A DNA stretch of 64,000 nt. It comes from Allorhodopirellula heiligendammensis. Lineage in GTDB: Bacteria; Planctomycetota; Planctomycetia; Pirellulales; Pirellulaceae. A program made the translations under genes and the position numbers. This document shows, in pieces, positions 1-64,000 of this stretch (within the stretch, counting starts at the first letter, position 1; each line of letters starts with the position of its first letter). Under the pieces are notes generated by a model. That model saw only the letters and a list, made by a program, of their open reading frames with translations, was not told the origin of the DNA and did not search any database. The DNA lies in assembly GCF_007860105.1 (NCBI RefSeq), contig NZ_SJPU01000002.1, positions 2,385,882 to 2,449,881 of the forward strand, written 5' to 3'.

Positions 1-539
1 ATTTCGAGTAAATTCTTTCGGATTTGCTATCAATGCCCAAGTGAATAGGAACACGTGCCGCAAGCCCCGGCGTAGACTCTCGTTACAGAACCGACTGTCT
101 CGCCTGCGCGATCGGCGAAAGCGGACTCGAAATGCGGGCGAATTTGAATTTCGTGAAAACAGATGTTGACCCGGATCGGAAGGTACGTAGGCTAGTTCAT
201 ACCTCCGCGAGTTCGCCTTCGCGTGGAGCCGAACGCGGTCAGCTCGCGGCCATGGGCTGACGTTCGTTGAATCGGCCGGAAAACTTTAAAAACCCCTTAA
301 AACCAATGTTTTGAGGCGATTTGAGTTGTCTCGGCCTCTTTTCACGACGACTCCACGGGCCGGGCACAGGATGTGCCCGGTTGCGGACGCTCGCTTAGTT
401 TCTCCGGGCGCTGGTTCAGGGCGACAAGCCTCCCAGATCGCCCCTTTCCCCAGCGGATCGCTCGTCGGTTATGCTAGGTGGAACCTTCCTGTCGTGATTG
501 ATTGAAAGTCCGGCCGTCCCCCTTACCCAGTGACCCACC
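1..539. other. Non-coding left edge
   Basis: No reading frame here looks coding. A frame open from position 2 to about 172 is rich in Arg and resembles nothing known, and a TTG-started frame at 311-505 has no protein-like composition. The only clear structure is the hairpin at 360-380. The last part should hold the promoter and leader of the gene that starts at 540. Confidence 0.5.
360..380. terminator. Perfect hairpin, terminator-like
   Basis: An 8-bp perfect stem (CCGGGCAC / GTGCCCGG) with the 5-nt loop AGGAT, about 160 nt before the NIPSNAP gene. No T-tract follows on either strand, so it could also be a leader structure or half of a dispersed palindromic repeat. Confidence 0.4.
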
Positions 540-1337
540 ATGCCGTTTCGCTTTGCTCCGATTGCCTGTTTGCTACTGTTCGCCCTGCCCGCGATTTTGA
601 CGCCCCCCGCACATGGGGACGATCCCCAGGCAGGCTCGCAGTTCTATGAAATTCGCACCTATGATTTAGGAGAAAACGGCGACGAAAAGCTGGTCGACGC
701 CTACCTCGAATCAGCACTGGTGCCCGCCCTTAACCGCCAGGACATCGGCCCGGTTGGTGTGTTTTCGCCCTCGCCCGACGATCAGTCAGATGTACAGGCG
801 ATCTATGTCGTAATTCCTTATGAACGACTCGAGCAAATCGCGACGGTTCGTGACGCGCTCGCCGCCGACGACGAGTATCAAGCCGCAGCGAAAACGTATC
901 TGCAACGCGCCCATACGAATCCTCCGTACGACCGCATCCGCAGCGAACTGCTGTCGTCGATGGCTTGCTGGCCGCAACTGAAGGTCGCCGAGGGCAGCTT
1001 GGAGAACGACGAGCGGGTGTACGAACTCCGCCTTTACGAGAGCGCCAACGAACGGATCGGTGACCTCAAGGTCGAGATGTTCAACAATGGCGAGGTGCCG
1101 ATTTTCCTGAATGTGAACATCACACCCGTCTTCATTGGCCAATGTCTGCTGGGCCCACAGGCACCCAGCCTGACCTATCTGACAGTATATGAGAACGAAG
1201 CAGCACGCCGCAAGGCTTGGGTCGACTTCCTCGCCGACCCCGATTGGAAGGTGCTCAGCAAGAACCCCAAATATGCCGGTACGGTCAGCCATATCGACAA
1301 ATTCGTGTTATCGGCCAAGCCGTACTCGCAAATGTGA
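540..1337 (+). CDS. Secreted NIPSNAP-family protein
   Basis: The 265-residue product starts with a signal peptide (hydrophobic residues about 7-24, likely cut after AHG). Two NIPSNAP-type ferredoxin-like segments follow. The first begins near residue 35 with FYEIRTYDL and the second near residue 158 with VYELRLYES, which is the usual two-domain layout. NIPSNAP proteins form dimeric alpha/beta barrels; their biochemical role in bacteria is not established, and planctomycetes carry many exported copies. It stands alone before mutS (48-nt gap) on the same strand. The family assignment is firm and the function unknown. Confidence 0.85.
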   Translation: MPFRFAPIACLLLFALPAILTPPAHGDDPQAGSQFYEIRTYDLGENGDEKLVDAYLESALVPALNRQDIGPVGVFSPSPDDQSDVQAIYVVIPYERLEQIATVRDALAADDEYQAAAKTYLQRAHTNPPYDRIRSELLSSMACWPQLKVAEGSLENDERVYELRLYESANERIGDLKVEMFNNGEVPIFLNVNITPVFIGQCLLGPQAPSLTYLTVYENEAARRKAWVDFLADPDWKVLSKNPKYAGTVSHIDKFVLSAKPYSQM

Positions 1338-1384
1338 GCTGCCGGTTCTGTCCGCCCGTCGGCTAGCTCGCTAGGATTCTCATC

Positions 1385-4012
1385 ATGACACCAATGATGA
1401 GACAATATCACGACGCGAAAGAAGCGTGCGGCGACGCACTGCTATTCTTTCGCATGGGCGACTTCTACGAGCTTTTTCTCGAGGATGCGAAAGTCGCTGC
1501 CGGCATTCTCGGCTTGACCCTGACCAGCCGCGACAAAGACAGCGAGAACCCGACCGCGATGGCCGGGTTCCCCCACCACCAGCTCGATCAGTACTTGCAA
1601 AAGTTAATTCGGGCGGGCTACCGAGCCGCGGTCTGCGAACAGGTCGAGGATCCCAAACAGGCCAAGGGCCTGGTCCGTCGCGAGGTCACGCGCGTCGTCA
1701 GCGCCGGCACGCTCACCGACGATGGGCTGCTCGATCCTCGCGAGCCGAACTATTTGGCTGCTGTGATTGTGGCCAAGCCCACGGGCAAGTCCAAAGGCGC
1801 CCCTATCAATCCCACTGACCAAACCGTTGGCATCGCGTGGGCGGAACTCTCGAGCGGTCGATTCGAAACGGGGGTCTTCCCGCGCAATCGACTTGACGAT
1901 GAGCTCGCGCGGATCTCGCCTGCCGAAGTAATCTACTGCGAAGACGATCCGCACGTGTCTCCGGACACGACAATGCCCTGGGCGTGGACCCGGCGACCAG
2001 GCTGGAGCTTTGCTCGAGACGCTGCGGAAACCGCACTCACAAAACAACTCTCCGTTGCGAGCCTCGAAGGCCTTGGTTTCGAGGCTGATTCCGGCCCCGC
2101 GATCCGGGCAGCCGGTGCGGTGCTGTCGTACCTCCAAGAAACGCAACGAGGATCGCTCGACCATTTTCGCACGTTGACCTGTCACAACCGCAGTCCCGTG
2201 CTGCAAATCGATGCGGCAACGCGCCGTAGTCTTGAGATCAACCGCACGATGCGCAGCGGCGGCCGCGACGGCGCATTGCTCGGTGTCATCGATCGCACGG
2301 TCACCCCGATGGGATCGAGGTTGCTTGCGGATTACCTCGCCGCACCACTCGTTTCACCGGATGAGATCGCCTACCGCGCTGATGCTGTTTCGGAACTCGT
2401 TGCCAATCATTCGCTCCGCAGTGACGTGCGAAAGATATTGCGTGAGACATACGACCTGACACGGTTACTGGCCCGAATCGCCACCGGTCGCACCGGACCA
2501 CGTGATCTGCAACAGGTCGCCGCCACGCTGGCGGGTTTGCCCACGCTCAAAGCGAAACTCACCGATCGGGTCAGCCATTGCTTGAGCGAACTTGAATCAC
2601 GCTTGCATCTCTGCCCGGAACTGCGGACGAACCTCGAGAACGCACTCGCCGACGAATGCCCGCTCTCTGCGGCTGATGGTAACTTTGTACGCGCCGGATA
2701 CGACGAAGATCTCGATGCCCTGCGGGAACTCGCCAAGGGAGGTAAGCAGTGGATCGCCTCCTATCAACAGCGCCAGATGGACGAGACCGGCATCGCCAAT
2801 CTCAAAGTTGGCTACAACCGCGTGTTCGGTTACTTCCTCGAAGTCTCCAACGCCCACAAGAGCAAGGTCCCCACCGAGTTCATCCGGAAACAAACGCTGA
2901 AAAACTGCGAGCGTTACATCACCCCCGAACTCAAAGAGTACGAAGAAAAGGTGCTCGCCGCGGACGACAAAGCCAGTCTACGCGAACAGGAAATTTTCCA
3001 GCATCTACGCCAGATGGCTCACGCGAATCTGGCTGTTTTGCAGGAAGTTGCTGATGCGATCGCGCGCGTTGACGTGCTGGCTGCGATGGCCGAGGTCGCC
3101 GCCGTGCAACACTGGACGCGCCCCAAAATCACCGACGACAATACGCTGCGGATTGAAGGCGGGCGGCATCCTGTCCTCGACGTTTCGATGCAGCACGGCG
3201 AATTCGTCCCCAACGACTGTGCCCAAAGTCCCGCCGATGGCATGGTCCTATTAATCACCGGTCCCAACATGGCCGGCAAGAGCACCTACATTCGCCAGGT
3301 AGCACTCATTACTTTGCTGGCCCAGACCGGCAGCTTCGTGCCTGCCGACGCAGCGGAAATCGGCATCGCCGATCGCATCTTCGCTCGTGTCGGTGCCAGT
3401 GACGAGCTCAGTCGTGGTCAAAGTACCTTCATGGTCGAGATGGTCGAAACCGCACGTATCCTGAATACCGCCACCTCCCAAAGCCTCGTGATTCTCGACG
3501 AGATCGGACGTGGCACGAGCACCTACGACGGCCTATCGCTGGCGTGGGCGATCACGGAGCATCTGCACGAACAGATCGGCTGCCGCACACTGTTCGCGAC
3601 CCACTATCACGAACTCGCCTCGCTCGAAGAAACGCTACCTCGCGTTCGCAATCTCAACGTGGCCGTCAAAGAGTGGCAGGACGAAGTCGTGTTCCTGCAC
3701 CGGATCGTCAGCGGCAGCGCTGACAAGAGTTACGGGATCCAAGTCGCACGTTTGGCGGGTATCCCACCGGAGGTCAACAGCCGCGCCAAAGACATTCTGT
3801 TCCAGCTCGAGACCAACCACCGTGATAGCCACGACCGACCCGCGATCGCGCCACCGAGTAGCGAGAAGTCCGGCGACACGTTCCAGCTCACCTTGTTCGG
3901 CTATGCCGATCATCCGATGATCCAGCAACTCTCCAACCTCGACCTGGACAGCATGACGCCCATGAATGCATTGCAGTTCCTGCAAAAAGCCAAGCAAGAG
4001 ATTGCGAAGTAA
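1385..4012 (+). CDS. mutS: DNA mismatch repair protein MutS
   Basis: The 875-residue product has the usual MutS1 length. It binds base mismatches and small loops and, using ATP, recruits MutL to start repair. The mismatch-binding domain begins with a FFRMGDFYELF segment near residue 20, which carries the Phe-x-Glu that stacks on the mispair. The core and clamp regions follow. The ATPase has Walker A GPNMAGKS near residue 626, the following ST.MVEM segment, Walker B LVILDEIGRGTS and the conserved FATHYHEL histidine motif. The chosen ATG gives the normal N-terminus. No mutL is nearby, so it is probably transcribed alone. Confidence 0.98.
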   Translation: MTPMMRQYHDAKEACGDALLFFRMGDFYELFLEDAKVAAGILGLTLTSRDKDSENPTAMAGFPHHQLDQYLQKLIRAGYRAAVCEQVEDPKQAKGLVRREVTRVVSAGTLTDDGLLDPREPNYLAAVIVAKPTGKSKGAPINPTDQTVGIAWAELSSGRFETGVFPRNRLDDELARISPAEVIYCEDDPHVSPDTTMPWAWTRRPGWSFARDAAETALTKQLSVASLEGLGFEADSGPAIRAAGAVLSYLQETQRGSLDHFRTLTCHNRSPVLQIDAATRRSLEINRTMRSGGRDGALLGVIDRTVTPMGSRLLADYLAAPLVSPDEIAYRADAVSELVANHSLRSDVRKILRETYDLTRLLARIATGRTGPRDLQQVAATLAGLPTLKAKLTDRVSHCLSELESRLHLCPELRTNLENALADECPLSAADGNFVRAGYDEDLDALRELAKGGKQWIASYQQRQMDETGIANLKVGYNRVFGYFLEVSNAHKSKVPTEFIRKQTLKNCERYITPELKEYEEKVLAADDKASLREQEIFQHLRQMAHANLAVLQEVADAIARVDVLAAMAEVAAVQHWTRPKITDDNTLRIEGGRHPVLDVSMQHGEFVPNDCAQSPADGMVLLITGPNMAGKSTYIRQVALITLLAQTGSFVPADAAEIGIADRIFARVGASDELSRGQSTFMVEMVETARILNTATSQSLVILDEIGRGTSTYDGLSLAWAITEHLHEQIGCRTLFATHYHELASLEETLPRVRNLNVAVKEWQDEVVFLHRIVSGSADKSYGIQVARLAGIPPEVNSRAKDILFQLETNHRDSHDRPAIAPPSSEKSGDTFQLTLFGYADHPMIQQLSNLDLDSMTPMNALQFLQKAKQEIAK

Positions 4013-4022
4013 GGGGTTGCGT

Positions 4023-4046
4023 CGCTTGGGACCATTGTCCCGAGCC
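4023..4046. repeat. Half copy of GGGACC/GTCCC palindromic repeat
   Basis: A palindrome CTTGGGACCATTGTCCCGAG just after the mutS stop. It matches the left hairpin of the paired-hairpin elements found at 37743, 54401 and 56399, but no right-hand partner lies at the usual distance. Confidence 0.6.
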
Positions 4047-4056
4047 AAGTGTCCTG

Positions 4057-4410
4057 AGTCCCGTGAGGGACGGAGGCACTCTGCCAGAGAGGCAAGTCCC
4101 TGGCAGCACGTGAGAACAACGAGCCAAAGCCCCGAAGGGACGGCAGCGAAACTGAAATGGGCGTGTTATCTTGCCGCTGCTGCCGCCCCTGCCGGGCAAC
4201 GTTGTGAAGCATTTTTTTGTTGGCATTTACGAGAAATGAGCCGTTTGGGCGATAGCCCCGGTTTTGACAACAAAGAACTGAGAACCGTGGCTATCGCCAA
4301 AACGGCTCATTAAAATGCTTCACAGCGTTGCCTGCCGGGGCTGAGTCGGAAATTGCAGGCTGGACCGGGGACTGACGTCCCCGGCAGAGTGCTGCCGTCC
4401 CTACGGGACT
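4057..4410. repeat. 354-bp imperfect inverted repeat
   Basis: The outer arms (AGTCCCGTGAGGGACGG at 4057 and its near-complement CCGTCCCTACGGGACT ending at 4410) enclose further complementary blocks. The best is at 4190-4265 against 4281-4340, which share GTGAAGCATTTT, AATGAGCCGTTTTGG and CGATAGCC with small indels. The centre is a short A-rich loop. It is non-coding and fills most of the 4013-4498 gap between mutS and the next gene. It looks like a MITE-like or composite palindromic element; as RNA it would fold into one long hairpin. Confidence 0.75.
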
Positions 4411-4498
4411 AAGAACAATTGACTGGAAATAACATCAAGCCACGCGTTGATTGAAGTAGAACGGGAATTCATTCGATTGATACGAAAACGGAATAACA

Positions 4499-4870
4499 AT
4501 GCAGAGCAAAGATCCCTCGATCCCGCAACGGTCACGCGCCCATAGCCTGCTGCCCCTCATTTCCATCGGCTGCCTCATCGTCTTCGGCCTGTGCTTGTGG
4601 TTGGCTATTCAATTACCCAACGACTTTTTGAACGATCACGTTCAACGTGGACTTCAGCCTTTGGGATCCATTCTAATGTCGTTGCTGATGCAAGTATCAA
4701 TCGGAACGGGTATTGCATGTCTTGTCTCGGCAATATCAAAAACGGGGAGAAGTGCCTCCCCGACAACACGTTTGTGGCTCTATCTTGGTGCCGCAGCTCC
4801 ATTTCTAGCAATCTTAGTTACGATCGTTCTTGCTTTTCATGAACTGGCCACTTCCGATTTCAGCCACTAG
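4499..4870 (+). CDS. Small multi-pass membrane protein, unknown
   Basis: The 123-residue product has three hydrophobic segments (about residues 18-38, 53-75 and 92-113), so it is probably an inner-membrane protein with a short cytoplasmic N-terminus. I recognise no family. The stop is 6 nt before the next start, so the two genes are probably co-transcribed. Local codon use is less GC-rich than in the neighbouring genes, and the gene follows the large inverted repeat. Function unknown. Confidence 0.7.
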   Translation: MQSKDPSIPQRSRAHSLLPLISIGCLIVFGLCLWLAIQLPNDFLNDHVQRGLQPLGSILMSLLMQVSIGTGIACLVSAISKTGRSASPTTRLWLYLGAAAPFLAILVTIVLAFHELATSDFSH

Positions 4871-4876
4871 CTTCCT

Positions 4877-5434
4877 ATGAATCAAAATACAAATAGTCTC
4901 GGCGAAACCCGCCATACATTCCGTCCTAAAATGGCCAACATCGGCGCGGGTGCCGTGATTGGCTTGTTATTGCTCTTCGGTGGCCTCGCAATTGCTATTT
5001 CCTTCGCACGAGCCCATCATCCTGTCCCCCAGGGCATTGGCGACACGATTGGCAATTACGTACTTATCGTTTTGTGCGGTGTGATCGCTCCGCTTTGCGG
5101 CATCGTCTTGCTTGTGTACATGAAGCGGCTCGCCTCACATCGAGTCGATGTCCATGACAACGGATTCTCTTACTACTACGCAGGTGTGACCGACATCTGT
5201 CTGTGGACGGATCTGGAAAAGATCAACGAGGTCTTAACCGAGGAACAATTGAAAGTTCTCAAGGTTCCGGGCGCTGTTATCAAAAATACTGACCGGAGTT
5301 TTATCATTCGCCGGAAAGATGGCAAGGATTTCGATTTCACGGTAAATTCAATTGACAGCATCCCACGTCTCGCGAAATATTTGAAACAGGCGAGTGCCAA
5401 GTTCGGCATCCTATGGGAACGAATCACGCAGTAG
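4877..5434 (+). CDS. Two-TM protein with PH-like cytoplasmic domain, unknown
   Basis: The 185-residue product has two transmembrane segments near residues 24-45 and 63-86. A soluble part follows with a pattern of short strands (VDVHDNGFSYYY, DICLWTDLEKINEV, RSFIIRRKDGKDFDF) and a C-terminal helix. This order of 'D-x-G' strand, 'W-x-D-L' strand and late helix resembles PH-like domains of small bacterial membrane proteins (DUF6585 type), but the assignment is by eye. It is probably in an operon with the preceding membrane protein. No catalytic motif was seen. Confidence 0.7.
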   Translation: MNQNTNSLGETRHTFRPKMANIGAGAVIGLLLLFGGLAIAISFARAHHPVPQGIGDTIGNYVLIVLCGVIAPLCGIVLLVYMKRLASHRVDVHDNGFSYYYAGVTDICLWTDLEKINEVLTEEQLKVLKVPGAVIKNTDRSFIIRRKDGKDFDFTVNSIDSIPRLAKYLKQASAKFGILWERITQ

Positions 5435-5495
5435 TGAATCGGCAACTGCGTGAGTGGCAAGGGATGTTGCTTTCGGGGCTTGCCAGTTGCCCTGA

Positions 5496-6572
5496 TCAAT
5501 GCAGACGCAAGACATGACATTCGGTAGCGGGGTCGCCATCAGTCGAAATGCCTGAGGGACCATAGAGATACGTAGGCAGTCCATCTTCGAGTAGAATCTG
5601 CGGGCGTTCGATCTTCCAAATCCCTGATCCGTAGATGGTCTGGGCGCTGGGGTAATCGGATTTGTCGATGTAGGCATCGAGTCGATGATAGGCTAGCTCG
5701 GGCTTCCCAAACTGAATTCCGTCGGACGACGTCCAATGGAGGCCACCGCCTTTTTCAAGAATCCCATGATTGTCGGTTGTCACTAAGTGTACCTCCTTGT
5801 CCGGTCCCAAAAACGCGTAGCCATCTTCGATCGACTGTTCGTTGGCGGTCACCGGGGCCGACTGAATCTCATACGGGCCAGCAAGATTATCTGCGATCGC
5901 TAGTCCCATTCGCGTCCCAGGCACGCCGTTCTTCATCGCTTTGAAGTACAAGAAAAAACGACCGTCAGGCATCTTCAACAGCGCCGGATTATTAACGCCA
6001 CACGATGAATGGTACGTCCAGTTCTCAGGATCAGCAGAAGGTGCCAATAGCGGTTCGGTGCTTCGCGTCCACGGACCATTGAGCGACGGTGATGTTGCCA
6101 AGCCAATCCGCTGCGATGAATTTACTTTAGGATCTGTTCTCGCGATGTAGATCAACGCATACGTCCCACCGTATTTGCGGATCAATGGGTTGTGGGGGGC
6201 GAACTTGTCCCAGGTCTCTTGTCCTGTTCCAGCTAGCGAAGTTTGTTGATACGTAAACCCCTTGTCGGGATACTGCGAGCGAAAGTGAGCGATTTCTGAG
6301 TGGGATCTCCAGCCAGGATTCACCCCCAATCGACTAGGCCAACGGGCGACGAACAGGTGATAGAAACCTTCATCGTCGCGAATGGGACTGCCACCCCAAC
6401 TGGTCATTTGCGGATCATTGACTGCAACGCCCAAATATTGGATTTGGTCAGGATCCATGATCGCATTCATGGACGGCGTTTCTGCGATCAGGTCTTCAGC
6501 ACCTGCGTGCGGCAGGAAAAACCCGATTGTCGCGAGCATGAAAACGATGAGAGCTGCATTTTTGATAATCAT
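5496..6572 (-). CDS. Secreted beta-propeller glycosidase-like protein
   Basis: The 358-residue product has an N-terminal signal peptide (hydrophobic residues about 6-20, cut near AGA). The mature part shows repeated blades with the pattern of five-bladed beta-propeller glycosidases of the GH43/GH117 type: WGGSPIRDDEGFYHLFVARW, APHNPLIRKYGGTYALIYI, GVNNPALLKMPDGRFFLYFK and a final IERPQILLEDGLPTYLYG. Acidic residues sit at blade starts, as expected for the catalytic Asp/Glu, but I cannot assign them. Pirellulaceae encode many such enzymes for algal polysaccharides; that role here is inferred. It starts 3 nt after the stop of the LssY_C gene, so the two form an operon. Confidence 0.75.
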   Translation of the reverse strand: MIIKNAALIVFMLATIGFFLPHAGAEDLIAETPSMNAIMDPDQIQYLGVAVNDPQMTSWGGSPIRDDEGFYHLFVARWPSRLGVNPGWRSHSEIAHFRSQYPDKGFTYQQTSLAGTGQETWDKFAPHNPLIRKYGGTYALIYIARTDPKVNSSQRIGLATSPSLNGPWTRSTEPLLAPSADPENWTYHSSCGVNNPALLKMPDGRFFLYFKAMKNGVPGTRMGLAIADNLAGPYEIQSAPVTANEQSIEDGYAFLGPDKEVHLVTTDNHGILEKGGGLHWTSSDGIQFGKPELAYHRLDAYIDKSDYPSAQTIYGSGIWKIERPQILLEDGLPTYLYGPSGISTDGDPATECHVLRLH

Positions 6573-6575
6573 CGC

Positions 6576-7331
6576 TTACGAACCTGTTTCAGGATGAAGT
6601 TCAGCCGCTTTGATCACCCCGCGATACAGATCGCCGTCGGTTCGCCAGGGATCACCGCCCCCGTTGCGTCCAGAGAGTTGTTTATGGAATCCATGTTCAA
6701 TGGATTGCGACTCGAGGTCGCCAGTCTTTTCGAGACATTCAAATAGGTAATCTCGTTCGACGTCGACATCCGGCGCGGTGACATGGGTAATTTGCCCGGT
6801 TGTGCGGCTGAGGCCCACCCGCTCGTCATAGACGGCCGAACCGATCCATTTGGGGCGACCGTCCTCGCTCAAATGTTCCATCTTCCATAAACGCACGTGA
6901 TGCCGATGTCGTGGATTGTCGCCGACGGGTTGCTCGAAAGCCAAATCTTCTTTTCGCCCAAACAGGTACAGGCTGCTGACCGGTGCGGAATCATCGGGCC
7001 GTGAAAGGATAGTATCGGCGGCGATGTCGACGTCGCTCTTAATTCCCAGCGCCGCTGCGGTGTACCAATCCGCCGCCTGCATGATTGCTTTCAATTCAAG
7101 CTCGGTGCCGATCAGTTCGACGTTCAACGGGTCGCCAGGATGATGATCGCCCGTTTCCGTGATCCGCGGGACGTCATCAAGTGCTGGATCGATGCGGGCG
7201 TAGCCTTCCCAGATCAACGGGAGGAGAAAGTACGCTAAGACGGCCCATAGCAATACGATGCCCACGAGTAGCCTGAAAACTCGACTACGCTTCAACCGTG
7301 TCGACTGGGCGGGTTCGGATTCTTCGTTCAT
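6576..7331 (-). CDS. LssY C-terminal domain protein
   Basis: The 251-residue product has one N-terminal membrane anchor (about residues 18-40) after a basic start. Residues about 60-230 match the LssY C-terminal domain, with DPLNVELIGTELELKAIMQAADWY, the run around SSLYLFGRKEDLAFEQPVG, RHHVRLW and VGLSRTTGQITHV. In other bacteria this domain occurs in PAP2-like membrane proteins and as stand-alone proteins; its activity is unknown. The protein probably faces the periplasm. It is first in a two-gene minus-strand operon with the glycosidase-like protein. Confidence 0.8.
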   Translation of the reverse strand: MNEESEPAQSTRLKRSRVFRLLVGIVLLWAVLAYFLLPLIWEGYARIDPALDDVPRITETGDHHPGDPLNVELIGTELELKAIMQAADWYTAAALGIKSDVDIAADTILSRPDDSAPVSSLYLFGRKEDLAFEQPVGDNPRHRHHVRLWKMEHLSEDGRPKWIGSAVYDERVGLSRTTGQITHVTAPDVDVERDYLFECLEKTGDLESQSIEHGFHKQLSGRNGGGDPWRTDGDLYRGVIKAAELHPETGS

Positions 7332-7395
7332 GTTCGATTGCTCTTTACAAATGATGTCAGCACGCCAACCGCCTATCCGATAACTATGAAACGAT

Positions 7396-7449
7396 CGTAG
7401 CTGCCGTCACCAGACGGCGAAATATCCACGCTCTGGCGAGCGTAGCTAC
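7396..7449. repeat. Paired-hairpin intergenic element
   Basis: Outer ends CGTAGCT and CGTAGCTAC enclose two perfect hairpins: GCCGTC-ACCA-GACGGC and CGCTC-TGGC-GAGCG. It lies in the gap between two minus-strand genes. The plan matches the GGGACC elements further on, but the hairpin sequences differ completely. Confidence 0.7.
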
Positions 7450-7500
7450 AGGTTTACCGATAGGTTCTACGCTTGGCACATCTCGTGAATAGTAACCCAC

Positions 7501-8148
7501 CTAGGTATCGATGCCAACGAACAGCATCCGCTTTTCATAGACAATCCGGTGCATCACCGGCATAAGCTCATCTTCGTAGTCATGGCAAGTCTCGGGAGTT
7601 GCTGTTTTCGTCAGTTGCTGTTCAATCGACTGAAGCTCACCCAACATTCGTGCGGTCGACTCAGGAGAGTGCATGCTATGGTAGGGCTGCCAATCCGACC
7701 AAGATCGCTTCTGATTTTTCTGCGGCGTGTACCGGTAAGGACAGGTACCAAACGCAGAGAGAGCGATGGCTTCGGTTACGGTGTTTCGTGGAACCTGAAG
7801 GAGTTCCCAAGCGAACTCAATCACATCCCAGTAGCACTGTCCCTCCGCGACAAAGCCTTTCGTTTCAGCGAAGTAATCTGAAATAGCGGAGGACCAAAGC
7901 TGCTTGCCATCGACCGAGAGATCTCCATACCAGTCATCTTGATTCAGTCGTACTTTCAGCATTGGCAGCAAGGCATGCGGATCGCTCGGCCAATCCGCAA
8001 CTGGGTCCAATTCCTCGAATTGCCCATCAAGGAGATCAAGTTGATCGGTGACGTTTTCAGCCAGCGAAAGAATCAAGTCATCTTGCTCGCCTTCAACAAG
8101 AGACGCCATGTCCAGTGGATCGAGTGAATAGAGGTAGTAGCCTGCCAT
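7501..8148 (-). CDS. Uncharacterised 215-residue protein
   Basis: A soluble acidic protein with no signal peptide or membrane segment. The N-terminus GYYLYSLDPLDMASL and the alternating helical pattern recall small proteins of the DUF7691 type, but I am not sure of this. It has many Trp and Tyr residues (WSDWQPYHSM near residue 150) and no catalytic motif. It is divergent from the ankyrin-repeat gene at 8281 across 132 nt, so the two may share regulation. Function unknown. Confidence 0.7.
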   Translation of the reverse strand: MAGYYLYSLDPLDMASLVEGEQDDLILSLAENVTDQLDLLDGQFEELDPVADWPSDPHALLPMLKVRLNQDDWYGDLSVDGKQLWSSAISDYFAETKGFVAEGQCYWDVIEFAWELLQVPRNTVTEAIALSAFGTCPYRYTPQKNQKRSWSDWQPYHSMHSPESTARMLGELQSIEQQLTKTATPETCHDYEDELMPVMHRIVYEKRMLFVGIDT

Positions 8149-8280
8149 CTGAAAAATCGCATGGGGTAGTCGTAGGATTCGGTGGCGAGGCCACCCTTAC
8201 AGGCAATGCCGCTGGGTGACTGCAGAGACACTATACTGCAAACTCGGTGAACCCGTACGCACATTTCGAGGGCAGATTTG

Positions 8281-10797
8281 ATGTCGAGATCGAGCAGTCC
8301 GAAGCCATTTGACCAACTCTTTCTACGACATGTTCAAGAACGCAAACGCACCGAGACAGGGGCCCTTCCCATCCGGATGCCGTTCGAGACCACTGGCTCA
8401 ACATCTTGCGACGGTGGCAGCAGCAACATCAAGGTGCTTGGCTTCCCCTGCGACAAATGGATCATTGTCGCACGGATTGCACGACATGCTTGGTGTCCCG
8501 TTTACGGCAACGCAGCAACCGCTCAGGAGTTGTTCGTTGCCAACAAGTCCAGCAAACGGCTTGAAGTCGCGAGAGTCGGATTCGACCCCGAAACTGACGG
8601 ATGGTTCGTGCAGATATCGCGGGCTGGCAAAATTATCGTTAATTTCTCCACCTCTCCAGATGGAAAAATGATTCACGTCGAATCATCGATGGCTCGCGAC
8701 ATGCAGCTAGGCAGCTGCGATGGCAAAGAAGCGTTCGAGAAACTTTGTGGTGAATTTGAAATCAGTCTTCCAATTCCACGGCTCGTCGCCGATGAGAACG
8801 AGTTCCAATGGCTCGGCGTGCGCGGCAGACCAGTAAAAAACGGACTGAATGCCTATATTCGTTTTGATGCCGAAACCGAAATCCAAGGCGACAAGTCTGC
8901 AACCAAGGTTTTGGAAAAGGCTCTCGAAGCCGGAGATGTCAACAAGCTTCGTCAAGCGGTTCACGACGGTGCGGCACTCAACCGTTTAGTGGAAACTTCA
9001 TGCTCGGCGATTCAGTCAGCGTTGTTCAAAATTGACCGACCTGGCGGAGTGGAGTGTGTCGAAGCGCTGATCGAACTTGGCTGTGATGTCAATGCGAAAG
9101 ATCCGCACGAACCCATTATCTTTAGCTGCGTCGGCACCCTGGTCGCCGAATCGCTCGGAGACAAAATGTTGCAACTGTTGCTAAGCCATGGTGCGAATCC
9201 AAATGTGATCGGCCTGGGTGGCTTCACTCCATTGTTTCAGGCGACCGTTTACCAAAGAAAAGAGGCAGTCAGGCTGTTGATAGAGGCAGGAGCAGATCCC
9301 ACGATCCCCAGTCACGGCGAGACCTGTATCAGCCGGATTCAACAAAGTATTGAAAAGACGACCAACCCAACGAAGCTCAAGCTGCTGTCCGAGATCCTCG
9401 TCCTGCTCGGTGGTGAGGCCATTGAGCAAGACGAAATCCAGCCCCTCGATCCAGACCTCCAATCTGAAAATGACTACTTCGCTCTGTTGCAAAAAGCCAA
9501 GATGGTTTCGCGGATTCTACCGCGTCAAGTTGAGCTTGCTCAGTACAAAATCGATCGGCTCGGTTCAAGAACGCCGTTTGACAAATGGCAACATGAACTT
9601 GTCGAACTGGGATTCGAGCCAGCCGGCAACTACCTGAGAACGCTGTTGGATCGACGCGACTTAGCCGTTTTCAACAACCCAACATCGCATTTTGATGTGG
9701 TCCTCAGTGCCGATCGCGGCGCCGGTGGACCTCCGATGTGCGAGTGCCAGGCATACCTGCGTGACGGATCCATTTTTACGATCAATAATTTTGACACTCC
9801 AGTCGATCCCGATCTGGACCCTGATTTTGTCAAAGTGGTCGTCATCAACAAGGCAACACCGGGCAAGTTGATTCGCAAGCTCACCGATCTCACCCAAGGC
9901 GAGCCACTCGAACCGATCGAGGCGGACTCGTTTGCCGAGCGGTACCGAAACGCATACGGTCGAGTCCTCGCGGCGATACAGGACAAAGTAAAACGATTGT
10001 CTTCGTACCAAGATGCCCCAAACCTGCCCCGCTATCGACGCCTAGCAGTTCAATTGCCGATTTCAACGGAAGAGGACCCGCGAGACTCATCGCACCTTTT
10101 TGCGACGCGGCTGATGCAGGACATTACCGATGCCGCTCAAGACGAAGACACGGGGTTTACCTCGGAACTAGCAATCACCGCGATGATGCGTCTCATCGCG
10201 ATGAAGCATTTTCAACTTGCCGGTGCGCCACACGATAATCGGTTCATCGAACACGGGCTTCAAATTGCACACCGGTACATTGACTCGATACAGAATCAAC
10301 GTGATTTGAAATCCAGTTCATTCTGGTTCGAATCGATTGAGAGTGCGATCCTGGCGGCAATGTTAGTGAACCGATGGGATGATGCTCTTCAATTCAGTGA
10401 GTCGATCAAAATGAGCATGCTGTCTCAGTTCGTTTCGGATGACATCAGCCGTGAGTACGCCAGTGCTGTATTCCTAATCATCTCCGAATTAAGAGAGAAG
10501 CCTATACGCAATACGCAAAAACTTTGCGACGAAATCGAATCATCCAGTCGCAAACGGCCCAAACAACTGCTGCGAGTACTCGAATCGATCCGCAGCAAAG
10601 ACCAGGCTGCGTTTGAACGAGAACTCGCCACGTCACTCAAGGCTTTCAAGCCTCCGACCGATGCGCATCCGATGGACCGACTACCACTAGCCGATGCCAT
10701 CTTGGTACAGGTCGCCCAACATCGAGGTATGAAACCGCCAACGCTGCCTGGCAAACTGAGAGACCAACTCATCAGTTTCGTGGGTGCATTGCCCTGA
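8281..10797 (+). CDS. Large ankyrin-repeat protein
   Basis: The 838-residue cytoplasmic protein has no signal peptide. ATG at 8281 is preferred over the TTG directly before it. Residues about 205-355 form an ankyrin block, with units such as LEKALEAGDVNKLRQAVHDGA, CVEALIELGCDVNAKD, LLSHGANPN..GFTPLF and RLLIEAGADPTIPS. The N-terminal 200 residues and the long C-terminal half (about 380-838, helical and charged) match nothing I recognise. The ankyrin part suggests protein binding; the partner is unknown. Confidence 0.85.
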   Translation: MSRSSSPKPFDQLFLRHVQERKRTETGALPIRMPFETTGSTSCDGGSSNIKVLGFPCDKWIIVARIARHAWCPVYGNAATAQELFVANKSSKRLEVARVGFDPETDGWFVQISRAGKIIVNFSTSPDGKMIHVESSMARDMQLGSCDGKEAFEKLCGEFEISLPIPRLVADENEFQWLGVRGRPVKNGLNAYIRFDAETEIQGDKSATKVLEKALEAGDVNKLRQAVHDGAALNRLVETSCSAIQSALFKIDRPGGVECVEALIELGCDVNAKDPHEPIIFSCVGTLVAESLGDKMLQLLLSHGANPNVIGLGGFTPLFQATVYQRKEAVRLLIEAGADPTIPSHGETCISRIQQSIEKTTNPTKLKLLSEILVLLGGEAIEQDEIQPLDPDLQSENDYFALLQKAKMVSRILPRQVELAQYKIDRLGSRTPFDKWQHELVELGFEPAGNYLRTLLDRRDLAVFNNPTSHFDVVLSADRGAGGPPMCECQAYLRDGSIFTINNFDTPVDPDLDPDFVKVVVINKATPGKLIRKLTDLTQGEPLEPIEADSFAERYRNAYGRVLAAIQDKVKRLSSYQDAPNLPRYRRLAVQLPISTEEDPRDSSHLFATRLMQDITDAAQDEDTGFTSELAITAMMRLIAMKHFQLAGAPHDNRFIEHGLQIAHRYIDSIQNQRDLKSSSFWFESIESAILAAMLVNRWDDALQFSESIKMSMLSQFVSDDISREYASAVFLIISELREKPIRNTQKLCDEIESSSRKRPKQLLRVLESIRSKDQAAFERELATSLKAFKPPTDAHPMDRLPLADAILVQVAQHRGMKPPTLPGKLRDQLISFVGALP

Positions 10798-10880
10798 CGG
10801 CGGGCGTTGGATTAGGATGCGGTACCGGGACCTGTCGCCAGACGGGTCTGTGGCCGACGTTTTCCCCGGCGAATTGAATC

Positions 10881-11072
10881 ATGCTCACGATCTCTTGGAC
10901 CTACCTGCTGTACTATTTGCCGCTGATCGTGGCGATTTCGTTGGTCTTTGGTGCGACGCGGCACGAAGACATGAATCTTATCTTCAAGCACGCGTTGCAC
11001 ACAGCACGCTGGATCACCGGATTCATGGGGATTGTGTTTGTCGCCATGCTGGTGATGGATTGGTTGGTATAG
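10881..11072 (+). CDS. Small two-TM membrane protein upstream of trkA
   Basis: The 63-residue product has two hydrophobic segments (about residues 4-23 and 42-62) joined by a charged loop (RHEDMNLIFKHALHTARW). It ends 4 nt before trkA, so the pair is almost certainly co-transcribed. It is too short to be a TrkH/KtrB channel subunit. It may be an accessory subunit of a potassium system, but that rests only on position. Confidence 0.7.
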   Translation: MLTISWTYLLYYLPLIVAISLVFGATRHEDMNLIFKHALHTARWITGFMGIVFVAMLVMDWLV

Positions 11073-11076
11073 GTCG

Positions 11077-12423
11077 ATGCGAATTCTGACGCTCGGTGGT
11101 GGTACGGTGGGCAGGTGGATCGCCGACATGCTGTGCCGTCGTCGGCACAGCGTGACTCTGATCGATAGCGATCCGGAAATCGTCCGCGAGATCAACAGCG
11201 AGCTCGACGTGCGTGCCATCGAGGGGAATGCTTCCCAGAGCACGGTGCTGTTTTCAGCCGACGTGCTCAGCGCCGACCTCTGCCTCGCGGTGACGGGCAA
11301 CGATGAGGTGAATATCGTTGCCGCCAGCATGGCCAAGGCGCTCGGCGCCCGCCGGGCAATCGCTCGCGTGTATGCCCCTGCTTTTCGAGATTTAGCGACG
11401 TTCGACTATCAGCAACATTTCGGCATCGATAGCTTGCTGTCGCTCGAACAGTTATCAGCATCCGAACTCGCTCGTGCGATTCGCAATCCAGATGCCATCC
11501 CCCTCGAACACTTTGCCCGCGGACAACTACAGGTCTACGAACTGGAAGTCGCGGCGGGAGCGAGCGCCGCAGGCAAGAAGCTGATTGAACTCGATCTGCC
11601 CCCAGGTGTGCGAATTGGATCTTTGGCGCGCGAAGGCCGCATGTGGATTGCGAGTGGTGCTGACGAAACTCATGTAGGCGACCGCGTGAGCTTGGTGGGA
11701 ATGCCCGATGCGATCAGTGTAGCGAGAAAGATCATTGGTGGTGAAAAACGCGCACGCAAGAAAACGAAGGTCATGATCGCTGGCGGCGGTGAAACCGGAT
11801 ATCACCTCACCAACCTACTTGGCAAAGAGGACTTTCGCGTGGTGCTACTGGAGACGGACGCACACCGCTGCGAGCAGTTAGCCAAACTTCTGCCACACGT
11901 CACGGTGGTATTGGCGAACGCTAACCGCCGCAGTGTCCTCGAAGATGAAGGGGGCGGCACGGTGGATTATTTTGTCGCCTGCACGGGGAATGATGAGAAC
12001 AACATCATGGCGGGTGTTGAGGCCCGTGAACTCGGAGCCTCGCGTGTGATGTGCGTCGTCGGTCGCCCTGACTATGCCAACGTTGTCGGTAAACTCGGAA
12101 TCGATCTCGCTGTCAGCGAACGAGACGTCGTGGCCCGCCAAGTATTGGGATTCCTCAACGAAGGCGCTGTCATCAGTCAGGCAAAACTGCCTAATGGATC
12201 CATTGGCGTCTACGAGCTCGAAGTGATGCCGGAGAGCCCGATCACACAGGCGTCACTCGCCAACCTACCGCTGGCGGGACGTTGTCTGATCGCGGCAATC
12301 CAACGAGATGGATTCGTACGCGTGCCGACAGCGAAAGACGTATTGAAGGTGGGCGATATCATCGTCGCATTGATCGATCTTGATGATACAGCCGAGATCT
12401 TAAGTCTATTCAACCCAAGTTAA
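11077..12423 (+). CDS. trkA: Trk potassium uptake regulatory protein TrkA
   Basis: The 448-residue product has the full TrkA plan: two RCK_N Rossmann domains (GGGTVG near residue 7 with acidic LIDSD after strand 2; AGGGETG near residue 231 with LLETD), each followed by an RCK_C domain. It binds NAD(H)/ATP and gates the TrkH-type K+ channel from the cytoplasmic side. Both glycine motifs are intact. No trkH or ktrB lies in the window; only the small membrane protein directly upstream accompanies it. Confidence 0.93.
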   Translation: MRILTLGGGTVGRWIADMLCRRRHSVTLIDSDPEIVREINSELDVRAIEGNASQSTVLFSADVLSADLCLAVTGNDEVNIVAASMAKALGARRAIARVYAPAFRDLATFDYQQHFGIDSLLSLEQLSASELARAIRNPDAIPLEHFARGQLQVYELEVAAGASAAGKKLIELDLPPGVRIGSLAREGRMWIASGADETHVGDRVSLVGMPDAISVARKIIGGEKRARKKTKVMIAGGGETGYHLTNLLGKEDFRVVLLETDAHRCEQLAKLLPHVTVVLANANRRSVLEDEGGGTVDYFVACTGNDENNIMAGVEARELGASRVMCVVGRPDYANVVGKLGIDLAVSERDVVARQVLGFLNEGAVISQAKLPNGSIGVYELEVMPESPITQASLANLPLAGRCLIAAIQRDGFVRVPTAKDVLKVGDIIVALIDLDDTAEILSLFNPS

Positions 12424-12434
12424 GCGTTTCGAGC

Positions 12435-15400
12435 ATGATCGAAGTCTGGGCCGACATTGGCGGCACGTTTACCGATTGCTTGGTCAACAGGAAGACTGAC
12501 ACCACGAGTGATCAGGTCTCGCTCAAGGTCCTCAGCAGCGGCTTGGTCAGCGCGGATGTTGTCAGCTCGGCGGGTGAGCAGGAAATACTCGTGCGGATGC
12601 CGAGTCGGCTGGTGCATGATGGGTTTTGGGTCGGTGCGGATCTGATCGATCTTGGCGGACAGCGGCTCGGTAGGATCACGGCATGCAGACTCCGCCCGCA
12701 GATCCAAGTCTCCAGTGAACATCGTGTTGGGCAGGAACGCACTGAGGTGTTGCTGCAGCTGGATCGCCCTCATGGCCTGACCAACGATCATGACAGCAGT
12801 TTGACTCTGACGCTCGATGCTGGCCTCGAAGCACCTGTGTTGGCAACGCGGTTACTGTTGCGTGTCTCGCTTGACGCACCACTCCCGCAGTTGCAGGTAC
12901 GGCTCGGCACGACTCGAGGTACCAATGCCCTGTTGACCCGTAGCGGCGCGGACGTCGCGTTGTTAATCACCGATGGCTTTGGTGACTTGCTGTCGATCGG
13001 CACTCAGGACCGCCCCCAGTTATTCGATCTCGACATTGTCAAACCCAAACCATTGCCGCGCCGCGTCATCGAAGTGCCAGGGCGAATGTCGGCCGATGGT
13101 GTCGAGCTGATTGCGATCGATGAAGACCTGCTGCGCGAGCGTTTGACGGCGCTTCGAGAATCGAATGACTGCCCCGAGGTACTCGCGATTTGTTTGCTGC
13201 ATTCCTACCGGAGCGATGCCCATGAACGTATTGCCGAGCGAATCGCGCGTGAGGTCGGTTTCGACCGTGTGGTGCGATCGACCCGCGTGGCGGCACTCCC
13301 GAGAATCGTGCCTCGCGCCGAAACCACGACTCTTGACGCCTACCTACAGCCGGTCCTCGAAGACTACGTGGAACGCGTCGCCACGCAATTCGGTGGACCG
13401 GAGAGTTGTCATTTACGCTGGATGACCAGCAGCGGAAACCTGGTCGCCTCGGATGGCTTTCATGGTCGCGAGAGCGTCCTATCTGGACCAGCCGGCGGCG
13501 TCGTCGCCCTGGCCAATATCGCGAGAAAGTTAAACCTAAACGGCGCTGTTGGGTTGGATATGGGCGGCACGAGCACCGACGTCAGTCGCTTCGACGGTGA
13601 GATTGGTCGGCGTCATGAGAGCCAGATCGGCGGTATACGCGTCCTCAGCCCGATGATGGATATTCACACGGTCGCGGCGGGAGGTGGTTCGATTTGCCGC
13701 TGCCAAGACGGTCGCTTGTACGTCGGGCCTGAAAGTGCGGGCGCCAACCCGGGGCCCGCCTGCTATGGGCGAGGCGGGCCACTGACGATCACCGACGTCA
13801 ATGTCGTCCTGGGGCGATTACCCGCAGAGCGTTTTCCGTTTCCGCTCGATCGCGGTGCAGCGGAGCGAGCACTCTCAGCCGTACACCAATCGCTACCCAA
13901 TTCGATTGCCGCGTCGCCAGCCGAACTGGCAGAAGGTTTTTTGCAAATCGCCGTCACGCAAATGGCCGAGGCGGTGCGGAGCGTCACCATGGCAGCTGGC
14001 AACGACGTTCGTGAGATGGCCTTAGTCGGATTCGGCGGTGCCGCTGGCGGGCATCTCTGCCGCGTCGCCGAATCGTTAGGGATGTCGCACATCATCGATC
14101 ACCCTCAAGCCGGAATTTTATCAGCCGTGGGGATTGGCCAAGCCGCGATCGGCCGCATCCTGACCGCAGCCCAACAGGGCACGATTGCGTTGGGTAAAAC
14201 GGAACATGAGCCCGCCGCACCCGAACAGTTCACCCGCGTCAGCTCAGTGGAGTGCCAGGCTGAACTGCGCCAAGCCGCCGACAATTTGCGCCACGATTGC
14301 CTAGCTCTGTTGTCCGACGAAGAATCCCTGGGTGACCCGAAAAACGTGAATCTCGCCGCAATCCACGACACTGATGATGACCAAGTCAGCGTCAAACTCT
14401 GGGCCGACCTGCGATACCGGGGCACACAATCGACCCTCGAACTGGCGCTCGAGCCGACCGAAACTCTCGCCGCTCGTATGGATGCCAAGCATGCAGCAAC
14501 ATTCGGCTACGACCGCATCCAGATGCCGGTTGAAGTCGTCTCTCTACGCTGCGAAACCACGCTCCAAAAGCCGCAGCAGCAAGCCCAACGTGTGCAGCGA
14601 GAGCAAGCTCCGCAAGGCCAACGTCGGCTCGCGACACCGCTCTCCAGCAACGGGCTAATGGCCGTGTTGGATCGTGAACAACTCGCCGGAGGCGACTCGA
14701 TTGCGGGACCGGCAATCGTTGCATCGCCGCACTCGATTTTGGTCGTTGAAGCCGGCTGGATCGCGACCATGGATTTAGCAGGGGCTATCGAATTGCGTAG
14801 GACGCGCGTCGCATCGATAGACTCCGCCATCGAAGCTGAAACGAATCATGATGCGGTGGAGATGGAAATCGTCAGTCGCCGTGTCCAGGGAATCGCTGAA
14901 GCCATGGGTGAAGTGATCCGTCGCACCAGCGTCAGCGTGAACGTCAAGGAGCGACGCGACTATAGCTGCGCCGTTTTCTTGGGTGACGGTGCGCTCGCAG
15001 CGAACGCCGCCCACGTGCCTGTTCATTTAGGAGCGATGGGACATACCGTCCGCAGCATGATCGCCTCGTTCCCGTACATGGAACGGGGGGACTGCTTCAT
15101 TAGCAATGACCCGTTTGCCGGTGGCTCACACCTCCCCGATGTGACTGTTGTGACGCCCGTGTTTTGTTCTCCAGAGTCCCAGCGACGACCTGCGAATTGG
15201 CCATGCGATTACTTTGTTGCCTCTCGGTGTCATCACGCTGAGATTGGTGGGATGCTGCCCGGTTCAATGGCCCCTGAGGCGACATGTCTGGCCGACGAAG
15301 GCGTTTTGATCCGTAACATGGCGTTGGCCCGCGGCGGTGTTTCAAACCATGCGCGACTGCGTGATTTACTGCAATCTGGACCATTTCCATCACGCAGCGT

Positions 15401-16430
15401 TGATGAAAACATGGCCGATATCGCAGCTGCCGAAGCGGCCGGCCGCGAGGGTGCCCGGTTGATGACGACGCTGTCGGACTCTTTGCCACCTGGCCGATTG
15501 TCTGAATTGCTCACACGTTTGCTGAGCGTGGCCGGCGAAGCAGCCGCAAAATGGATCGACTCTCTCGGCACCGCCACGCGCTCGTTCTCCGATCAACTCG
15601 ACGATGGGACACCGATAAAGGTTTCATTGCGACCAACGCGTTGCGCCACTGCGGACGGCACACCTCGTCTGACGATTGACTTCACCGGGACCGGCGATGT
15701 CCATCCGCATGGTTTCAATGCGACGCGTTCAATTGTCACCGCTGCGGTGCTCTATGTACTACGGTGCGTGACGCCCAACGAGCTGCCGCTCTGTGATGGC
15801 GTGCTCGATCGGATGGACTTAATCATCCCCCCGGGCTTGCTTGACCCGCCGGCCAACCAGGAGCCGAATCTCTGTCCAGCGGTGGTTGCAGGGAACGTGG
15901 AAACGTCGAACCGGGTCGTCGACGTCTTGCTGGGCGCACTCGGCGTGGCGGCAGCGTCGCAAGGGACGATGAACAATCTGTTGCTCGGTGACAGCACCTT
16001 TGGCTATTACGAAACAATCGGTGGCGGGGCGGGGGCGACCAGAAACGCCAATGGAGCCGACGCCGTCCACACTCATATGACCAACACACGGATCACCGAT
16101 CCGGAAGTACTTGAGTCACGCCTGCCAGTGCGATTGTGGAAGTTTGGCGTTCGCCATCACAGCGGCGGGACAGGATATCATCGCGGCGGCGATGGGATCG
16201 TTCGCGAAATGGAGTTCCTGCGTCCCCTGATGCTTTCACTCATCACGTCTCGCCGGACAACCCAGCCGTATGGTGCGGAAGGCGGAGAGCCTGGGCAACC
16301 GGGAATGCAATCACTGTTCCGCGGCGGGCAAGAAACCTCACTGGCGGGCTGCGTCTCCATGCCCGTTCATGCAGGTGATCGTCTGCGAATAGAAACTCCC
16401 GGCGGTGGCGGCTTTGGAGTTAGCCGTTGA
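12435..16430 (+). CDS. Fused 5-oxoprolinase (HyuA-HyuB type)
   Basis: The 1331-residue product is a natural fusion of the hydantoinase A and B families. The N-terminal half carries the ASKHA nucleotide-binding motifs IGGTFTDC (residue about 9), RLGTTRGTNALLTR, GLDMGGTSTDVSR and AAGGGSICR. The C-terminal half carries the HyuB signatures INVKERRDYSC-like (here VNVKERRDYSC), ISNDPFAGGSHLPD, CHHAEIGGMLPGSM and the closing TPGGGGFG. The family uses ATP to open 5-oxoproline to glutamate, in the cytoplasm. Length fits eukaryotic-type OPLAH. It converges on adk with a 98-nt gap and is 11 nt after trkA, so it may be in that operon. The substrate could be another lactam. Confidence 0.9.
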   Translation: MIEVWADIGGTFTDCLVNRKTDTTSDQVSLKVLSSGLVSADVVSSAGEQEILVRMPSRLVHDGFWVGADLIDLGGQRLGRITACRLRPQIQVSSEHRVGQERTEVLLQLDRPHGLTNDHDSSLTLTLDAGLEAPVLATRLLLRVSLDAPLPQLQVRLGTTRGTNALLTRSGADVALLITDGFGDLLSIGTQDRPQLFDLDIVKPKPLPRRVIEVPGRMSADGVELIAIDEDLLRERLTALRESNDCPEVLAICLLHSYRSDAHERIAERIAREVGFDRVVRSTRVAALPRIVPRAETTTLDAYLQPVLEDYVERVATQFGGPESCHLRWMTSSGNLVASDGFHGRESVLSGPAGGVVALANIARKLNLNGAVGLDMGGTSTDVSRFDGEIGRRHESQIGGIRVLSPMMDIHTVAAGGGSICRCQDGRLYVGPESAGANPGPACYGRGGPLTITDVNVVLGRLPAERFPFPLDRGAAERALSAVHQSLPNSIAASPAELAEGFLQIAVTQMAEAVRSVTMAAGNDVREMALVGFGGAAGGHLCRVAESLGMSHIIDHPQAGILSAVGIGQAAIGRILTAAQQGTIALGKTEHEPAAPEQFTRVSSVECQAELRQAADNLRHDCLALLSDEESLGDPKNVNLAAIHDTDDDQVSVKLWADLRYRGTQSTLELALEPTETLAARMDAKHAATFGYDRIQMPVEVVSLRCETTLQKPQQQAQRVQREQAPQGQRRLATPLSSNGLMAVLDREQLAGGDSIAGPAIVASPHSILVVEAGWIATMDLAGAIELRRTRVASIDSAIEAETNHDAVEMEIVSRRVQGIAEAMGEVIRRTSVSVNVKERRDYSCAVFLGDGALAANAAHVPVHLGAMGHTVRSMIASFPYMERGDCFISNDPFAGGSHLPDVTVVTPVFCSPESQRRPANWPCDYFVASRCHHAEIGGMLPGSMAPEATCLADEGVLIRNMALARGGVSNHARLRDLLQSGPFPSRSVDENMADIAAAEAAGREGARLMTTLSDSLPPGRLSELLTRLLSVAGEAAAKWIDSLGTATRSFSDQLDDGTPIKVSLRPTRCATADGTPRLTIDFTGTGDVHPHGFNATRSIVTAAVLYVLRCVTPNELPLCDGVLDRMDLIIPPGLLDPPANQEPNLCPAVVAGNVETSNRVVDVLLGALGVAAASQGTMNNLLLGDSTFGYYETIGGGAGATRNANGADAVHTHMTNTRITDPEVLESRLPVRLWKFGVRHHSGGTGYHRGGDGIVREMEFLRPLMLSLITSRRTTQPYGAEGGEPGQPGMQSLFRGGQETSLAGCVSMPVHAGDRLRIETPGGGGFGVSR

Positions 16431-16528
16431 TCCCTGTCCCGTCGAAGCAGATTGCTCGAAGACAGTCACGGCGACGTCCCGGCGTCAGACAACAATGCCT
16501 TCGCGGTGGAGAAGTTCTCGCCCAGCCG

Positions 16529-17089
16529 TCAGGAACATCTCTGGTACAACTGACAAATAGTCTGGAAAACAGCCTCTTCGCACTGCATCCCATCGACAGC
16601 ATTCACGAGCGATTGGTCTTCATAGTGAGCGAGCAAGGGAGCCGTGCGTTGCTCGTAAAGCTCAAATCGCTCGTGGATAAACTCGGGTGAGTCATCGCTA
16701 CGCTGCCCGTCCTGAGAACGCTTGATGAGCCTCTGTACCAACTCCGCTGCGTCTACCACCAAGTGAATCACGTAATCGAGCTGTTGCGAGCGAGCTCGCA
16801 GCACAGCATCGAAAGCTTGGGCTTGTACGAGCGTCCTCGGAAAACCGTCCAGCAGGTAACCGCTGCGACAATCGTCTTCGCCCAGACGATCGGCCATCAT
16901 CCTCATGATAAACTCGTCAGGAGCGAAGTGCCCACGGTCGATGCGTAGGTGAATATCATGACCGGCCTCACTATCGAGCGACCGGAGCATCTCACCGGTG
17001 CTGATATGCGGAATTCCCAAGTGAGCACTGAGTCGCTCACACTGCGTCCCCTTGCCGGATCCCGGTGCGCCGATGAAGACAATCTTCAC
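16529..17089 (-). CDS. adk: Adenylate kinase, short form
   Basis: Catalyses AMP + ATP to 2 ADP. The P-loop GAPGSGKGTQ lies at residues 7-16, the AMP-binding ISTGEMLR segment follows, then DGFPRT. In place of the zinc or long LID there is only a short RSQDGQRSDDSPEFIHER stretch, so this is a short-type enzyme. I chose the GTG at 17089 (186 residues): it gives the standard N-terminus, keeps clear of secY, and has GGGGGTG about 8 nt before it. A longer upstream frame would run into secY. It is the last gene of the ribosomal cluster; no map, infA or rpmJ follows. Confidence 0.93.
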   Translation of the reverse strand: MKIVFIGAPGSGKGTQCERLSAHLGIPHISTGEMLRSLDSEAGHDIHLRIDRGHFAPDEFIMRMMADRLGEDDCRSGYLLDGFPRTLVQAQAFDAVLRARSQQLDYVIHLVVDAAELVQRLIKRSQDGQRSDDSPEFIHERFELYEQRTAPLLAHYEDQSLVNAVDGMQCEEAVFQTICQLYQRCS

Positions 17090-17114
17090 AATCGAATCAC
17101 CCCCGTTGCGATCT

Positions 17115-18509
17115 CTAGACAACCGGGGATGTACCGCCACCGGCTCCTTCGAGCAGACCGCGATAGTTACGCATCACCAAGTGACTGTCGATTTTCTGCA
17201 CCAAGTCAAACGCCACGCTCACAGCAATCAGGAGCCCCGTACCACCGTAGAAACCGGCGATAGAGTAGGGCACCCCGAGCGAACCGTAGACGATTGTAGG
17301 CACGATCGCGATCAGGCCTAGGAAGGCAGCACCGACATAGGTGATCCGTACCATGACCTTCTCTAGATAATCCGTCGTTCGACGACCGGGGCGATACCCA
17401 GGAATGAACGTGCCGCTCTCTTTCAGATTGTCACTCATCTCTTTCGGATTGAACGTGATCGCTGTCCAGAAGTAACAGAAGAAGAAGATGAGTGCCACAT
17501 ACAACAGGTTGAAGAAGTACGAGGTCTGGTCGCTCAACGTGAGGCTGACCGTATTGAGTGCGCGGAACAAGGTTCCCGACGAGTCAAACCGTCCCGCCAG
17601 GAAGCTGAAGAACACGCCAGGGATCATTAACAGACTGCTCGCGAAGATAATCGGCATCACACCGGCTTGGTTGATTCGCAGCGGCAGAAACTGGCGTGTA
17701 CCGCCATACACGCGGCGGCCTCGTGTGAACTTCGCCGATTGCGTCGGAATCTTCCGCTGCCCCAGTGTGATGAAGACAACGCCAAAGACCACCACGACAA
17801 ACAAAACAACGAGGATGATCAGGGTCTCAATCCCCACGTCGCCCTTGGACAAACCGGTAAGCTGCGGCTTCATGCCCGAAACCAACTCGAAGAGAGCCTT
17901 CGGCATCTGAGCAAGAATACCAGCCATGATCAGCAGACTGATCCCGTTACCGATACCGTACTCATCAATCTGCTCGCCCAGCCACATCAAGAACACCGTG
18001 CCCGTTGTCATGGTAAGCACCGCCACGACCTGCCAACCAAAATAGAGTTGCTGATCGGCATTCATGAAGTTCGGGTTGATGTTGCTGGTCCCGTCGGCCC
18101 CCGCCATCAGCATGAACTTCAGATACATATAGCTCTGCACCACGCAGATCAAAACTGTCAGGTAGCGAGTGTACTCGTTAAGCTTCTTGCGGCCCGCCTC
18201 GCCTTCCTTCTTGAGCTCTTCAAGTGGCTTGTAGACACTGCCGAGTAACTGAAAAATGATCGACGCGGAGATGTAGGGCATGATACCCAGGCCGAAAATG
18301 GTTGCCTGGCGAAGGTCACTGGCAGCGAACACACTGACCTTCTGCAGGAAGTCGGCGGCACCACCGCCAGCGGCGTCCTCGAGATCTGTGGCGATCATCG
18401 GCAACGGGATGTGGAACCCGATGCGGTAAACCGCGAGCAACCCGATCGTCAGCAAGATCTTCTTGCGCAGTTCGGGAATCGAGAAAATGATTCGGAGCTT
18501 TTCGAACAT
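17115..18509 (-). CDS. secY: Preprotein translocase subunit SecY
   Basis: The 464-residue product forms the protein-conducting channel of the Sec system in the inner membrane. About ten hydrophobic segments are visible. The lateral-gate region LGIMPYISASIIFQLLGS, the cytoplasmic loop after EGEAGRKKLNEYTRYLT, and the late loop NLKESGTFIPGYRPGRRT are characteristic. ATG at 18509 (MFEKLRIIF) is taken as the start, because the 38 residues upstream in frame are unlike any SecY. It follows rplO across a 245-nt spacer and precedes adk by 25 nt. Confidence 0.97.
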   Translation of the reverse strand: MFEKLRIIFSIPELRKKILLTIGLLAVYRIGFHIPLPMIATDLEDAAGGGAADFLQKVSVFAASDLRQATIFGLGIMPYISASIIFQLLGSVYKPLEELKKEGEAGRKKLNEYTRYLTVLICVVQSYMYLKFMLMAGADGTSNINPNFMNADQQLYFGWQVVAVLTMTTGTVFLMWLGEQIDEYGIGNGISLLIMAGILAQMPKALFELVSGMKPQLTGLSKGDVGIETLIILVVLFVVVVFGVVFITLGQRKIPTQSAKFTRGRRVYGGTRQFLPLRINQAGVMPIIFASSLLMIPGVFFSFLAGRFDSSGTLFRALNTVSLTLSDQTSYFFNLLYVALIFFFCYFWTAITFNPKEMSDNLKESGTFIPGYRPGRRTTDYLEKVMVRITYVGAAFLGLIAIVPTIVYGSLGVPYSIAGFYGGTGLLIAVSVAFDLVQKIDSHLVMRNYRGLLEGAGGGTSPVV

Positions 18510-18754
18510 CGATCCGTCCGTCGTCGAGCGTTGGAGGGTGAGAGAGGCGTAATACGCCGAGGATTTTAGCGATCGACAGCGATCAACACGAGAGCGATTC
18601 GGGTTGGCGTGGTGGATCTTCACAAAGATCTCTACGCAACAGGATCTATGAAAAAATCCTCAACCCAAAATTCAGTAGCAACCGAGGCTAGGTCTGAATG
18701 GCTAATCGCGTTCCGCGAGTCGCGACGCGACCCACTGAAAACGAGTGAGGTCGC

Positions 18755-19252
18755 TTAGGCTTTGGCCTTCTTCAAATCGGCGACACGTTCATCGGGAGTA
18801 CGCTTAGCTGGGATCTTATCGATCGTTCCGCCAGCAGCAGTGATCTTCTCTTCAGCAGACTTGCTGAAGCGATGCGCACGCACGGTGAGTTTCTTGGTGA
18901 TCTCACCATCGCCGAGGATCTTTACCTCGTCAAAGGTACCCTTGGCAACGTTCTTTTCTGCCATGGCTTCCAAGGTCACCGTGTCACCATCATTGAAAAT
19001 TTCATTCAATCGAGCCACGTTCACCGCGAACACGGTAACGGACCATTTGTTATTGAAACCGCGTTTGGGGATACGGCGGAACATCGGCATCGCACCGCCC
19101 TGAAAGTTAGGCTTGCGGCTGTAACCGCTGCGGCTCTTATGTCCCTTATGCCCACGTCCGGATGTCTTGCCGGTGCCGCTGCCCGGACCACGGCCGATGC
19201 GTTTTCGATTGCGGTGTTTCGTGATTCCGCGATGGATGTCGTTGAGTTGCAT
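18755..19252 (-). CDS. rplO: 50S ribosomal protein L15
   Basis: The 165-residue large-subunit protein has the typical Gly/Lys/Arg-rich N-terminus ([22 protein letters not shown]) that extends into 23S rRNA, followed by [11 protein letters not shown]. The C-terminal domain ends with the ITAAGGTI segment and a Lys/Ala tail. It normally follows rpmD, but here the 139-nt gap after rpsE contains no L30-like frame. Confidence 0.97.
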
Positions 19253-19391
19253 AGTAACGGTACTGAGTTGGGAGGACTGAGGGCTGAGACAATCTCTCGC
19301 TCAACATCCTTCTGATAAAAATGAGCTTCGAACCGATCCAATCAGCGAGCAAACCCGCCGCTGGTGCCGTCGGCTCACGGCATGAAGCGAA

Positions 19392-19928
19392 CTAGACCTC
19401 GATGAGATCTTCGGGGGCCATGCCACGAAGAGCAGCGATTTGTTCGCGTGTCCGCAATTTACTCATCGCATCGAGTGTTGCCTTGACCAACGTCACCGGA
19501 TTGTTGGTGCCGTAGGACTTGGTGAGAATATCGTGAATACCACAGGCTTCGCAAACGGCCCGCACGGCTTGACCGGCGATGATACCCGTACCAGCACCAG
19601 CAGGAATCAACAGGACCTTCGCAGCGCCGAAGTGGCCCCATACTTGGTGAGGGATGCTGCCGTCAACCAATGGCACTTCGATCATGCTGCGTGAGGCTTG
19701 CTTGGTCGCCTTCTGCACACTGGGTGGAACTTCGTTGGCTTTGCCATAACCCCAACCCACTTTGCCGTTGGTATCGCCAACGACCACCATGGCGGCAAAA
19801 CTAAACCGACGACCGCCCTTGACGACAGCCGCACAGCGTTTGATCTTCACGATCCGATCAACCAGACCGCTTTCCAAAGCTGGTTCTTCTTTTTTGCTGC
19901 GTCGGCTATTGCTGCGTGAGTTACTCAT
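19392..19928 (-). CDS. rpsE: 30S ribosomal protein S5
   Basis: The 178-residue product has the double-stranded-RNA-binding N-domain (VKIKRCAAVVKGGRRFSFAAMVVVGD, then GWGYGKANEVPPSVQKA) and the C-domain (LIPAGAGTGIIAGQAVRAVCEACGI, GTNNPVTLVKAT). S5 contributes to decoding accuracy and contacts S4 and S8. A short Ser/Arg/Lys N-terminal extension is present. It follows rplR by 84 nt. Confidence 0.98.
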   Translation of the reverse strand: MSNSRSNSRRSKKEEPALESGLVDRIVKIKRCAAVVKGGRRFSFAAMVVVGDTNGKVGWGYGKANEVPPSVQKATKQASRSMIEVPLVDGSIPHQVWGHFGAAKVLLIPAGAGTGIIAGQAVRAVCEACGIHDILTKSYGTNNPVTLVKATLDAMSKLRTREQIAALRGMAPEDLIEV

Positions 19929-20012
19929 TGTGGCAAATAATCTGCTGAAAGGTTTGCAGGCGACGGAAGTTCGGCCGGCTGCGGTTTTTGAGTGGGAATG
20001 GTGTTGGCGAAC

Positions 20013-20381
20013 TTAGAACTGAAGACCGGCTTCACGGGCGGCTTCGGCAAATGCCTTCACCCGGCCGTGATACTTGTTGTGGCCCCGATCGAGCTGAGCG
20101 GATTTGATCCCCGCTTCGGCGGCTCGTTCAGCGACGAGTTTACCAACCAATGCCGCAGCGTCACAGTTGCCACCAGCTTTCACTTGATCGCGAATGCTCT
20201 TGTCACGCGTGCTGGCACTGGCAATCGTTTTGCCCTGCTCGTCATCGACGACCTGGCAAGCGAAATGCTTGAGCGAACGGTGAATGCACAGCCGGGGTTG
20301 ATTGGCGTCACCACGCAACTTGTTACGAACATGACGGCGACGGCGAAGTCGCTTCGACTGAATTTTCTTATTTTTATCCAT
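20013..20381 (-). CDS. rplR: 50S ribosomal protein L18
   Basis: The 122-residue product binds 5S rRNA with L5. The start MDKNKKIQSKRLRRRRHVR at 20381 is the usual basic N-terminus; the 52 residues upstream in frame lie inside rplF and are rejected. RLCIHRSLKHFACQVVDDEQGKTIASAST and the closing DRGHNKYHGRVKAFAEAAREAGLQF are family hallmarks. It begins 23 nt after the rplF stop. Confidence 0.97.
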   Translation of the reverse strand: MDKNKKIQSKRLRRRRHVRNKLRGDANQPRLCIHRSLKHFACQVVDDEQGKTIASASTRDKSIRDQVKAGGNCDAAALVGKLVAERAAEAGIKSAQLDRGHNKYHGRVKAFAEAAREAGLQF

Positions 20382-20403
20382 GACGATGCACCGATGATGA
20401 TGA

Positions 20404-20949
20404 TTATTTGGTAGCGGACTTGCCGGGCTTGATCTTGACGTATTCGCCTTGATAACGAACGCCCTTGCCCTTGTACGGTTCAGGTTTACGCAGCGAGCGA
20501 ATGTCGGCAGCAAACTGCCCCACCCGTTGCTTGTCACAGCCTTGCACGACCACGTGTGTCTGATCAGGGCAGGTGACCGTCAAATCCGACGGAATTTTGC
20601 GGTGCAACTCGTTGGCGAAGCCGACGCGAAGTTGCAGGGTGTCACCATTGATCGCGGCCAAGTAGCCAACGCCAACAATCTCGAGCTTCTTCTCGTATCC
20701 TTGGGTCACGCCGACGACCATGTTCGCCAGAATGGCACGGGTCAATCCATGGAACTCACGGGACGAACGAGTATCGTCACCACGCGTGACGGTCACCTCA
20801 TTGGCATCGCTATCAACAGTCACCGTCACTTCAGGGCGATGCGTGAACGTCAACTTGCCTTTGGGGCCTTCGACGTTGAGCGTGCGGTCATCGACCGTAA
20901 CCGTTACGCCGGCGGGGATCGCGATGGGCTTTTTACCAATGCGGCTCAT
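20404..20949 (-). CDS. rplF: 50S ribosomal protein L6
   Basis: The 181-residue product has two related domains. The first opens with MSRIGKKPIAIPAGVTV. The second ends with the conserved RKPEPYKGKGVRYQGEYVKIKPGK, which contacts 23S rRNA near the sarcin-ricin loop. ATG at 20949 is chosen because the 14 upstream residues are not conserved. Confidence 0.98.
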   Translation of the reverse strand: MSRIGKKPIAIPAGVTVTVDDRTLNVEGPKGKLTFTHRPEVTVTVDSDANEVTVTRGDDTRSSREFHGLTRAILANMVVGVTQGYEKKLEIVGVGYLAAINGDTLQLRVGFANELHRKIPSDLTVTCPDQTHVVVQGCDKQRVGQFAADIRSLRKPEPYKGKGVRYQGEYVKIKPGKSATK

Positions 20950-21031
20950 GGCTGATTCGCTTGAACAAAACTGGGGATGTGGGAGGATCACCCCGATCAG
21001 ACGAGGTGGAAAAAACTAAAACGCAAGAGGC

Positions 21032-21427
21032 TCAGGAGACTTCACACAGGACTTCGCCGCCGATTTTCTCACGGCGAGCTTCCCGGTCACTGACAACACC
21101 CTTGCTGGTGCTGATAATGCGAATTCCAAGACCGCCGAGTACCGGTCGCAACTCTTTGCTGCGGGAGTACATGCGACGTCCAGGCTTGCTCAGACGCTTG
21201 ATCGTTTGGATCACGCGTTCGCCGTTGGGGCCATACTTCAGCTCCAACCGCAATGTCTTGCAGGGTTCGGTGTCTTCCTCTTTCCAGTCCCAGATGAAGC
21301 CTTCACGCTTCAGGACGTCGGCCAATCCGCGTTTGACACGGCTGGCAGGAATATCTACATAAGGCCGTTCTACACGCACCGCGTTACGGATTCGTGTGAG
21401 CATATCGGCAATGGGGTCGGTCATCAT
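21032..21427 (-). CDS. rpsH: 30S ribosomal protein S8
   Basis: The 131-residue product begins MTDPIADMLTRIRNAV (after an extra Met) and ends with STSKGVVSDREARREKIGGEVLCEV, the highly conserved 16S rRNA-binding tail. In enterobacteria S8 represses the spc operon by binding its mRNA near rplE; whether this occurs here is unknown. Confidence 0.98.
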   Translation of the reverse strand: MMTDPIADMLTRIRNAVRVERPYVDIPASRVKRGLADVLKREGFIWDWKEEDTEPCKTLRLELKYGPNGERVIQTIKRLSKPGRRMYSRSKELRPVLGGLGIRIISTSKGVVSDREARREKIGGEVLCEVS

Positions 21428-21458
21428 AGCTGTGGGTTCCCTTGTATTGTTTCCAAAC

Positions 21459-21644
21459 TCACCAACTGGCCTTACGCACGCCGGGAATCAACCCGATGTT
21501 CGCATTCAGGCGAAAACAGATCCGGCACAAGCCGAATTTGCGATAGACCGACCGCGGACGACCACAATAGTTGCAGCGGTTTTCTTTCCGTGAGGAAAAC
21601 TTTGGCGTGCGAGCCGCCTTGGCGATTTTGGATTTGCTTGCCAC
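21459..21644 (-). CDS. rpsN: 30S ribosomal protein S14, zinc-binding type
   Basis: The 61-residue short S14 has the zinc ribbon C-x2-C (CNYCGR) and C-x2-C (CRICFR), which is the zinc-dependent form (also called rpsZ). I chose the GTG at 21644 (reads Met-Ala-Ser-Lys), which gives the standard length; an ATG 11 codons earlier adds residues not found in S14. Located between rplE and rpsH as usual. Confidence 0.95.
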
Positions 21645-21737
21645 GAAAGGACCTGCGGTGAACGGAGCGGGCGGCAAAGCCCATTTGGGAAACGTAACGG
21701 TGATGTTGGTTAATGTGAACGATTCACAGGCACTGCG

Positions 21738-22313
21738 TTAAGCAGCGCCGGCTTTTTCTTTGGGCTGTTTGAACGGCATGCCGAACTGCTCGAGCAACGC
21801 TCGACCTTCGTCGTTTGTACGGGCCGAGGTGATGATGCTGATGTTCATTCCTTGAGGCCGCACGAATTTGTCTGGGTTCAATTCGGGGAAAACGAGCTGC
21901 TCGTTCAACCCCAGCGTGTAATTACCACGTCCATCGAATGCATTGCGATTGATCCCGCGAAAGTCACGCACCCGTGGCAACACCACCGAGATCAAACGAT
22001 CGAGGAACTCATACATGCGTTGACGACGAAGTGTCACCATGCAGCCAATCGGCATGCCTTCGCGAAGTCGGAACGTCGCAATTGACTTGCGAGCCAACGT
22101 CAACACTGGCTTTTGACCGGCGATCTGAGTCATCGACTCAAAGGCCATATCGAGAACTTTCTTGTCAGCAACGGCGGCACCGACACCCATATTCAGCGTG
22201 ATTTTCTCAAGCCGTGGGATCTGGTGCACATTGGCGAAACTGAATTGCTCTTTCAAGGCTTCCCGAATGGATTCCTCATAACGAGCTTGCAAGCGTGGTT
22301 TGGTACTGGACAT
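21738..22313 (-). CDS. rplE: 50S ribosomal protein L5
   Basis: The 191-residue product binds 5S rRNA and contacts S13 and P-site tRNA. Markers are [13 protein letters not shown] near residue 32, ITGQKP-like [27 protein letters not shown], and [21 protein letters not shown]. The C-terminus carries a short Lys/Ala extension. It follows rplX by 80 nt. Confidence 0.98.
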
Positions 22314-22393
22314 GGGAGGCGTTCGCGCCGATGTGATTAACGTTGGAAATTAAAATTGGATGTCGCTGCCGGAAGATACGGCAACCTGAAACT

Positions 22394-22741
22394 TTACTTT
22401 GCTGCGCGGCTCGCTTTGGCCGGTGAGACCTGGCCCAAGCTCGTTCCACTCTTCTTGGCGAAACGTTCTTTACTGCCATCCTCGAGATATCGCAGTCCGA
22501 TCCGACTCGGCTTCCCGGAGGAGGGATCCAGAATCATCACATTGCTGGCGCAGATCGGCATCTCTTTGCTGAGACGTCCACCCTGCGGATTCTTTTGGCT
22601 CTGACGAACATGCTTCCAGACCTTGGCGGCACCTTCGACGATCACCTTCTTGGCGTCACGATCGATCTTGATGATTTTGCCCTTGTGCCCTTTATTGGCA
22701 CCGGAAATCACGATCACTTCGTCATCAATTCGGAAATTCAT
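22394..22741 (-). CDS. rplX: 50S ribosomal protein L24
   Basis: The 115-residue early-assembly protein has a KOW motif near the N-terminus (VIVISGANKGHKGKIIKID) and the later HVRQSQKNPQGGRLSKEMPI segment. ATG at 22741 is preferred over one 6 codons upstream. Its leader holds a 23-bp element (22749-22771) shared with rplB, and no Shine-Dalgarno is visible. Confidence 0.97.
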   Translation of the reverse strand: MNFRIDDEVIVISGANKGHKGKIIKIDRDAKKVIVEGAAKVWKHVRQSQKNPQGGRLSKEMPICASNVMILDPSSGKPSRIGLRYLEDGSKERFAKKSGTSLGQVSPAKASRAAK

Positions 22742-22748
22742 TTTGTTT

Positions 22749-22771
22749 GCTTCTAGCAATTAGCGACTAGC
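22749..22771 (-). promoter_or_regulatory. Leader element shared with rplB
   Basis: On the coding strand it reads GCTAGTCGCTAATTGCTAG followed by AAGC, and ends 7 nt before the rplX start. It matches 26550-26572 before rplB at 21 of 23 positions. The core shows near-repeats of GCTA. It could be a translation or processing signal, or a small dispersed repeat. Confidence 0.5.
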
Positions 22772-22799
22772 TGTGTTTTGGTCTTGGTGGAAACTTCGC

Positions 22800-23168
22800 C
22801 TAGACAACTTCGTTGGCCAAGCTGACGATCTTGGTGAACTTGTGCTCACGAAGCTCCCTTGCGACAGCACCGAAGATTCGGGTACCACGGGGATTGCGGT
22901 CCTTATCGACCAACACAACCGCGTTGGAATCGAACCGGATGTAGCTTCCGTCGGCACGGCGAGTCGGCGTCTTGGTTCGCACGATAACCGCACGGACAAC
23001 CGCTTTCTTCTTCACTTCACTGCCGGGAATCACGCTCTTGACGCTGCAAACGATCACGTCACCGACCGTTGCGAACCGTCGACGACTTCCGCCGAGCACC
23101 TTGATGCACATCACTTGACGAGCACCGGTGTTGTCCGCGACGTCGAGTCGAGTTTCTTGTTGGATCAT
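22800..23168 (-). CDS. rplN: 50S ribosomal protein L14
   Basis: The 122-residue product starts [27 protein letters not shown], an almost invariant opening, and holds the [24 protein letters not shown] and [13 protein letters not shown] segments. It sits at the subunit interface of the large subunit with L19. It follows rpsQ by 47 nt. Confidence 0.98.
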
Positions 23169-23215
23169 TTAATTTACTTCAACGACAAATAGATGGTTTC
23201 CGACGCTTCTCTAAA

Positions 23216-23572
23216 TTACGAAGCGTCGCCTGAGGGAGCTTCGCCCGCATGAGCGGCTTCGATCGTTTCACTTTCTGCAGCATTGATCGCTTCCTTACGA
23301 GCAGCACGAAGCGCCACAACGTCGACAGCCGTGCTCTTCTCGAGCACTCGCACGAGACGCCAGCGTTTCAGCTTGCTCAACGGCTCGGACTCGATGATCT
23401 CCACGCGATCTCCCACACCCGACTCATTGTCTTCGTCATGGACGTGACACACAGTTCGGCTGCGGAGGTATTTCTTATACTTCGGATGCTTGACCACACG
23501 ATTGATTTCGACGCGGCGCGTCTTATTCATCTTGTCGCTGGTGACGATTCCGGCTAACACGCGTTTAGGCAT
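23216..23572 (-). CDS. rpsQ: 30S ribosomal protein S17 with C-terminal extension
   Basis: The first 80 or so residues are a normal S17 OB-fold (LAGIVTSDKMNKTRRVEI, HPKYKKYLRSRTVCHVHDE, GDRVEIIESEPLSKLKRWRLV). A tail of about 35 residues, rich in Ala and Glu, makes it 118 long against the usual 80-90. The tail looks disordered and probably points away from the rRNA. Confidence 0.96.
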   Translation of the reverse strand: MPKRVLAGIVTSDKMNKTRRVEINRVVKHPKYKKYLRSRTVCHVHDEDNESGVGDRVEIIESEPLSKLKRWRLVRVLEKSTAVDVVALRAARKEAINAAESETIEAAHAGEAPSGDAS

Positions 23573-23610
23573 GACGTTTCGGACAATTCAATTGGAAGGG
23601 GTGTACTGGC

Positions 23611-23627
23611 GAGGCCGCGGGGGCCTC
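23611..23627 (-). other. Hairpin between rpsQ and rpmC
   Basis: A perfect 6-bp stem GAGGCC/GGCCTC with a 5-nt loop in the 88-nt gap between rpmC and rpsQ. No T-tract follows, so it is not a classical terminator; an RNA-processing or translation-coupling role is possible. Confidence 0.4.
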
Positions 23628-23660
23628 GGTGGTTATTCGGTGGCGACGCACGCCCGCAAC

Positions 23661-23867
23661 TCAGGCGGACTGCGACGCTGTCGTTCGCTGGGTTTGAATC
23701 GTTTTGATCCGAGCGATCAGCCGACGATTCTTGCGGATTTCACTGGGCGTGTTGAGCCGTTCGGACTGCGACTGAAACCGCAGGCGAAACAACGTCTCAG
23801 CCGCTTCTTTCACAGTCGCATCGAGCTGCTCATCGCTCATTTCGTGAAGTTCAGTCAATGATGTCAT
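23661..23867 (-). CDS. rpmC: 50S ribosomal protein L29
   Basis: A 68-residue two-helix protein. ELHEMSDEQLDATVKEAAETLFRLRFQ and the closing IRKNRRLIARIKTIQTQR match the L29 pattern. It lies near the peptide exit tunnel beside L23. Located between rplP and rpsQ in the standard order. Confidence 0.96.
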   Translation of the reverse strand: MTSLTELHEMSDEQLDATVKEAAETLFRLRFQSQSERLNTPSEIRKNRRLIARIKTIQTQRTTASQSA

Positions 23868-23927
23868 CGTTCAACAAACGAAAAGGGAAATGGTATTGGT
23901 CAAATCGGTCCGATCGGCCGTCGCTGC

Positions 23928-24344
23928 CTAGGCAGTACGACGAGCGACAAAGCGAACCTTCACTGGCATCTTGCTGGCCAACCGTGCAAAGCAAACTTTT
24001 GCTTGCTGCTCGGTCACACCACTGAGTTCGTATAAAATGGTACCCGGCTTCACGACGGCGGCCCAAAAGTCTGGCTCCCCTTTGCCCTTACCCATCCGAG
24101 TTTCCAGTGGTGTGCTGGTAACTGACTTGTCTGGGAAGATGCGAATGTAGAGCTTGCCTTCGCCGCGAACGTATTGCTGGGCTGCGATCCGGCCGGCCTC
24201 GATCGTCGTTGCTTTGATCCATCCGGCATCCAGTGACTGAATTCCGTAATCGCCAAAAACGACCGTATTGCCGCGAGTCGCGTTACCTTTTATACGACCT
24301 CTTTGGCTTTTTCGATGCTTGACCCGTTTGGGCATCAACGCCAT
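23928..24344 (-). CDS. rplP: 50S ribosomal protein L16
   Basis: The 138-residue product starts MALMPKRVKHRKSQRGRIKG; a second ATG three codons in (24335) is equally plausible. GDYGIQSLDAGWIKATTIEAGR and the GKGKGEPDFWAAVVKPGTILYEL stretch are diagnostic. L16 helps position the A-site tRNA. Its first 20 codons overlap the end of rpsC in another frame. Confidence 0.97.
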   Translation of the reverse strand: MALMPKRVKHRKSQRGRIKGNATRGNTVVFGDYGIQSLDAGWIKATTIEAGRIAAQQYVRGEGKLYIRIFPDKSVTSTPLETRMGKGKGEPDFWAAVVKPGTILYELSGVTEQQAKVCFARLASKMPVKVRFVARRTA

Positions 24345-24993
24345 CGTTGTCGTCTCCGTAAGTACCTTGGTTAATCCACACCTGAATCCCGATGTGCCCC
24401 TGTGGCGTCATCGCTTCAGTGACTCCGTAATCAATCTTCGCCTGCAGTGTGCTCAGCGGGATCGATCCGGCGCTTTGTTTCTCACGTCGAGCCATTTCCG
24501 CTCCGCCGAGCCGGCCCGCCATCTGGATCTTGATGCCTTTCGCACCCGCATCCATCGTCTGCTCCAAAGAGCGTTTCATCGTCCGGCGGAAACTGGAACG
24601 TTTCGCCAGTTGTTGAGCGATATCTTCGGCAACCAACTGAGCTTGCAGCTCTGGCCGACCGACTTCCTCGACTTTCAAATTGATCCGGCGTCCGACCAGG
24701 TTCTGCAATTCAGCCTGGAGAATCTCGATCTCCTGACCCTTCTTGCCGATAATCAAACCGGGCCGAGCAACGAACATCATCACGCGAACTTCATCACGCG
24801 TCCGTTCGATCTCGATGCGGTCGATGCCTGCCGCTTTGTACTGTGTTTTCTGGGGGTGCTTCGTGATGAAATCACGAATCTTCTTGTCTTCGACCAACAG
24901 GGCTGCGTAGTCCTGTTTGGAAGCGTACCAACGGCTACCCCAGCCGCGAGTGACGCCGAGACGAAAAGCGATCGGATTGACTTTTTGACCCAT
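24283..24993 (-). CDS. rpsC: 30S ribosomal protein S3
   Basis: The 236-residue product begins MGQKVNPIAFRLGVTRGWGSRWYASK and has the KH-type RNA-binding domain (VMMFVARPGLIIGKKGQEIEIL) and the C-domain RLGGAEMARREKQSAGSIPLSTLQAKIDYG. After the normal end (GIQVWINQGTYG) a tail of about 27 residues rich in Lys/Ser/Asp is encoded in the DNA that also codes for the L16 N-terminus (62-nt overlap). Confidence 0.97.
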   Translation of the reverse strand: MGQKVNPIAFRLGVTRGWGSRWYASKQDYAALLVEDKKIRDFITKHPQKTQYKAAGIDRIEIERTRDEVRVMMFVARPGLIIGKKGQEIEILQAELQNLVGRRINLKVEEVGRPELQAQLVAEDIAQQLAKRSSFRRTMKRSLEQTMDAGAKGIKIQMAGRLGGAEMARREKQSAGSIPLSTLQAKIDYGVTEAMTPQGHIGIQVWINQGTYGDDNDGVDAQTGQASKKPKRSYKR

Positions 24994-25003
24994 GGTGAAC
25001 TCT

Positions 25004-25363
25004 CTAAATTTCGTCGATGTGTGTCAAACCGACATGAATGTGACTGGAACGCTTCTTAATCATGAATGCCATCCCGCGAGCACGCGGGCGGATTCGCTTG
25101 AACATCGGCCCGCCATCGACGCGCACGTCGGTGACCACCAATTCCTCGATCCGGAAACCCCGACCACTGTTTTGGTCAGGGTCTTGAGCGTTGCCGACGG
25201 CACTCTTGATCACTTTTTCGAGCATGCGAGCACCGCGTTGCGGCTGATACTTAAGAGTATCAAGCGCTTCGTCGGCGAACATCCCCCGAACCATGTTGGC
25301 CACCAGACGCACTTTCTGTGCGCTGATGTGGGCATTCTTGTGATGTGCGTTGAACTGAGACAT
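25004..25363 (-). CDS. rplV: 50S ribosomal protein L22
   Basis: The 119-residue product lines the peptide exit tunnel with its beta-hairpin. AHISAQKVRLVANMVRG opens the domain, RGARMLEKVIKSAVGNAQ follows, and RIRPRARGMAFMIKKRSSHIHVGL is the conserved hairpin and end. It starts 18 nt after rpsS and ends 10 nt before rpsC. Confidence 0.98.
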   Translation of the reverse strand: MSQFNAHHKNAHISAQKVRLVANMVRGMFADEALDTLKYQPQRGARMLEKVIKSAVGNAQDPDQNSGRGFRIEELVVTDVRVDGGPMFKRIRPRARGMAFMIKKRSSHIHVGLTHIDEI

Positions 25364-25381
25364 GTTTACGAACTCCTAAGC

Positions 25382-25651
25382 TTATCGCTTGCCTTTACCG
25401 CCGTGGCCCCGGAAAGTCCGGGTCGGTGAAAACTCACCGAGCTTGTGACCGACCATGTCCTCAGTAACCAACACCTTGAGGTGCTGACGACCGTTATGAA
25501 CCATGAATGTCACGTTGACAAACTCGGGAACAATGGTACAGGCACGTGACCACGTCTTGATCGGTTCACTCGAACCGGTCTCAGCTGCCTTTTGGACCTT
25601 GAAAAATAACTTGGGGTCAACGAACGGACCCTTTTTACTGCTTCGACTCAT
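25382..25651 (-). CDS. rpsS: 30S ribosomal protein S19
   Basis: An 89-residue product with [15 protein letters not shown] at the N-terminus, [48 protein letters not shown] in the body and a basic GHGGKGKR end. It binds the 16S head domain beside S13. Confidence 0.98.
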
Positions 25652-25680
25652 GATTGATTCTCAGACGTTTGCTGGCCGGC

Positions 25681-26541
25681 CTACTTGTGAAGTTTCAATT
25701 GACCGTATCGACGACTCTTGCGACGACGAACGATCGACGAGTTGCTCGGCTTACGCTTCTGACGCGTTGCTCCGCCCTTGGCACTCTTGCCCTGTGGGCT
25801 GACCGGATGACGACCGCCCTTGGTTCGACCTTCACCACCACCGTGCGGGTGATCGATCGGGTTCATGGCTGTCCCGCGAACATGAGGACGACGCCCCATC
25901 CAACGAGCACGACCAGCCTTACCAATGACAACCTTCATATGGTCGTTGTTACCGACCTGGCCAATCGTGGCACGACAGACACTTGGCACGCGACGAACTT
26001 CGCCACTAGGCAACAACAACTGCGCCCAATCAGCTTCACGAGCCTGCAAAGTTGCCTGAGTACCAGCCGAGCGACACATCACCGCACCACGGCCTGCTCG
26101 CATTTCAATGCAGCACACCGAAGTACCCAATGGGATGTTCTTCAGCGGCAAACAGTTACCGAGCGTGGGAGCAGCGTCTGGGCCATTCTCAAGCCGATCG
26201 CCAGCCTTAATACCCTGCGGGGAAACCACATAAAGCTTTTCACCGTCTGCATACTTCAACAGCGCGATGCGTGCCGAGCGATTGGGGTCGTACTGCACCG
26301 ACTCGACCATCCCGACCACGCCATCTTTGACGCGGCGAAAGTCGATCACGCGATACATTTGCTTGTGCCCGCCACCTCGGTGACGCGCCGTGATCTTGCC
26401 CTGATTATTCCGACCGCCCGTCTTGCGTTTGGGACGCAGCAGCGATCGCTCGGGCTTGTAGCCCTTGGTCAAATCCTTGAAGTCACTGACCGACGCATTA
26501 CGTCGACCGGCGCTCGTCGGTTTGTAGATTCGAATGCCCAT
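25681..26541 (-). CDS. rplB: 50S ribosomal protein L2
   Basis: The 286-residue product of full length is needed for subunit joining and peptidyl-transferase assembly. [26 protein letters not shown], the zone with [25 protein letters not shown], and the C-terminal [27 protein letters not shown] with its conserved histidines are all present. The leader carries the 26550-26572 element. Confidence 0.98.
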
Positions 26542-26549
26542 GAAATTTA

Positions 26550-26572
26550 GCTTCTAGCAGTTAGCGATTAGC
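26550..26572 (-). promoter_or_regulatory. Leader element shared with rplX
   Basis: On the coding strand it reads GCTAATCGCTAACTGCTAG followed by AAGC, ending 8 nt before the rplB start. It differs from the rplX copy at 2 of 23 positions and lies at almost the same distance from the start codon. Confidence 0.5.
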
Positions 26573-26659
26573 GTTTGGCTTGTTGGGTACGGTAAAATGA
26601 TTTAGTCAGCGTGGGCGGCACTGCGAGCAACTCAAAAGCTGCCCACGTGCCGTCATCCG

Positions 26660-26983
26660 CTAAAAGAAGTCGATACGGTCGTCGGCGTGCAACTGCACGA
26701 TCGCCTTCTTCCAATCGCTGGTGCGACCCATCCGATTGCGGAACCGGCGAAACTTGCCCTTCCGGGTTTGGGTCCGCACTGCCGTGACCTTGACATCGAA
26801 CAGCGACTCAACCGCTGCACGAACATCAATCTTGGTTGCGTCGCGGTGAATCTGAAACGCGTACTGGTTGTTTCGTGAGGCGCGGTGAACGCCTTTTTCA
26901 GTAACGAGCGGACGAAGCAGAACCTGATGCGGCTCAAGCTTGACAGTACGCTCAACAGGCTTGGGGGGCTGAATATGTGCCAT
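26660..26983 (-). CDS. rplW: 50S ribosomal protein L23
   Basis: The 107-residue product has the L23 core: VLLRPLVTEKGVHRASRNNQYAFQIHRDATKIDVRAAVESLFDVKVTAVRT and a basic GKFRRFRNRMGRTSDWKKAIVQL end. It forms the docking site for trigger factor and SRP at the exit tunnel. A 118-nt gap separates it from rplB. Confidence 0.97.
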   Translation of the reverse strand: MAHIQPPKPVERTVKLEPHQVLLRPLVTEKGVHRASRNNQYAFQIHRDATKIDVRAAVESLFDVKVTAVRTQTRKGKFRRFRNRMGRTSDWKKAIVQLHADDRIDFF

Positions 26984-27037
26984 GATTTTCCTTTCGACAA
27001 TGATTGATACGCGGAGACGAAGCTCACGAGCACCAAC

Positions 27038-27709
27038 CTAGCCGGCGGCCTCCTCGGTTTGATTATCGCTCGAGCCAGAACCGGCAAACGTGCCGTCTTT
27101 GACTTTATCGAGAGCCGCGGTCGTGAACAAAACCTTCTTTGGCGTCAACAGCGAAAGAGCATTCAACTGACGAACTGGCTCAACACAGACACCCTCAATA
27201 TTGCGACCACTCTTATACACAGCGGAGTCATCTCCGGAGGTTGCGATCAACGTAGTCACACCCTCAAGACCCAAACTACGCAGCACTGCTGCCATCTGAC
27301 TGGTCTTGGGCGTATCAATACCGAAGCCGTCAATCAGCACCACTTCGCCGTCGTCGATACGCGAGCGAATTGCCATCCGCGTCGCCAACTTGATGGCCTT
27401 CTTTGGATGCCGGTAACTGTAATCACGCGGCTTCACCGTGCGAGCCACACCACCGCCACGACGAACATTCGTTCGCTTCGAACCGGCCCGAGCGTTACCC
27501 GTACCTTTCTGACGGTACATCTTTTTATTCGTGCCGCTCACCTGACCACGGGTACGAGTGTTGTGCGAGCCCTGACGCTTATTCGCCTGGTACATCACCA
27601 CAACATCATGCAGCAGCTGCTTGCTGACGCGATCTGCGATCTGCGTCGTATCAATTTCGTACGTGCCGACTTCTTTGCCCGACGCGTCTAGAACTGGAAT
27701 GGTTGCCAT
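27038..27709 (-). CDS. rplD: 50S ribosomal protein L4
   Basis: The 223-residue product has the long tunnel loop QGSHNTRTRGQVSGTNKKMYRQKGTGNARAGSKR, RDYSYRHPKKAIKLATRMA, and a Rossmann-like C-domain ending with LTPKKVLFTTAALDKVKDG plus an acidic tail. In gamma-proteobacteria L4 represses the S10 operon; nothing here shows the same. It starts 11 nt after rplC. Confidence 0.98.
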   Translation of the reverse strand: MATIPVLDASGKEVGTYEIDTTQIADRVSKQLLHDVVVMYQANKRQGSHNTRTRGQVSGTNKKMYRQKGTGNARAGSKRTNVRRGGGVARTVKPRDYSYRHPKKAIKLATRMAIRSRIDDGEVVLIDGFGIDTPKTSQMAAVLRSLGLEGVTTLIATSGDDSAVYKSGRNIEGVCVEPVRQLNALSLLTPKKVLFTTAALDKVKDGTFAGSGSSDNQTEEAAG

Positions 27710-27720
27710 TATTTTCGCCC

Positions 27721-28407
27721 TCAGACTTTATTGGTTTGACGGATCGAAACGAAACCGCCGTTAGGGCCAGGTACCGCACCGCGAACGAGCAGCAAATTAT
27801 TTTCTGCGTCAACACTCACCACTTGAAGATTGCGAGTGGTGATCCGTGCGTTTCCGTACTGACCAGGCATCTTCTTGCCCTTAAAGACGCGACTGGGCGA
27901 AGCACTCATGCCCGTACCACCAGCGTGACGGTGACACTTCTTCACACCGTGAGTGGCTCGCTGACCGGCGAAATTATGCCGCTTCATAACGCCCGAGAAA
28001 CCGCGACCCTTACTGGTGCCGGTAACATCAACAGCCTTCACGTCCGCAAACTGCTCAACCGTCAACGCGTCGCCAACAGTGGCGGAATCGACAGGACCAC
28101 GGAACTCACGAACAAAACGCTGCGGCTCACAATCAGCCTTGGCGGAAACTTCAACGCCAGCTGCAACACGAGCCTTCGACCGCTTGCTCTCGATCGAAGC
28201 GACCTGACCACGCTCACTACGAGCAGCCAGGCGACGCGGCTTGTCCTCAAACCCTAGCTGAACCGCTTCATAGCCGTCCCGCTCTTTACTGCGGACCTGC
28301 AACACATGGCAGGGCCCGGCCTGCACAACAGTGACCGGGACAGCGGTGCCGTCCTCGAGGAAGACCTGAGTCATCCCCACTTTGCGGCCTAAAATGGATG
28401 GTAACAT
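27721..28407 (-). CDS. rplC: 50S ribosomal protein L3
   Basis: The 228-residue product starts MLPSILGRKVGMTQVF at 28407; 31 in-frame residues upstream are rejected as not L3-like. Later markers are SKGRGFSGVMKRHNFAGQRATHG, HRHAGGTGMSASPSRVFKGKKMPGQYGN and VRGAVPGPNGG. L3 reaches the peptidyl-transferase centre. It is separated from rpsJ by an unusually long spacer. Confidence 0.97.
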   Translation of the reverse strand: MLPSILGRKVGMTQVFLEDGTAVPVTVVQAGPCHVLQVRSKERDGYEAVQLGFEDKPRRLAARSERGQVASIESKRSKARVAAGVEVSAKADCEPQRFVREFRGPVDSATVGDALTVEQFADVKAVDVTGTSKGRGFSGVMKRHNFAGQRATHGVKKCHRHAGGTGMSASPSRVFKGKKMPGQYGNARITTRNLQVVSVDAENNLLLVRGAVPGPNGGFVSIRQTNKV

Positions 28408-28759
28408 AACAATTCCTGCCCGCCGTTTAAGCGACGAGCTACCTGAAAGTTCGCTAGGAGTTCCGGGACCGCCCGGCGATTCGACTGAGCACACCCGCAA
28501 AAACGGGCAGCCTCAAACGGTATCGCCGCAGCTTCCGACCATACGGAAAACCGTGACTACAAAAGTAATGAACTAACCCAACGCCAACGGCTGACGAAGG
28601 GACCTGACTCAAACAAGCTCCAGCGGAAAACACACCGCGAGAGAACCGACTCAACACTCGCCCGAAAACAACGGGCAGGCAAAAGAAGCAAAAGTGGCGT
28701 GCATAGGAGAGCAAAGCTCATCCAGCTCAAGCGACTCGCAACCTTTGCGGCCAACCAGA
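28408..28759 (-). other. Long spacer between rpsJ and rplC
   Basis: 352 nt without a credible gene inside the S10 operon, where other gaps are mostly below 120 nt. On the coding strand it is rich in G and T. It holds small hairpins (CCCG-CAAAAA-CGGG, CGG-AAAA-CCG and GCCCG-AAAACAA-CGGGC on the plus strand). It could carry a second promoter, a regulatory leader for rplC, or a small RNA. Confidence 0.5.
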
Positions 28760-29086
28760 TCAGCGGGCGGACGCCTTAATCTTAATGTCGACCCCAGCCG
28801 GCAGACTGAGTTTATTCAACGCCTCAATGGTCTTGGCCGAAGCCTGGACAATATCAACCAAACGCTTGTGCGTCCGGATCTCAAACTGCTGACGAGCCTT
28901 CTTATTCACAAATGGACTCGAGAGCACTGTATAGCGCTCAATCCGGGTCGGCAATGGAATCGGACCGTGAACAATACTTGCAGTCGCCTTGACTGTGTCG
29001 ACAATATCACGCGCGCTCTGATCCAGAACTGCATGGTCGTATGCTTCCATACGAATGCGGATAATTTCACTGGCACCAGCTGACAC
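28760..29086 (-). CDS. rpsJ: 30S ribosomal protein S10
   Basis: The 108-residue product is the first gene of the cluster. [69 protein letters not shown] in sequence is typical; S10 is also NusE, the antitermination partner of NusB. No fusA, tuf, rpsG or rpsL precedes it; instead lutC lies 382 nt upstream on the same strand. Confidence 0.98.
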
Positions 29087-29468
29087 GATCGTGACCTATC
29101 TTCTTTGACGGCGAACATGGGACCCACTGCAGCAAACCAATTTGCTGCGGGGAGGCGAGAATGTACGGGCGGGAGCGAGAAGCGTCAACGGCTTTTGGGA
29201 AATTGATCGAAATTTTATATGCCCGAGGAGGGCATGAGCTGCTCTCGATGAAATCCACATTCACCTAAAGTAAGAAACCCCACCCAAAAACCCAAGTGAA
29301 CGACAAACTGTCTGCCGTCGCGAACTCGTCTCGCAACGAACGAACATCGAAACAATCTTGCAAGGTAATGCCAAACAACGACGCTCTGAACGCGTGGGGC
29401 ACCCTCTCGAGTGAAACAATGCAACGCCGAAAACGATGCGACCGTCGCGTTGGCACACTTAACGACCG
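29087..29468 (-). promoter_or_regulatory. S10 operon upstream region
   Basis: A gene-free gap that should contain the promoter of the whole ribosomal cluster. It has a hairpin at 29129-29148, an A+T-rich patch at 29205-29219 (possible -10 region, no good -35), and a small palindrome TGCCC-GAGGA-GGGCA just beyond. No single promoter can be named with confidence. Confidence 0.5.
29129..29148 (-). other. Perfect hairpin in rpsJ leader
   Basis: Stem GCAGCAAA/TTTGCTGC (8 bp) with a 4-nt loop, about 43 nt before the rpsJ start. It is a candidate regulatory structure for ribosomal-protein feedback or antitermination; no T-tract follows. Confidence 0.5.
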
Positions 29469-30092
29469 CTAGGGCAACAAGAAGACTTGCAGTTTGCGGC
29501 ATCCGTGGGCACCCAGCACGAGGGATTGTTCGATATCGGCGGTTTTGCTGGGACCAGACACGAAAACTCCGAAACCGGGCGCAGGCGTTCCAATCCGCAT
29601 ATACGCTTGGTGCATCTGATCGACCAGCTGCTCGCGTGAGATGACGATCGCAAGATACTGTGCGATAAAAATCATCACTCGATGCGGGAGCGTTGCCCCG
29701 TCGATCCAAATCGATCCGTTCTCAGCGACACCGAACTCGCCTCGTACGATGGTCCAGTCCAAGGAAGCGAGAGTGTGCGGATCGTCGGTGCTCGATAAAT
29801 CTACCGTCGGCGCAACTGCTTCAGGGACCGTCGATGCGATTCGTTGAGCCGACTTGAATTCATCCAAATCACTGAGAATTTGTCTGATTTCCGCGTGCGT
29901 TTGCACACGGTGCGACTGCCCACCGACAAGCCCAAGGGTCTGCTCAAAGTGAGCAACCGGATCATCAAATCGAATCAAGCGGCCAGGATCAATTTGGGGT
30001 AAATCGGGTGCATCCACCATCCTGCCACGCAATCGATCCAAGATGACCTGACGACTGTGCGATTGCTCAGCGGTGGCGACTGGGTGGGTCAT
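29469..30092 (-). CDS. lutC: Lactate utilization protein LutC
   Basis: The 207-residue LUD-domain protein is the third subunit of the LutABC L-lactate oxidation complex. The C-terminal half shows the family pattern: LDWTIVRGEFGVAENGSIWI, then RVMIFIAQYLAIVI, and the end GPSKTADIEQSLVLGAHGCRKLQVFL. ATG at 30092 overlaps the lutB stop as ATGA, so translation is coupled. The longer frame upstream is lutB in another frame. Confidence 0.92.
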   Translation of the reverse strand: MTHPVATAEQSHSRQVILDRLRGRMVDAPDLPQIDPGRLIRFDDPVAHFEQTLGLVGGQSHRVQTHAEIRQILSDLDEFKSAQRIASTVPEAVAPTVDLSSTDDPHTLASLDWTIVRGEFGVAENGSIWIDGATLPHRVMIFIAQYLAIVISREQLVDQMHQAYMRIGTPAPGFGVFVSGPSKTADIEQSLVLGAHGCRKLQVFLLP

Positions 30093-31498
30093 TTCACATC
30101 CTCCGGCTTTGTTTGCTTGCGATTTTCCGCATACCATGCCCGGAAACTCTGCCGCGGCGGGGTGGGCAAATCGCGGTCGATCGCCCATTCGTTCAGCCGA
30201 TTGTGTGTCAACGCTTTAGGGAGCACACGCAGGGCAGTACGTCCGGTGTATCCTGCAAAGCGAAATAGCCTGGGATGCCGAAACAGAATCGACGCAGCTT
30301 TCATCCCCACTCGCTTGTTCCACGCTAGCAAGCGTTTGCCCACGAGCACCTTCCGCCAAGCGAGCAGTTGATGGTGCAGCGGAATCTTGACCGGACACAC
30401 GTCGGTGCAAGATCCACACAGGCTACACGCATACGGCAGACTTTTGTGAACCTTTGGCTCGCGAGCTGGTCCTAGCACACTGCCAATTGGCCCGGGCACG
30501 GTCGCGTTGTAACTGTGACCGCCACTGCGGCGATAGACCGGGCAGGTGTTCATGCAGGCGCCACAGCGAATGCAGTTGAGCGAATCGCGAAACGTATCGC
30601 TGTCTCGAATTCGAGATCTCCCATTATCGACCAACACGATGTGCAGCTCGCTCTGTGCGTCGCGCGGCCCATGGAAATGCGACGTATAACTGGTGATCGG
30701 TTGCCCAGTGGCACTGCGAGCCAACAAGCGCGTAAAGACGCCGAGATCGGCGAATCGCGGCAACAGTTTCTCAATGCCCATGCACGCGATGTGCACCCGC
30801 GGCAACGAAACTCCCAAGTCGGCATTGCCCTCATTCGTACAGACGACAATCCCACCGGTGTTGGCGATCGCAAAGTTCACACCCGTGATGCCCACCTCTC
30901 CGTCCAGGAATTTGCCCCGCAGGTGACCACGCGCCGCTTCGGTGAGCACCTGCGGATCAGCCTCGCCTTGCCGGGTGCCAAGATGCTGGTGGAAGGTCTC
31001 GCCGACCTCCTCTTTTTTGATATGGATCGCCGGCAGCACAATGTGGCTGGGGTGCTCGCCCCGCAACTGTACGATCCGCTCTCCCAAATCCGTGTCAACG
31101 ACATCAATTCCGTTGTCGATCAAGAACTCGTTGAGACCGCACTCCTCGGTCAGCATTGACTTGCTCTTAATGATCCGCTGAGCGTTGTTTTTCTGCAGTA
31201 ATTTAAGCACGATCTGATTGTGCTCGGCCGCGTCGGCAGCCCAGTGCACGACGGCACCCATCCGGCTCGCATTGGCCTCAAATTCCTGCAAATAGGTACC
31301 TAAGTTCGCGATTGTATGCTGTTTGATCGCAGACGCTTGCTCACGCAGATACTCCCATTCAGGCAGCGATTGAGCCTGCCGGTCTCGCTTAACGCGAACA
31401 AACCACAAGGCGTCATCATGCCAATGCGAGCGGGGCACGTTATTAACGAAGTCCCTGGCGGCTCGAGGATGATCGATAATGGGAAGAGAGGGAGACAT
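30089..31498 (-). CDS. lutB: Iron-sulfur lactate oxidation protein LutB
   Basis: The 469-residue product has an N-terminal LUD domain (about residues 60-290, with EECGLNEFLIDNGIDVVDTDLGERIVQL and FAIANTGGIVVCTNEGNADL). A ferredoxin-like domain follows with two 4Fe-4S motifs, CIRCGACMNTCP near residue 305 and CSLCGSCTDVCP near residue 355. It passes electrons from lactate to the chain. The leader is almost all pyrimidine with no Shine-Dalgarno. Confidence 0.95.
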   Translation of the reverse strand: MSPSLPIIDHPRAARDFVNNVPRSHWHDDALWFVRVKRDRQAQSLPEWEYLREQASAIKQHTIANLGTYLQEFEANASRMGAVVHWAADAAEHNQIVLKLLQKNNAQRIIKSKSMLTEECGLNEFLIDNGIDVVDTDLGERIVQLRGEHPSHIVLPAIHIKKEEVGETFHQHLGTRQGEADPQVLTEAARGHLRGKFLDGEVGITGVNFAIANTGGIVVCTNEGNADLGVSLPRVHIACMGIEKLLPRFADLGVFTRLLARSATGQPITSYTSHFHGPRDAQSELHIVLVDNGRSRIRDSDTFRDSLNCIRCGACMNTCPVYRRSGGHSYNATVPGPIGSVLGPAREPKVHKSLPYACSLCGSCTDVCPVKIPLHHQLLAWRKVLVGKRLLAWNKRVGMKAASILFRHPRLFRFAGYTGRTALRVLPKALTHNRLNEWAIDRDLPTPPRQSFRAWYAENRKQTKPEDVK

Positions 31499-31550
31499 GG
31501 AGACAAGGAGAAGGAGGAAACAGGAAGAAGGCGAGACAAGGAGGCGGCAG
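31499..31550 (-). promoter_or_regulatory. Polypyrimidine leader of lutB
   Basis: The whole gap between lutA and lutB is nearly pure purine on the plus strand, so the mRNA leader is C/U-rich with repeats of CTCCTTGTCT. A close relative precedes the methyltransferase gene at 55204. Confidence 0.5.
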
Positions 31551-32309
31551 CTAGGGGCTGGGGGCTAACTCGCGGCCGGCGAGGGCTTGGGCGATGTGCA
31601 TGACTCGCAGCGGCATTTTTCGGCGGCTGATGAGCCCCTGCATGTGCATCAGGCAACTCATGTCTCCTGCAATCATAACTTCACTGCCGGCAGCGATGTG
31701 GTCTTGGACCCGATCGACTCCCATCGCCACGCTGGTCTCGCGTTCAGTGACCGCGAAGGTGCCGCCAAAACCACAGCACTCGTCGATTCTGGTGAGCGGC
31801 ATGATTTCCACGTCAGCGAGCGATTCGAGCAGGATCCGTAGGCGATTCTCACGAGGTGTTTGCTGCTCGCTGCACGGCCCCAGACGCAGTTCCCGCAGCC
31901 CGTGGCAGCTGGAGTGAATGCTGACCTTGTGCGGGAATCGCCCCTCTATCTCGCGCACGTTCAAGCGATCGACGAGGAACTCGCATAGCTCGAAGGTCGC
32001 GTCGCGGACCTGGGTAAATTGCTCGTCATCGGGAGCAAAATAGTCCCCATAATGATTGCGAACCATCGAAACACAGCTGCCTGAGGGACATACCACCGCG
32101 TCGTACCCCGCAAACATTTCCACGAATTGCCGGGCCACGGGCGCGGCCTCCGCAGAACAGCCCGTATTGGCCATCGGCTGCCCGCAACAGGTTTGTGAGG
32201 GTGGAAAGTGGACGGTGACGCCCTGAGCCTCGAGCAGTTCAAGCGTCGCGATGGCGACATCGGGAAAAAACTGATCGATATAACAGGGAACGAACAGAGC
32301 AACGTTCAT
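31551..32309 (-). CDS. lutA: Lactate utilization protein LutA
   Basis: The 252-residue product has two CCG domains (cysteine-rich): QTCCGQPMANTGCSAEA near residue 38 and DECCGFGGTFAVTERETS near residue 180, with GSCVSMVRNHY and HSSCHGLRELRLG between. These bind a heterodisulfide-reductase-type cluster. ATG at 32309 gives the family length; the frame continues 78 codons upstream without similarity. It is first in lutABC. Confidence 0.93.
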   Translation of the reverse strand: MNVALFVPCYIDQFFPDVAIATLELLEAQGVTVHFPPSQTCCGQPMANTGCSAEAAPVARQFVEMFAGYDAVVCPSGSCVSMVRNHYGDYFAPDDEQFTQVRDATFELCEFLVDRLNVREIEGRFPHKVSIHSSCHGLRELRLGPCSEQQTPRENRLRILLESLADVEIMPLTRIDECCGFGGTFAVTERETSVAMGVDRVQDHIAAGSEVMIAGDMSCLMHMQGLISRRKMPLRVMHIAQALAGRELAPSP

Positions 32310-32641
32310 GTAGCGAGCCGGAATCTCGGTGACCAATGGTGCATTTGTCTTGCCAAGCAGCATGAACGGATCCGCCCCGCGCCGCAAGTCATGCGGCGCC
32401 AGAAGCAACGTGGGGCCCCATCCCGAAGGGTTCGCCAAGCTCACCCCTGCAGCGCAGACTCTGCTCACCAACCCAGATGGCTTATCAACAAGATGGGATC
32501 CCACGAGATACGCTCCTGCCGTCCCTCGCCGGACGCCGAGCAATCAGCCCAGTGGAAATCCCCAACTCGTGAAAATCGCCCGTCGTCCTCGAGCCTGTTC
32601 TGCATCCTTGTAAACATTGGTCTTTTCGAACGCCCTCGGAG
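32310..32641. other. Gene-free gap before lutA
   Basis: 332 nt between the aldolase stop and the lutA start. I see no conserved reading frame and no strong repeat. It should hold the lutABC promoter on the minus strand. Confidence 0.4.
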
Positions 32642-33535
32642 TCACGCAATCGAGGCCTCGAAAATGGAAGTGATCGACTCGTTGAGCATATTGTCAAACT
32701 GCTGATCGGATTGGTCGGCGTGGAGGCCGTCGGCGAGCGCACGCGAGAAGCTGGCAATGACGCCTTGCTGGCGGCTAAGCCGAAGATTGGCCTCGTCGCG
32801 ACTGTAGCCGCCCGACAAGGCGACTACCTTGAGCACGTTGTGATGCGCCACCAGCGATTCGTAATGGTTATCGACCTCGGGCAGGGTCAGCTTCAACATC
32901 ACCACTCGATCCGCAGGTAAACCATCGAGTTTTTCAACGAGCGTCTGCCGCAAAAGACGCTCCGCTTCAAGTTTCTCGGGGCAATGAATGTCGATCTCCG
33001 GCTCAATGATCGGCATCAGCGCGGCGTCCATGATCTGTGCAGCGACTTCGAATTGCTGATCCACGATCGCTTTGATTCCGGACGGGCTGGCGTGTCGGAT
33101 CACTGATCGCATCTTCGTTCCGAAGACAGGCTGCAGTTTCGCATTGGCGAGACTGTTGGCCAGGGTCGGGATCGGCTTCATGAGCTGCACTCCGTCGGCT
33201 TCGTCGGCTAGCCCCAGGTCGACTTTCAAGAAGGGCGCGATCCGTTTGACGTTCCAGAGGTAATCTCCGGTGCGTTTTGACTCGATTTTACGATTCAGTG
33301 TGTCCTCGAATAGGATCGCGCCGACGATCCGAGTGGAATTGAAGCTGTCAGCAGTGATGATGCGTGTGCGCATCTCATGGACCACCTGGAACATCTCGTC
33401 CTCGTTGCTCCATGCGTTTTCGTCGACGCCATACGCGGCCAACGCCTTGGGCGTGCTGCCACCGCTTTGATCCAAGGCGGCGATGAATCCAGGCCGGTTG
33501 CGAATGACTTCAAACTGTTCGTCGTAAACACTCAT
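32642..33535 (-). CDS. Class I fructose-bisphosphate aldolase
   Basis: The 297-residue product cleaves fructose 1,6-bisphosphate to two triose phosphates by a Schiff base. FIAALDQSGGSTPKAL near residue 14, MRTRIITADSFNSTRIVGAILFEDT, the EPEIDIHCPEK strand and the lysine-bearing VVMLKLTLPEVDN (probable Schiff-base Lys) match the short bacterial class I family (fda type). ATG at 33535 is preferred to the GTG 12 nt upstream. It stands apart from other glycolytic genes. Confidence 0.93.
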   Translation of the reverse strand: MSVYDEQFEVIRNRPGFIAALDQSGGSTPKALAAYGVDENAWSNEDEMFQVVHEMRTRIITADSFNSTRIVGAILFEDTLNRKIESKRTGDYLWNVKRIAPFLKVDLGLADEADGVQLMKPIPTLANSLANAKLQPVFGTKMRSVIRHASPSGIKAIVDQQFEVAAQIMDAALMPIIEPEIDIHCPEKLEAERLLRQTLVEKLDGLPADRVVMLKLTLPEVDNHYESLVAHHNVLKVVALSGGYSRDEANLRLSRQQGVIASFSRALADGLHADQSDQQFDNMLNESITSIFEASIA

Positions 33536-33647
33536 TGATAATCTCACTTTAAGAAAGCGGAAGCGGGTGGATTGCAGCGAGGAGCCGTGCGCCCTGAGTT
33601 TACAATCTCTAAGCCTTAGACTCGGCTACTCATTGTAGGAATCTCAA

Positions 33648-34394
33648 TTATCTGTCGCTTGAAGTGCGCAACAGCAAATCAATTTCTCGTAAAACCGCAA
33701 TCTGTTGAGGACTCCAACGACACTCCCGCTGTTGATCGCGCGGCTCATGCTCGTCGCCGAGGCCTGTCGTGCGGCTGGCGGCGATTTTTTCGCGAATCGC
33801 GTCTCGCAGTTCAGCGGCATCGGAAATCCCTTCAATCAAACCTTGATGACCGGTCGACGGGCCTCCTTGCGGTGACGCTCCGCCTCCCGCCGTTTCCACG
33901 ATCACATCAGCAATTCCAAAGAAACGCTGCAGGGGCCCCTGGCGAGTTTGCACGTTCTGGATGTTTTCAAACGTGATCGTAATCTCGCGAATAAGCCAGA
34001 TCCCACGCCGTAGTCGCATGCTGCGGTCACTGAACACGTACCACGTCGTATCATAGCGTAGCCGGATCGCGACCCAGCCAATTGCCAGCCATCCGGCCAT
34101 CAACAGGACCACCGGCAACAGAACAACCAATCCTAGGGCGGGCGACGCGATGGTGACTGCGAGCCAGCCCACAGCTGTGACAAGGCATAAAATCGCCATC
34201 AGAATTGCAAATCCAAAGCGAAGGTATCTCAAAAATCCAGGCGCAGGCCGCCGCGATGCGATCGTCTCGTTCGCCTGCTGTGGCAATTCCGGTGGCTGGC
34301 GTGGCACTCGAAACCAACTGGCCAGGATCCGCCAGATGCCTTCGTACACGCGTCCGCCATATTCCTCCGGCATGGACATGTTGAGAGCGTTCAT
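33648..34394 (-). CDS. Membrane protein with bacterial PH domain (YdbT-like)
   Basis: The 248-residue product has a pair of transmembrane helices (about residues 59-80 and 88-112) followed by a bPH2 (DUF304) domain: TTWYVFSDRSMRLRRGIWLIREITITFENIQNVQTRQGPLQRFFGIADVIVETAGGG. The C-terminus is charged and cytoplasmic. Its ATG overlaps the stop of the next upstream gene by 4 nt, and both carry the same domain, so the two probably form a complex. The cellular role of the family is not known. Confidence 0.88.
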   Translation of the reverse strand: MNALNMSMPEEYGGRVYEGIWRILASWFRVPRQPPELPQQANETIASRRPAPGFLRYLRFGFAILMAILCLVTAVGWLAVTIASPALGLVVLLPVVLLMAGWLAIGWVAIRLRYDTTWYVFSDRSMRLRRGIWLIREITITFENIQNVQTRQGPLQRFFGIADVIVETAGGGASPQGGPSTGHQGLIEGISDAAELRDAIREKIAASRTTGLGDEHEPRDQQRECRWSPQQIAVLREIDLLLRTSSDR

Positions 34395-34933
34395 TGCCGC
34401 TCCTCCATCGTCGCGATACGACGCGTCAGTACATCAATGCTATCACGGATGCCCATGAGCAACTGCAGCACATCCTCCTCACCCGCTGGGACGCTCGAGA
34501 TCGATGCAGGCGGCAAGGTTGACTCGCTCACATCGTTTTCGTGACGTGTACCCCGCATTTGTGAATACAGGTAGTCGCGCAGCGGCTCGGCCTCCAAGAC
34601 CCCTTCAATCTTCATTTCGGGCGTAGCCGCTCCCGATGCGGTTTGCACTGTCAAAGTCGCCAACCCCAGCCACCGCTGAATGATGTTGCGGTTGAGGTGA
34701 ATATCCTGGATCCGTTTATAAGTAAGATACGTTTCTGAACGAAACAGAACTCCCCAAGACAGCGAGATGCCCCGATCGTCAAAGCGGTACCTGAGCGTGT
34801 AGTAGCGGCACAACAACGGAATCAGCACGAGTGGGAACAACGGCCCCGACGCGAGCGAACACAAGATGTAGTAGCGGAGCAGCGCCGGATCAGGCCGCTC
34901 GATACGAGTGATGTCAAAGGGGTCGGATACCAT
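34391..34933 (-). CDS. Membrane protein with bacterial PH domain (YdbS-like)
   Basis: The 180-residue product has two close hydrophobic segments (about residues 19-45), then a bPH2 domain with YYTLRYRFDDRGISLSWGVLFRSETYLTYKRIQDIHLNRNIIQRWLGLATLTVQTASG. The last 50 residues are polar and end in a short coiled-coil-like helix. It is first in a two-gene operon with the larger paralogue. Confidence 0.88.
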   Translation of the reverse strand: MVSDPFDITRIERPDPALLRYYILCSLASGPLFPLVLIPLLCRYYTLRYRFDDRGISLSWGVLFRSETYLTYKRIQDIHLNRNIIQRWLGLATLTVQTASGAATPEMKIEGVLEAEPLRDYLYSQMRGTRHENDVSESTLPPASISSVPAGEEDVLQLLMGIRDSIDVLTRRIATMEERQ

Positions 34934-35293
34934 GATGAGTGTTCCTAGCGGGGGGATGTCGCCCAGGTCATTCGATCACCCCCGCTGAATCTTGGCAACT
35001 CAATTGAACTTTTCGTCGATTGTACCCAGACGCCGCCGGCCGTTTGACCAGGCCACCGCTGCGTGCTCGCGGCCGGCGGAGCTGAATCATCATTGCGCGC
35101 CCGCGACCGGCGGGGCTGAATCATTGCTCCGTGCTCGCGATGGGCGATGCCATCGGTCGACATTCCGCCCAACAACCCGTTCTCAGATTGACATTGTTGC
35201 CGGCGTGGCTACGTGCGTAGACTCTCGCGATGTCGTCACAAAGCCCTTTTTGACGGCTGCCATCGACACTGCCCGGCCACCCCAGGGACTCGG
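34934..35293. repeat. Divergent promoter gap with direct repeats
   Basis: The gap separates the PH-domain operon (minus) from the lolCD-like operon (plus). At 35065-35126 two imperfect direct repeats of about 28 bp (GCTCGCGGCCGGCGGAGCTG and GCCCGCGACCGGCGGGGCTG, each followed by AATCAT) lie end to end; a third fragment GTGCTCGCGATGGG follows. No gene is visible. Confidence 0.55.
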
Positions 35294-36985
35294 ATGTACC
35301 GCCTGCTGCTCTGTTTTCGCTACCTTCGCACCCGCTACATAGCGCTTGCCTCCATCATCAGCGTCACGCTCGGTGTCGCGACGTTGATTGTCGTCAACAG
35401 CGTGATGTCAGGATTCTCTGCGGAGATGCACGAGCGACTGCACGGCCTCGCTTCGGATATCTTGGTCGAGTGCCACGCCAGCGGCGGGATGCCTGATCCA
35501 GACGCTCATCTCGCGGAGATCAAACGCATCGTCGGGGATGACTTGGAAGGCGCCTCGGTGAGCGTGCATGTCCCCAGCATGCTGGGGATCGATTTCAATG
35601 GCCAACTGATCACGCGGCACGTTAACCTGGTGGGCATCGATGCCGCCACCTATGACAAAGTCAGCCAGTTCGGCCGCTACTTGATCCACCCTGAAAACCA
35701 AAAGCAAGTCGACTTTGATTTGCGGGAAACGGGATTTGCCGAAAATCGCGAGAACTTCCCTGCATCGGGCTGGCACTATCGCCGCGCTCGGGTCGCCTAT
35801 GAACGTGCCTTGGCCGAAGAGCGCGCCCGGGTCGAAGCGATCAATCGCGAAGCCGAAAAACTCAGTAGTGGCAAGCCAGCCCGTCACCAATCGAAAGATC
35901 ATGCTAGTGACTCAAATCGAACGGTTCGCCTAGGGGTTCATGAACAATCGCAGGGTCAGGAAGCGGTTGCCGGACTAATTGAAGACGATGAGAACAGCGA
36001 AAATACAAATACCTTCGCCTCGGCTGGGCCTTTGTTCGGCGGCCTGCTGCCTCCGGAACTCGGTGGTGGCGTGGGTGCGGCCAAACATGCTGTTTTTGAC
36101 CCGGCTAAAGAGCAGTACCCTGGCATCATTTTGGGTATTTCGACGTGCAGCAACAAACTTCGCGATGATGCGGGCAATGTCCGTGACCACTACTACTGCC
36201 GCCCTGGCGACGACGTGCGGATGATGTTTCCGAGTGCCTCGGAAAATCCCAAAGTGCTCAACGACAAATTCACCGTTGTCGATTTGTATGAATCGGGCAT
36301 GAGCGAATACGACAGCACGTTCGCATTCGTTCGATTGGACGAACTCCAAGAAATGCGTGGCATGATCGACCCGATCACGGGCGTGAAAAGTGTCACGACG
36401 ATCCAGCTCAAACTTGTCGAGGGCGCTGACCTCAACGCCGTCCGCGATGCCCTACGAGATCGCTTTCCACCGGACACATTCGCCTACAGCATCCAAACCT
36501 GGCGTGACATGCAAGGCCCGTTGTTGGCGGCGGTGCGTTTGGAAACGACCATTCTCAATATCTTGCTGTTCCTGATCATTGCCGTTGCCGGATTCGGCAT
36601 TCTCGCCACGTTCTTCATGATTGTTGTCGAGAAGACACGTGACATCGGCACCCTCAAGGCCCTCGGTGCCAGCGGTGGTGGTGTGATGAGCATCTTCCTC
36701 AGCTATGGATTGCTCTTAGGCATCGTCGGAAGTGGCGTGGGGTTGCTCGGCGGCATTCTATTCGTGGAACACATCAACGAGATCGCGGGTGTGATCGAGA
36801 AAATCACAGGCCAAGAAGTCTTTGACCCCACGGTTTATTACTTCACCGAAATTCCCACCATTCTTAACCCGTTCACACTCGCTTGGGTGATGGCCGGAGC
36901 AGTGGCGATTGCGACCACCGCCAGCGTGCTGCCAGCGATGCGTGCCGCCCGCATGCACCCCGTTACCGCCCTTCGTTTTGAGTAA
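35294..36985 (+). CDS. LolC/LolE-type ABC transporter permease
   Basis: The 563-residue product has an N-terminal membrane helix (about residues 17-38), a large periplasmic domain, and three C-terminal helices (about residues 415-440, 465-490 and 525-550) in the MacB/LolC/LolE order. EKTRDIGTLKALGAS is the coupling-helix motif and the end AARMHPVTALRFE is typical. The periplasmic part carries an extra, charged stretch (about residues 155-260, with RARVAYERALAEERARVEAINREAEKL as a probable coiled coil), so it is about 150 residues longer than a normal LolC. Probably exports a lipoprotein or lipid with the ATPase 7 nt downstream. Confidence 0.88.
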   Translation: MYRLLLCFRYLRTRYIALASIISVTLGVATLIVVNSVMSGFSAEMHERLHGLASDILVECHASGGMPDPDAHLAEIKRIVGDDLEGASVSVHVPSMLGIDFNGQLITRHVNLVGIDAATYDKVSQFGRYLIHPENQKQVDFDLRETGFAENRENFPASGWHYRRARVAYERALAEERARVEAINREAEKLSSGKPARHQSKDHASDSNRTVRLGVHEQSQGQEAVAGLIEDDENSENTNTFASAGPLFGGLLPPELGGGVGAAKHAVFDPAKEQYPGIILGISTCSNKLRDDAGNVRDHYYCRPGDDVRMMFPSASENPKVLNDKFTVVDLYESGMSEYDSTFAFVRLDELQEMRGMIDPITGVKSVTTIQLKLVEGADLNAVRDALRDRFPPDTFAYSIQTWRDMQGPLLAAVRLETTILNILLFLIIAVAGFGILATFFMIVVEKTRDIGTLKALGASGGGVMSIFLSYGLLLGIVGSGVGLLGGILFVEHINEIAGVIEKITGQEVFDPTVYYFTEIPTILNPFTLAWVMAGAVAIATTASVLPAMRAARMHPVTALRFE

Positions 36986-36992
36986 TCCCATC

Positions 36993-37742
36993 ATGAATCC
37001 AATTCTCGAAGCCCGTGGTATCTTCAAGAGCTACTACAAGAATAAGATCGAGTTGCCAGTGCTGCGCGGCGTCGATGTGGCATTCCAGCACGGTGAAGTA
37101 TCCGCACTGGTGGGTCGCAGCGGCAGCGGCAAAAGCACACTGATGCACTTGCTGGCAACCCTCGACCAACCCGATGCCGGTGAAGTCTGGTTCGGTGGCG
37201 AGCGCATCGACAACCTCTCACGCCGGCAACGCGACTCCTACCGCAATCGTCAAATCGGCATCATCTTTCAGTTCTACCACCTGCTGCCAGAATTATCGGC
37301 ACTGGAAAACGTGCTCACGCCCGCAATGATTTCACGGAGCGTGCTGGGTTACTTCCGGGACCGTAAATCGCTCACGCATCGGGCCGAAGCGATGCTCGAC
37401 CGAGTCGGACTGCTCGACCGCAAATCCCACAAACCTTCGGAAATGTCGGGCGGCGAAATGCAACGGGTGGCCATTGCTCGCTCGCTGATGAGCGAACCTG
37501 AATTGCTGCTGGCCGATGAGCCGACTGGAAACCTCGACACCGAAACCGGTGAATCCATCCTGCAGTTGCTCCGCCAACTCAACAGCGAAGACGGGCTGAC
37601 GATCGTTATGATCACGCACGACGAATCGATCGCCGAACGCGCCGATCGTTGCTACCGTATGCAGGACGGCCTGCTCGTCGATCGCTTCTCGGTCGAAGCG
37701 ACAAAGGAAACATTCGCCCCTCGCGCACGCATTGTCGCATAG
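36993..37742 (+). CDS. LolD-type ABC transporter ATPase
   Basis: The 249-residue product has Walker A GRSGSGKST near residue 43, the Q-loop in IGIIFQFYHLLPELSALENV, signature MSGGEMQRVAIARSL, Walker B LLLADEPTGNLD and the H-loop in MITHDESIAERADR. These mark the LolD/MacB/FtsE group. ATG at 36993 gives the usual N-terminus. The TAG stop directly abuts the paired-hairpin element at 37743. Confidence 0.93.
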   Translation: MNPILEARGIFKSYYKNKIELPVLRGVDVAFQHGEVSALVGRSGSGKSTLMHLLATLDQPDAGEVWFGGERIDNLSRRQRDSYRNRQIGIIFQFYHLLPELSALENVLTPAMISRSVLGYFRDRKSLTHRAEAMLDRVGLLDRKSHKPSEMSGGEMQRVAIARSLMSEPELLLADEPTGNLDTETGESILQLLRQLNSEDGLTIVMITHDESIAERADRCYRMQDGLLVDRFSVEATKETFAPRARIVA

Positions 37743-37808
37743 GTAGTTTGGGACCATCGTCCCGAGCGGCAAATCACAGCACGGACGGGACATTGGTCCC
37801 ATCCTACG
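37743..37808. repeat. GGGACC paired-hairpin element, copy 1
   Basis: Outer ends GTAGTTTGGGACC and GGTCCCATCCTACG. Left hairpin GGGAC-CATC-GTCCC, right hairpin GGGAC-ATTG-GTCCC. It fills most of the gap between lolD and the halogenase-like gene. Confidence 0.75.
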
Positions 37809-37826
37809 GACACCAAACAACACGTC

Positions 37827-39329
37827 ATGCCCCAGCTCGGTCGTCGACATTTTGATGTGATTGTGGTGGGGGCCGGTCCCGGTGGTTCCCTGACCGCGAT
37901 GCAGTTGGCTCGCCGCGGACGAAAGGTCGCGATCCTCGATCGCACGCATTTCCCACGATTCGCTGTCGGTGAATCCTCCACGCCGATCGCCAGCCGCACG
38001 ATCGAGCAGATTTCAATTGATTTCGGTATCGATGAGCTCGCACCACTTACGCGATGGGGTAAATGGCGTGAATCGCTCGCTCCGATGACGGGTGGTCTCA
38101 AGCGTGGATTCACCTACTACGACCATCGACCGGGCAGTGGCTCTGACACGCCCGGCAACTGGCCCGCTGAGCCTGCAACCCGTTTACTGGTCGCCGCCAG
38201 CGCCAGCGATGCCGATGGTGACTCGCATTGGGTTCGCGCCGAAGTCGATCAATACTTGCTTGAAATATGCCGCTGCCATGGTGTCGACGTGCGGCTGGGA
38301 GTGACCTTGGAACAACTCTCACCGCAGTCTCCCTGGCACATCGGCGTTCGTCAGGATAGCGTTGACGGAGTCACCGAAACGCTCACCTGCGACACACTCG
38401 TCGATGCATCTGGACGAGCCGGGGCTATCCTGCGCCGACTGGGATATCACGATACGACCGATTCCATGCTGACGAAGACTGCGGCGCGGTTCACCCACAT
38501 CATGAACACGACTGTATGTGACGACTCAGACCCAGGCACATTGCCATACCAAGCAAACAATGCAGCCGTACACCATCTGCTGCACGATGGTTGGGTGTGG
38601 GAACTGCCGATGAGCGACGGTCGCTCGAGCGTGGGACGTGTCTGGCAGGGCCCCGGCACGACGGACAATCCAGTGGCCGCTCTTCCAACGATGACCGACA
38701 ACTTGGCGGGTAACCTCGATGTGATGAGCTATCCCCATCTTCGGGACTGGCTGCGGTCCGCGAGGTTGGCCGATTCTCCGGGTCATTGGCGGCAGGCACC
38801 GCGGATCCAGCATCGATGGGGTGGTGGACGCGAGATGTCGTTGTCTTTTCTGGCACTCCCGACAACCTTCGCCACCATCGATCCGCTACACAGCACGGGA
38901 TTGGCACACGCAATCACCGGTGCCCAGCGAATCAGTGATCTAATCGTGCGTGAGGCGGTCAGCGATGTCGCTCGCTATGGGCATCAAATCGACAGCGAAA
39001 TCGAATTGCTCGATCGCGTGATCTCGCTAGCCTACCGAGGGTGGGCTCGCTGCGACTTATTCTTCGACGCCTGCATGCTCTACTTCGCCCTGGCAATTGG
39101 CGACGAGGAGGATCGCATTTCAGGAGGCTTCGACCCCGCACGGTCCACGTGGCGTGCCACCGATCCACACGTTCAGAGTGCCCTCACAGGTGCCGAAGCC
39201 ATTCTCATGGACGCTCTGAGGAGCGATCGCCCCGTCGAACGGACCGCATTCCGGCGTGAGCTAGCAAAGATCTGCAGCGTGCCGCTGGCGTGTCGAGATG
39301 ACAACTTGTACGCATACACGTTTGGCTGA
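37827..39329 (+). CDS. Flavin-dependent halogenase-like oxidoreductase
   Basis: The 500-residue product has a Rossmann FAD site (IVVGAGPGGS at residues 13-21, then acidic ILDR), the group-typical RFAVGESSTP (residues 44-53) and the second FAD motif LVDASGR near residue 191. At residues 256-261 lies WVWELP, close to the WxWxIP motif of FADH2-dependent halogenases. This places it in the halogenase/geranylgeranyl-reductase superfamily. The substrate is unknown; no natural-product genes surround it, so a tailoring or lipid role is only possible. Confidence 0.75.
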   Translation: MPQLGRRHFDVIVVGAGPGGSLTAMQLARRGRKVAILDRTHFPRFAVGESSTPIASRTIEQISIDFGIDELAPLTRWGKWRESLAPMTGGLKRGFTYYDHRPGSGSDTPGNWPAEPATRLLVAASASDADGDSHWVRAEVDQYLLEICRCHGVDVRLGVTLEQLSPQSPWHIGVRQDSVDGVTETLTCDTLVDASGRAGAILRRLGYHDTTDSMLTKTAARFTHIMNTTVCDDSDPGTLPYQANNAAVHHLLHDGWVWELPMSDGRSSVGRVWQGPGTTDNPVAALPTMTDNLAGNLDVMSYPHLRDWLRSARLADSPGHWRQAPRIQHRWGGGREMSLSFLALPTTFATIDPLHSTGLAHAITGAQRISDLIVREAVSDVARYGHQIDSEIELLDRVISLAYRGWARCDLFFDACMLYFALAIGDEEDRISGGFDPARSTWRATDPHVQSALTGAEAILMDALRSDRPVERTAFRRELAKICSVPLACRDDNLYAYTFG

Positions 39330-39415
39330 TTTTTCGTCACATGACCACAAACTCAGACCACCGATGAACCGTCGACTCATCGTTTAATCGACTTTGATAA
39401 TGCAGGGAAAGCCGA

Positions 39416-39429
39416 GTGCCGTAAGGCAC
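39416..39429. terminator. Hairpin between convergent genes
   Basis: A perfect hairpin GTGCC-GTAA-GGCAC in the gap between the convergent halogenase-like and DinB-fold genes. It is probably a two-way transcription end, although no T-tract is seen. Confidence 0.4.
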
Positions 39430-39487
39430 CGACCAGCGTCGCTACCCCGGCCGCGCACGCGTCTCAGCTCAATAAAACGACAGGCTG

Positions 39488-40603
39488 TTAAGCCTCCGGC
39501 CAGCCCGGTAGCTCGAACTTCTTAACCGTATTGGCGGTGTGTTCTTGGTAGTGCTTGTCCATTTGGATCAGCAGTGCCCGTAGTGACGGCCAACGGCTAC
39601 CGGGGGCTTTTTCGTCCACTTTCACGCCATCGAGCAAGTATGCGAAGCGGCGACAGAACTCGCTGACCCGCTGCATCTGCCGGGCTTCCTCAGCTCCATC
39701 CCACTCCGGGTGGGCAAACTTGTAATCCGCAGGCATCTGTTTCGGATTCAGATTCATCACCGGAACTTCTGGATCGACGGTGTGGTAGATCTGCGAGAAA
39801 AACTGCAACTGCCGCCCCATCATGTGCTCCACATTCCAACGAGGAGTATGAGTGCCATTGGCTGGCTGGAAGTTCAACTGCGCCACTGAGAGTTGAGCGA
39901 ATACGTCCTGCGAATCGCTGCAGGCTTGTTCCATATTGTCAAAGAGACTGGCAAGTTCGGCTGGCATTTTCCATGGTGTGTGACTGAGCAGGATAATTTC
40001 CGTCTCGCCGGCATCCTGATCTGCGGTCGAAACCGCGAGCGTGTTGTGGTTGAGAACTTTGCTGCCGTCTGCTGCTGTTTGTGCAGTCATCATGGGAACG
40101 ACCACACGCGGGCGGAGCGACTGCTGCAACGACACAATCGGCTCGGCTGTCAGTTGTTCGGCACCCGCATCCGTCAACACGAGTACATCGACATCCTCGT
40201 CTCCCGGCAATCCAGACGCGTCGAGACGACTGGTCGCAACAATCACGCACACGCCGTCGACTTTGATTCGCAGTGCGTTGGCGGCGATCGATTTGACTGT
40301 CAACGCATTGGGATCGTTGCCCTGGAACTCACTCGTCGTTAGCCATTTCGGTTTTGGCTCGTTGGGAAGACGTGAGAGCACATGATCGACCGTATCGACG
40401 AGGCTCACTACTTGGTCCGCTTTCGCTGCTAGCTCGGCGCTGGGGTTCGCGTCCGAACTGACAACCAAGTTAAATCCCCACTGCGTTTCAATCGAGGCGA
40501 CGCCCCCGTCCCAGGCTCGGACAGCGACCGGGTCACCGTCGGCAGCCGACAACAACGAACTCGAAAGTAATATGATCAGCGGGCAGAGAAGCAGTCGGTT
40601 CAT
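39488..40603 (-). CDS. Secreted protein with DinB-fold domain
   Basis: The 371-residue product has a signal peptide (hydrophobic residues about 4-20, cut near LSA). The middle part (about 40-215) matches nothing known. The C-terminal part (about 225-365) is a DinB-type four-helix bundle: FDNMEQACSDSQDVFAQLSVAQLNFQP, WNVEHMMGRQLQFFSQIYH, and the late LRALLIQMDKHYQEHTANTV. The histidines EHMMGR and YQEH sit where DinB proteins bind metal. Exported DinB proteins are frequent in planctomycetes; activity unknown. Confidence 0.75.
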   Translation of the reverse strand: MNRLLLCPLIILLSSSLLSAADGDPVAVRAWDGGVASIETQWGFNLVVSSDANPSAELAAKADQVVSLVDTVDHVLSRLPNEPKPKWLTTSEFQGNDPNALTVKSIAANALRIKVDGVCVIVATSRLDASGLPGDEDVDVLVLTDAGAEQLTAEPIVSLQQSLRPRVVVPMMTAQTAADGSKVLNHNTLAVSTADQDAGETEIILLSHTPWKMPAELASLFDNMEQACSDSQDVFAQLSVAQLNFQPANGTHTPRWNVEHMMGRQLQFFSQIYHTVDPEVPVMNLNPKQMPADYKFAHPEWDGAEEARQMQRVSEFCRRFAYLLDGVKVDEKAPGSRWPSLRALLIQMDKHYQEHTANTVKKFELPGWPEA

Positions 40604-40622
40604 GGCAGATGCTTGGTTGCGA

Positions 40623-40687
40623 GTAGTTGGGAACCACCGTCCCGAGCGTGATGATTGGTCGGGGACGGGACAAGGGTCCCATCCTAC
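40623..40687. repeat. GGGACC paired-hairpin element, copy 2
   Basis: Outer ends GTAGTTGGGAACC and GGGTCCCATCCTAC. It fills the 88-nt gap between the DinB-fold gene start and the desaturase stop; the right end is 4 nt from that stop codon. Confidence 0.75.
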
Positions 40688-40691
40688 AATC

Positions 40692-41795
40692 TTACGGCGT
40701 GAGCGACTTGCCTGGCACGCTGACTGCTTTGGGACGCTGGACGTTTTTCGCTAATCCGCACATTTCGAATAAGCGGATGACTCCCCAGGACATGTCGAAC
40801 TCGTACCAGCGGTGTCCGTGACGGGCGGCGCGTGGGGCGGCATGGTGGTTGTTGTGCCAACCTTCGCCATGGCTGATCAAGGCGACCAGCCAATTGTTCG
40901 TACTGTGGTCGCGGGTTTCGTAGTTACGATACCCAAAGACGTGTCCGAGCGAATTGACCGACCAGGTGCCATGCAGCACAAAGACGGTGCGAACGGCCAC
41001 AGCCCAGACGGCCCAGCTCAGGTAATACCGCCCGGCTTCGGACCAATCTCCGCCGCTGACGATCAAACCGAACAGACCGCCAATCAATGAGACGGCAATC
41101 GCGTGGGCGACGAATACGAAGAACCAGCCGTCCTTGCGTTCGAGTTTCAAGTAAAACGGGTCACGCAGCAGATCGCGAACATAACGCTCGTAATGGCTCG
41201 TCCGATCGAGGTCGCGGTGGCGACAGACGACCCAGCCCATGTGCCCCCACAACAGACTGGCCAGCGGCGAGTGGGGATCGGGTTGGTGGTCGGAGTGTTG
41301 GTGGTGCATGCGGTGAATCGCCACCCAGCGAGCGGGGCTGTCCTGCATGTTGCACATGCCGAGCACCGCGAGAGTGTGCTCGAGCCACTGCGGACAGGTG
41401 AATCCGCGATGGGTCAGCAAGCGATGGTAGCCGATCGTGATGCCCATCATCCCGAACAGAAAATGGCCCGCGATGGCGGCGATCAAGCCTGACCACGTAA
41501 ACAAATAGCTGAAAAACGGAGGCACAAAGGCGAGCAAAGCCACAATATGCACAATCGTCAGCACGATCAGGTATTTCCACATGATCTGCAGCGGTTCGGT
41601 GGCCTCGGGACGAGGCAGTCGCTGCGGATCGTGGCCAGCGAGCGAATCTTCCTCCTTATAAAGCAACTCATCGCCCATCGGATCGTACTGGGCAGCGGCC
41701 TGGTCGCCAGCTGCCTGGTCGCCAGCGGAACGGCCACGCGGCAGCGATTTCTCGCTCGGGCGGGACTCAGTTGGCGTTAATTCAGAGGTCGGCAT
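40692..41795 (-). CDS. Acyl-CoA/fatty-acid desaturase
   Basis: The 367-residue membrane di-iron enzyme introduces a double bond into acyl chains (delta-9 type). The three histidine boxes are HRLLTHRG near residue 123, HRMHHQHSD near residue 161 and HGEGWHNNHH near residue 310. Four hydrophobic segments surround them. The first 60 residues are polar, with a short duplication GDQAAGDQAA (15-bp repeat near 41700-41727). It probably adjusts membrane fluidity. Confidence 0.93.
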   Translation of the reverse strand: MPTSELTPTESRPSEKSLPRGRSAGDQAAGDQAAAQYDPMGDELLYKEEDSLAGHDPQRLPRPEATEPLQIMWKYLIVLTIVHIVALLAFVPPFFSYLFTWSGLIAAIAGHFLFGMMGITIGYHRLLTHRGFTCPQWLEHTLAVLGMCNMQDSPARWVAIHRMHHQHSDHQPDPHSPLASLLWGHMGWVVCRHRDLDRTSHYERYVRDLLRDPFYLKLERKDGWFFVFVAHAIAVSLIGGLFGLIVSGGDWSEAGRYYLSWAVWAVAVRTVFVLHGTWSVNSLGHVFGYRNYETRDHSTNNWLVALISHGEGWHNNHHAAPRAARHGHRWYEFDMSWGVIRLFEMCGLAKNVQRPKAVSVPGKSLTP

Positions 41796-42237
41796 CAGCG
41801 GCGTCTCAAACGCGGGTAGACGAGATAAAATGGCAGATCTAGCAAAACACGAGAAATTCCGCGTTTCTTACCATCCCAATCTAGTCATCGGCAACGACGA
41901 CGTCGAATCGAATTCAAACTCCGAATGGGAGGATTATCCGCCCAACAGCCAACCGAGGGGTAAATGAGGGTTTGGCTTTGGCGGTTCAACTCTGAGCGAA
42001 AATCTAGGTGGCGAGCGTTTTCAATCTCACCCTCTCCCGCTTCAAACGAAGTGAGGGGAGAGCGATCCCGCCAAATTGAAATTTCAAGTTGCGCGGTCTG
42101 TCGTCCCCAGAAACCTCGCGAAAAGCTTGCTTTCCGACCCTCCCCGCTTCGCCGGGACGGTGACGCCCGACCAAACGACACGTCGTTGAGCGTCAACTGA
42201 AACTATTTAGGAACCCGTAGAATCTCGCCACCGAGTC
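41796..42237. repeat. Gap with two pyrimidine/purine palindromes
   Basis: 442 nt between serA and the desaturase. At 42027-42063 a hairpin-like CACCCTCTCCCGC...GTGAGGGGAGAG is visible, and at 42135-42165 a related CGACCCTCCCCGCTTCGCC then GGGACGGTGACG. The two look like diverged copies of one repeat. No coding frame is convincing. Confidence 0.5.
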
Positions 42238-43860
42238 CTATCCCAACCAGGTCGGCAATTCGCCCGCAGCGGGCAGTTCGATCAGTTTGGCTTGCTCAAT
42301 CGCATCAATGGACATCAATTCAGTCATCACCGATTCGGGAATATCGCCGTCGACACTCAGTACGCCGATGGCTTGCCCACCGGGCGCGTTGCCTTCACGC
42401 CCCACAGCCATCTGAGCGATATTGATGCCGTTCTTTCCGAATACCGTGCCAACGTTACCAATGATGCCGGGCACGTCTTTGTGTGCGAAGACGAATAGCC
42501 GGCCGTCCAGGAACGATTCGAGCCGGTAACCATCGAGCAGGATCAGCCGTGGCATGCCATGGCCGAGTACGGCAGCTCCAGCGCTGACGGTTTTTCCGCC
42601 CCCGGACACTTCGGCGACAATGCTGCTGGTGAAGGCACTCTGATCGCCATTGTGTTCAATACTGAGTTCGATGCCGCGTTCTTTGAGCAACATCTCCGAG
42701 TTGATCACGTTGACCTCCTCGACGACCCGTTCGAGCATTCCCGCGCAGAATGCATTGGTGAGCACGCGGGTATCCTTGCCCGCCACGTCGCCGCGGTAGG
42801 TCAACCGAATCTGGTCGATGCCGCCGCCGTGCCACTGGTGGACGAGCAAACCGAGGCGATGGGCGATGTTGAGATAGCTGCGCAGCTCGCTGAGCGTCTT
42901 GGGGTCGAGCGAGGCGACATTCACACTATGCCGAATTTCACCGGTTTGCAGATAGTTGATCAGCAAATGAATACCTTCAACCGCAACCTGTGTTTGGGCT
43001 TCCTCCGTACTGGCCCCCAGGTGCGGTGTGCAGCAGGTCCCGGGCATTTTGAACAGCGGGCTGTCCGTGCAGGGTTCACTTTCGTAGACGTCCAATGCCA
43101 CACCACCGATCTTGCCACTCTCGAGTCCCGCAACAAGTGCCGCTTCGTCGTAGATGCCGCCGCGAGCAACGTTGACCACCCGCAGACCTGGCTTAATTTT
43201 GTCGAGTTGAGACATCCCGATCAAACCCTTGGTCTCCGGGGTCAGCGGTGTGTGCACGGTCAAATAGTCGATCTGCGATAGCATTTCGTCCACGGTCTCC
43301 ACCCGTTTGACCTTGAGAGCTTCCGCTTGATCCGCAGTCAAAAACGGGTCGAAGGCGATCACGTTCATATCAAACGCGCGAGCACGCGCAGCGACTTCGC
43401 GTCCAATTCGCCCCATCCCGACGACGCCCAGCGTTTTGCCGGCGAGCTGCGTGCCCATGTAGGCTTTGCGGTCCCACCGACCCTCGACCAAACTTTGGTG
43501 CGCCGGAGCAATGTTGCGGCTCAGTGCGAGCATCATCGCGAAGGTGTGCTCGGCCGTAGAAACCGTGTTCCCCGCTGGCGTGTTCATGACCACGATACCG
43601 CGACGAGTCGCCGCGGCTTTGTCGATATTGTCCGTGCCCACACCGGCCCGCACCAAAGCTCGCAAGCGCGTGTTGCCCTCGAGCGATTCAGGTGTGATTT
43701 TCACACCGCTGCGCAGGATCGCGCCATCAAACTCGTTTAGCGATGTGCGTAACTCTTCACCCTTGAGCTTGGTGCGGATTTCGTACTCGATGCCCGGTGT
43801 GGCTTCGAGCAGGTCAATTCCTTCTTGGGCGATATCGTCGAGGACTAGAATACGGTGCAT
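42238..43860 (-). CDS. serA: D-3-phosphoglycerate dehydrogenase
   Basis: The 540-residue long-form enzyme oxidises 3-phosphoglycerate with NAD+, the first step of serine synthesis. The NAD site GVVGMGRIGREVAARA lies near residue 148, the catalytic Arg/Glu/His region spans ARGGIYDEAAL to TPHLGASTEEAQ, then an intermediate ASB-type domain and a C-terminal ACT domain (FAHKDVPGIIGNVGTVFGKNGINIAQMAVGR). ACT domains usually give feedback by serine. ATG at 43860 is preferred over a frame 37 codons longer. It follows serC. Confidence 0.97.
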   Translation of the reverse strand: MHRILVLDDIAQEGIDLLEATPGIEYEIRTKLKGEELRTSLNEFDGAILRSGVKITPESLEGNTRLRALVRAGVGTDNIDKAAATRRGIVVMNTPAGNTVSTAEHTFAMMLALSRNIAPAHQSLVEGRWDRKAYMGTQLAGKTLGVVGMGRIGREVAARARAFDMNVIAFDPFLTADQAEALKVKRVETVDEMLSQIDYLTVHTPLTPETKGLIGMSQLDKIKPGLRVVNVARGGIYDEAALVAGLESGKIGGVALDVYESEPCTDSPLFKMPGTCCTPHLGASTEEAQTQVAVEGIHLLINYLQTGEIRHSVNVASLDPKTLSELRSYLNIAHRLGLLVHQWHGGGIDQIRLTYRGDVAGKDTRVLTNAFCAGMLERVVEEVNVINSEMLLKERGIELSIEHNGDQSAFTSSIVAEVSGGGKTVSAGAAVLGHGMPRLILLDGYRLESFLDGRLFVFAHKDVPGIIGNVGTVFGKNGINIAQMAVGREGNAPGGQAIGVLSVDGDIPESVMTELMSIDAIEQAKLIELPAAGELPTWLG

Positions 43861-43902
43861 GAGGTTTCTAAGTGGGGAGTCGGGAGTGGGTTGGATGATC
43901 AA

Positions 43903-43974
43903 CCGGTGGGCGCTCGCCCCGGTTGTTTGAACGCTCTGCGTTCTACGCGGAAAACCGGGGCTAGCGCCCACCGG
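43903..43974. repeat. Nested inverted repeat between serC and serA
   Basis: Two 22-bp arms (CCGGTGGGCGCTCGCCCCGG and its complement, one mismatch) enclose a second perfect hairpin, GAACGC-TCT-GCGTTC, at 43929-43943. As RNA it would form a long stem. The arm sequence GCGATAGCCCCGGTT also occurs inside the large repeat after mutS. Confidence 0.7.
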
Positions 43975-44011
43975 CTAATTCAACGAAACGCATGAGATCC
44001 GAATTACTTTC

Positions 44012-45139
44012 TCAGCCGTTGGCGGCGGCAAAGTCCGTCATGAACTGGCCCAGCGTTTCGACGCCTGCGCGTGGCATCGCGTTGTAGATGCTCGCTCGGA
44101 TGCCGCCGACGCTCCGGTGGCCCTTGAGCGCAGCGAGGCGTTGCTTGGACGCCTCGGCAATGAATTTCGCGGTCAATTCGTCCGAAGGCAAATTGAACGT
44201 GACGTTCATCAACGAGCGACACTGGGGCTGCGCGTGACCACGGTAAAATCCATTGCTGTCATCAATGATCTTGTAGAGCGAATCAGACTTTTCGCGATTG
44301 ATCTTTTCCATGGCTGCCAAACCGCCGATGTCGTCGCGTAACCACCGGGCGACTTTGCCGAGCACGTAGATCGCGAATGTCGGTGGCGTGTTCCATTCCG
44401 AATCGTTCTCGTCATGGTTCTTGTAGTGCAGATAGCCAGGAATATTGGGGTCGGCTCGCTCGATCAGATCTTTTCGCATGACAACCACGGTCACTCCGGC
44501 CGGGCCCGCGTTCTTCTGGGCACAAGCGTACAGCAGACCGTATTTGTCTACCGGCAGGGGCCGACACAGGAAATCGCTCGACGCGTCGCTGACCAATGGG
44601 ACCGATGCCGGGCAGGCGGGTTCCTCGGCGAACTGAACGCCTTGGATCGTCTCATTGCTACAATAATATAGATAAGCCGCATCGTCGCTGACGGTGTAGT
44701 CGCCCGCGGTGGGCAGGCGATCGTAATTGGTGGCCTTGGAGTCATAGATGGCAACCGCGTCACCTTCTTTCTTAGCCTCTGCGATGGCCTTTTTGCCCCA
44801 CGAGCCGGTCAGCAGATATTCCGCCCGTTTGCCGCTGCCCCGCAGTAAATTGGCGGCGATCGCGGAGAACTGCAGCGTCGCTCCGCCCTGCATGAACATC
44901 ACACTGTAGTCGTCACCGATGCCCAATAGGCTCCGCAGAGTATCCTGGGCATCATGCAGGATATCAACAAACAACTTGTCGCGGTGGCTGATTTCCAACA
45001 GCGAAGCACCCGCACCCGGCAAACACAGCATCTCGTCCTGCACCTCACGCAGCACCGATTCGGGCAACGCAGCTGGTCCGGCAGAGAAGTTAAATACGCG
45101 ATCGGTGGCGGTGGCAGCGGAGGGAGCCGAAGCGGTCAT
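44012..45139 (-). CDS. serC: Phosphoserine aminotransferase
   Basis: The 375-residue PLP enzyme performs the second serine-synthesis step, with glutamate as amino donor. RVFNFSAGPAALPESVL opens the protein, VMFMQGGATLQFSAIAANLL is the phosphate/PLP region, and YACAQKNAGPAGVTVVVM carries the PLP lysine (near residue 199). The C-terminus has GHRSVGGIRASIYNAMP. ATG at 45139 is chosen over an upstream frame start at 45193. Upstream of serA, with the nested repeat between them. Confidence 0.97.
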   Translation of the reverse strand: MTASAPSAATATDRVFNFSAGPAALPESVLREVQDEMLCLPGAGASLLEISHRDKLFVDILHDAQDTLRSLLGIGDDYSVMFMQGGATLQFSAIAANLLRGSGKRAEYLLTGSWGKKAIAEAKKEGDAVAIYDSKATNYDRLPTAGDYTVSDDAAYLYYCSNETIQGVQFAEEPACPASVPLVSDASSDFLCRPLPVDKYGLLYACAQKNAGPAGVTVVVMRKDLIERADPNIPGYLHYKNHDENDSEWNTPPTFAIYVLGKVARWLRDDIGGLAAMEKINREKSDSLYKIIDDSNGFYRGHAQPQCRSLMNVTFNLPSDELTAKFIAEASKQRLAALKGHRSVGGIRASIYNAMPRAGVETLGQFMTDFAAANG

Positions 45140-45299
45140 GCGAAAAACTCTTTTTGGAAAGAGTGATGGGGAAAGGAGGGTGCCGGCCATCAAAACCAGG
45201 GAATTACCTGGCCCTGCGTCCGGTCGGCTTGGATTCTATGCTTCGTACCCAATCTGTGAAAGCCAACCGATTGTGACGACGCTCCGGTCGGAACCTCCT

Positions 45300-46115
45300 T
45301 CAATCATCCGCAACCAAAAATCGGCGATTCCAGCCACCGTTGACGTTGATCGTCTGGCCGGTGATGAATCCCGCGGCGGGACTGGTCAGGTACGCAACCG
45401 CCGCGGCCACGTCGCTGGCACTGCCCCATCGATTCATCAGCGACTGTGAGGTCGCCCGCTCATTCCAGTATTCGCTCGTCGACTCGCCCCAGGCGGTCTG
45501 GATCCAGCCGGGGGCGACACAATTGACGCGGACTCGCGGGGCGAGCGTCTGGGCGAGACTCTTGGCAAATGCCATGACGGCGGCTTTGACGGGGCCGAAC
45601 ATCATGCCCGCATCACCTTCCATCCCCTCGGGGGCCTGGTCCCAGCCGATGAACACCATCGACGGCGTCACCGAACCGGCGTCGTCGAGGGGGTCCCCCT
45701 CCTGCTCCGCCATCGCCGGCCCTACAATTCGCGAAATCGCTGCGGTACCACACACATCGACATCGAGCAGCCAACGCAGTTTTCGGTCAAACGACCAGGA
45801 CGCGGGCTCACCCGTCAAAACATCCGCGCCCGCATTGTTGACCCACGTATCTATTGGCCCGACACGCTCGAGCGCGTCACGCGCGAACTGCTCGGCCGCG
45901 CTAATCTCGCTCAAGTCGGCTGCGACAATTTGGCACTCGATACCTAAACGCTGAATAGACTCCGCGGTAGCCTCGGCACCCGCTCGGTTGCGACGGTAAT
46001 GGACAAGCATCCGCGGGGCCGTCGGCGATTCACGCCGGACTGCATCCTGCGCCAATTGAATCGCGATCTGGCGACCAATTCCACTACTAGCCCCGGTGAC
46101 GACAATGCCTGTCAT
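45300..46115 (-). CDS. Short-chain dehydrogenase-like protein, altered active site
   Basis: The 271-residue Rossmann protein has the NAD(P) motif TGASSGIG at residues 6-13, ADLSE, WVNNAGAD and the late VRVNCVAPGWIQT. The usual YxxxK is FGPVK here (Tyr to Phe), and the Ser normally found about 13 residues earlier is not evident (VFIGWDQAPEGM). The C-terminus has the FITGQTINVNGGW end of classical SDRs. It may have lost the normal dehydrogenase chemistry or use another residue. Confidence 0.82.
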   Translation of the reverse strand: MTGIVVTGASSGIGRQIAIQLAQDAVRRESPTAPRMLVHYRRNRAGAEATAESIQRLGIECQIVAADLSEISAAEQFARDALERVGPIDTWVNNAGADVLTGEPASWSFDRKLRWLLDVDVCGTAAISRIVGPAMAEQEGDPLDDAGSVTPSMVFIGWDQAPEGMEGDAGMMFGPVKAAVMAFAKSLAQTLAPRVRVNCVAPGWIQTAWGESTSEYWNERATSQSLMNRWGSASDVAAAVAYLTSPAAGFITGQTINVNGGWNRRFLVADD

Positions 46116-46288
46116 AAGATCGCTTTCCCAAGCTGATTCTCCCAATGAAATGTACAGTCACTAACTCGAAGCACTCGCGAGGATTGGTAACGGTTTCCCC
46201 ACGGGCGAGTCGGGCCAGTAGATCGACAGCCGGTCAAGAGTATCGGCTGATGATCGAATGTCTTGACGACTTTCGCTAAGTCACCGCA

Positions 46289-47773
46289 TCATAACGCGTA
46301 TTGCAATCGAGGGTCATCCAAGCCGAGTCGTTTCATTTTCTTGTAAAGTGTCGTGCGGTTGATCTCCAGCTCGTCGGCAGTTGCGGCGCGATTCCAGGCA
46401 TGGCGTCGCAGCGACTGCAATATGATTTCACGCTCAGGAAACTCCAACGCCTCACGCAGGCTTCTGCCACTCGTCGGTAGAGATGCGTTGTTCCAGCGAG
46501 ATGCGACAGCATGGTTGGCGGACAAGTTGTACGCCGGCGGTTGGATTGCCGACGCAGTTCGCTGTCCGTCCATTTCACGCCCTGGGCGATTGTCCGCCCC
46601 CAGCAACTCTGGCGGCAAATCGTGGACCCCCAATACTCGATCGCTACTCAGTAGAACGGCGCGCTCGACAACATTCTCGAGTTGCCGAATATTGCCGGGC
46701 CAACGATACGTCTGTAACACCGCGAGGGCCTCGCGATCGAAGCCTTCGACGTCGCGTGATGCCGTCTGGCCAGCTTCGCGGATGAAGTGTTCAATCAGCA
46801 ACGGGATATCGCCAGGACGCTCCCGCAGTGGCGGCAAGGCGATGTTGATGACATTGATGCGGTAATACAAATCCTGGCGGAACGAACCACTCGCGACACT
46901 GCTCTCCAGATCTTGATTGGTTGCCAAAATCACCCGCGTGTCGCTTTGACGCGTTTCCATTCCACCGAGTGGTTCGAATTGAAACTCTTGCAACACCCGG
47001 AGTAGTTTGACCTGCATCGCAGGAGTCGCCGTCCCAATCTCGTCCAAGAACAGAGTGCCTCGATCGGCCATCTCGAACTTGCCCATCCGATCGGTGGCGG
47101 CCCCGGTGTAGGCGCCTGCCACGTGACCAAACAATTCACTTTCGAGCAGTGTGTCTGGCAACGCACCGCACGCCACCTCGACGAAGGGACCACCGCGACG
47201 CGAACTGCGATGGTGAATCGCTCGCGCAATCATGCTTTTTCCCGTGCCGTTCTCGCCTGTGATCAAGATCGACGCCTGCGTGTCGGCGACACTGTCGATC
47301 ACGTCAAACACCTTCATCATCCGGTAATCGTGACTGAGGATGCTCTCGAGTCCCCGGCGACGATCGAGTTGTTTGCGCAGCGTCTCATTGGCTTGCTCCA
47401 CATGCTGATGGCTGATCGCCCGATCGATGGCTAACAGCAACTCCTCGTCTGAGATCGGTTTGGTCAATAGGTCAAATGCTCCGGCACGCACTGCCTCGAC
47501 AGCCGTGTGCGGGCCCGCGTATCCGGTCATCACTAACACCGCCACCGAGGGGTGATGTTTCGCCGTGCTGCGAATCAGATCGAAACCGTCTTCGTCAGCG
47601 ATCCGCAAATCAGTTATCAGCACGTCGAACTCCTGCTCGGCCAACTGTTGCCGAGCCCCCCCGAGATCAGTCGCCACTTCTACGCAGTACCCTCTGTCGG
47701 TCAACCAATCGCCGAGCGAGTGAACCAGGTGAATGTCGTCGTCAACAAGCAGAATGCGGGTGCGGATGGTCAT
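46289..47773 (-). CDS. Sigma-54-dependent response regulator (NtrC family)
   Basis: The 494-residue product has a receiver domain (ILLVDDD near residue 8, phospho-Asp in DVLITDLRI, later Lys in LLTKPI), an AAA+ domain with Walker A GENGTGKS and GAYTGA in place of GAFTGA, the sigma-54 contact loop, RGTLFLDEIG, the RYRWPGNIRQLENVVERAVLL region, and a Fis-type HTH at the C-terminus (EINRTTLYKKMKRLGL). It activates sigma-54 promoters on phosphorylation. No histidine kinase is next to it; the signal is unknown. Confidence 0.93.
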   Translation of the reverse strand: MTIRTRILLVDDDIHLVHSLGDWLTDRGYCVEVATDLGGARQQLAEQEFDVLITDLRIADEDGFDLIRSTAKHHPSVAVLVMTGYAGPHTAVEAVRAGAFDLLTKPISDEELLLAIDRAISHQHVEQANETLRKQLDRRRGLESILSHDYRMMKVFDVIDSVADTQASILITGENGTGKSMIARAIHHRSSRRGGPFVEVACGALPDTLLESELFGHVAGAYTGAATDRMGKFEMADRGTLFLDEIGTATPAMQVKLLRVLQEFQFEPLGGMETRQSDTRVILATNQDLESSVASGSFRQDLYYRINVINIALPPLRERPGDIPLLIEHFIREAGQTASRDVEGFDREALAVLQTYRWPGNIRQLENVVERAVLLSSDRVLGVHDLPPELLGADNRPGREMDGQRTASAIQPPAYNLSANHAVASRWNNASLPTSGRSLREALEFPEREIILQSLRRHAWNRAATADELEINRTTLYKKMKRLGLDDPRLQYAL

Positions 47774-47879
47774 GCGGGTTTTCCAGAGCATGGTGAGCAA
47801 GTAGGTCTACCTATGTACTTAGGTCGGAAAACCGGCATTGTCAAAAAAGTCACCGCGTGTTTCGTAAAAGCAACATGCC

Positions 47880-47940
47880 GTAGCTTGGGACCATCGCCCC
47901 AAGCGAGACAAAAATACCAGCCCCGAGCGAGACAAAAGCA
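47880..47940. repeat. GGGACC element, degenerate copy
   Basis: GTAGCTTGGGACCATCGCCC then AAGCGAGAC matches the left half of the element; the right half is replaced by two CCGAGCGAGACAAAA-like direct repeats. Confidence 0.55.
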
Positions 47941-48302
47941 CCTTGAACAAAGACTCATCCATTCGAACTGCACTCTGATATCACGATCTACGACCAGCGT
48001 TGACATGCGATGTTTTTCAGTGCAAAGTCAGGTTGGTGGATATCGAAGCAACGCGGTGGCATCCACTTGTTTGCTTCGTCCTGAGTGAACCGAAATCCTG
48101 AACGCAAGGGGAGAGACGGGAGTGGGCTCTGAGGGGATGCAGCCTACCGAGGGAAATCGCGGGTGAGGGTCCGTCCAATGTGTTCCTCGTCGGACGGCAA
48201 GCCGCGCCTGCCAGCCGTTTTTTTAAATCGAAGTTAGCCCCCCTTGGATGCGTACGTGTCCCCGCTCGCAAAAAGTACGCTTTGATCCGATGAGCTAAAC
48301 AG

Positions 48303-48334
48303 GAGCTCGGACGGGACAATGGTCCCATCCCACG
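48303..48334. repeat. GGGACC element, right-half copy
   Basis: GAGCTCGGACGGGACAATGG then TCCCATCCCACG equals the right half of the element. It lies within 4 nt of the yraN stop codon. Confidence 0.6.
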
Positions 48335-48337
48335 TCC

Positions 48338-48844
48338 TCAGTAGAACGAGTACTCGATCGTGGACTCGAACGCCGCTTCGTAGTGCTCGATGCGGATAGG
48401 CAAGGGCTCGTCGGTGGGCCACCACACCGCCACAACATCGAATCGACAGGCGGTGCCGACCAATTTTTTTCGTTTGAGATACCGCAGTGCCGCCCGGCTG
48501 ATTCGCGCTTGTTTGTTTTCATCGACTCGATCGGCGGGGTGTCCAGGCCGGCGGGTCGCCAGTGTTTTGACTTCGACGAACACCATGATCCGGCGGCGGA
48601 CGTCCATGGCAATTAAGTCAATCTCCCCCGCCCGGTCCGATTCGCTCTCGGCGATCACCCGCAACCCTTTGCGGCGCAGCTCAATCGCGGCAACCTGTTC
48701 CCCTCGTTTACCGAGTTGGGCCTGGGGATCAAAAGTTCCGTAACGCCAGTCCCGGTATCGCTGTGCAATCGATGCAGGCGAGAGTAACGAACGCAGGTCG
48801 CCGAGCTGGAAACTTCGGGGCCATAAACTTCGGGGCCATGACAT
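48338..48844 (-). CDS. UPF0102 (YraN) family nuclease-like protein
   Basis: The 168-residue product has the core AQLGKRGEQVAAIELRRKGLRVIAESESDRAGEIDLIAMDVRRRIMVFVEVKT, that is the E...GEIDLI...VFVEVK restriction-endonuclease-like fold motif. The C-terminal part continues ADRVDENKQARISRAALRYL. Its physiological role is unsettled. ATG at 48844 lies 2 nt after the stop of the preceding gene. The N-terminus (MSWPRSLWPRS) is longer than usual. Confidence 0.88.
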   Translation of the reverse strand: MSWPRSLWPRSFQLGDLRSLLSPASIAQRYRDWRYGTFDPQAQLGKRGEQVAAIELRRKGLRVIAESESDRAGEIDLIAMDVRRRIMVFVEVKTLATRRPGHPADRVDENKQARISRAALRYLKRKKLVGTACRFDVVAVWWPTDEPLPIRIEHYEAAFESTIEYSFY

Positions 48845-48846
48845 CG

Positions 48847-51264
48847 TTACTGCTGCAAGGCATAGAGAATCACGCCCGCGATGATCTTGGCGGCATCGGC
48901 GGTTGCATATCCCGGGCACTGAATCGAATTCTGGCTCTCCAGTGCGCAACTGAGATCTAACGGTGAGAAGAACACCGTGTCGACGCCGTTGACCTGTATC
49001 GCTTCCATCACCGGCGCGCCGGACCGCCGTGCCACCTTGACCGATTTCCCTGCGGTCGACGTCCGGTTGGGAATGCGTATTTCAACATTCGTTAAATCGA
49101 AACCTCCAAAACGAGTGGTCCACGCGGGATGGTCGCTCGCCATCGGTTCGAACTTTTCAGTCGGGACGAGCGAGGCCACCTCACGGCGAAATGACGCCGC
49201 GAAAGCTTCGTTCCCGCAGATGGGAGCAGCCAAGAGAATCCCTTCGCGATCGATGTAATTGCTCAACGCCTGCCGCGATGTCGCATCCAATTCGAACTCC
49301 GTTTGGCCGGTCAGAAAGAGCACCCCCACTCGGGCGAGCGACTGGTCCGTCAACGCAATCGGTTTATCCACCGCGATGACTTCGACCGCAATCTTTTCGC
49401 GAATGATCGTAGCTGCGTGAGGCAGGGCCCGGTTAACTTGCTCTTCGCCCGCACCGAGAGCTCCTGCGGCAATTGGAATCGCACCACGGGTGGGGATCGG
49501 TGCATCGTCAGCGAGGACTGAAATCGAGTTGTCCAGTTTATCCTTCAGCTCCCGTCCGGTGGCATACGCCAGAATATTTTCGCCGAGCGTGATGCCCGCG
49601 ACGACGCCTGCGTGGATGCCCGGTGCTAGATCGGCGCCACGCAGTAACGGCCCGCCCTCTGACCAGCGGCAGGCAAGCGAACGGGGTGAGTAAAAAACGG
49701 GCGTGCGGCAACAAGCACCGATGCCGTAAATCCAGTAGTCATCCGCAATCGCGAGCGGATCGGCCGGGGCTTCGGCGAACCACACAGGATGCGTCAGCGG
49801 CAACCGCTCCAACTTCGATTGTGGGTACCACTCATTGCACAGAGAAGTGACGCTCTGCTCGAATGCATCCCCGTCACCGCAACCGTCGCCTGCCAATGCA
49901 TCAAACAGAACCGTGCCGCCCTGGTCGAGATATGCTTTGAGGTCGCCTCGCAACTGGGGGTCAAACTCGAACGATTGATTGCCAGTAATCACCAGCACTG
50001 GCGATTTCAGGAGATCGGCCGCCGTGGCTTGCTCCGATGCGATGGTTTGCCATGTCAGTTCACGTGACCAATCTCGTTCAACGTGTCGCACCAGAGAATG
50101 AAGTGATCCCGAGAGCGGTAGCGAGGAGGACTCGGGATCCCGTGCTCGTCTCGCAGCAGCGGGCGGGGCCGCCCCACCGGTACTGTGCAGCGAAGGATGA
50201 TCCAGCCTCGCGATGACGACCTGACGCTTGCCCTTGGCCAGAAACAGTAACGCAAAGGATGTCGCCACGTCACGATTGGACTCGACAACACCACCTCCCT
50301 GCCAAAATCCTTGAAAGTTGTCCTGTAGACTCACCAAACGCTCGGCTCCTTCGCGGTACCAATCGCGATTGCCGATCAAGCGGCGACCCGACAAACGACC
50401 AATGCGTTCAACCGCATAGAGGTAGTAGAAATAGCTCAGCATTTCCCCGCCGGGATTGGCTCCTACAGTGAAAATCCGACTGAGATACTCCAATCCGCGA
50501 TCGACGGCTTCGTCACTCGCATCGCCTCCACAGCAATTCAAATGGGCCACGTTGGCATCACTGAGATCACTCAAGCTGCTGCCACAGATGATCAGCGATC
50601 CAATGCCGGCGCAGGTCATCGATCCACTTGGGCGCAGCCCTGAACCGTAGGACCAACCTCCTTCCGGGAACTGCATTTTTCGCCAGTATCCGGCAGCGGC
50701 CTCAAACACAGGCCTCGGGACCTCGATTCCACGTTCCACCGCGGCACCGAGAGCCAGCACAGCGAACTGCGAATTCGATTGGTCGCCGTATCCGCGACTT
50801 CGGGTATACCCCCACGCGCCAGCGTTTCGAGCGCCGGCGGGTTTTTGCAACTCCGTCAGCCACTCCACATTGCGGCGGATGCGGGGCACGTCTTCGAGTG
50901 CGCCGACGGTACAGAAGACGATCGTTTGCAATGAAACCGAATAAGTGTCTTGCGGCGGAAAGGTGCGCAGGTATTCCATGGCGCGGACGAGATCCGGGTC
51001 CTGACGCGACACGCCTGCATTGATCCACGCCAACGTGCACAAGGCCGTCAGACCACAGTTGTAGCCACTGTATTCGCGCCAACCGCCACGCTGGGTCTGT
51101 GATTTCCGCAGATAGTCGATCCCTCGATCAATCGATCGTTGCACCGTGATGGCGTCGATTTCCGCTCGCGCCGATAGCGGAGACGAGATCCACAGCATGC
51201 ATGCGAGCGAAATCGCCACAAAGCGTGAGTTCCAGCAAGATGGTTTCATTACGTTGAATTTCAT
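48847..51264 (-). CDS. Secreted cyclase-repeat and tandem DUF4159 protein
   Basis: The 805-residue product has a signal peptide (about residues 14-33, cut near ARA). Residues about 40-345 form terpene-cyclase-like alpha-toroid repeats (GGWREYSGYNCGLTALCTLAWINAG, GAWGYTRSRGYGDQSNSQFAVLAL, GGWSYGSGL, GFWQGGG...ATSFALLFLA). Two DUF4159 domains follow (about 390-600 and 630-800): LLKSPVLVITGNQSFEF and LARVGVLFLTGQTEFEL begin equivalent strands. The Asp-rich acid motif of squalene cyclases is not evident, so catalysis is doubtful. Divergent from moxR across 97 nt. Confidence 0.85.
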   Translation of the reverse strand: MKFNVMKPSCWNSRFVAISLACMLWISSPLSARAEIDAITVQRSIDRGIDYLRKSQTQRGGWREYSGYNCGLTALCTLAWINAGVSRQDPDLVRAMEYLRTFPPQDTYSVSLQTIVFCTVGALEDVPRIRRNVEWLTELQKPAGARNAGAWGYTRSRGYGDQSNSQFAVLALGAAVERGIEVPRPVFEAAAGYWRKMQFPEGGWSYGSGLRPSGSMTCAGIGSLIICGSSLSDLSDANVAHLNCCGGDASDEAVDRGLEYLSRIFTVGANPGGEMLSYFYYLYAVERIGRLSGRRLIGNRDWYREGAERLVSLQDNFQGFWQGGGVVESNRDVATSFALLFLAKGKRQVVIARLDHPSLHSTGGAAPPAAARRARDPESSSLPLSGSLHSLVRHVERDWSRELTWQTIASEQATAADLLKSPVLVITGNQSFEFDPQLRGDLKAYLDQGGTVLFDALAGDGCGDGDAFEQSVTSLCNEWYPQSKLERLPLTHPVWFAEAPADPLAIADDYWIYGIGACCRTPVFYSPRSLACRWSEGGPLLRGADLAPGIHAGVVAGITLGENILAYATGRELKDKLDNSISVLADDAPIPTRGAIPIAAGALGAGEEQVNRALPHAATIIREKIAVEVIAVDKPIALTDQSLARVGVLFLTGQTEFELDATSRQALSNYIDREGILLAAPICGNEAFAASFRREVASLVPTEKFEPMASDHPAWTTRFGGFDLTNVEIRIPNRTSTAGKSVKVARRSGAPVMEAIQVNGVDTVFFSPLDLSCALESQNSIQCPGYATADAAKIIAGVILYALQQ

Positions 51265-51361
51265 CGGATACCGATTTTGATTTTCCCTGGCAACGCCTAG
51301 ACTGATAACGTTGAGTAGATCCCATTCGTCCCTGCCGTCCTATCCACGCGCCGAGTTCTCG

Positions 51362-52492
51362 ATGACAGATTCGTCTTCGCCCACCCCACCGCCCGTGGTC
51401 AAGCCATCTGGCACTCCGCCAGTCTCCCCGAAATCCCCGGAGGCCGCAAATCCGCCCCCGCCGGCGGCAGCCACCGGGAAACCACGCAACCTGGCTGATG
51501 TGCTGCGTGAGTTTGCCGAATACCAGCAGAAAATGCGAGACGAACTGGGCAAAGTGATCATTGGCCAGTCGGAGACTATCGAACAATTGCTGGCTGCCAT
51601 TTTCACACGTGGCCACTGCCTGCTCGAAGGCGTACCGGGACTCGCGAAAACACTGATGGTCAGCACTCTCGCCGATATTCTCGACGTGTCCTTCAAACGT
51701 GTTCAGTTCACGCCCGACCTGATGCCCTCAGATATCACGGGCACGCAGGTCCTGGAGGAATCGGAGTCGGGCCGGCGCAGCTTCCGATTTGTTGAAGGCC
51801 CCATCTTCACGAATATCCTGCTCGCCGACGAAATCAATCGTACCCCGCCTAAGACGCAAGCGGCGTTACTCGAAGCGATGCAGGAGCGTCAGGTCTCGGT
51901 GGGTCGCGAAACCCATACCCTGCCCGATCCCTTCTTCACGATCGCCACCCAAAACCCGGTCGAGCAGGAAGGCACCTATCCGCTGCCTGAAGCCCAGTTG
52001 GACCGGTTCATGTTCAACATCAAGATTGACTATCCGTCAGCGGACGAGGAAGAACGCATCCTGACGGCAACTACCCGTGGCGAGTCACCCACGGTCAACA
52101 AAGTTTTGTCGGGACGGGCGATCCTAACCTGCCAGAAACTCGTTGCCAGTATCGCAGCCGGCCCACTGGTGATCCGCTATGCATCGCGGCTGGTACGGGC
52201 AACCCGTCCGAGCGATGCCTCGGCACCGGAATACGTCCGCGAACTCGTCGATTGGGGAGCCGGGCCGCGGGCGGGCCAGAATCTCATTGCGGGCGCCAAA
52301 GCCATCGCGGCAATGCACGGCCGCTTCAACGTTGAACCCGGCGACATTCACCGGGTGGCGTTGCCCGTCCTCAGACACCGCATCGCGACGAATTTTCAAG
52401 CTCAAGCCGAAGGCATGGACACCGACGCGATCGTGAAGAGACTGCTCCAAGACGTTGAAATCCCCGAACCCGCCAAGATGGCGAACAAGTAG
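51362..52492 (+). CDS. MoxR-family AAA+ ATPase
   Basis: The 376-residue product has a Pro-rich N-terminus of about 45 residues and then the MoxR core: IGQSETIEQLLAAIFTRGHCLLEGVPGLAKT (Walker A GVPGLAKT), FTPDLMPSDITGTQVL, ILLADEINRTPPKTQAALLEAMQERQV and FTIATQNPVEQEGTYPLPEAQLDRF. MoxR proteins act as chaperones, usually with a VWA or DUF58 partner, absent here. The ATG at 51362 is preferred to a TTG 17 codons upstream. The TAG stop is inside the repeat array that follows. Confidence 0.93.
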   Translation: MTDSSSPTPPPVVKPSGTPPVSPKSPEAANPPPPAAATGKPRNLADVLREFAEYQQKMRDELGKVIIGQSETIEQLLAAIFTRGHCLLEGVPGLAKTLMVSTLADILDVSFKRVQFTPDLMPSDITGTQVLEESESGRRSFRFVEGPIFTNILLADEINRTPPKTQAALLEAMQERQVSVGRETHTLPDPFFTIATQNPVEQEGTYPLPEAQLDRFMFNIKIDYPSADEEERILTATTRGESPTVNKVLSGRAILTCQKLVASIAAGPLVIRYASRLVRATRPSDASAPEYVRELVDWGAGPRAGQNLIAGAKAIAAMHGRFNVEPGDIHRVALPVLRHRIATNFQAQAEGMDTDAIVKRLLQDVEIPEPAKMANK

Positions 52493-52608
52493 CAGCGGCT
52501 CTCCGAGACGCTGATCCCGAGTCTCCGAGAGGTTGATCCCGAGTCTCGGAGAGGTTGATCCGAGTCTCCGAGAGGTTGATCCCGAGCCTCGGAGAGGCTC
52601 GGCTACTC
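52489..52608. repeat. Tandem 22-bp palindromic repeat array after moxR
   Basis: Five units of 21-24 bp, each with TCTCCGAGA or TCTCGGAGA and the linker GGTTGATCCCGAG, run from the moxR stop codon. Outer ends AGTAGCAGCGGCTCTCCGAG and CTCGGAGAGGCTCGGCTACT are inverted copies. It equals the hisA-thyA element with its interior amplified. The rest of the 52493-52749 gap is a pyrimidine-rich hisA leader. Confidence 0.75.
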
Positions 52609-52749
52609 TGACAATCTCCCGGTTCCGGACAAGCCAGATTTCCGACAGAATGCGGGCGAAGCTCTAGGCAGCTCCTGATTTTCTGTCGTCGCTTCGCCAC
52701 TCAATTACGTCTCCCAATCTCTCTCATTCCCTCTCTTCGGATCAGCTGC

Positions 52750-53472
52750 ATGGAAATTTGGCCCGCGATCGATCTACGTCATGGCAAACCCGTCCGGCTG
52801 CGCCAGGGCGACTATGACCAACAAACCACTTTCGGCGAGGATCCTGTCGAATTTGCTCAGAAGTGGCAGGCGGCTGGCGCGCGGCGATTGCACCTGGTCG
52901 ATCTTGATGCCGCCCGAGGCGACGATCCCGCTGCTAATCGAGCTGCGGTCCGACGGATCGTCGAGGCGACCGGACTGCCATGCCAAATGGGCGGCGGGGT
53001 TCGTGATCAAGAGACGATGGAAGCATTGATCGATGCTGGCGTCGCCCGCCTGGTCGTCGGCTCACGAGCACTCAAAGATCCGCAGTGGTTCACGCAGATG
53101 TGCGATCGCTTCCCGGGCAAACTCGCCGCCGGGATCGATGCCCGCAACGGATTGGTGGCCACGCAAGGGTGGCTGGAGACAAGCAAAGTGACAGCCATCG
53201 AACTGGCGAAAACACTCCGGGAGCAGACCGCCAACATCGCCGCGATTATCTATACCGACATCGCCAAAGACGGCATGATGCAAGGCCCCAATTTCGAAGG
53301 ACTGGCGGAAATGGCTGCCGCCACCGACATCCCACTGGTAGCCAGCGGCGGTGTGACAACCTACGAAGATGTCGAAAAACTCGTGGCGATGAACATGCCC
53401 GCAGCGATCATCGGCCGCTCGCTCTACGATGGCGTTATGGATCTAGAGCGAGTGCTGCAGATCGCTGAGTAG
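52750..53472 (+). CDS. hisA: Phosphoribosyl-formimino-AICAR-ribotide isomerase HisA
   Basis: The 240-residue (beta/alpha)8 enzyme performs the fourth step of histidine synthesis. IWPAIDLRHGKPVRLRQGDY holds the first catalytic Asp (residue about 7), then LHLVDLDAARG, QMGGGVRDQETMEALIDAGVARLVVGS, IIYTDIAKDGMMQGPNFEG with the second Asp, and PLVASGGVTTYEDV. It stands alone, away from other his genes. The stop TAG belongs to the repeat at 53468. Confidence 0.97.
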   Translation: MEIWPAIDLRHGKPVRLRQGDYDQQTTFGEDPVEFAQKWQAAGARRLHLVDLDAARGDDPAANRAAVRRIVEATGLPCQMGGGVRDQETMEALIDAGVARLVVGSRALKDPQWFTQMCDRFPGKLAAGIDARNGLVATQGWLETSKVTAIELAKTLREQTANIAAIIYTDIAKDGMMQGPNFEGLAEMAAATDIPLVASGGVTTYEDVEKLVAMNMPAAIIGRSLYDGVMDLERVLQIAE

Positions 53473-53573
53473 CAGCGTCTCTCCGAGACGCTATGAGTTA
53501 CTGCAGCGGAAAATCGTCAAGATTCCCGCTACCTCAGAAATCAAATGCGAGTCTCGGAGAGACTCGGCTACTC
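53468..53573. repeat. Paired TCTCCGAGA element between hisA and thyA
   Basis: Left end AGTAGCAGCGTCTCTCCGAG (contains the hisA stop), right end CGAGTCTCGGAGAGACTCGG followed by CTACTC. The ends are inverted copies; the middle is unrelated. The element fills the whole convergent gap. Confidence 0.75.
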
Positions 53574-53574
53574 A

Positions 53575-54375
53575 CTACACCGCCACGGGTGCCTTGATGT
53601 GGGGATGGGGGTTGTAGTCGGTGAGCTCGAAATCCTCAAACCGGAAATCGTCCATCGAGTCGACTTGGCGAACAATTTTCAGCTGCGGGCGCGGCCGCGG
53701 TTCGCGGGCGAGTTGCAACTTCGCCTGCTCAAAGTGATTCGAATACAAATGCACATCCCCAAGGGTGTGTACAAACTCCCCTGGTCGCAGTCCTGTCACA
53801 TGCGCCATCATCGTGGTCAACAACGCGTAGCTGGCGATGTTGAATGGAACCCCAAGAAAAAGGTCGGCGCTGCGCTGATAGAGCTGGCAGGATAACCGTC
53901 CATCGGCAACGTAGAATTGAAATAACAGGTGACAGGGCGGCAGGGCCATCTGCGGCACGTCGGCGACGTTCCACGCCGAGACAATCAATCGGCGAGATTC
54001 TGGGTTGGTACGAATCTCATTCTCCACCCAGGCAATCTGATCAATGGACTCGCAGTTTTCGCCACTAACTGGCCAGCTCCGCCACTGGTGCCCGTAAACC
54101 GGCCCCAATTCACCGTCTGCATCCGCCCACTCGTCCCAAATCGAAACGCCATGGTCTTTGAGCCACCGCGTGTTGGTATCGCCTCGCAAAAACCACAGCA
54201 GCTCATAGAGTATCGAGCGGACATGCAGCTTTTTGGTAGTCAACAGTGGAAACCCGTCGGCTAAATCAAATCGCATTTGCCGACCAAACAGGCTGCGGGT
54301 ACCAACGCCGGTGCGATCACCGCGGTCGGTCCCCTGCTCGAGCACTTCGGCGAGGAGGTCTAAATAGCCTTGCAT
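53575..54375 (-). CDS. thyA: Thymidylate synthase ThyA
   Basis: The 266-residue product converts dUMP to dTMP with methylene-tetrahydrofolate. [45 protein letters not shown], the catalytic cysteine in [38 protein letters not shown] and [12 protein letters not shown] are in order. ATG at 54375 is used because the 19 codons before it are not conserved. Convergent with hisA. Confidence 0.98.
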
Positions 54376-54400
54376 GAACAGTCGATCAATGAGGGTGTAT

Positions 54401-54482
54401 GTAGCTAGGGACCTTCGTCCCGAGCGAGACATGGGATCCTCAGGAAATAGTAGCTCAGACGGACCAATGGTCCCATCCTACG
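54401..54482. repeat. GGGACC paired-hairpin element, copy 3
   Basis: Outer ends GTAGCTAGGGACC and TGGTCCCATCCTACG. The methyltransferase stop codon (54478-54480, minus strand) is the TAG of the right-hand CGTAG end. An extra GTAGCTCAGAC lies in the middle, as if two elements merged. Confidence 0.75.
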
Positions 54483-55203
54483 AACGCTCTGGCCGTCGAC
54501 AATCGAGTGTCCAGTGCCGATCGCTCGTCATGTTCACACAATCTGCGTCAATGCCGAGATCCGACACGAGACCGCGGATCTCGGCCAGCGTTAACGAGGC
54601 ATAAAACGATTGACGCAGTAGCTGCGAAGGGGAGACGCCGCTCGCATTCTCCTCCACCGCGCCTCCGTGAAGAGCCACGAGCCGCTCGACTTCGGTCTCG
54701 GTTTCCGGGCGCACCAAATCACGAATGAACAGCCGGCCGGCCGGTTGCAATGCTCGAATCGCCAGCCGCAAGGCAGCCGCCGGGTCATCGAGATGATGCA
54801 ACACCGTGTTGCAAATCACCGTATCGGCCAACTCCGCGTCCAATGACTCGTCGTCACTCAGGTCAATCCGCTGGAGCTGGATCTGCCGCAATCGACCGGC
54901 GAACTCGATTTCGAAACGAGCAAGTTCCAACATCTCGGCACAGTTGTCGACACCCATCACGACGAGTTCCGAGTGATCGTCCGACTCAACGTCGTCGCAG
55001 GTGATCTGCTCGGCATGCTCGCACAGCAGGATCGGAATTAATGCTGGCCCGCACCCCAAGTCGATCACGCGCGGACCAACCGGTCCGCTCCGAAACAGGT
55101 CGGTCACAAAACGACGATTGACGTCGCCATGATCCATCTCGCGGTAGACCTTCGCTTCTAATTTGGGGTCGTCAGCAGGCGGTTCACAGGTGCGGCTAAG
55201 CAT
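54478..55203 (-). CDS. Class I SAM-dependent methyltransferase
   Basis: The 241-residue product has the SAM motif VIDLGCGPALIPILL near residue 46, an acidic strand-2 end (VMGVDNCAEML) and the motif-IV-like ADTVICNTVLHHLDDPAAALRLA. The late GRLFIRDLVRP strand is the fourth. The substrate cannot be told from sequence. The leader is C/U-rich without Shine-Dalgarno. Confidence 0.88.
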   Translation of the reverse strand: MLSRTCEPPADDPKLEAKVYREMDHGDVNRRFVTDLFRSGPVGPRVIDLGCGPALIPILLCEHAEQITCDDVESDDHSELVVMGVDNCAEMLELARFEIEFAGRLRQIQLQRIDLSDDESLDAELADTVICNTVLHHLDDPAAALRLAIRALQPAGRLFIRDLVRPETETEVERLVALHGGAVEENASGVSPSQLLRQSFYASLTLAEIRGLVSDLGIDADCVNMTSDRHWTLDCRRPERS

Positions 55204-55242
55204 GGCGGACGAGGGAAGACAAGGAGCGGGAAGAGAGAGGGA

Positions 55243-55300
55243 GGTAGCGGATCTGGCGAAAGATTCTGCGGCGTCAGGGTATGTCCCAAGATCCGCTACC
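55243..55300 (-). terminator. Hairpin after transaldolase gene
   Basis: Arms GGTAGCGGATCTGG and CCAAGATCCGCTACC (one-base bulge) flank a loop of about 29 nt, just after the tal stop on the minus strand. It is the likely 3' end of the tal transcript. Confidence 0.5.
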
Positions 55301-55311
55301 CGCTCTCAGAA

Positions 55312-56367
55312 TTAGGAGGTGGGCGAAAGTTCTTTTCGCTTGTCGGCGATCAATGCGAGCAAGGCGCGCTGCGGCTTGGCAAATTTATCGATGCCTTCGG
55401 CCATTAGAAACTCGTGCATCTTCACGGGATCAACTGCGGCGTCGATTTCATCGAGCACAGCTTGCGAGGGCATCTCCTCGACGGTGCGGGAGAAGGTGAG
55501 ATCGCTCTGAGCGACAGCTTCATTGGTTTCTGGCGGATTCGTTTGAATATCGCTACCCGCGAGGGCCTGAACGTACTTCCAGGGTGGATCTTTCGGGTCT
55601 TTGGTGCCCGTGCTGGCAAAGATCAATTCCTGCTGCAGCGCCAATCCCTTATCCGCCCAGAACGACTGGTTCTCTTTCCAAATCCGCTTGGCATTGACCA
55701 ATCCAACCAGCCCCTGAGCGGCATCGGAAAGCTGCAGCTTCTTCTCTGTATACACATCGATCCGCGAGATGAAAATGCTGTAGACCGACTTGAACGTGGC
55801 CGGGTCGACCTTGCCGTTGGCACCCCGCCAAATTGCTTCGCGAGCGGCGTGATATTGGTCAGCGACAAACATCAGCGTTACGTTGAGAGTGATGCCCGCC
55901 GCCGCGAGCGGTTCGAGAGCCCGTAGGCCTGCTGGTGTCGCTGGTACCTTGATCATGCGGTTGGTATGCCCCGCGGCCCATTTCTTGCCCAGTTCGACGT
56001 ACCGTTCGACAACATCATCCTCTTTCAAATTCAGCGAAGGATCTTCGAGCAATGGATCCAGCTCGAAGCTGACCCAGCCCGCGTCGCCCTTGGTTTGCTT
56101 ATGAATGTCGGCAAACTTCGCTTCGGCCTCACTCACCAATTGATCCGTCAACGCCCACGCGATCTCCTCGTCGGTCTTACCTTCGCCGAGCAATGACTCA
56201 ATTTGTCCGTCGAGATTTCCTTCGGCAACAATCCCCGAAATGATGGCCGGGTTGCTGGTGGCCCCGACCGCTCCATAACTCAGGTTTTTGTCAACTTCGC
56301 TCGGCTCGACCGAGTCCAGATAAAGTTTTGTGCCAGTGTCGATGAGCGATTGAAGAGGATTAGCCAT
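55312..56367 (-). CDS. tal: Transaldolase
   Basis: The 351-residue enzyme of the pentose phosphate pathway moves a dihydroxyacetone unit through a Schiff base. [34 protein letters not shown] opens the barrel with the TSNP motif, and [32 protein letters not shown] holds the catalytic Lys near residue 140. The C-terminus follows the longer bacterial subtype with [14 protein letters not shown]. Confidence 0.95.
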
Positions 56368-56398
56368 GAGTCAGATGCTTAGGTCAGAGTAAATAGTC

Positions 56399-56465
56399 CG
56401 TAGCTCGGGACCGTTATCCCGAGCGAGCAGATCGGTCAAGGACGGGACGAGGGTCCCATCCTACG
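56399..56465. repeat. GGGACC paired-hairpin element, copy 4
   Basis: Outer ends CGTAGCTCGGGACC and GGGTCCCATCCTACG, the most complete copy. It lies between the tal start and the cls stop, near 95 nt from that stop. Confidence 0.75.
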
Positions 56466-56560
56466 TGATAGCGAACACGCCGCCGACCTCTGGGTGCAGC
56501 ATACCCCGTTCCTAAGGTGGCCACAAATGGAGTGCGAGGTGTGCCCGGGATGAAATGCCG

Positions 56561-58069
56561 TCACAAAACCGGACTGAACAGACGCGCCAAAATCGTTCCG
56601 ATCCGACCGTACCAAGGACGGAGTCGATCGGACATCACGCCGGAATCAGTCGCGTTGGCAAAATCCTGCGTCAGCATCGCGGTGACCTCCGCGACAAAAT
56701 CAGGCTGTTCGATCGCCAACATGATCTCGAAGTTGAGATACAACGAGCGATTGTCGAGATTCGTCGAGCCAATCAACACGAGTTTGTCGTCGACCAATAC
56801 ACACTTTTGGTGCATGAAGCCGTCGGTGTAGCGAAACGCAGCGACGCCTAGCGATTCTAATTCTGATTCGAAATGAAATCCGGCCAGATAAACGAGCCAC
56901 TGGTCAGCGTCGTTGGGTAACAAAATACGTACATCCACGCCACGGGCACACGCCATCGAAAGGGCATTGAGCGTCGTCTCATCCGGGACCAAGTAGGGTG
57001 TGCTGATCCACAAGCGATCCTGCGCGGCCCCCGCTGCAGCGGCGAACATCATCGTTGCGCGTGAGCGCTTATCAGCCGGTCCTGTAGCACAGATCGCCGC
57101 CAAACCAGTCGCATTTGCAACCTCTACGGCCTCCCCCGTTTCCTCATGAGACCACTTTGCTTCTGGCAACCCCTGGCGGCTGGCCCAGTAGTAATCGGAT
57201 GCGAACACCGCTTGAATTTTCTTGACGATCGGGCCAGCCACGAATGCTGCCGTGTCCCGCCAACGAGTCGCCCCGCTATCGCCTCCAAGATACTCATCAC
57301 CGATATTGAGTCCCCCCACCACACCTCGACGACCATCGACAACGAGCAGTTTCCGGTGATTGCGAAAGTTCAATTGAAAACGATTCACCCAACCCTGCCG
57401 AGTGTTGAACGCCCGCACATCAACCCCCGCATCACGCAGTCGACGCAGGTAGGACGAGGGCAACTTCAGGCATCCCACCTCGTCGTAAAGCAACCGGACG
57501 GTCCGCCCAGCGCGAGCCTGGGCAATCAACGCATCGGCAAACCGATTCCCGAACGCATCGTCGCGAATGATATAGAACTCGGCATATACGTATGTCTCAG
57601 CCGAGGAGATTTGATCCAGGAGTGCGCGTGAGAATGCACCACCATCGATCAACAACTGAAATTGATTTCCAACGCATATCGGCGTGTCCAACACATCGGC
57701 AACTTGATCGAGCGGCGAGATCAGAGATGTCGTTCGAGCATCTACCGCTGTCATCGTCTCCCGCTCGATCGCGTTGAGTGAGGCCAGATGCTGCCGCCCC
57801 ACATCGCGCACCGCTTCTCGGTAACCTGCGAAGCGATGGCGCGCGAACACCCAGTATGCAGGTAGGGTGAGTGAGGGAAGCGCCAACAACGCTACCGTCC
57901 ACGCGACGGCCGCTTGGCTGGTCCGGGTGTACCGAATCGCATGCCATGCCGAGATGACGGCGAGCCCATGCGAAATCAGAAATAACACCGGGACGATAAC
58001 TCCCCACCAGCGAGCAAGCAGTTCGGCGTACAGCGACATCAACGAGACCACGAAATCCAAGGGCGACAT
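56561..58069 (-). CDS. cls: Cardiolipin synthase (PLD family)
   Basis: The 502-residue product has two N-terminal membrane helices (about residues 16-36 and 48-68) and two HKD motifs: NHRKLLVVDGRRGVVGG near residue 235 and HQKCVLVDDKLVLIGSTNLD near residue 412. It joins two phosphatidylglycerols, or PG and PE, at the inner membrane. The ATG at 58069 (MSPLDFVVSL) is taken as the start. Confidence 0.93.
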   Translation of the reverse strand: MSPLDFVVSLMSLYAELLARWWGVIVPVLFLISHGLAVISAWHAIRYTRTSQAAVAWTVALLALPSLTLPAYWVFARHRFAGYREAVRDVGRQHLASLNAIERETMTAVDARTTSLISPLDQVADVLDTPICVGNQFQLLIDGGAFSRALLDQISSAETYVYAEFYIIRDDAFGNRFADALIAQARAGRTVRLLYDEVGCLKLPSSYLRRLRDAGVDVRAFNTRQGWVNRFQLNFRNHRKLLVVDGRRGVVGGLNIGDEYLGGDSGATRWRDTAAFVAGPIVKKIQAVFASDYYWASRQGLPEAKWSHEETGEAVEVANATGLAAICATGPADKRSRATMMFAAAAGAAQDRLWISTPYLVPDETTLNALSMACARGVDVRILLPNDADQWLVYLAGFHFESELESLGVAAFRYTDGFMHQKCVLVDDKLVLIGSTNLDNRSLYLNFEIMLAIEQPDFVAEVTAMLTQDFANATDSGVMSDRLRPWYGRIGTILARLFSPVL

Positions 58070-58478
58070 TTTGTTGGTCAATCCTAACCCGAAGTTCGGC
58101 AGACGGCACTGGCTATTCGCAGCTAATGAGCAGCGATCTTTGCGGGATCGCCTCCCCCGCATGTGGCGATAATCCTGCCGTCAGCTACTTGCAGCGAACT
58201 CAATTCCCAGCAATACTTACTGAGATCAATTCGCAATAAGCGAAGTGTCATCGACGACGCAGCAAGCGACAGGCATTCAATTCGCCTATTAGCCAGCCAC
58301 GCTCGATCCAGTGATGAAATACAATTTTCAACCGCTGATCCTTCTTTCGCGTGCGCCCCCTGTTTTGCTGGATATCTCCGATTCCCCCCGTCGAATCGCT
58401 CGAAACCTTGTTTGATTTCGAACTCGGCTGACTCGGAGGCCGTCATCCCTCCTGCTCCCTCACCCTCACGGAAACTCA
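58070..58478. other. Divergent gap between cls and kelch gene
   Basis: A minus-strand frame (58123-58479, 118 codons) is open here and a plus-strand frame overlaps the kelch gene start; neither has a known relative or signal. The gap should hold both promoters. The kelch-gene leader (about 58440-58470) is pyrimidine-rich. Confidence 0.4.
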
Positions 58479-60173
58479 ATGATGAAGAAAACCAATCTGC
58501 TTTTACCGATCACGCTGCTAAGCTGCGGCGTCTTATTCACCCACCCCGCCCTGGCCCACTTTCCATGGCTGGCCACCAACAACGAGGGGCACGCGGTGAT
58601 GTGGTTCGGTGAATCAACCGACGATCGAACCTACCCCATGCCGGAATCGATCCAAGCGATTGAACTGCGCGGCGACGCGACAGGCAAACCGATCGCGACC
58701 CAACCGGTTGACGAAGACGACTTGGTCGGCATCCAAAGTGTTGAGACCATCGACGATGATTCCGAACTCGCGGGAACGGTTACCTACGGTCTGTATCACG
58801 GCACCAAGCTAACCTACCACGTCGAACACCTACCGCAATCCAATCCCGCCGAGTGGCCCCAGCAAGCTCGGGCCGAGTGTCCTTTGCAAACCGTGATCCA
58901 CGCCGACGACAAAGGTGGCGTCAAGGTCACCGTGCTACGCGATGGCAAGCCGCTTCCAGACATCGATGTCAAACTGTACTGTGAAGAAGGTCATGAGGAA
59001 GCCGATCGGAAAACCGACGACAAAGGCAGCGTTCATTTCACGAACAAAGAAGTGGAATCGGGGCTCAATGCGGTGATCGTGGGCTACTCAAACGACCAAG
59101 CAGAGGGCAGCCTCAACGGTGAAAGCTACACCAGCACCACGGATTACCTCACGGCAACCTTCCGCATGCCTACCTCTGACAACGATGAATCCGAACCGAA
59201 AGAGGAATCCAAGCCGGAACCTCAAGTTGACCCCAACAGCGGTGCGAGCACCGGACCGGCAAACCTGCCGGACCTGCCAGAGGACCTGACGAGCTTTGGT
59301 GCCGCAATCACAGGCGGGCGTGTGTATGTGTACGGCGGCCACACCGGTGGTGCTCACTCCTATTCCAAAGAGGAACAATCCGATCGGCTATGGAGCGTGG
59401 ATTTGTCCCAGGGTAAGGACGGACAGTGGGAAAAATTACCCAGTGGCCCAACGCTGCAAGGCCTGGCACTGGTCGCTCACGATGGTCGCTTAATCCGTAT
59501 CGGCGGGTTCACGGCAGTCAACGAGGAAGGCGAGGATCATGATCTCCAGTCGCAAAGCACCGTCGCCAGCTTCGATCCTAAATCGCAAACATGGACCAAT
59601 TTAGCGGATCTCCCCGAGCCTCGCTCGTCGCTCGATGCCGCCGTCCTCGGCGACAAAGTGTATGTGTTTGGTGGTTGGAACCTGCAAGGTGAAAGTGATC
59701 AAAGTGAATGGCATGACACCGCGTGGTCACTCGACCTCAGCGATGTATCGGCCAAGTGGCAACCGCTCGCCTCGCCCGGCTTTGAACGCCGAGCGATCAG
59801 CGTGGCAGCACACCAGGGCAAACTCTATGTCATCGGCGGCATGACCTCGGATAACGAGACCACGACGGAAGTAGCCGTCTACGATCCAGCGTCAGACTCT
59901 TGGAGCAAAGGCCCAGAACTGCCCGGCACAGGCATGTCCGGATTCGGCTCCTCGTCATTCGCCACCGGCGGTCACTTGTACGTCACCACCATGGACGGCT
60001 TCGTCAACCAACTTTCCGAAGACGGCAAGAGCTGGCACACCATCGCCAAGACCGACCGAGAACGCTTCTTCCATCGCATGTTACCCTTGAGCGATCATGA
60101 ACTGTTGATGATTGGCGGCGCCAGCATGGAAGTCGGCAAGTTCAGCCCCATCGACCTTATCGAAGTGAAGTAG
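58479..60173 (+). CDS. Secreted kelch-repeat protein
   Basis: The 564-residue product has a signal peptide (cut near ALA, about residue 26). Residues about 27-225 look like a DUF4198-type carrier of beta-sandwich folds (HFPWLATNNEGHAVMWFGE, GGVKVTVLRDGKPLPDIDVKLYCEEG). An acidic linker follows (about 227-262). The rest is a kelch beta-propeller with units such as GGRVYVYGGHTGGAHSYS, DKVYVFGGWNLQGE and GKLYVIGGMTSDNETTT. A cell-surface binding role is plausible. Confidence 0.85.
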   Translation: MMKKTNLLLPITLLSCGVLFTHPALAHFPWLATNNEGHAVMWFGESTDDRTYPMPESIQAIELRGDATGKPIATQPVDEDDLVGIQSVETIDDDSELAGTVTYGLYHGTKLTYHVEHLPQSNPAEWPQQARAECPLQTVIHADDKGGVKVTVLRDGKPLPDIDVKLYCEEGHEEADRKTDDKGSVHFTNKEVESGLNAVIVGYSNDQAEGSLNGESYTSTTDYLTATFRMPTSDNDESEPKEESKPEPQVDPNSGASTGPANLPDLPEDLTSFGAAITGGRVYVYGGHTGGAHSYSKEEQSDRLWSVDLSQGKDGQWEKLPSGPTLQGLALVAHDGRLIRIGGFTAVNEEGEDHDLQSQSTVASFDPKSQTWTNLADLPEPRSSLDAAVLGDKVYVFGGWNLQGESDQSEWHDTAWSLDLSDVSAKWQPLASPGFERRAISVAAHQGKLYVIGGMTSDNETTTEVAVYDPASDSWSKGPELPGTGMSGFGSSSFATGGHLYVTTMDGFVNQLSEDGKSWHTIAKTDRERFFHRMLPLSDHELLMIGGASMEVGKFSPIDLIEVK

Positions 60174-60200
60174 TCGAGCAGACGAGGCCCTTGCGACCGT

Positions 60201-60286
60201 CGAATGGGACCATGGTCCCGTCCGGGCGCAACTTCTCAGAAAACCACCGCTAAACTGATCGCTCGGGACAACAGTCCCGAGCTACG
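60201..60286. repeat. GGGACC paired-hairpin element, copy 5 (inverted)
   Basis: GAATGGGACCATGGTCCCGT on the left and GCTCGGGACAACAGTCCCGA then GCTACG on the right, the reverse orientation of the other copies. It lies between convergent genes. Confidence 0.7.
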
Positions 60287-60301
60287 AAAACAGTGGAGCA
60301 T

Positions 60302-62197
60302 CTAACGTGTCGACAATTTCGATACAACCACGCCCACGATCGACGGCACCCTCGTTGCCGCGTGCATCAGTTTCTCTTGTGCCGCTCCCATGACAACGAA
60401 CCGCCGCTCGCTCAATTTCACCGTGGATAGAACCCCACCATCGGGGGCCAGCAGACTCGCCAGCGGCACGACAAGCAAATCAGCCTTCGGTGAGACCATG
60501 TCGATCTGCTCATTATCCAAGTCACCATCAGGGCTCAAAATCTGCGCGACCCGCACGTTCGTGTAGTGGATGTCGCGAAACGACTCAAGCGACTCTCGCT
60601 CAGTGAACGCAACGATGCAAGAATCACGCCGTCCCACGTATCCCTTCGTGAAGCACTCGCCCGCGATATCAGTTTCAAGATAGGGCTGGTCGACGACTAA
60701 AAAGATTCCTTTCCGATCACGATTTTGCAGATTCGATTTGCGGACACGGTTGATCGCTTGGTCAAGTGTGTGATACCCAAGATCGGACAAAGCATCCGCG
60801 TCCGGTATGGGGTCTGGTGGTTGATGGTGGGACGGACGCACCATCACGTCACGGTCGTCAGAAAGACATAGGTTCATGAGCACCCAGCCGTTTTCGCCAG
60901 CCTCATCCGCGTCCGAAATAACCATGATGGGTTCCGCCGAACGGGCGAACTGAATCGATGGCACCGTCAATTCCTTCCGATTTGCTGCCATGATCTTGGT
61001 CGCTTCGCGATCATTGCGACCTGGATCTTCACCCATCTCGGCGGCGCGATATTCGTCGAAAACCTGGCGTTGAACACTCCGCACGTGTTTCTCAATGTTC
61101 GACAACTCGTCGGCATGCTGGAAGTCGCCTTGAACGACAGCGATGTTCTCAAGACGGTGGAGGACCCGCTCGACGGCGGCTGCAGTACCCCCGAATATAA
61201 GTCGGTTGGAGTCGATCAAGTGCAATCCAACACCGACGAAAGCGCGGAGATATCGCACGTCCTCCTGAGGTGATAACTGATGTGAATGTTGCAAGATCAC
61301 GCTGCCAAGGCCGCGAAGCGAAGACTCGGAAACGGTGGTGCCGCCATCAATAGCCAAAAGCTGAGAGAATAGGTTCTCGATCATGCTTCGCCACATGTAC
61401 GGACTGATTGGCTTACCAGCCAATTCAGCGGCGTCCTCGGGCAGCGACTGGGGAAAGCTCAATCGAAAATCAACCGGCCAAGGTTCCTCAGGCACTCGGC
61501 AGTCTGACCGCTTGTTCCCCTCCTCCAATGCTTCGATCACTGCCAAGTCCAACGGGTCGCTTTGATTCCCAGTTCGCATCAGCACGATCGCCTTGGCGTA
61601 GAACGGCAATGCGTTGTCCGGTTCTTGTTCCGCCCAAGCATCGATCGCAGCGACTGCGATTTCAAGGTCAGTGCTTGCCGCCAATCTCGCCCACGCGGCG
61701 ATCAAGGACGGATCCAGCGAGACAGCATTGAGGAAGCACTCCTCCGGCGACCTCACAATATCGGCGTTCGAGTCGTCGTTGGCACGCTGTTGAATGCGTT
61801 CGCCGATCACCTTTGCGTAGCTCCGAACGCTACGCATTTTTCGCTTGAGGTCGGGATCGGCAATCTCGGAATCATCTGCCTGAGATTCAGCTAGCTTTTT
61901 CAGCGTCTCACTAATCTGGCGAGTGATCCGATCTCGGTCGGCGGTATAAGCACCCAAACGCCCCCGCCAGTAAGCGACCTCAGCGGATTCAGGATAGGCT
62001 CTAACGGCATTTTCGAACGCCGCTTGAGGATTCTGAGGTTCCATCGTCTCGAGATCAACGAGCGACCAAATGGTCTCAGCAATCAATTGGTCAGCAGAAT
62101 CGGTCGCAGGTATTGGCTTGTCTCGTTCCTGAGCCCATACAGTCATCGAAACGAGCAAACTGAGAATCAGCACCGCACGATTGCTGATCGTAACCAT
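60302..62197 (-). CDS. Secreted protein of unknown function, TPR-like N-terminus
   Basis: The 631-residue product has a signal peptide (hydrophobic residues about 9-20, cut near VWA). Residues about 30-210 are helical with TPR-like pairs (PQAAFENAVRAYPESAEVAYWRGRLGAY; PEECFLNAVSLDPSLIAAWARLAA). The C-terminal part has alternating strands, e.g. GIFLVVDQPYLETDIAGECF and RDSCIVAFTERESLESF, unrecognised. ATG at 62197 is used; a frame 28 codons longer is not supported. Confidence 0.75.
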   Translation of the reverse strand: MVTISNRAVLILSLLVSMTVWAQERDKPIPATDSADQLIAETIWSLVDLETMEPQNPQAAFENAVRAYPESAEVAYWRGRLGAYTADRDRITRQISETLKKLAESQADDSEIADPDLKRKMRSVRSYAKVIGERIQQRANDDSNADIVRSPEECFLNAVSLDPSLIAAWARLAASTDLEIAVAAIDAWAEQEPDNALPFYAKAIVLMRTGNQSDPLDLAVIEALEEGNKRSDCRVPEEPWPVDFRLSFPQSLPEDAAELAGKPISPYMWRSMIENLFSQLLAIDGGTTVSESSLRGLGSVILQHSHQLSPQEDVRYLRAFVGVGLHLIDSNRLIFGGTAAAVERVLHRLENIAVVQGDFQHADELSNIEKHVRSVQRQVFDEYRAAEMGEDPGRNDREATKIMAANRKELTVPSIQFARSAEPIMVISDADEAGENGWVLMNLCLSDDRDVMVRPSHHQPPDPIPDADALSDLGYHTLDQAINRVRKSNLQNRDRKGIFLVVDQPYLETDIAGECFTKGYVGRRDSCIVAFTERESLESFRDIHYTNVRVAQILSPDGDLDNEQIDMVSPKADLLVVPLASLLAPDGGVLSTVKLSERRFVVMGAAQEKLMHAATRVPSIVGVVVSKLSTR

Positions 62198-62312
62198 CGA
62201 AATCCTCCAGCTGGGCCAATGTGAAAATGGATGCGTCACCAGCGTCCTGACTTCACGCTCCCGAGCGAAGCTTGGGAGCAATGGCGTGGACTTGCTTCGC
62301 TAGGTTAACCCC

Positions 62313-62528
62313 TCAACCCAACGGCTTGTCGGTTTCCACCTGCACAATAATCAGCACATCGCCAGCGGCGAAGCTGCTCATGGGGCCCCCGCTGGCGCCC
62401 GGTTGACTGGATAAATTTCCAGATATCGACAGCACTTTCACGCCGGTTTTACGAATCCAGCGATTGATTTGCCGCTCTAACTCTGGCAGATCGTTGTCGA
62501 CGCCTTTAAACAGTTTGACTTGTTGCAC
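62313..62528 (-). CDS. Small conserved-looking protein, unknown
   Basis: The 71-residue product: MQQVKLFKGVDNDLPELERQINRWI..GVKVLSISGN..and a closing DVLIIVQVETDKP suggests a compact alpha/beta fold with one helix (residues about 14-25) and three strands. This order resembles small DUF1737-like proteins, but I am not sure. It starts 11 nt after the acidic protein gene, so the two are one operon. Confidence 0.7.
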   Translation of the reverse strand: MQQVKLFKGVDNDLPELERQINRWIRKTGVKVLSISGNLSSQPGASGGPMSSFAAGDVLIIVQVETDKPLG

Positions 62529-62539
62529 GTTCTTTTCTC

Positions 62540-62965
62540 TCAGTCGATATTTTCAAAGTCGTCGAAGTCGTCGAGGTCATCTTCTTCCTCTTCGAGATCG
62601 TCGCCAGCGGTATTGAGTCCAAACTCGGCACTGATTTCGTCATCAATTTCGATTTCGTAATCGTCATCGAGCTCTTCTTCGAAATCGTCGTCAAAGTCAT
62701 CGTCGAAATCATCTTCATCGATGTCATCGAACTCGTCGATGTCATCCTCGTCGTCGTCCAGGTCGTCGCCAAACCCACCGTGATCGCCTTCATCGTCATC
62801 ATCGTCGTGATCTGACGTCGAATCTTCATCGTCATCATCGTCATCATGGTCGATCAGCACGGGAGTCGGCGTGTGCAACGGCGCGCTCACGCCGGGCAGG
62901 GGGCTTCCCGCAGCGAGTTGATAAGAATCGATGGAGGGAGATTTTGGCTGGATCGTGACAGTCAT
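62540..62965 (-). CDS. Extremely acidic low-complexity protein
   Basis: The 141-residue product has a normal N-terminal 38 residues (VTIQPKSPSIDSYQLAAGS) and then an Asp/Glu tract to the end, with DHDDDDDDEDSTSDHDDDDD and repeated DDFDDDF blocks. The DNA shows near-tandem GATGAC-type triplets. Such a tail could bind cations or basic proteins or mimic DNA; none is shown. It is probably real because of its start, length and the coupled gene. Confidence 0.65.
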   Translation of the reverse strand: MTVTIQPKSPSIDSYQLAAGSPLPGVSAPLHTPTPVLIDHDDDDDDEDSTSDHDDDDDEGDHGGFGDDLDDDEDDIDEFDDIDEDDFDDDFDDDFEEELDDDYEIEIDDEISAEFGLNTAGDDLEEEEDDLDDFDDFENID

Positions 62966-63290
62966 GTACAGTCAATCAACACGGAAGTCAAAAGAAGTGA
63001 AAGTGCGAGAACGGGCGGACGGCGAAATTCGCCAACCGTTTTTTGGATGGTTTCGTCAGCCGTGGTAGTGGACCAGATCGGTTGAATCCAGGCCAGATCC
63101 CGACACCTGGCTAAACAGCCAGAATAAGTCACCTGCGCGGCTTAAGGCGACTGGGTCGAGTTTTCCTACGAGCTGGGCATTTCTTGCGACATCTCGACAC
63201 CATGCCGATCATTTTGCTAACTGGTGCAATCATCACAAGCCGCCCGCGCCGGAATTTTGGCATTTTCACCAATTGAGAGCTCAAATTGCC
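62966..63290. other. Divergent gap before edge lipoprotein
   Basis: 325 nt between the acidic-protein gene (minus) and the lipoprotein gene (plus). No coding frame is convincing. It must carry both promoters. Confidence 0.45.
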
Positions 63291-64000
63291 ATGGATGGTG
63301 ATTTCCAGACCCGCAAATCGAACGTCGCATTGCTCACCGCAAACCGCGACGATCTCCGCGACTCCACACACCTGCTATTGCTGCCGCTGATCGCATGTGC
63401 GGTCGCCATCACTCTGCTGAGCGGATGCGCGTCCCATCAGTACGGACAACTGCTCGCCAGCGATGACAAAGACATGGTTGGCAGCCACGAGGCAGGTGCA
63501 GCGACCTGGAATCCTTTGGTCGACTCGTCCGTCGCCCAGTTGCTCGGGCGCTGCCCGCCGGTTGCACCCCCAACGTCCTTGGGCACCGGCTTTGGCGAGG
63601 GCTCTTTCGCCGCTGCGGCCTCCGACGCACCGACAAAGGCACCCGGTGCGGGTGGGACAACCACGCCAGCCAAGGTAGCCAGCCACAACCTCACAGGCGA
63701 ATTACCACCTCCTGGTGCCCACCCTGAAGAAGTCTTCGGGATGCCCGATCCCAACGAGCCCACGCAACTCGTCACCGGGCCCGCACGAGTGTGCTTCATC
63801 GGCATCGAGAACAAGAGCGCCGAAGAATTGGTCGATTTCAAGGACCAACTCTATGAGCGCATCGATTCACAAATCAATGAAAGCCAGTCGTTTCGCAGCA
63901 TCAGTCGGCGATTAATTGACGCCGCCTTGATCGAGACGCGACTGCGTCCCGATTCCTTGTTCCTACCCGATAACCGGGCCGCGTTCGCCGCAGCTCTCGG
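63291..64000 (+). CDS. Lipoprotein, LpoB-like, cut by window end
   Basis: The frame is open from ATG at 63291 to the end (236 codons). A hydrophobic stretch ends in the lipobox LLSGC (Cys near residue 46), so the mature protein is lipidated. After a Pro/Ala/Gly-rich linker (about 60-150) comes VCFIGIENKSAEELVDFKDQLYERIDSQINESQSFRSISRRLIDAAL, which resembles the LpoB/CsgG-type domain (penicillin-binding-protein activators). The N-region before the hydrophobic part is unusually long, so the true start may be later. Confidence 0.7.
   Translation, partial: MDGDFQTRKSNVALLTANRDDLRDSTHLLLLPLIACAVAITLLSGCASHQYGQLLASDDKDMVGSHEAGAATWNPLVDSSVAQLLGRCPPVAPPTSLGTGFGEGSFAAAASDAPTKAPGAGGTTTPAKVASHNLTGELPPPGAHPEEVFGMPDPNEPTQLVTGPARVCFIGIENKSAEELVDFKDQLYERIDSQINESQSFRSISRRLIDAALIETRLRPDSLFLPDNRAAFAAAL

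Follow-up and report, generated by a model that had tools for sequence, protein, structure and literature searches.

GTAG-tagged REP hairpins supply the stop codons of adjoining genes in Allorhodopirellula heiligendammensis

The repeat elements of the Allorhodopirellula heiligendammensis genome are GTAG-tagged REP hairpins of two families (A and B), often arranged as inverted, REPIN-like pairs, and many of them supply the stop codon of the gene that they adjoin: across the whole sample, 31 of the 75 outermost ends facing a gene 3' end provided its stop, against none of the 49 facing a gene 5' end (Fisher 1.4e-8). Stop supply by GTAG REPs is in itself a known phenomenon, since the accessible text of Di Nocera et al. 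2013 (PMC3733652) states that REP termini often provide a TAG stop to flanking ORFs. Here that one-line literature remark becomes a measured pattern, i.e. the placement of the repeats relative to genes, a bias in the frames in which genes meet them, and the displacement of stops at eight junctions compared with a relative.

Within the window, i.e. the whole 64-kb stretch of DNA analysed, repeats adjoin the genes listed in Table 1. The distance d runs from the opening base of a stop codon to the T in the GTAG tag, so that d = 0 when the TAG inside GTAG is itself the stop. Direct reading and a script both gave d = 0 for moxR, hisA and the methyltransferase gene, bearing out the sequence-only reading that the TAG of each is that of a repeat's GTAG; its further observations, that the lolD TAG abuts GTAG and that the desaturase and yraN stops lie within about 5 nt of an element, were likewise confirmed, the yraN tag being GTGG and not GTAG. 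The thyA junction, which lies beyond that reading's list, reads TAG-TGA-GTAG. Elsewhere in the genome a second moxR-type gene (G000:C2:474607-475623) ends at a family A repeat, with TGA directly before GTAG.

Table 1. Repeats and adjoining genes in the window (window positions), with the transposase gene (positions within its own region)
Feature	Position	Strand	Remarks
ABC ATPase (lolD-like) gene	36993-37742	+	TAG 37740-37742 abuts GTAG at 37743
Family B REP pair	37743..37807	.	directly after lolD-like gene
Family B REP pair	40623..40687	.	4 nt from desaturase stop
Desaturase gene (PF00487)	40692-41795	-	stop 40694-40692
Family B end, GTGG tag	48306..48333	-	4 nt from yraN stop
UPF0102 (yraN-type, PF02021) gene	48338-48844	-	stop 48340-48338
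moxR-type AAA ATPase gene	51395..52492	+	ORF opens 51311; repeat supplies stop TAG 52490-52492
Family A REP pair (GTAG ... CTAC) after moxR	52489..52606	.	GTAG holds moxR stop
hisA	52750..53472	+	repeat supplies stop TAG 53470-53472
Family A REP pair, fills convergent hisA-thyA gap	53469..53571	.	flush with hisA on the left; right-hand tag 3 nt away from thyA stop
thyA	53575..54375	-	ORF opens 54432; own stop TAG 53577-53575, then TGA, then repeat GTAG
Family B REP pair (GTAGCTAGGGAC ... GTCCCATCCTAC)	54401..54481	.	
Class I methyltransferase gene	54478..55203	-	stop TAG 54480-54478 from family B end
Family B REP pair, flanked by two minus-strand genes	56400..56464	.	supplies no stop
Family B REP pair, between convergent genes	60199..60285	.	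16-25 nt from stops
RAYT gene	L008 (G000:C2:1142372 region), 1342-1908	-	repeats 1345-3101

Both families show the hallmarks of the GTAG REP superfamily, being short palindromes with GTAG at the 5' foot, present in many copies. The family A pattern matched 78 times in the whole genome, against three matches for the reversed pattern, and the family B patterns matched 74 and 113 times against 2 and 12, with some palindromes counted twice because these two patterns overlap. A family A end consists of TGA-GTAG followed by a stem around CTCTCCGAG and presents stops in two of the three frames; family B, with one end GTAGCTTGGGACCATTGTCCCGAGC and the other GTAGGATGGGACCATTGTCCC, presents a stop in one frame only. 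Once 19 palindromes matching both strands had been taken out, the 147 elements included 56 true inverted pairs (27 A, 29 B) with their tags outward. As in REPINs, the inverted unit recurs in family B, at 65 nt (n = 9) and 68 nt (n = 5), and family A pairs measure 56 to 209 nt, with spacers differing in both length and content. Family A ends are almost identical to one another. TGA directly precedes GTAG at 28 of 44 3'-facing and 16 of 29 5'-facing family A ends (inner ends included), often on both flanks of a pair, and is therefore most likely family A's own end or the trace of a target preference; that it is a mere host stop is unlikely, although single loci may differ, and at a 373-aa gene the TGA may be the host's, because eight of 12 relatives already end in TGA there.

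The counts that follow were drawn from a 7.18-Mb genome in 35 contigs, the sample consisting of the window, 1.6 Mb from contig C2 and 0.69 Mb in 58 regions picked for elements; all 58 were selected for holding pattern matches, those for family B from among the matches listed, and a few weak A or B matches were left out. Genes were called by our own dicodon predictor, not taken from a curated annotation. The search found 222 repeat ends, 155 of them with an intact GTAG, and 148 (intact GTAG, at most two mismatches) were used, so that the main counts omit ends with a damaged GTAG or more mismatches. Only outermost ends were counted, 10 inner ends being set aside together with the 14 of 148 that lie inside predicted genes; the repeats are thus mostly intergenic, with a 3' bias, as is typical of the superfamily.

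Among 3'-facing ends, family A supplied the TAG in 8 of 37 cases and had the stop directly before GTAG (TGA, once TAA) in a further 12, and family B supplied it in 11 of 38, one more (lolD) having TAG directly before GTAG. No start is overlapped by any of the 49 5'-facing outermost ends, whose d values begin at 14 (a 10-nt gap), and d was 20 or less (a gap of up to 16 nt) at 51 of the 75 3'-facing ends against 2 of the 49. In the 1.6 Mb and the window, 12 of 62 REP GTAGs coincide with predicted gene stops, as against 142 of 6742 other GTAGs (Fisher 9.6e-9). The distance to the stop, which the sequence-only reading had proposed to check against random positions, proved non-random in this sample: 30 of 77 ends lay flush with a stop where 8.0 were expected, the maximum in 5000 random placements within gaps being 14, and a count that admitted damaged tags came to 30 of 84, with 8.1 expected. 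Of the earlier interpretation, a strong preference for gene 3' ends is accordingly supported. Even ends that leave the host stop intact crowd near it, 20 of 54 lying within 16 nt where 11.0 would be expected, and five of six two-ended family A pairs in convergent gaps (86-166 nt) are flush, to within 3 nt, with both genes; it is for these two reasons likely that a 3'-end preference, whether by target or by function, operates besides tolerance.

The frame in which genes run into the repeats is also biased. Were insertions into coding ends indifferent to frame, the cases expected to read into the hairpin would be one third in family A and two thirds in family B. None of 20 family A cases did so (p = 3e-4), a figure that treats the 12 TGA or TAA cases as the element's own stops, and in family B there was one in 12 (p = 4.7e-5). 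That sole read-in, at C1:1807175, is one of the 14 gene-internal ends (family B, same-strand read-in) and lies in a 67-aa ORF that is possibly no gene; a second read-in value (C2:2615103, d = -79) was excluded, being the reverse reading of a palindrome lacking a GTAG tag. Missing read-through insertions are most simply explained by their removal through selection.

Stop positions were compared with those in G006, the nearest relative sampled, a positive shift meaning that our gene is the shorter; at the hisA locus the named neighbours are Rhodopirellula species, of which R. solitaria CA85 is nearest (93%). The stop had moved in six of eight element-ended genes, as against 20 of 105 controls (p = 0.0018), 85 of which stop at the identical residue in G006. 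Five of the six moved stops shorten our gene, by one codon (hisA and a 305-aa gene), four (moxR), five (a 207-aa gene) or nine (a 400-aa gene), and one lengthens it by a codon (a 149-aa gene, compared in G006 only; shift -1); the 373-aa gene and a 401-aa gene show a shift of 0. With orthologues of at least 80% identity only, the stop had moved in four of six element-ended genes against 11 of 73 controls (p = 0.011). Genes that keep their own stop, with a repeat at d 7-14, had it unchanged in G006 in four of six cases. Across up to 12 congeners the 373-aa, 401-aa, 305-aa, moxR and hisA products end within 6 codons of ours, the 373-aa gene having the same length in all 12 relatives. The methyltransferase gene, for which Neorhodopirellula pilleata (57% identity) afforded the sole comparison, is 3 codons longer in our genome, and locus L265 (37% identity) was left out as an orthologue. 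None of the eight junctions showed a large truncation of tens of codons, the largest difference being nine.

These shifts divide the earlier suggestion that the repeats insert at stop codons: it comes close, two of the eight stops being unmoved, but insertion is not exact, since six have moved by 1-9 codons, mostly shortening the gene. Exact stop-codon targeting was for this reason rejected as the whole story and is retained below as a rival. In G006 no empty site could be placed base by base, the coding flanks aligning to within a few bases at some loci and the intergenic DNA being too diverged; the hisA-thyA gap there, of some 80 nt, is not alignable. The 987-aa partner of the 207-aa gene found no match in the corresponding G006 locus (L264), where a different repeat-like sequence with repeated 'gtcgaccgacggctccgaccgtcgcgagt' follows the 207-aa orthologue at the place that in G000 holds family A. 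Family A ends number 75 here and two in G006, and a search of 11 further genomes of the genus gave 0-34. Such counts fit a spread in the host lineage, and a genome-wide loss in G006, instead of a gain here, may also have occurred, other congeners holding up to 34 ends.

We consider it probable that REP hairpins land around gene 3' ends and that, where one falls within the last few codons, its outer end replaces the native stop. REP pairs would on this account be spread, probably, by a REP-associated Y1 transposase; a landing in the last codons would at once make the outer repeat end the stop, through the TAG inside GTAG in either family or the preceding TGA in family A (TGA-GTAG); frames reading through the hairpin would be eliminated by selection; and the surviving gene would be repeat-ended, shorter by zero to about nine codons, with the hairpin directly behind its stop. 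The placement of the outermost ends, the scarcity of read-in frames and the contrast of 75 family A ends here with two in G006 favour this account, and the movement of six of eight stops, mostly towards shortening, suggests that in most cases the repeat became the stop through a landing in the final codons. Set against this account are the comparison of only eight junctions, two of them without a shift; the crowding of intact-stop ends, which tolerance of short truncation leaves unexplained; and the double flush of convergent family A pairs, which does not easily arise from one random insertion. It would outline a route by which a probably mobile repeat can join gene ends without killing genes.

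The transposase evidence points both ways. In favour of this account, the genome does encode a REP-associated tyrosine transposase (RAYT; 177.9 bits against an NCBI cut-off of 80), which lies within an array formed by a third GTAG REP family, family D (GTAGGGCCGGTTCC[CT]ACCGGCC); against it, no transposase was found beside families A or B, there being no family A or B end within about 1.5 kb on each side of the six Y1 loci. In the accessible text of PMC8266576, TnpA-REP enzymes cleave other REPs at CT or CA in vitro, GTAG helping in the choice of site, and the spread of REPs through such cleavage is put forward as a proposal.

It is possible, although we hold it doubtful, that position itself has been selected, a hairpin right behind a stop being useful (for 3' end protection or for slowing terminating ribosomes) and copies there being kept. 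The excess of 3'-facing ends at d of 20 or less and the preference persisting among intact-stop ends would both follow. At moxR and hisA the stem starts 0-1 nt past the stop. The same closeness marks the translation-regulating REPs of E. coli, those within 15 nt of a stop being reported to lower translation in work cited in the available part of PMC12306157; the hairpin close behind the stop is common to both systems and might by analogy act alike here, with the difference that here the repeat itself supplies the stop. Against shuffled sequences, the hisA-side hairpin (-13.6 kcal/mol, 36 nt, z -1.90), the thyA-side hairpin (-13.6 kcal/mol, z -1.74), the whole moxR pair (-58.1 kcal/mol, 121 nt, z -2.68) and the lolD pair (-38.9 kcal/mol, 76 nt, z -6.81) were folded as well. 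Selection for position is countered by the single moxR (-9.9 kcal/mol, z -0.62) and methyltransferase (-12.5 kcal/mol, z -0.16) hairpins, which fold no better than shuffles, and by the count of terminator-like sites (hairpin plus U run), which between 51300 and 56600 stood at three against 4.9 +- 2.2 in shuffles, i.e. not above chance; two of the three overlap repeats (the thyA-side REP and the pair at 56400), and none lies at the moxR, hisA or methyltransferase stop. In addition, the hisA-thyA gap of the nearest relative holds non-alignable sequence, and selection may simply remove insertions that fall at other places in a gap. The count of terminator-like sites likewise lends no support to the suggestion of the sequence-only reading that the elements act as mRNA ends or stabilisers.

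Target choice, in which the transposase would favour a short motif common at stops (T then GA, or TGA) and insertion would be truly at stop codons, appears unlikely. T is the third base before GTAG at 19 of 20 stop-supplying family A ends, as against 38 of 58 others; the cleavage preference of TnpA-REP and the part played in it by GTAG (PMC8266576, in the portion available) and the constant length of the 373-aa gene are further points in its favour. Family B, however, mostly has C before GTAG and lacks TGA, yet supplies stops; TGA occurs on both flanks of pairs and at ends that face no stop; and the movement of most stops tells against a fixed target. An equally speculative reading, which we would not expect to hold, is that TGA-GTAG is a two-frame stop cassette, kept or evolved at both outer ends of family A because it renders landings on gene ends harmless, such that repeats and gene ends would co-evolve and the host would come to depend on the repeat for termination.

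Capture after insertion is decidedly improbable. An element would here have settled behind a stop, and deletions or loss of the native stop would then have let its own in-frame stop take over, locking it in; the occurrence of flush ends at either side of a convergent gap would be accounted for, whereas loss of a native stop should lengthen genes, of which five of eight are shorter and one is longer by a single codon, and the near-identity of family A ends speaks for a short history. An artefact of gene calling or of GTAG frequency, conceivable with a home-made predictor, is very improbable indeed, and is refuted for the junctions tested by agreement of the stops with orthologues to within nine codons in all eight, and countered in general by the rarity with which other GTAGs are stops. 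Landing in the last codons continues to be the reading that we prefer.

REPIN/RAYT systems are reportedly the subject of work by Bertels in 2011. The present genome has in common with them (Nunvar 2010, PMC2817692; PMC8266576, both as partly available) inverted REP pairs and a RAYT in the same genome, and differs in that the transposase lies beside family D REPs and not A or B, and in the variable spacers of family A. With the GTAG REP superfamily, as described in the accessible text of PMC3733652, it shares GTAG at one end of a stem-loop, many copies, dimers and a position near gene 3' ends; that text places GTAG repeats in the PVC superphylum. Its main text has no occurrence of Rhodopirellula, and its accessible portion contains no frame analysis, no comparison of stops with relatives and no TGA-GTAG end. 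Among the papers listed by a limited literature search, titles and the starts of abstracts showed no frame or orthologue test of REP-supplied stops, and as far as that search shows, what is new is the occurrence in this genus, the end with stops in two frames, the bias in frame and the orthologue test. The junctions constitute a natural bank in which to ask whether hairpins directly behind stops alter translation or mRNA decay in planctomycetes.

Several further repeats were observed. A compact 56-bp family A pair with identical 20-nt flanks occurs three times (G000:C2:894031, C2:1899293 and C1:1509165) and, because those flanks are identical, probably rides inside a longer repeated element, and a tandem array at L127 (G000:C2:2529723-2530272) comprises four copies of one family A pair, about 162 nt apart and with near-identical flanks. 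The window also holds, between the methyltransferase and transaldolase genes (55243-55300), another inverted repeat with GTAG, whose arms are GGTAGCGGATCT... and ...AGATCCGCTACC, and yet another type of inverted GTAG pair (GTAGCTGCCGTCACCAGACGGC / GTAGCTACGCTCGCCAGAGCG) at 7397-7449.
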